Below are positions 1 to 11,115 of a DNA stretch of 11,115 bases, one piece after another. The stretch lies in the NCBI GenBank assembly GCA_022563775.1, contig JADFMS010000043.1:1-11115 (forward strand), read 5' to 3'. The notes under the pieces are model-generated. The model worked only from the letters and a program-made list of their open reading frames with translations. It was not told the DNA's origin and searched no databases. Both the position numbers and the translations under genes were made by a program. The stretch's first letter is position 1, and each line of letters begins with the position of its first letter. The DNA is from Fidelibacterota bacterium (lineage in GTDB: Bacteria > Marinisomatota > SORT01).

Positions 1-1
1 C

Positions 2-1825
2 GAGAAAGGCAAAATGGCGAATCTACTCATCACCGACGGCGACTTATTCAGCAAAAAAACTGTTATCAAAGACGTCTGGATTGACGGCGTCAGATACAAA
101 GTAGATAAAGAGCCGGAAGCCGATCCTATCGGCAAGTGGACCGGCACGATCAGTGTCGACGGCATGGACTCGCAGGAGATGACCCTTGAACTGAAAGGAA
201 GCGTTGAGAAACTTTCCGGCAGCGCCACAATCGCCGGAAAAAAGATGAAGCTGAACTCGCCGGTAATTTCATCTTTCAGGATTGCGTTTTCATTTCCCGC
301 GGATTCCATCGATATATCGGGAATTGTGATGATGTCGGGGAAATTAAGCGAGAAAGGGATAGTGGGTGTCGGAAGCGCGCCCGGAAATAAGAAAATAACC
401 TGGAAATTGACAAAATCAGCGACCGAAGAAGAGGATGAGGAAGATAAAGATTCCGAAGAATTAGCCCCCGCAACCGCGACTATTACTTATCCTCTTGGAG
501 GATTCGGAAGGAGAACTCTTCCGGTTCAAAGCAAATCGGTTCTTGTCAGGAACGCAACCATATGGACGAGCGGGCGGGCCGGAATAATGAAAAATACCGA
601 TCTCCTGGTGAAGAACGGAAAAATATCTAAAATTGGAAAAAACTTGAAAGCTCCAAAGAACTCCGTAGTGATAGACGGTACGGGCAAGCATGTTACGCCC
701 GGACTCATAGACGAACACTCGCACACGGCAATGACCCGGGGCGTGAATGAAGGAAGTCAGGCGGTTACCTCCGAAGTAAGGATAGGAGACGTATTAACCG
801 GCGATTATATCGGCTTGTACAGAGAGCTTGCCGGAGGGCTTACCATGTCTCAGGAACTGCACGGGTCGGCAAATCCGATTGGAGGGCAGGCGGCGATCAT
901 TAAAATTAAATACGGTTCCCTGCCTGAAAAGTTGAAATATACCAAAGCAAAGCCGACTATAAAATTCGCTCTCGGCGAAAATGTGAAGCAGAGTAACTGG
1001 AATCCTCCTGTCCTCAGATATCCCCGCACACGATTGGGTGTGGAACAGATCTTCAGGGACGAATTCAGAGCCGGGCTCGACTACAAAGCCGCAAGAAGGA
1101 AGAAGGGTGGTCTGCCGGTAAGGAGAGACCTCGAGCTCGATGCTATCGTGGATATTATGGAAGGAAAGATGTTCGTTCACTGCCACTCATACCGACAGGA
1201 TGAGATCCTGATGCTTATGAGGGTGGCGGAGGATTTTGGCTTCAGGATAGCGGTATTCACCCATGTACTCGAAGGATATAAAGTTGCAGATGAAATGAAA
1301 AAGCATGGCGCAGGTGCCTCTACCTTCTCGGATTGGTGGATGTATAAGTTCGAAGTATACGATGCAATACCATATAATGGAGCGTTGATGCACGACGTAG
1401 GAGTGGTAACCTCTTTCAATTCGGACAGCAATGAGCTTTCGAGAAGGATGAATCTCGAAGCTGCCAAAGCAGTGGCATATGGCGGAGTGAGCGAGGAAGA
1501 GGCTCTGAAGTTTGTAACTATCAATGCGGCTATACAACTTAAGGTCGATAAGTGGACCGGTTCCCTTGAAAAAGGTAAGGACGGAGATTTTGTTGTCTGG
1601 AGCGGCCATCCGTTAAGCACATTGACAATAGCGGAACAGACCTGGATAGAAGGAACAAAGTGGTTCGATATAGAAGAAGATGCCGCCTTGAGAAAGTCTG
1701 TCGACGAAGAAAGAGAAAAACTGATCCAAAAAATATTAGCCTCGGGAGATAAAAAGAAAGAGACCAACGACGAAAAAAATAAGAAGGATAAAGAATCCGG
1801 TTATAGCAGGAGGGAAGGGAAATGA
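2..1825 (+). CDS. Tandem-domain amidohydrolase (imidazolonepropionase-like), 5' end outside the window
   Basis: Metal-dependent hydrolase of the amidohydrolase superfamily; substrate unknown. The frame is open from the window edge: bases 2-13 encode EKGK, which with the following MANLLITDGDLF is the usual end of an amidohydrolase domain. ATG 14 is therefore probably internal, and the visible part is the second half of a two-domain protein. Numbering from ATG 14, residues 1-30 finish domain 1. Residues about 38-133 form a beta-rich linker domain, followed by an acidic stretch (138-149). A second complete amidohydrolase domain starts near 174. Its metal-site candidates are all present: H235 and H237 (PGLIDEHSH), H389/H391 (VHCHS), H417 (THVLEGYK) and D471 (NSDSNE). 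The tail is rich in Lys and Glu. The stop overlaps the next start by four bases (ATGA), indicating coupled translation. Family assignment is firm; substrate and location are not. Confidence 0.9.
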   Translation, partial: EKGKMANLLITDGDLFSKKTVIKDVWIDGVRYKVDKEPEADPIGKWTGTISVDGMDSQEMTLELKGSVEKLSGSATIAGKKMKLNSPVISSFRIAFSFPADSIDISGIVMMSGKLSEKGIVGVGSAPGNKKITWKLTKSATEEEDEEDKDSEELAPATATITYPLGGFGRRTLPVQSKSVLVRNATIWTSGRAGIMKNTDLLVKNGKISKIGKNLKAPKNSVVIDGTGKHVTPGLIDEHSHTAMTRGVNEGSQAVTSEVRIGDVLTGDYIGLYRELAGGLTMSQELHGSANPIGGQAAIIKIKYGSLPEKLKYTKAKPTIKFALGENVKQSNWNPPVLRYPRTRLGVEQIFRDEFRAGLDYKAARRKKGGLPVRRDLELDAIVDIMEGKMFVHCHSYRQDEILMLMRVAEDFGFRIAVFTHVLEGYKVADEMKKHGAGASTFSDWWMYKFEVYDAIPYNGALMHDVGVVTSFNSDSNELSRRMNLEAAKAVAYGGVSEEEALKFVTINAAIQLKVDKWTGSLEKGKDGDFVVWSGHPLSTLTIAEQTWIEGTKWFDIEEDAALRKSVDEEREKLIQKILASGDKKKETNDEKNKKDKESGYSRREGK

Positions 1826-3159
1826 AGGCAAAAATAATATACCCCACACTCACTATCGCGCTGGTTTTCATGAGATTGACTTCATTGACCCCGGCATCTG
1901 ACGAAGTTCCCTCTAAAAAGCAGGATCATCCGATCGCACTCGTAGGCGGAACTATCCACACGATTTCCGGTGAGACAATAGAGAACGGTACCATCTTGTT
2001 TGATAACGGAATAATAACAGAAATAGGGAATGACGTTAACCTGTCTTCCGGTGTCGAGAGCATTGATGTTTCAGGTAAGCATGTTTATCCGGGTTTAATA
2101 AACGCCGATACTCGTCTCGGACTGATTGAAGTCGGTTCCGTTCCCGGATCGCGTGACGACAGGGAACTCGGCTCGATGAATCCGAACGTGAGGGCGGAAG
2201 CGGGATTGAACCCGGACAGCGAGCTGCTCTCTGTAGTGAGGGCGCATGGAATAACCGTAGTAAACTCGTTTCCACGGGGAGGGATCATCTCCGGAAAGTC
2301 CGCAGCGATAATGCTTGACGGATGGACTTGGGAAGACATGACGTTGAAGGCACCGGTCAGTATGATTATGAATTGGCCCAGGATGACCATAATAAGTGCG
2401 TGGTGGTTTGATAAGAGCAAAGAAGATCAGATAAAGGAACAAAAGGAGACGTTAGACAAGATCAGCCTGTTCATGGATGAAGCGAGAGCATATATGATCG
2501 CGAAGGAGGCGTCGGGTAAAAAAGGCATACCCAGCCATGAAGTTGACCTTCGATTAGAGGCTATGATTCCGGTCCTGAAAGGACAACTGCCGATGTGGAT
2601 AACCGCGGATGAGATACGGCAAATACAAGGGGCGATCGATTGGGCTGAATCAGAGGGAATCAAACCTGTTATTCTGGGAGGTGAGGATTCCTGGAGACTC
2701 GCGAGTGAATTGAAAGATATGAATATTCCTGTTGTCATAAGTGATGTTTTGCTTACGCCGTCAAGAGATTGGGAAGCTTACGATTCAAGATTTACTCTCG
2801 CCAATAAACTATATAAGGCAGGCGTTCAATTCTGCATGGGGTACGCGACAGGCCACGGCGAGCAGCACAATATACGGTATAATGCCGCAATGGCTGTGGC
2901 ATTCGGACTTCCGGAGATAGAGGGAATAAAATCTATCACTCTTTACGCCGCTGAAATAATGGGAATAGACGATAGGGTCGGTTCTCTCGAAAACGGGAAG
3001 GATGCCACTATAATAGTGACAGACGGGAGTCCCTTGGAAATAACTACCTCCGTTGAGCTGGTATTTATTCAGGGAAGAAAGATAGATCTGGACAACAAGC
3101 ACAAAAGGCTGTACCGGAAGTACACTGAAAAGTATCGTCAAAAAGGACTTATAAAGTAA
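1822..3159 (+). CDS. Secreted amidohydrolase-like protein lacking metal ligands
   Basis: A 445-residue amidohydrolase-superfamily protein. AGGAGGG at 1808-1814 lies 7 bases before ATG 1822. Residues 1-26 look like a Sec signal peptide: Lys at 2 and 4, a hydrophobic core around 5-17, and possible cleavage after Ala25, with no lipobox Cys. The composite beta-sandwich strands (residues 38-88, ALVGGTIHTISG) and the end of the fold (AAEIMGIDDRVGSLENGKDA, 376-395) are typical. The HxH of PGLIDxHxH is replaced: PGLINADTR at 90-98 has Asp96 and Arg98. The usual VHAD becomes ITAD (260-263), and I see no catalytic Asp in YATGHGEQHN (341-350). It is probably a non-catalytic partner or a divergent enzyme. 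Coupling to the preceding active amidohydrolase by a 4-base overlap suggests both act together, perhaps as a complex outside the cytoplasm (inference). Confidence 0.88.
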   Translation: MKAKIIYPTLTIALVFMRLTSLTPASDEVPSKKQDHPIALVGGTIHTISGETIENGTILFDNGIITEIGNDVNLSSGVESIDVSGKHVYPGLINADTRLGLIEVGSVPGSRDDRELGSMNPNVRAEAGLNPDSELLSVVRAHGITVVNSFPRGGIISGKSAAIMLDGWTWEDMTLKAPVSMIMNWPRMTIISAWWFDKSKEDQIKEQKETLDKISLFMDEARAYMIAKEASGKKGIPSHEVDLRLEAMIPVLKGQLPMWITADEIRQIQGAIDWAESEGIKPVILGGEDSWRLASELKDMNIPVVISDVLLTPSRDWEAYDSRFTLANKLYKAGVQFCMGYATGHGEQHNIRYNAAMAVAFGLPEIEGIKSITLYAAEIMGIDDRVGSLENGKDATIIVTDGSPLEITTSVELVFIQGRKIDLDNKHKRLYRKYTEKYRQKGLIK

Positions 3160-3188
3160 AGGCGGGTTAGAAGGGATTACCTATCAAG

Positions 3189-3218
3189 ATAGGCAGCAAA
3201 ATCGGGGCTGCCTATTTT
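3189..3218 (+). terminator. Intrinsic terminator after the amidohydrolase pair
   Basis: A perfect 9-bp stem, ATAGGCAGC (3189-3197) with GCTGCCTAT (3207-3215), encloses a 9-base loop and runs into TTTT (3215-3218). It lies between the convergent ends of the second amidohydrolase (3159) and the histidine kinase (3231). The T-tract favours termination of the plus-strand transcript; the same stem may also slow transcription from the minus strand. Confidence 0.7.
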
Positions 3219-3230
3219 CCCTAACTGAGA

Positions 3231-5219
3231 TCAATCACTTTTTAACGCGGTTGTAACGCTGTGCAGCAGGTCTTCAACAAGGCGCGCCGGTTTCTTGAAG
3301 AACATTAGGTTGTCGCGTTCCAGCTTATTTTTAATGTCTTCAACGTAAGCAAATCCTGACGAAAATATAATTTTCTGGTTCGGCGTTTTTTTCCAAATTT
3401 GTTCGGCAAATTGAAATCCATCCATCCCGGGCATTTGGATGTCGGCGATTATTACGTCGGGAGAAAACTGATCGAACACCTTTAGTGCGGATTTACCGTC
3501 CATCGCAGTTTCGACATTATAACCTGATTTTGTCAAAAATCTCCTGTAGCTCTGGCAGAGCATCGGTTCATCGTCAACTATGAGAATCTTAGCCGAAACA
3601 GGTTCACCCTTCGCGACGGAGAGGGAGACGCTGAATGTGGAACCCTTTCCTTTTGTAGAAATAACGTCGATCTTCCCTTTGTACTCGACTTCAATAATGT
3701 CCTTTACTATCAAGAGCCCTATTCCTGTGCCTACGTCCTCCTGCTTGGTAGTAAAATACGGATCGAATATTTTGGGCAAGTCATTTTTCGGGATTCCTGT
3801 GCCGGTATCGTAAATCTTGGTAACGACGAATTTCCGTTCATCATCCATAAGCGTTGATATAACCAGATTTTGGGTTTTTCTTCCCTGCATCGCTTGAAGA
3901 GCGTTGAGAATCAGATTTCTGAAGACCTGGTCTAATTTATCTTTATCAACATTTACCTTAGGCAGTCTTTTGCCGAGATCTAAGGTTAATTTAACAGTCT
4001 TCATTTGTCCGATGGTTTTGAGGGTTTCCACGAGTTCCTTAATAACATTGTTCACATTGATATTTTTTCTTTTCGAGAGTGTCGGCTTACCGAGTCTCAT
4101 GTAACCGGAAGCAAGGCTGATAATATGCTGTATCTCTGTGTTCATATCTTCCACGATTTCATTAATCGATTCATCTTCAATCAGATCTGAAATGACCTCT
4201 GCACATGCTGATATCACCTGGAGCGGATTATTAAGTTCATGGGCAATTTTCGATCCCATCTGTCCTAATGCCGCAAGCTGCTCGGTGTGAACAAGCTGGG
4301 ACCTTATCTGTTTCTCTCTATCATACAGCTCTTTGAATGCGTTATTAGATTCGATCAGTCTCGACTGGCTGTGCAGCAATTTATTGAGCGCCTCCTGGCG
4401 GTCACTGACGTCTTTGCCTAAGATTATCAGGGTTTCGTCATCAAGAATCGGGTTATAAGTAAACTCATAATGAGAACTGCCGATGATCGCGTCTGCAGTG
4501 ATATTTTCTTCGTTTTTAAAAGCTAACTCCATTCTCCTGGCGTGACTCGGAGGGAGAATTTTATTTATATTTTTTTTACCGATCTTATATGCTTTAAGTA
4601 CTTTTTCGACCGCCGGATTGATATACAAAAGATCCCCGGATTTATTGAATTTCATGATCAAATCGGGATTTATGTTCGGTATCTTCTCAAGATCACGGTT
4701 GGCTTTTCCCAGTCTCTCCCTCTCATGTGCTAAAGCAAGAATAGAGGCAATCGATTCGACGAATCTAATTTCCGTTTTATCAAAACCTCCATCTCTCTTT
4801 TGCTGAGAGAATATAAATCCTTTTAGGTTTTTCCCCGCGCTGATAGGCACAACCAGCGCATTAGATTTATCACTTTTTAGCTCTTGAAGTATTTTTGTTT
4901 CTCTTCCGGACTTAATATTGGATTGCGAAAGTAATGTTTCGTATTTGTTCTGTTTAATCCATTTTGAAGGGAGTTTATCTTTATCGAGAAACCTCTTCCG
5001 AACCCTTCCCGCAGAGCCGTTTTCTACAAGCACTTCGAATGAAGGTGACCTATCGTACTTCCAAAAAATCGCAGTGTAATTAGAAGAAAGACCTGAAGCT
5101 ATGGAAGAATTAATTGATTTTAAAATCGATGCCCAATCTTTCCCTTTGAGCGCTGAATCGGTTGCCTCTGATAAGTAATTTAGCATCGGTTCGTGTAACG
5201 ATTTTTTGTTCTTTTTCAT
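3231..5219 (-). CDS. Soluble hybrid sensor histidine kinase (GAF-like, PAS, HisKA, HATPase, receiver)
   Basis: A 662-residue hybrid histidine kinase with no membrane segment, so it should sense a cytoplasmic signal. A divergent GAF-like region covers about 15-165 (ALVVPISAGKNLKGFIF, then a helical end). A PAS-like domain covers about 178-275, and a coiled linker about 276-312. The dimerisation/phosphoacceptor domain has H327 in GSKIAHELNNPLQ. The ATP-binding domain has the N box around N435/N439, DTGTGIP at 471-477 and GTGIGL at 497-502. The C-terminal receiver (about 543-660) has the acidic pair D549/D550, phosphoacceptor D593 (ADIQMPG), S620 and K643 (KKP). Kinase and receiver are both intact, so internal phosphotransfer is plausible, but no DNA-binding output or separate regulator lies nearby. 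Start ATG 5219 has only a weak SD; a G run sits about 15 bases upstream. The cysteine-rich gene 195 bases upstream points the same way; cotranscription is possible but unproven. Confidence 0.93.
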   Translation of the reverse strand: MKKNKKSLHEPMLNYLSEATDSALKGKDWASILKSINSSIASGLSSNYTAIFWKYDRSPSFEVLVENGSAGRVRKRFLDKDKLPSKWIKQNKYETLLSQSNIKSGRETKILQELKSDKSNALVVPISAGKNLKGFIFSQQKRDGGFDKTEIRFVESIASILALAHERERLGKANRDLEKIPNINPDLIMKFNKSGDLLYINPAVEKVLKAYKIGKKNINKILPPSHARRMELAFKNEENITADAIIGSSHYEFTYNPILDDETLIILGKDVSDRQEALNKLLHSQSRLIESNNAFKELYDREKQIRSQLVHTEQLAALGQMGSKIAHELNNPLQVISACAEVISDLIEDESINEIVEDMNTEIQHIISLASGYMRLGKPTLSKRKNINVNNVIKELVETLKTIGQMKTVKLTLDLGKRLPKVNVDKDKLDQVFRNLILNALQAMQGRKTQNLVISTLMDDERKFVVTKIYDTGTGIPKNDLPKIFDPYFTTKQEDVGTGIGLLIVKDIIEVEYKGKIDVISTKGKGSTFSVSLSVAKGEPVSAKILIVDDEPMLCQSYRRFLTKSGYNVETAMDGKSALKVFDQFSPDVIIADIQMPGMDGFQFAEQIWKKTPNQKIIFSSGFAYVEDIKNKLERDNLMFFKKPARLVEDLLHSVTTALKSD

Positions 5220-5288
5220 TAAGCGTTAGAAAATTCCCCCACAAAATCTCCCTTAGTTTTATCTTCTCACAAATATTTTTGCACTGAC

Positions 5289-5404
5289 TATAATATAGAG
5301 CTTACGGGGTAAATTAGTAGGAGAATATGAGCGGCTGGACCGACAAAATTTCTCATTATCAGCGGAGTCGGGAAAAAGGGAATAGGCTTAAATGTCGGGT
5401 TTAG
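5289..5404 (+). other. Possible short transcription unit with a 25-residue ORF, opposite to its neighbours
   Basis: A perfect TATAAT (5289-5294) lacks a good -35 partner. It is followed by AGGAGA (5319-5324) and ATG 5327, which opens a 25-codon frame (MSGWTDKISHYQ...) ending with TAG at 5402-5404. The SD-to-ATG gap is only about 3 bases, and I recognise no family. It lies in the 195-base gap between two minus-strand genes, so a transcript would run antisense toward the 3' end of the cysteine-rich gene. It could be a small protein, an antisense RNA, or chance. Confidence 0.22.
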
Positions 5405-5414
5405 AGATGCAGAA

Positions 5415-5903
5415 TTAGATTTTGTCAGCGCTTCCGGATAAGAGATTATCATCGAGAGCGCAAATTAATTTAAACCTATGAATCAGAGCATTAGGATCGG
5501 CCTTACCGTTCGACTGAACATTCCAAAGCATCTTCATAGCTTCACTCTCATCCTTATCATAGATAGCTTTCTGTTCATCAAAAAAGCTGTATATACCCTC
5601 GTACAGAACATAGAGAGGACAATAAGAATTGAACTGCAAATAGTTTGAGCGGCAATCCTGACATACGAAACAATCGTTCTCGTCAATATCGTAGGCATAT
5701 TCAGCGCCTGAACCGATAATAGAGTAAAGTTTTTTATTTGCAATTCGAAGCTTCCCGATGTCGGTAAAAGAGTTTTCATGCGCCCCGCAGTTTACCAGAG
5801 CATCTTTTTCTTGACCGCATAAGGGACAAACGGGCAGATTGATTTCTGTGCGTTCTTCCAGCTCTGTTGAATACTCTTCAATAATAGATTCATATATATC
5901 CAT
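5415..5903 (-). CDS. Cysteine-rich, probably zinc-binding protein of unknown function
   Basis: A 162-residue acidic protein with no family I can name. Start ATG 5903 is chosen because AAAAGGAG (5909-5916) lies 5 bases upstream. The frame stays open to ATG 5969, but that extension would cover the promoter. Cys/His groups suggest a structural metal site: C26 and C29 (CPLCG), C39, H42, then C78, C81 and C84 (CFVCQDC), and C95. The two CxxC-type pairs about 50 residues apart resemble a split zinc ribbon. The C-terminal half (about 100-150) looks helical, with an Asp/Glu-rich segment. There is no signal peptide or membrane segment. The histidine kinase lies downstream on the same strand after a 195-base gap, too far to imply tight coupling. 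It is a real gene by its promoter, SD and composition; its function is unknown. Confidence 0.75.
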   Translation of the reverse strand: MDIYESIIEEYSTELEERTEINLPVCPLCGQEKDALVNCGAHENSFTDIGKLRIANKKLYSIIGSGAEYAYDIDENDCFVCQDCRSNYLQFNSYCPLYVLYEGIYSFFDEQKAIYDKDESEAMKMLWNVQSNGKADPNALIHRFKLICALDDNLLSGSADKI

Positions 5904-5925
5904 ACTTACTCCTTTTGTACGCCTA

Positions 5926-5954
5926 AATGTAGGAATGTTATCTCTCTGTGTCAA
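5926..5954 (-). promoter_or_regulatory. Sigma-70-type promoter of the cysteine-rich protein gene
   Basis: On the minus strand TTGACA (5949-5954) is followed after exactly 17 bases by TACATT (5926-5931). Transcription would start near 5919, leaving a 5' leader of about 16 bases that holds the SD for ATG 5903. This placement argues against the longer start at 5969. Confidence 0.65.
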
Positions 5955-6079
5955 GCAAAAAGTGAACATAAGGCGTTAGTTTATTTAATCTTTATTCTTT
6001 CTTATTTCACAGGTATATTTTCGTGTATACTGATTTGTAAAATTTACTTATAGACGAGTCTAATCGGGAGGAATTCTAA

Positions 6080-7456
6080 TTGGCAAATAACGTAACCGAT
6101 CTGATAAACGAAAACGAATTACGCTATCTCGAACAACTCAAGGAATTCGTAAGGATTCCGAGCGTAAGTGCGGACCCCGATAGAAAAAAGGAGGTTTTGT
6201 CTTGCGCTAACTGGGTGAGGGATGAATTAGAACGCATTGGGTTGGATAATTCGGAAGTCATGGAGACAGATGGACATCCGGTTGTATATGCAGAGTGGGT
6301 TAGAGATGAAAAGAAGCCGACTGCTTTGATATATGGTCATTATGACGTTCAGCCCGAAGACCCGGTGGAGCTCTGGGATTCTCCTCCATTTGAGCCCACA
6401 GTGAGAAACGGCGGACTATACGGGCGGGGAACAGTGGATGATAAGGGTCAGATATTGCTTCACATGAAGGCGGTTGAAGCGCTTATGCAAAGCGAAGGAT
6501 CGCTCCCGATCAATATCAAATTTATCATCGAAGGAGAGGAGGAGATAGGAAGCCCTAATCTCGTCCCCCTGATAAAAAATAACGTTGAAAAGCTCCGGGC
6601 TGATCTGGTATTGATTTCGGATTCACACATGTTTGCAAAAGGAATACCTTCCATATGCTATGGATTGAGGGGCTTGGTGTATTTTGAATTGACCGTTGAG
6701 GGAACAAAGAGCGATCTTCATTCAGGGACGTTCGGCGGGGCGGTTATAAACCCTGCCAATGCGCTTGCCGGGATCATATCAAAATTGAAGGATGAGGACG
6801 GCAGGATTCAGATACCCGGAATATATGACGATGTTTTGGAGTTGACCGATGCCGAAAGAGAAGCATTTGAAAAATTACCATTTGATGATGAGAAATATCG
6901 AGAGGCTCTCGGGGCGCCGGCACTTTTCGGAGAAAAAGGGTATTCCACGCTTGAAAGAACATGGGCGAGACCTACCCTCGACGTTAACGGTATTATAGCA
7001 GGATATACGGGTGAAGGAGCCAAAACCGTCATCCCGGCAAAAGCGTCCGCAAAAATCAGCCTCCGGTTGGTTCCGAATCAGGACCCGTTAAAAATTGAGG
7101 AGTTATTCAAATCATACATTGATGAAATTTCACCGGATGCGGTTAAAGTCACAGTTGAATCTCTGCACAACGGAATGCCTTATATCTCCCCTACGGACAA
7201 TCCGATATTCGACTCGGTCAGAGAAGCCCTGAAAAAGGGGTTTGGGGCTGACGCCGTGTTGATGAGGGAGGGCGGCTCTATCCCTATCGTCACCGATTTT
7301 GCAGAAATCTTGAATACACCTGTCATATTGATCGGCTTCGGGCTTCCCGATGAGAATGCGCACGCTCCAAACGAATGGATAGACCTTGAAAACTTTCAGA
7401 AAGGAATTTTGTCTATGGCATATTTGTATCAAGGTTTAGCAAAAGACGGAGTGTAG
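6080..7456 (+). CDS. M20 family metallodipeptidase
   Basis: A 458-residue cytoplasmic peptidase of the M20 family (ArgE/DapE/ACY1/CPG2/CNDP type), of normal length. It hydrolyses dipeptides or similar acyl-amino compounds with two metal ions. Visible site residues: H87 and D89 (GHYDVQP), bridging D120 (GTVDDKG), catalytic E154 and ligand E155 (EGEEEIGS), D181 (ISDS), and H428 (ENAHAPNE). The lid or dimerisation domain, about 195-310, includes H214 (DLHSGTFGG), which in this family reaches into the partner's active site. The start codon is TTG 6080, supported by GGGAGGA at 6066-6072 seven bases upstream; no ATG fits better. A weak -10 candidate TATACT at 6026-6031 has no clear -35. It is divergent from the cysteine-rich gene, with about 175 bases between starts. 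Peptide specificity cannot be read from the sequence. Confidence 0.95.
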   Translation: MANNVTDLINENELRYLEQLKEFVRIPSVSADPDRKKEVLSCANWVRDELERIGLDNSEVMETDGHPVVYAEWVRDEKKPTALIYGHYDVQPEDPVELWDSPPFEPTVRNGGLYGRGTVDDKGQILLHMKAVEALMQSEGSLPINIKFIIEGEEEIGSPNLVPLIKNNVEKLRADLVLISDSHMFAKGIPSICYGLRGLVYFELTVEGTKSDLHSGTFGGAVINPANALAGIISKLKDEDGRIQIPGIYDDVLELTDAEREAFEKLPFDDEKYREALGAPALFGEKGYSTLERTWARPTLDVNGIIAGYTGEGAKTVIPAKASAKISLRLVPNQDPLKIEELFKSYIDEISPDAVKVTVESLHNGMPYISPTDNPIFDSVREALKKGFGADAVLMREGGSIPIVTDFAEILNTPVILIGFGLPDENAHAPNEWIDLENFQKGILSMAYLYQGLAKDGV

Positions 7457-7473
7457 ATTAAGTAAATATCTTC

Positions 7474-7499
7474 ACCCCGATGAACGGGTACAAATTTTT
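7474..7499 (+). terminator. Weak intrinsic terminator candidate after the dipeptidase
   Basis: A short stem, CCCG (7476-7479) with CGGG (7485-7488), extended by A7474-T7489 across a bulge, has the loop ATGAA. TTTTT follows at 7495-7499 after a five-base gap. It sits 18 bases past the dipeptidase stop and touches the end of the convergent SelW-like gene. The stem is short, so efficiency is doubtful. Confidence 0.35.
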
Positions 7500-7723
7500 C
7501 AGTTCAGAGAGTCTAAACTACCCAGAATTTCTGAATTCTCCGGGAACCTCCCGAGTTGCTTTTTCGAAAAGATATTTTCTCCGTTAACAACAACTTCAAA
7601 GACTCCTTTGTCGGAAGCTATGAGTTCGCTCTTAACATCAAATTTTGTTTCGATTTCAGCCGCCAAACTGGTGGCTTGAGGCAGATAGCCTCAGACGCTG
7701 CAATATTCGATACTGATATTCAA
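7499..7723 (-). CDS. SelW-like selenoprotein (Rdx family) with in-frame UGA in a CxxU motif
   Basis: A 74-residue thioredoxin-fold redox protein of the Rdx (SelW/SelT/SelH) family, read through TGA 7691-7693 as selenocysteine U11. The start of the product reads MNISIEYCSVUGYLPQATSL, giving a C8-S-V-U11 redox motif. Then comes LAAEIE, followed by GVFEVVVNGENIFSKK (40-55) and GRFPE (58-62). All of these are family hallmarks after the UGA in the same frame, so the TGA is not the end of the gene. The ordinary stop is TGA at 7499-7501. Start TTG 7723 has AAAAGGA about 6 bases upstream; no in-frame ATG exists before the upstream TAA. A hairpin fitting a bacterial SECIS follows the UGA. The gene is 77 bases downstream of a small membrane protein gene on the same strand. 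Known relatives exchange thiol/selenol redox; the partner here is unknown. An alternative is a cysteine-to-stop mutation in a dying gene, but the rest of the frame is clean. Confidence 0.85.
7658..7676 (-). promoter_or_regulatory. Candidate bacterial SECIS hairpin
   Basis: Minus-strand AGCCACCAGTTTGGCGGCT folds as AGCC/GGCT, an A-C mismatch, then CC/GG, with loop AGTTT (7665-7669). The loop begins 21 bases after the UGA and has G as its second base followed by U. This matches what is known of bacterial SECIS elements: an apical loop about 16-37 bases after the UGA with a G in its first two positions. SelB would bind it to recruit Sec-tRNA. A second stem, TGAGGC/GCCTCA (7677-7693), encloses the UGA itself. 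Folding was judged by eye. Confidence 0.6.
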
Positions 7724-7800
7724 GTCATTTCCTTTTATCAAAAGTTTTCCGGCTACTGAATTTACACAGGTTTAAATCAGATACAAGAAAATGTGCATGT

Positions 7801-8196
7801 CTATGTTCCGCCGGGAAATTCCTGCGATATAGTCACTTCTATATAGTCTTTCACTTTATGAAGGAAAAGCATAGGTCCGGGCTCAGCCGGGTTTAAGCCT
7901 CTGTCGCGAATGTAATCGTATTCAATCATAAAAAAGATGGCGTTTTTCAATGTTAATCCTGTCTGGAATGATAAGGCTTCGTAATGAGTCTTAAGAGATT
8001 CATTTTTATCGTTTTTTATTTTCAGTCTGAGGAGTCTGCTTGCGAGATTGTTTTCATTTGCTTCGGGTAATTGTTTTTTGAGTTTCTTATACACGTCGAT
8101 CTGAGCTTTAACGTCGTTCTTCCATCCTGACCAACGAGAAAAAAATATTCCCCCAGCGAGTAGCAAAATCGCCGAAATTAAGTATAAGAAGATCAT
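7801..8196 (-). CDS. Small single-pass membrane protein of unknown function
   Basis: 131 residues. Residues 2-20 (IFLYLISAILLLAGGIFFS) form one strongly hydrophobic segment, followed by RW and a Lys-rich stretch (25-62). This suggests an N-terminal anchor with the rest in the cytoplasm. The remainder looks mainly helical, with a conserved-looking block IEYDYIRDRGLNPAEPGP (91-108). I recognise no domain. Start ATG 8196 has no clear SD, but a strong promoter sits about 35 bases before it. The SelW-like gene begins 77 bases downstream with no terminator seen between them, so the two may share a transcript. Confidence 0.72.
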   Translation of the reverse strand: MIFLYLISAILLLAGGIFFSRWSGWKNDVKAQIDVYKKLKKQLPEANENNLASRLLRLKIKNDKNESLKTHYEALSFQTGLTLKNAIFFMIEYDYIRDRGLNPAEPGPMLFLHKVKDYIEVTISQEFPGGT

Positions 8197-8238
8197 AACA
8201 AATTATTTAATGTTTGCTCACCCATAATAACGGTGAAA

Positions 8239-8267
8239 AATATATCCAGCTTTAAAATCAATGTCAA
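8239..8267 (-). promoter_or_regulatory. Sigma-70-type promoter for the membrane protein (and possibly SelW-like) genes
   Basis: On the minus strand a perfect TTGACA (8262-8267) is followed after 17 bases by TATATT (8239-8244). The predicted start is near 8232, giving a leader of about 35 bases to ATG 8196. It is back to back with the promoter of the HD-GYP gene. Confidence 0.65.
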
Positions 8268-8297
8268 AGAATTGTTGACGATATCATTCATAAACAC

Positions 8298-8326
8298 TTG
8301 ATATGTAATATATGGTAGAATATATT
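8298..8326 (+). promoter_or_regulatory. Candidate promoter of the GAF/HD-GYP gene
   Basis: TTGATA (8298-8303), a 17-base spacer, then TATATT (8321-8326): each box differs from consensus by one base. Transcription would start near 8333, leaving a leader of about 107 bases that contains three inverted repeats. Confidence 0.55.
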
Positions 8327-8338
8327 TAACGCCTTGCA

Positions 8339-8398
8339 TAATGGTACCATTAACAAGTTTTAGAAAGGAATTATTTTCCTGATATTTTCTGAAAATAT
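8339..8398 (+). repeat. Three inverted repeats in the HD-GYP leader (operator candidates)
   Basis: TAATGGTACCATTA (8339-8352) is a perfect 14-base palindrome just past the predicted transcription start, a typical repressor-site position. AGGAA/TTCCT (8366-8370 and 8376-8380) encloses 5 bases. ATATTTTC-T-GAAAATAT (8382-8398) is a perfect 8-base inverted repeat around one base. The single-base centre of the last, and the absence of a loop in the first, favour protein binding to DNA over RNA hairpins. No regulator can be named. Confidence 0.45.
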
Positions 8399-8439
8399 AT
8401 TGCTGACATAACGTACTTCATATATCAGATCCGGCGAAG

Positions 8440-10083
8440 ATGAATAAAAGAGAGAAAGAACTACAAGATTTCGCACAAAAACAGCGGGAACAATCCAAAA
8501 AGTTAATAGATATCGGTATTGCTCTTTCTGCGGAAAAGAACATAGCTGTTCTTTTGGAGCTTATCGTTGACAGCGCACGCAGCTTTACTAATGCGGACGG
8601 GGGAACGTTGTATCTCGTCGGCTCCGATCAGAAAACGCTCGATTTTGAAATTGTCCAGACAGACAGCCTTGATATCAGGATGGGTGGCAAAACAGGAGAA
8701 GAAATTGATTGGCCTCCTGTGCAGATGTACAAAGAAGACGGTTCGCCGAACAAGGAGAACGTATCGGCAAACGTGGCTATAACAAAGCAGCTTGTGAACA
8801 TTCCCGATGTGTACGACGTTGAGGGATTTAATTTTGAGGGAACCCGAAAGTTTGATGAGAGCACAGGCTACCGTTCTCAATCGATGCTTGTTATTCCTAT
8901 GTTGAACCACGAAAACGAAATAATCGGCGTCTTGCAGCTGATAAATGCGAGAGACACGGAAACGAATGAGACGATACCTTTTCCGGACGAAGATATAGAT
9001 TTGACAGCGTCCGTTGCCTCACAGGCTGCAGTGGCGCTTACCAACGTCCGGTTGATTCAGGATTTAAAAGACCTGTTTGATGCGTTTATCCAAACAATTG
9101 CCACAGCAATTGACGAAAAGTCGCCGTATACCGCGGGACATATCACTCGCGTTGCTAATCTCACGATGGAAATCGCCCGGGTGGTAAATAAAACCAAATG
9201 GGGCAAGTACGGAAGTCTCAAGTTCTCAGAAGATGAACTTGAAGAGTTGAGGCTTGCCGCATGGATGCATGACGTCGGTAAAATAACGACTCCGGAGCAT
9301 GTGGTAGACAAGAGTACCAAGCTCGAAAAAATATTTGACCGGGTAGAACTATTGAAGCTCAGGTTTGAAGCGATAAAATTTCAAACATATTATGATTGGT
9401 CTGAGCGGAAATCGAAACTGCTCTCTTCAGACGGAAGCGATCCTAAAAAAGTAAAGCAATTGGATGAAGAGTTCTCTGCAAAAATCAAAGAATTGGAAAG
9501 TGACGCAGAATTTACTCTTAATTGCAACGCACCGGGGGAGTTTATGGAAGACGAGTTGATCGAGCGGCTTCAGAAAATATCGAAAAAAACGTTTGAATTC
9601 GAAGGTAAAACATACAATTATATTTCAGAAGATGAGTTGGAAAATCTTAGCATCAAACGCGGAACGCTTAATGTGGAAGATAGAAAGATAATTGAGAACC
9701 ATGCCATGGTGACCTTGAAAATGCTCAAGCAACTGCCGTTCAGCAATAAACTAAAACACGTACCTGAATATGCGGCAGCGCATCATGAAAAACTCAACGG
9801 AACGGGCTACCCGCTTAAGCTCAAAGGAGAAGAGATTTCAGTTCAGGCGAGAATTATGGCTATTGCGGACATATTCGAAGCGTTAACCGCCAAAGACAGG
9901 CCGTATAAGGATCCCATGAAACTCTCGCAAGCAATAAAGATACTTGGATTTATGGTAAAAGATGATCACCTCGACGGAGACCTTGTTGAAATATTTCTGA
10001 AAGAGGGTATGGCTGAAGCGTACGCCGCTGAACATCTATTACCGGCGCAGATAGACTGGAAGACGTCCGATCTGGAATCATGA
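8440..10083 (+). CDS. GAF domain HD-GYP phosphohydrolase, probable cyclic-di-GMP phosphodiesterase
   Basis: 547 residues, cytoplasmic. A short N-terminal coiled stretch (1-25) leads into a GAF sensor domain (about 22-205; NADGGTLYLV and IIGVLQLINA are typical), then a helical linker and an HD-GYP domain (about 213-525). Active-site residues are present: H234 (GHITRV), H277-D278 with K281 (HDVGK), H421 (ENHAM), H448-H449 (HHEKLNGTGYP, with GYP at 456-458) and D477 (ADIFEALTAKDRPYK). Complete HD-GYP motifs indicate hydrolysis of cyclic di-GMP, or possibly another cyclic dinucleotide. About 140 residues separate HDVGK from H421, where classic HD-GYP proteins have roughly 30, so a charged helical insertion (about 297-405) interrupts the domain. 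Start ATG 8440 has no strong SD. It is preceded by its own promoter and a palindrome-rich leader; no diguanylate cyclase gene is in the window. Confidence 0.93.
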   Translation: MNKREKELQDFAQKQREQSKKLIDIGIALSAEKNIAVLLELIVDSARSFTNADGGTLYLVGSDQKTLDFEIVQTDSLDIRMGGKTGEEIDWPPVQMYKEDGSPNKENVSANVAITKQLVNIPDVYDVEGFNFEGTRKFDESTGYRSQSMLVIPMLNHENEIIGVLQLINARDTETNETIPFPDEDIDLTASVASQAAVALTNVRLIQDLKDLFDAFIQTIATAIDEKSPYTAGHITRVANLTMEIARVVNKTKWGKYGSLKFSEDELEELRLAAWMHDVGKITTPEHVVDKSTKLEKIFDRVELLKLRFEAIKFQTYYDWSERKSKLLSSDGSDPKKVKQLDEEFSAKIKELESDAEFTLNCNAPGEFMEDELIERLQKISKKTFEFEGKTYNYISEDELENLSIKRGTLNVEDRKIIENHAMVTLKMLKQLPFSNKLKHVPEYAAAHHEKLNGTGYPLKLKGEEISVQARIMAIADIFEALTAKDRPYKDPMKLSQAIKILGFMVKDDHLDGDLVEIFLKEGMAEAYAAEHLLPAQIDWKTSDLES

Positions 10084-10408
10084 TTTCATCGTTAAACTGA
10101 CCGACAATAATTTCTAATATTCAATAAAAAATAGAAAAGCGCCCTATGTATGAAAAAGAGCGCTGTATGTCTGACTAATTGTTTGATAAGTTATCGCATC
10201 ATATCATCTTTGAATAATAAGGCGGTACTTTTAAAATTTCTATTCAAATGTAAGAATGAATAGAATGAAAATTCAGTTAATTCCCCCAATACCTTCGTCA
10301 TTGACATTTCGGAGCATTTCATTTAGATTTTCCCGACAGTTTAACTTACGGCTTTTCCTAAATTCAGTTTCATTTGTGTAGCGTCAGTTAGGAGAGAAAA
10401 GAGTCATA
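10084..10408. other. AT-rich intergenic region without a gene
   Basis: No convincing coding frame or RNA gene is seen in these 325 bases. AGCGC/GCGCT (10138-10142 and 10160-10164) can pair across a 17-base loop; T-rich sequence follows only on the minus strand, so it is a poor terminator for the HD-GYP gene. An 8-base perfect inverted repeat, TTTGAATA/TATTCAAA (10209-10216 and 10241-10248), encloses 24 bases. A promoter for the transporter lies at 10301-10329. Confidence 0.6.
10301..10329 (+). promoter_or_regulatory. Candidate promoter of the SLC13-type transporter gene
   Basis: A perfect TTGACA (10301-10306) is followed after 17 bases by TAGATT (10324-10329), four of six bases matching the -10 consensus. 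Transcription would start near 10336, about 73 bases before ATG 10409. Confidence 0.5.
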
Positions 10409-11115
10409 ATGGACCTTATAATATTACCGGCGATATTACTGGGGGCGCTGATATTGTTCGTATCCGACAGGATATCCGCTGATTTAGTTGCCATGCTGAT
10501 GCTTGCGGCGCTGCTGCTTTTTAAATTCATAACACCGGAAGAAGCAGTGTCCGGATTCTCAAACAGCGCTACAATAACAATCGGCGCGATGTTTATTTTG
10601 AGTGCGGGGTTGATTCGCACGGGAGTTGTCGACTATTTAGGCGTAATAGCGGAAAAGAGAATCAGTAAAACGAATATCGGGCTTATGCTTTTTATTCTCG
10701 TCATAGCAGGAGGCGCTTCCGCCTTTATTAACAACACCGCTGTCGTAGCTGTATTTCTGCCGGTTATAATAAAGATCTCAAAAGAAAGGGGGATCAGTCC
10801 CTCAAAATTCCTTATACCGCTATCGTACGCAGCGATTCTGGGAGGGAGCATGACGCTGATAGGTTCTTCGACCAATATTCTTGTGAGTTCTATCGCAAAG
10901 GATAACGGTCTCGCCGAATTCAAAATGTTCGAGTTTACCAATGTAGGGATAGTGTTATTCGCGGTAGGTGGATTGTATCTAATAGCATTTGCATTCCGAC
11001 TTTTACCGGATAGAGCAGGCACCGGAGACCTAACGAAAAATTACCGTATGCACAGATATCTTGCGGAAGTTACGGTTACCGAAAACTCCGGCATGATCGG
11101 AAAATCGCTTACAGA
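10409..11115 (+). CDS. SLC13/DASS-type (ArsB/NhaD superfamily) membrane transporter, 3' end outside the window
   Basis: The first 235 residues of an integral membrane transporter; the frame is open to the window edge. Hydrophobic segments lie at about 3-19, 24-42, 53-70, 89-106, 107-122, 134-152 and 177-198. Family signatures are the paired Ser-Asn-Thr-like motifs: SAFINNTAVVAVFLP (104-118, N108-N109-T110) and GSSTNILVSS (152-161), which bind sodium and substrate in the DASS fold. After Pro200 a soluble segment begins (YLAEVTVTENSGMIGKSL, about 217-234). This resembles a TrkA-C (RCK_C) domain, commonly inserted in bacterial SLC13 permeases. The substrate (dicarboxylate, sulfate or other anion) cannot be told. 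AGGAGAG (10390-10396) lies 12 bases before ATG 10409, longer than usual, but no other in-frame ATG, GTG or TTG fits. Confidence 0.88.
   Translation, partial: MDLIILPAILLGALILFVSDRISADLVAMLMLAALLLFKFITPEEAVSGFSNSATITIGAMFILSAGLIRTGVVDYLGVIAEKRISKTNIGLMLFILVIAGGASAFINNTAVVAVFLPVIIKISKERGISPSKFLIPLSYAAILGGSMTLIGSSTNILVSSIAKDNGLAEFKMFEFTNVGIVLFAVGGLYLIAFAFRLLPDRAGTGDLTKNYRMHRYLAEVTVTENSGMIGKSLT

What the first reader, a model, noticed from the sequence alone, without database searches (positions are those of the whole stretch)
7499..7723. Hidden SelW-like selenoprotein gene with UGA in a CxxU motif
The minus strand encodes 10 residues ending in C-S-V, a TGA, and then 63 residues in the same frame that carry Rdx-family hallmarks (GYLPQATSLAAEIE, FEVVVNG, IFSKK, GRFPE). 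The TGA falls exactly on the second redox residue of the CxxC/CxxU motif. With a TTG start and an internal TGA, normal gene callers would miss it or call an antisense ORF. It implies a working selenocysteine pathway in this organism. The Rdx motifs and CxxU position are established knowledge; the frame is read directly from the sequence.
Basis: partly seen in the sequence, partly recalled or inferred. Interest (0 to 1): 0.85.

Follow-up and report, generated by a model that had tools for sequence, protein, structure and literature searches.

The report
SelW-like selenoprotein gene in marine bacterium
This short stretch encodes a small redox protein that contains selenocysteine, the 21st amino acid, read from a codon that usually means stop; the gene is real, but it belongs to an already well-known family of marine bacterial selenoproteins.

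Summary
With Cys written at the TGA it matches Pfam Rdx (1.7e-19) and NCBIfam NF041051 (2.7e-27). The window's assembly is not held; named kin are Neomarinimicrobiota. All 19 of 41 relatives with an Rdx match carry one TGA in it. Nearest kin G001 has selA, selB, selD and a tRNA-Sec with anticodon TCA. A hairpin after the UGA fits the published bacterial SECIS model. Its 18-30 pair joins two third codon positions and has the best covariation score in two sequence sets, which protein constraint does not explain. The 80 best of 363 relatives in named genomes all have TGA there. The public protein of this window is a 61-residue piece lacking CxxU. SelW-like selenoproteins were reported as abundant in marine bacteria in 2005-2008. 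So: a firm new member of a known kind, hidden by annotation, with unknown substrate.

The parts
7499..7723 (-). SelW-like (Rdx) selenoprotein gene, 74 residues with Sec at 11, TTG start, TGA stop
7691..7693 (-). Sec UGA codon, second redox position of C8-x-x-U11
7658..7676 (-). bacterial SECIS hairpin (positions 15-33 after the UGA, 6 of 7 pairs); apical loop 7665-7669 AGUUU with the invariant G at 7668; A.C mismatch at 19-29 in the window
7499..7501 (-). TGA used as the stop of the same frame
   Evidence: some kin end in TAA or TAG here
7730..7735 (-). AAAGGA, probable ribosome binding site 6 bases before TTG (read by eye)
   Evidence: sequence; inference
7759..7786 (-). TTG of TTGTAT, 16 bases, TAAATT: TTG and TAAATT conserved in G001-G004; possible promoter (inference; not reported by the sigma-70 scan)
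7801..8196 (-). upstream 131-residue protein without Pfam match, same strand, neighbour conserved in G001-G004
7556..7759 (+). antisense ORF, broken in three of four kin, spurious

Best explanation
A genuine selenoprotein gene of the SelW-like (Rdx, CxxU) family in a Neomarinimicrobiota bacterium. Shown: the frame on both sides of the UGA is one conserved coding frame; the UGA stands where relatives of solved structure have Cys; a SECIS-type hairpin follows, its loop starting 21 bases after the UGA; the nearest genome encodes SelA, SelB, SelD and a tRNA-Sec with anticodon TCA. Inferred from established knowledge of the bacterial pathway: SelB with GTP brings Sec-tRNA to the UGA while the mRNA hairpin binds SelB, so the codon is read as Sec, and the second TGA of the frame ends translation. 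Inferred function: a 74-residue thioredoxin-like protein whose C8/U11 pair between strand 1 and helix 1 forms and breaks a selenenylsulfide, so that it reduces an unknown disulfide or peroxide partner and is recycled by a cellular thiol system.
For: Rdx profile match across the UGA. UGA at the CxxU place in the window, L001-L019, L050-L078 and L079-L158 (129 of 129) and in L159-L178 (20 of 20). Against L008, L009 and L010 together, third codon positions hold 11 of 15 substitutions before the UGA, 27 of 46 in the next 63 bases and 82 of 129 after that (L008 and L010 are close kin, so the counts are not independent). Hairpin: 67 of 67 distinct phylum sequences and 70 of 71 distinct sequences of other phyla keep at least 4 of 7 pairs with a G in the first two loop positions; the G at position 23 is the same in all 138. 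Pair 18-30 joins two third codon positions: 44 of 45 four-fold cases pair, shuffles mean 21.5, highest of 20,000 is 33; other phyla 59 of 61, mean 42.5, highest 52. Sec machinery in kin. Model pLDDT 89.7; best PDB matches are SelW-related proteins (2fa8, TMq 0.83-0.92), later mouse SelW and thioredoxins.
Against: The window's own assembly is not held, so its Sec genes are inferred from kin. 17 of 144 Rdx-bearing genomes of the phylum show no SelA at 1e-60; of these 15 of 17 have SelD and 1 of 17 has SelB over the cut-off. 15 of these 17 are under 90% complete, which may explain it but was not proven. On a 23-base segment L018 folds at -4.6 and L006 at -7.3 kcal/mol, weaker than the published limit of -7.5. 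L084 keeps only 2 of 7 pairs. PMC5029168 lists three SAR406 single cells as having orphan SelD, that is, without the rest of the pathway. The tRNA-Sec profile passes its cut-off in 5 of 14 control genomes, so it is not proof alone. No peptide data. The shuffles ignore relatedness.
Confidence: 0.96

Rival explanations
1. A pseudogene or a sequencing error: TGA replaces a former TGT or TGC and the gene is dead or really has Cys.
For: None beyond the in-frame stop.
Against: TGA at the same codon in all 149 copies read, most of them from separate assemblies; third-position substitution bias on both sides; covarying hairpin.
Confidence: 0.01
2. Genome-wide recoding of TGA (for example to Trp), so position 11 is Trp.
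For: 11 of 22 public hits, all those that reach across the motif, show W at this place.
Against: Reading TGA as a residue adds only 4, 18 and 4 residues to the ends of three large genes of the window (14-1825, 3231-5219, 8440-10083), so TGA looks like their stop; the Rdx frame itself ends in TGA in the window and in L001, L009, L011, L014 and L015; hairpin and Sec machinery are present in kin.
Confidence: 0.01
3. Two separate products: a 10-residue leader and a re-initiated C-terminal protein of about 61 residues, as the public record has it.
For: P0002 is predicted so.
Against: It would lack the redox motif, although C8, the Sec position and the N-terminal strand residues are conserved; [quoted passage not shown]
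Confidence: 0.02

Closest known systems
Bacterial SelW-like (SELENOW-like) selenoprotein, PF10262, CxxU; in the table of PMC13188914 and in the Sargasso Sea and GOS surveys PMC1088965 and PMC2398784
   Same: Family profile, CxxU motif, bacterial SECIS directly after the UGA, marine kin
   Different: Nothing of kind. The passages that I read do not name this lineage for SelW-like. In f14, f28, f29 and f30 of the phylum the segment after the motif reads PEFDRVSK or close variants instead of PxAxSLA, yet the hairpin is kept
NCBIfam NF041051 SelTWH_Campy
   Same: 94.8 bits against a cut-off of 88
   Different: By its name a campylobacter model; the window is Neomarinimicrobiota by kinship
SelW-related proteins of solved structure: 2fa8, 2p0g, 2obk, 3dex
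   Same: Fold, 29-37% identity in the structure search
   Different: Cys at the second redox place in 2fa8 and 3dex (alignments seen); not looked at for the other two

Membership tests
Rdx family PF10262 | Score over the curated cut-off | tested here: met
   70.2 bits against 22.6
Rdx family PF10262 | CxxC or CxxU between strand 1 and helix 1 of a thioredoxin-like fold | tested here: met
   C8, U11; strand 3-8, helix 14-28; PDB matches SelW-related proteins first, thioredoxins later at E 0.0035 and above
NCBIfam NF041051 | Score over the curated cut-off | tested here: met
   94.8 bits against 88
Bacterial SelW-like selenoprotein | In-frame UGA at the second redox residue, aligned with Cys in homologues | tested here: met
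Bacterial SelW-like selenoprotein | bSECIS: loop 3-9 nt, stem 4-16 bp, G in first two loop positions, 16-37 nt from UGA, energy at most -7.5 kcal/mol (model as printed in PMC13188914) | tested here: met
   Window: loop 5 nt (3 in the minimum-energy fold), 6 of 7 pairs with one mismatch, G in place, 21-22 nt, -9.3 kcal/mol for a 23-base segment
Bacterial SelW-like selenoprotein | selA, selB, selC, selD in the same genome | tested here: inconclusive
   Own assembly not held; all four in nearest kin G001
Bacterial SelW-like selenoprotein | Selenium in the protein | not testable with these tools
   needs mass spectrometry or 75Se labelling

The most novel reading that the evidence does not exclude
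In Neomarinimicrobiota this family may be locked to selenocysteine: the listing for 245 genomes shows no Cys form, the gene goes with the Sec pathway, and the SECIS hairpin persists where the protein sequence over it has changed almost completely. SelW-like could then be one of the proteins that keep the Sec pathway alive in this phylum.
Probability: 0.45. Interest if true: 0.4.

Novelty: new member of a known kind. Interest (0 to 1): 0.25.

Why it matters
It corrects a public protein call that loses the active site, and shows for one marine phylum that Rdx is a Sec protein in every copy whose motif was read. The covariation of two third codon positions gives evidence for the SECIS hairpin that does not rest on the protein, and could serve as a test for other candidate UGA genes. 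It does not open a new kind of biology.

Tried and rejected
Sequencing error, pseudogene, recoded TGA and a split gene were considered and rejected (see rivals). The antisense ORF was tested and rejected. Rfam gave no match at gathering scores for the window and two matches far below their gathering scores for 7600-7760, so it did not catch this hairpin. The sigma-70 scan gave 3 sites against 3.6 expected in 7400-8500 and is uninformative; the upstream TTG-16-TAAATT was seen by eye. (SelD frame of G001) did not show its start and was not used. Neomarinimicrobiota with selenoproteins in print: the searches listed 4, 2 and 3 papers; I read passages of one of them (PMC5029168) and of the others only the listing, so I do not claim that nothing is in print.

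Full report
What was claimed and checked. The finding gives 7499-7723 on the minus strand as a SelW-like selenoprotein. One search confirms every detail: TTG start at 7723, 10 residues ending in C-S-V, UGA at 7693..7691, 63 residues, and a final TGA. Read with Cys at the UGA, the protein matches Pfam Rdx with 70.2 bits and NCBIfam NF041051 with 94.8 bits, over its cut-off of 88.

Where it comes from. The window's own assembly is not held. The nearest genome, G001, shares 31% of the window's sampled 31-letter words. The gene lies between an M20 peptidase and a 131-residue protein without Pfam match, followed by a GAF-HD protein. M20 and the 131-residue neighbour lie beside it in G001 to G004; the GAF-HD protein is found there in G002 to G004, while the G001 contig ends before it.

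Is the UGA conserved. 19 of 41 relatives have an Rdx match, and all 19 have exactly one TGA inside. Of 245 genomes of the phylum, 144 match at E 0.001 and 143 over the cut-off. In that listing, which the tool cut at its end, every place has one TGA except six; those six are partial matches that begin at profile position 16 or later, after the motif, and for G065, G090 and G143 such a piece is all that was found. No Cys form was seen in the listing. Where I read the sequence, the UGA is at the CxxU place in 49 of 49 copies (window, L001-L019, L050-L078) and in 20 of 20 more (L159-L178). In named genomes, 363 stretches encode relatives and the best 80 were kept; 80 of 80 have TGA there, among them Zixibacteria, Planctomycetota, Acidobacteria and SAR324; L079 and L080 among them are the same loci as L010 and L008. 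The other 283 were not seen, so Cys forms may lie among them.

Is there a SECIS. Numbering bases after the UGA, a helix with i+j=48 (15-33 to 21-27) closes a five-base loop. Among all pairs of the 54 positions tested, 18-30 has the best score (covariation minus a penalty for unpaired cases) in the phylum set (47 distinct sequences) and in the other-phyla set (71). Both bases are third codon positions. Where both codons are four-fold degenerate, 44 of 45 sequences pair in the phylum (shuffles: mean 21.5, highest of 20,000 33; the exception is L058), and 59 of 61 in the other phyla (mean 42.5, highest 52). Ranked by z among 136 third-position pairs, 18-30 is first in the phylum (8.5) and 15-33 second (3.2, equal to one decimal with 6-48); in the others 21-27 (10.2, with little variation), 18-30 (9.8) and 15-33 (5.1) are first to third. 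These shuffles do not allow for relatedness. With 20 more copies added (19 of the diverged type of f14, f28, f29 and f30, and one of f31), 67 of 67 distinct phylum sequences (from 71) and 70 of 71 others (from 78) keep at least 4 of 7 pairs with G at loop position 1 or 2, and the G at position 23 is the same in all 138; L084 is the one that fails, with 2 pairs. Single pairs vary: in the phylum 17-31 pairs in 37 of 67 and 15-33 in 35 of 67. In the diverged type the residues over the helix differ almost altogether, yet 18-30 pairs in 20 of 20, L018 included. In the window 19-29 is an A.C mismatch. The window's 49 bases from the UGA fold at -19.3 kcal/mol, z -4.0, 1 of 200 shuffles as good; part of that energy comes from a second hairpin that pairs the UGA itself. 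The published model of the bacterial SECIS (passage seen in PMC13188914) is met in all four points by the window (-9.3 kcal/mol on 23 bases); L018 (-4.6) and L006 (-7.3) miss its energy limit on that short segment.

The machinery. In the 41 relatives, SelA, SelB and SelD each pass their cut-off in 29 and tRNA-Sec in 26, in a search with stricter filters. In the 14 control genomes these profiles pass in 1, 2, 2 and 5. All 19 Rdx genomes are among the 29 with SelA. G001 has adjacent selA and selB, selD with one in-frame TGA, and a tRNA-Sec with anticodon TCA. Over 245 genomes, Rdx (E 0.001) and SelA (E 1e-60) occur together in 127, Rdx alone in 17, SelA alone in 50, neither in 51 (Fisher p 4e-11, relatedness ignored). 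Of the 17, SelD is found in 15 and SelB over the cut-off in 1. 15 of the 17 are under 90% complete, which I take as the cause; this is not proven. PMC5029168 lists three SAR406 single cells with orphan SelD (passage seen), which also may be a matter of partial genomes.

What the protein is. The AlphaFold model (29 sequences, pLDDT 89.7, pTM 0.75) has strand 3-8, the C8-x-x-U11 loop and helix 14-28 (Cys stands for Sec in it). Its best PDB matches are bacterial SelW-related proteins, then MIEN1, mouse SelW and thioredoxins. By sequence, a Cys of 2fa8, 3dex and 2ljk aligns with the UGA place. A redox role through a selenenylsulfide is inferred from the motif; the partner is unknown.

What the public record has. 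Of 22 protein hits, 11 (P0004-P0014) reach across the motif and all 11 show W there; the other 11, including the window's own P0002, start after it. The W is most simply a table-4 translation of the UGA; I did not see their DNA.

Prior knowledge. Passages of PMC1088965, PMC2398784, PMC1794560 and PMC13188914 were seen. They list SelW-like CxxU as a bacterial selenoprotein family: 48 unique sequences in the Sargasso Sea, 427 selenoproteins against 56 Cys homologues in GOS, generally the most abundant family in marine samples, and with very few or no Cys homologues in Sec-using organisms. PMC12013277 was searched for SelW and related terms; only 'stem-loop' was found. The finding is therefore a new member of a known kind, and the absence of Cys forms in the listing for this phylum extends a trend stated in 2006.

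Noticed in passing
P0004-P0014: All 11 public full-length relatives found carry Trp at the Sec position, probably from translation of the UGA with table 4; a CxxW Rdx family would be an artefact.
   Followed up: partly
G013, G018, G022, G026, G030, G034, G038: These seven genomes have a stop-free SelD-matching frame of 724-745 residues, and none has an Rdx match; of the 22 whose SelD match holds a TGA, 19 have Rdx.
   Followed up: no
G174:C88:1772-1939; G152:C39:116522-116623; G153:C28:126435-126530: Rdx-like pieces without the CxxU part; the last two lie about 3 kb from a TGA-bearing copy on the same contig.
   Followed up: no
L018 and L159-L177: A diverged Rdx type with PEFDRVSK-like and PRSGAFE-like motifs keeps the hairpin with other bases, such as TTTGACCGTGTGTCAAA.
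   Followed up: partly
window 7759-7786 (-): TTG, then TAAATT at fixed distance, is conserved upstream of the gene in G001-G004 and may be a promoter of its own.
   Followed up: partly
window 7801-8196 (-): 131-residue protein without Pfam match, neighbour of the Rdx gene in G001-G004.
   Followed up: partly
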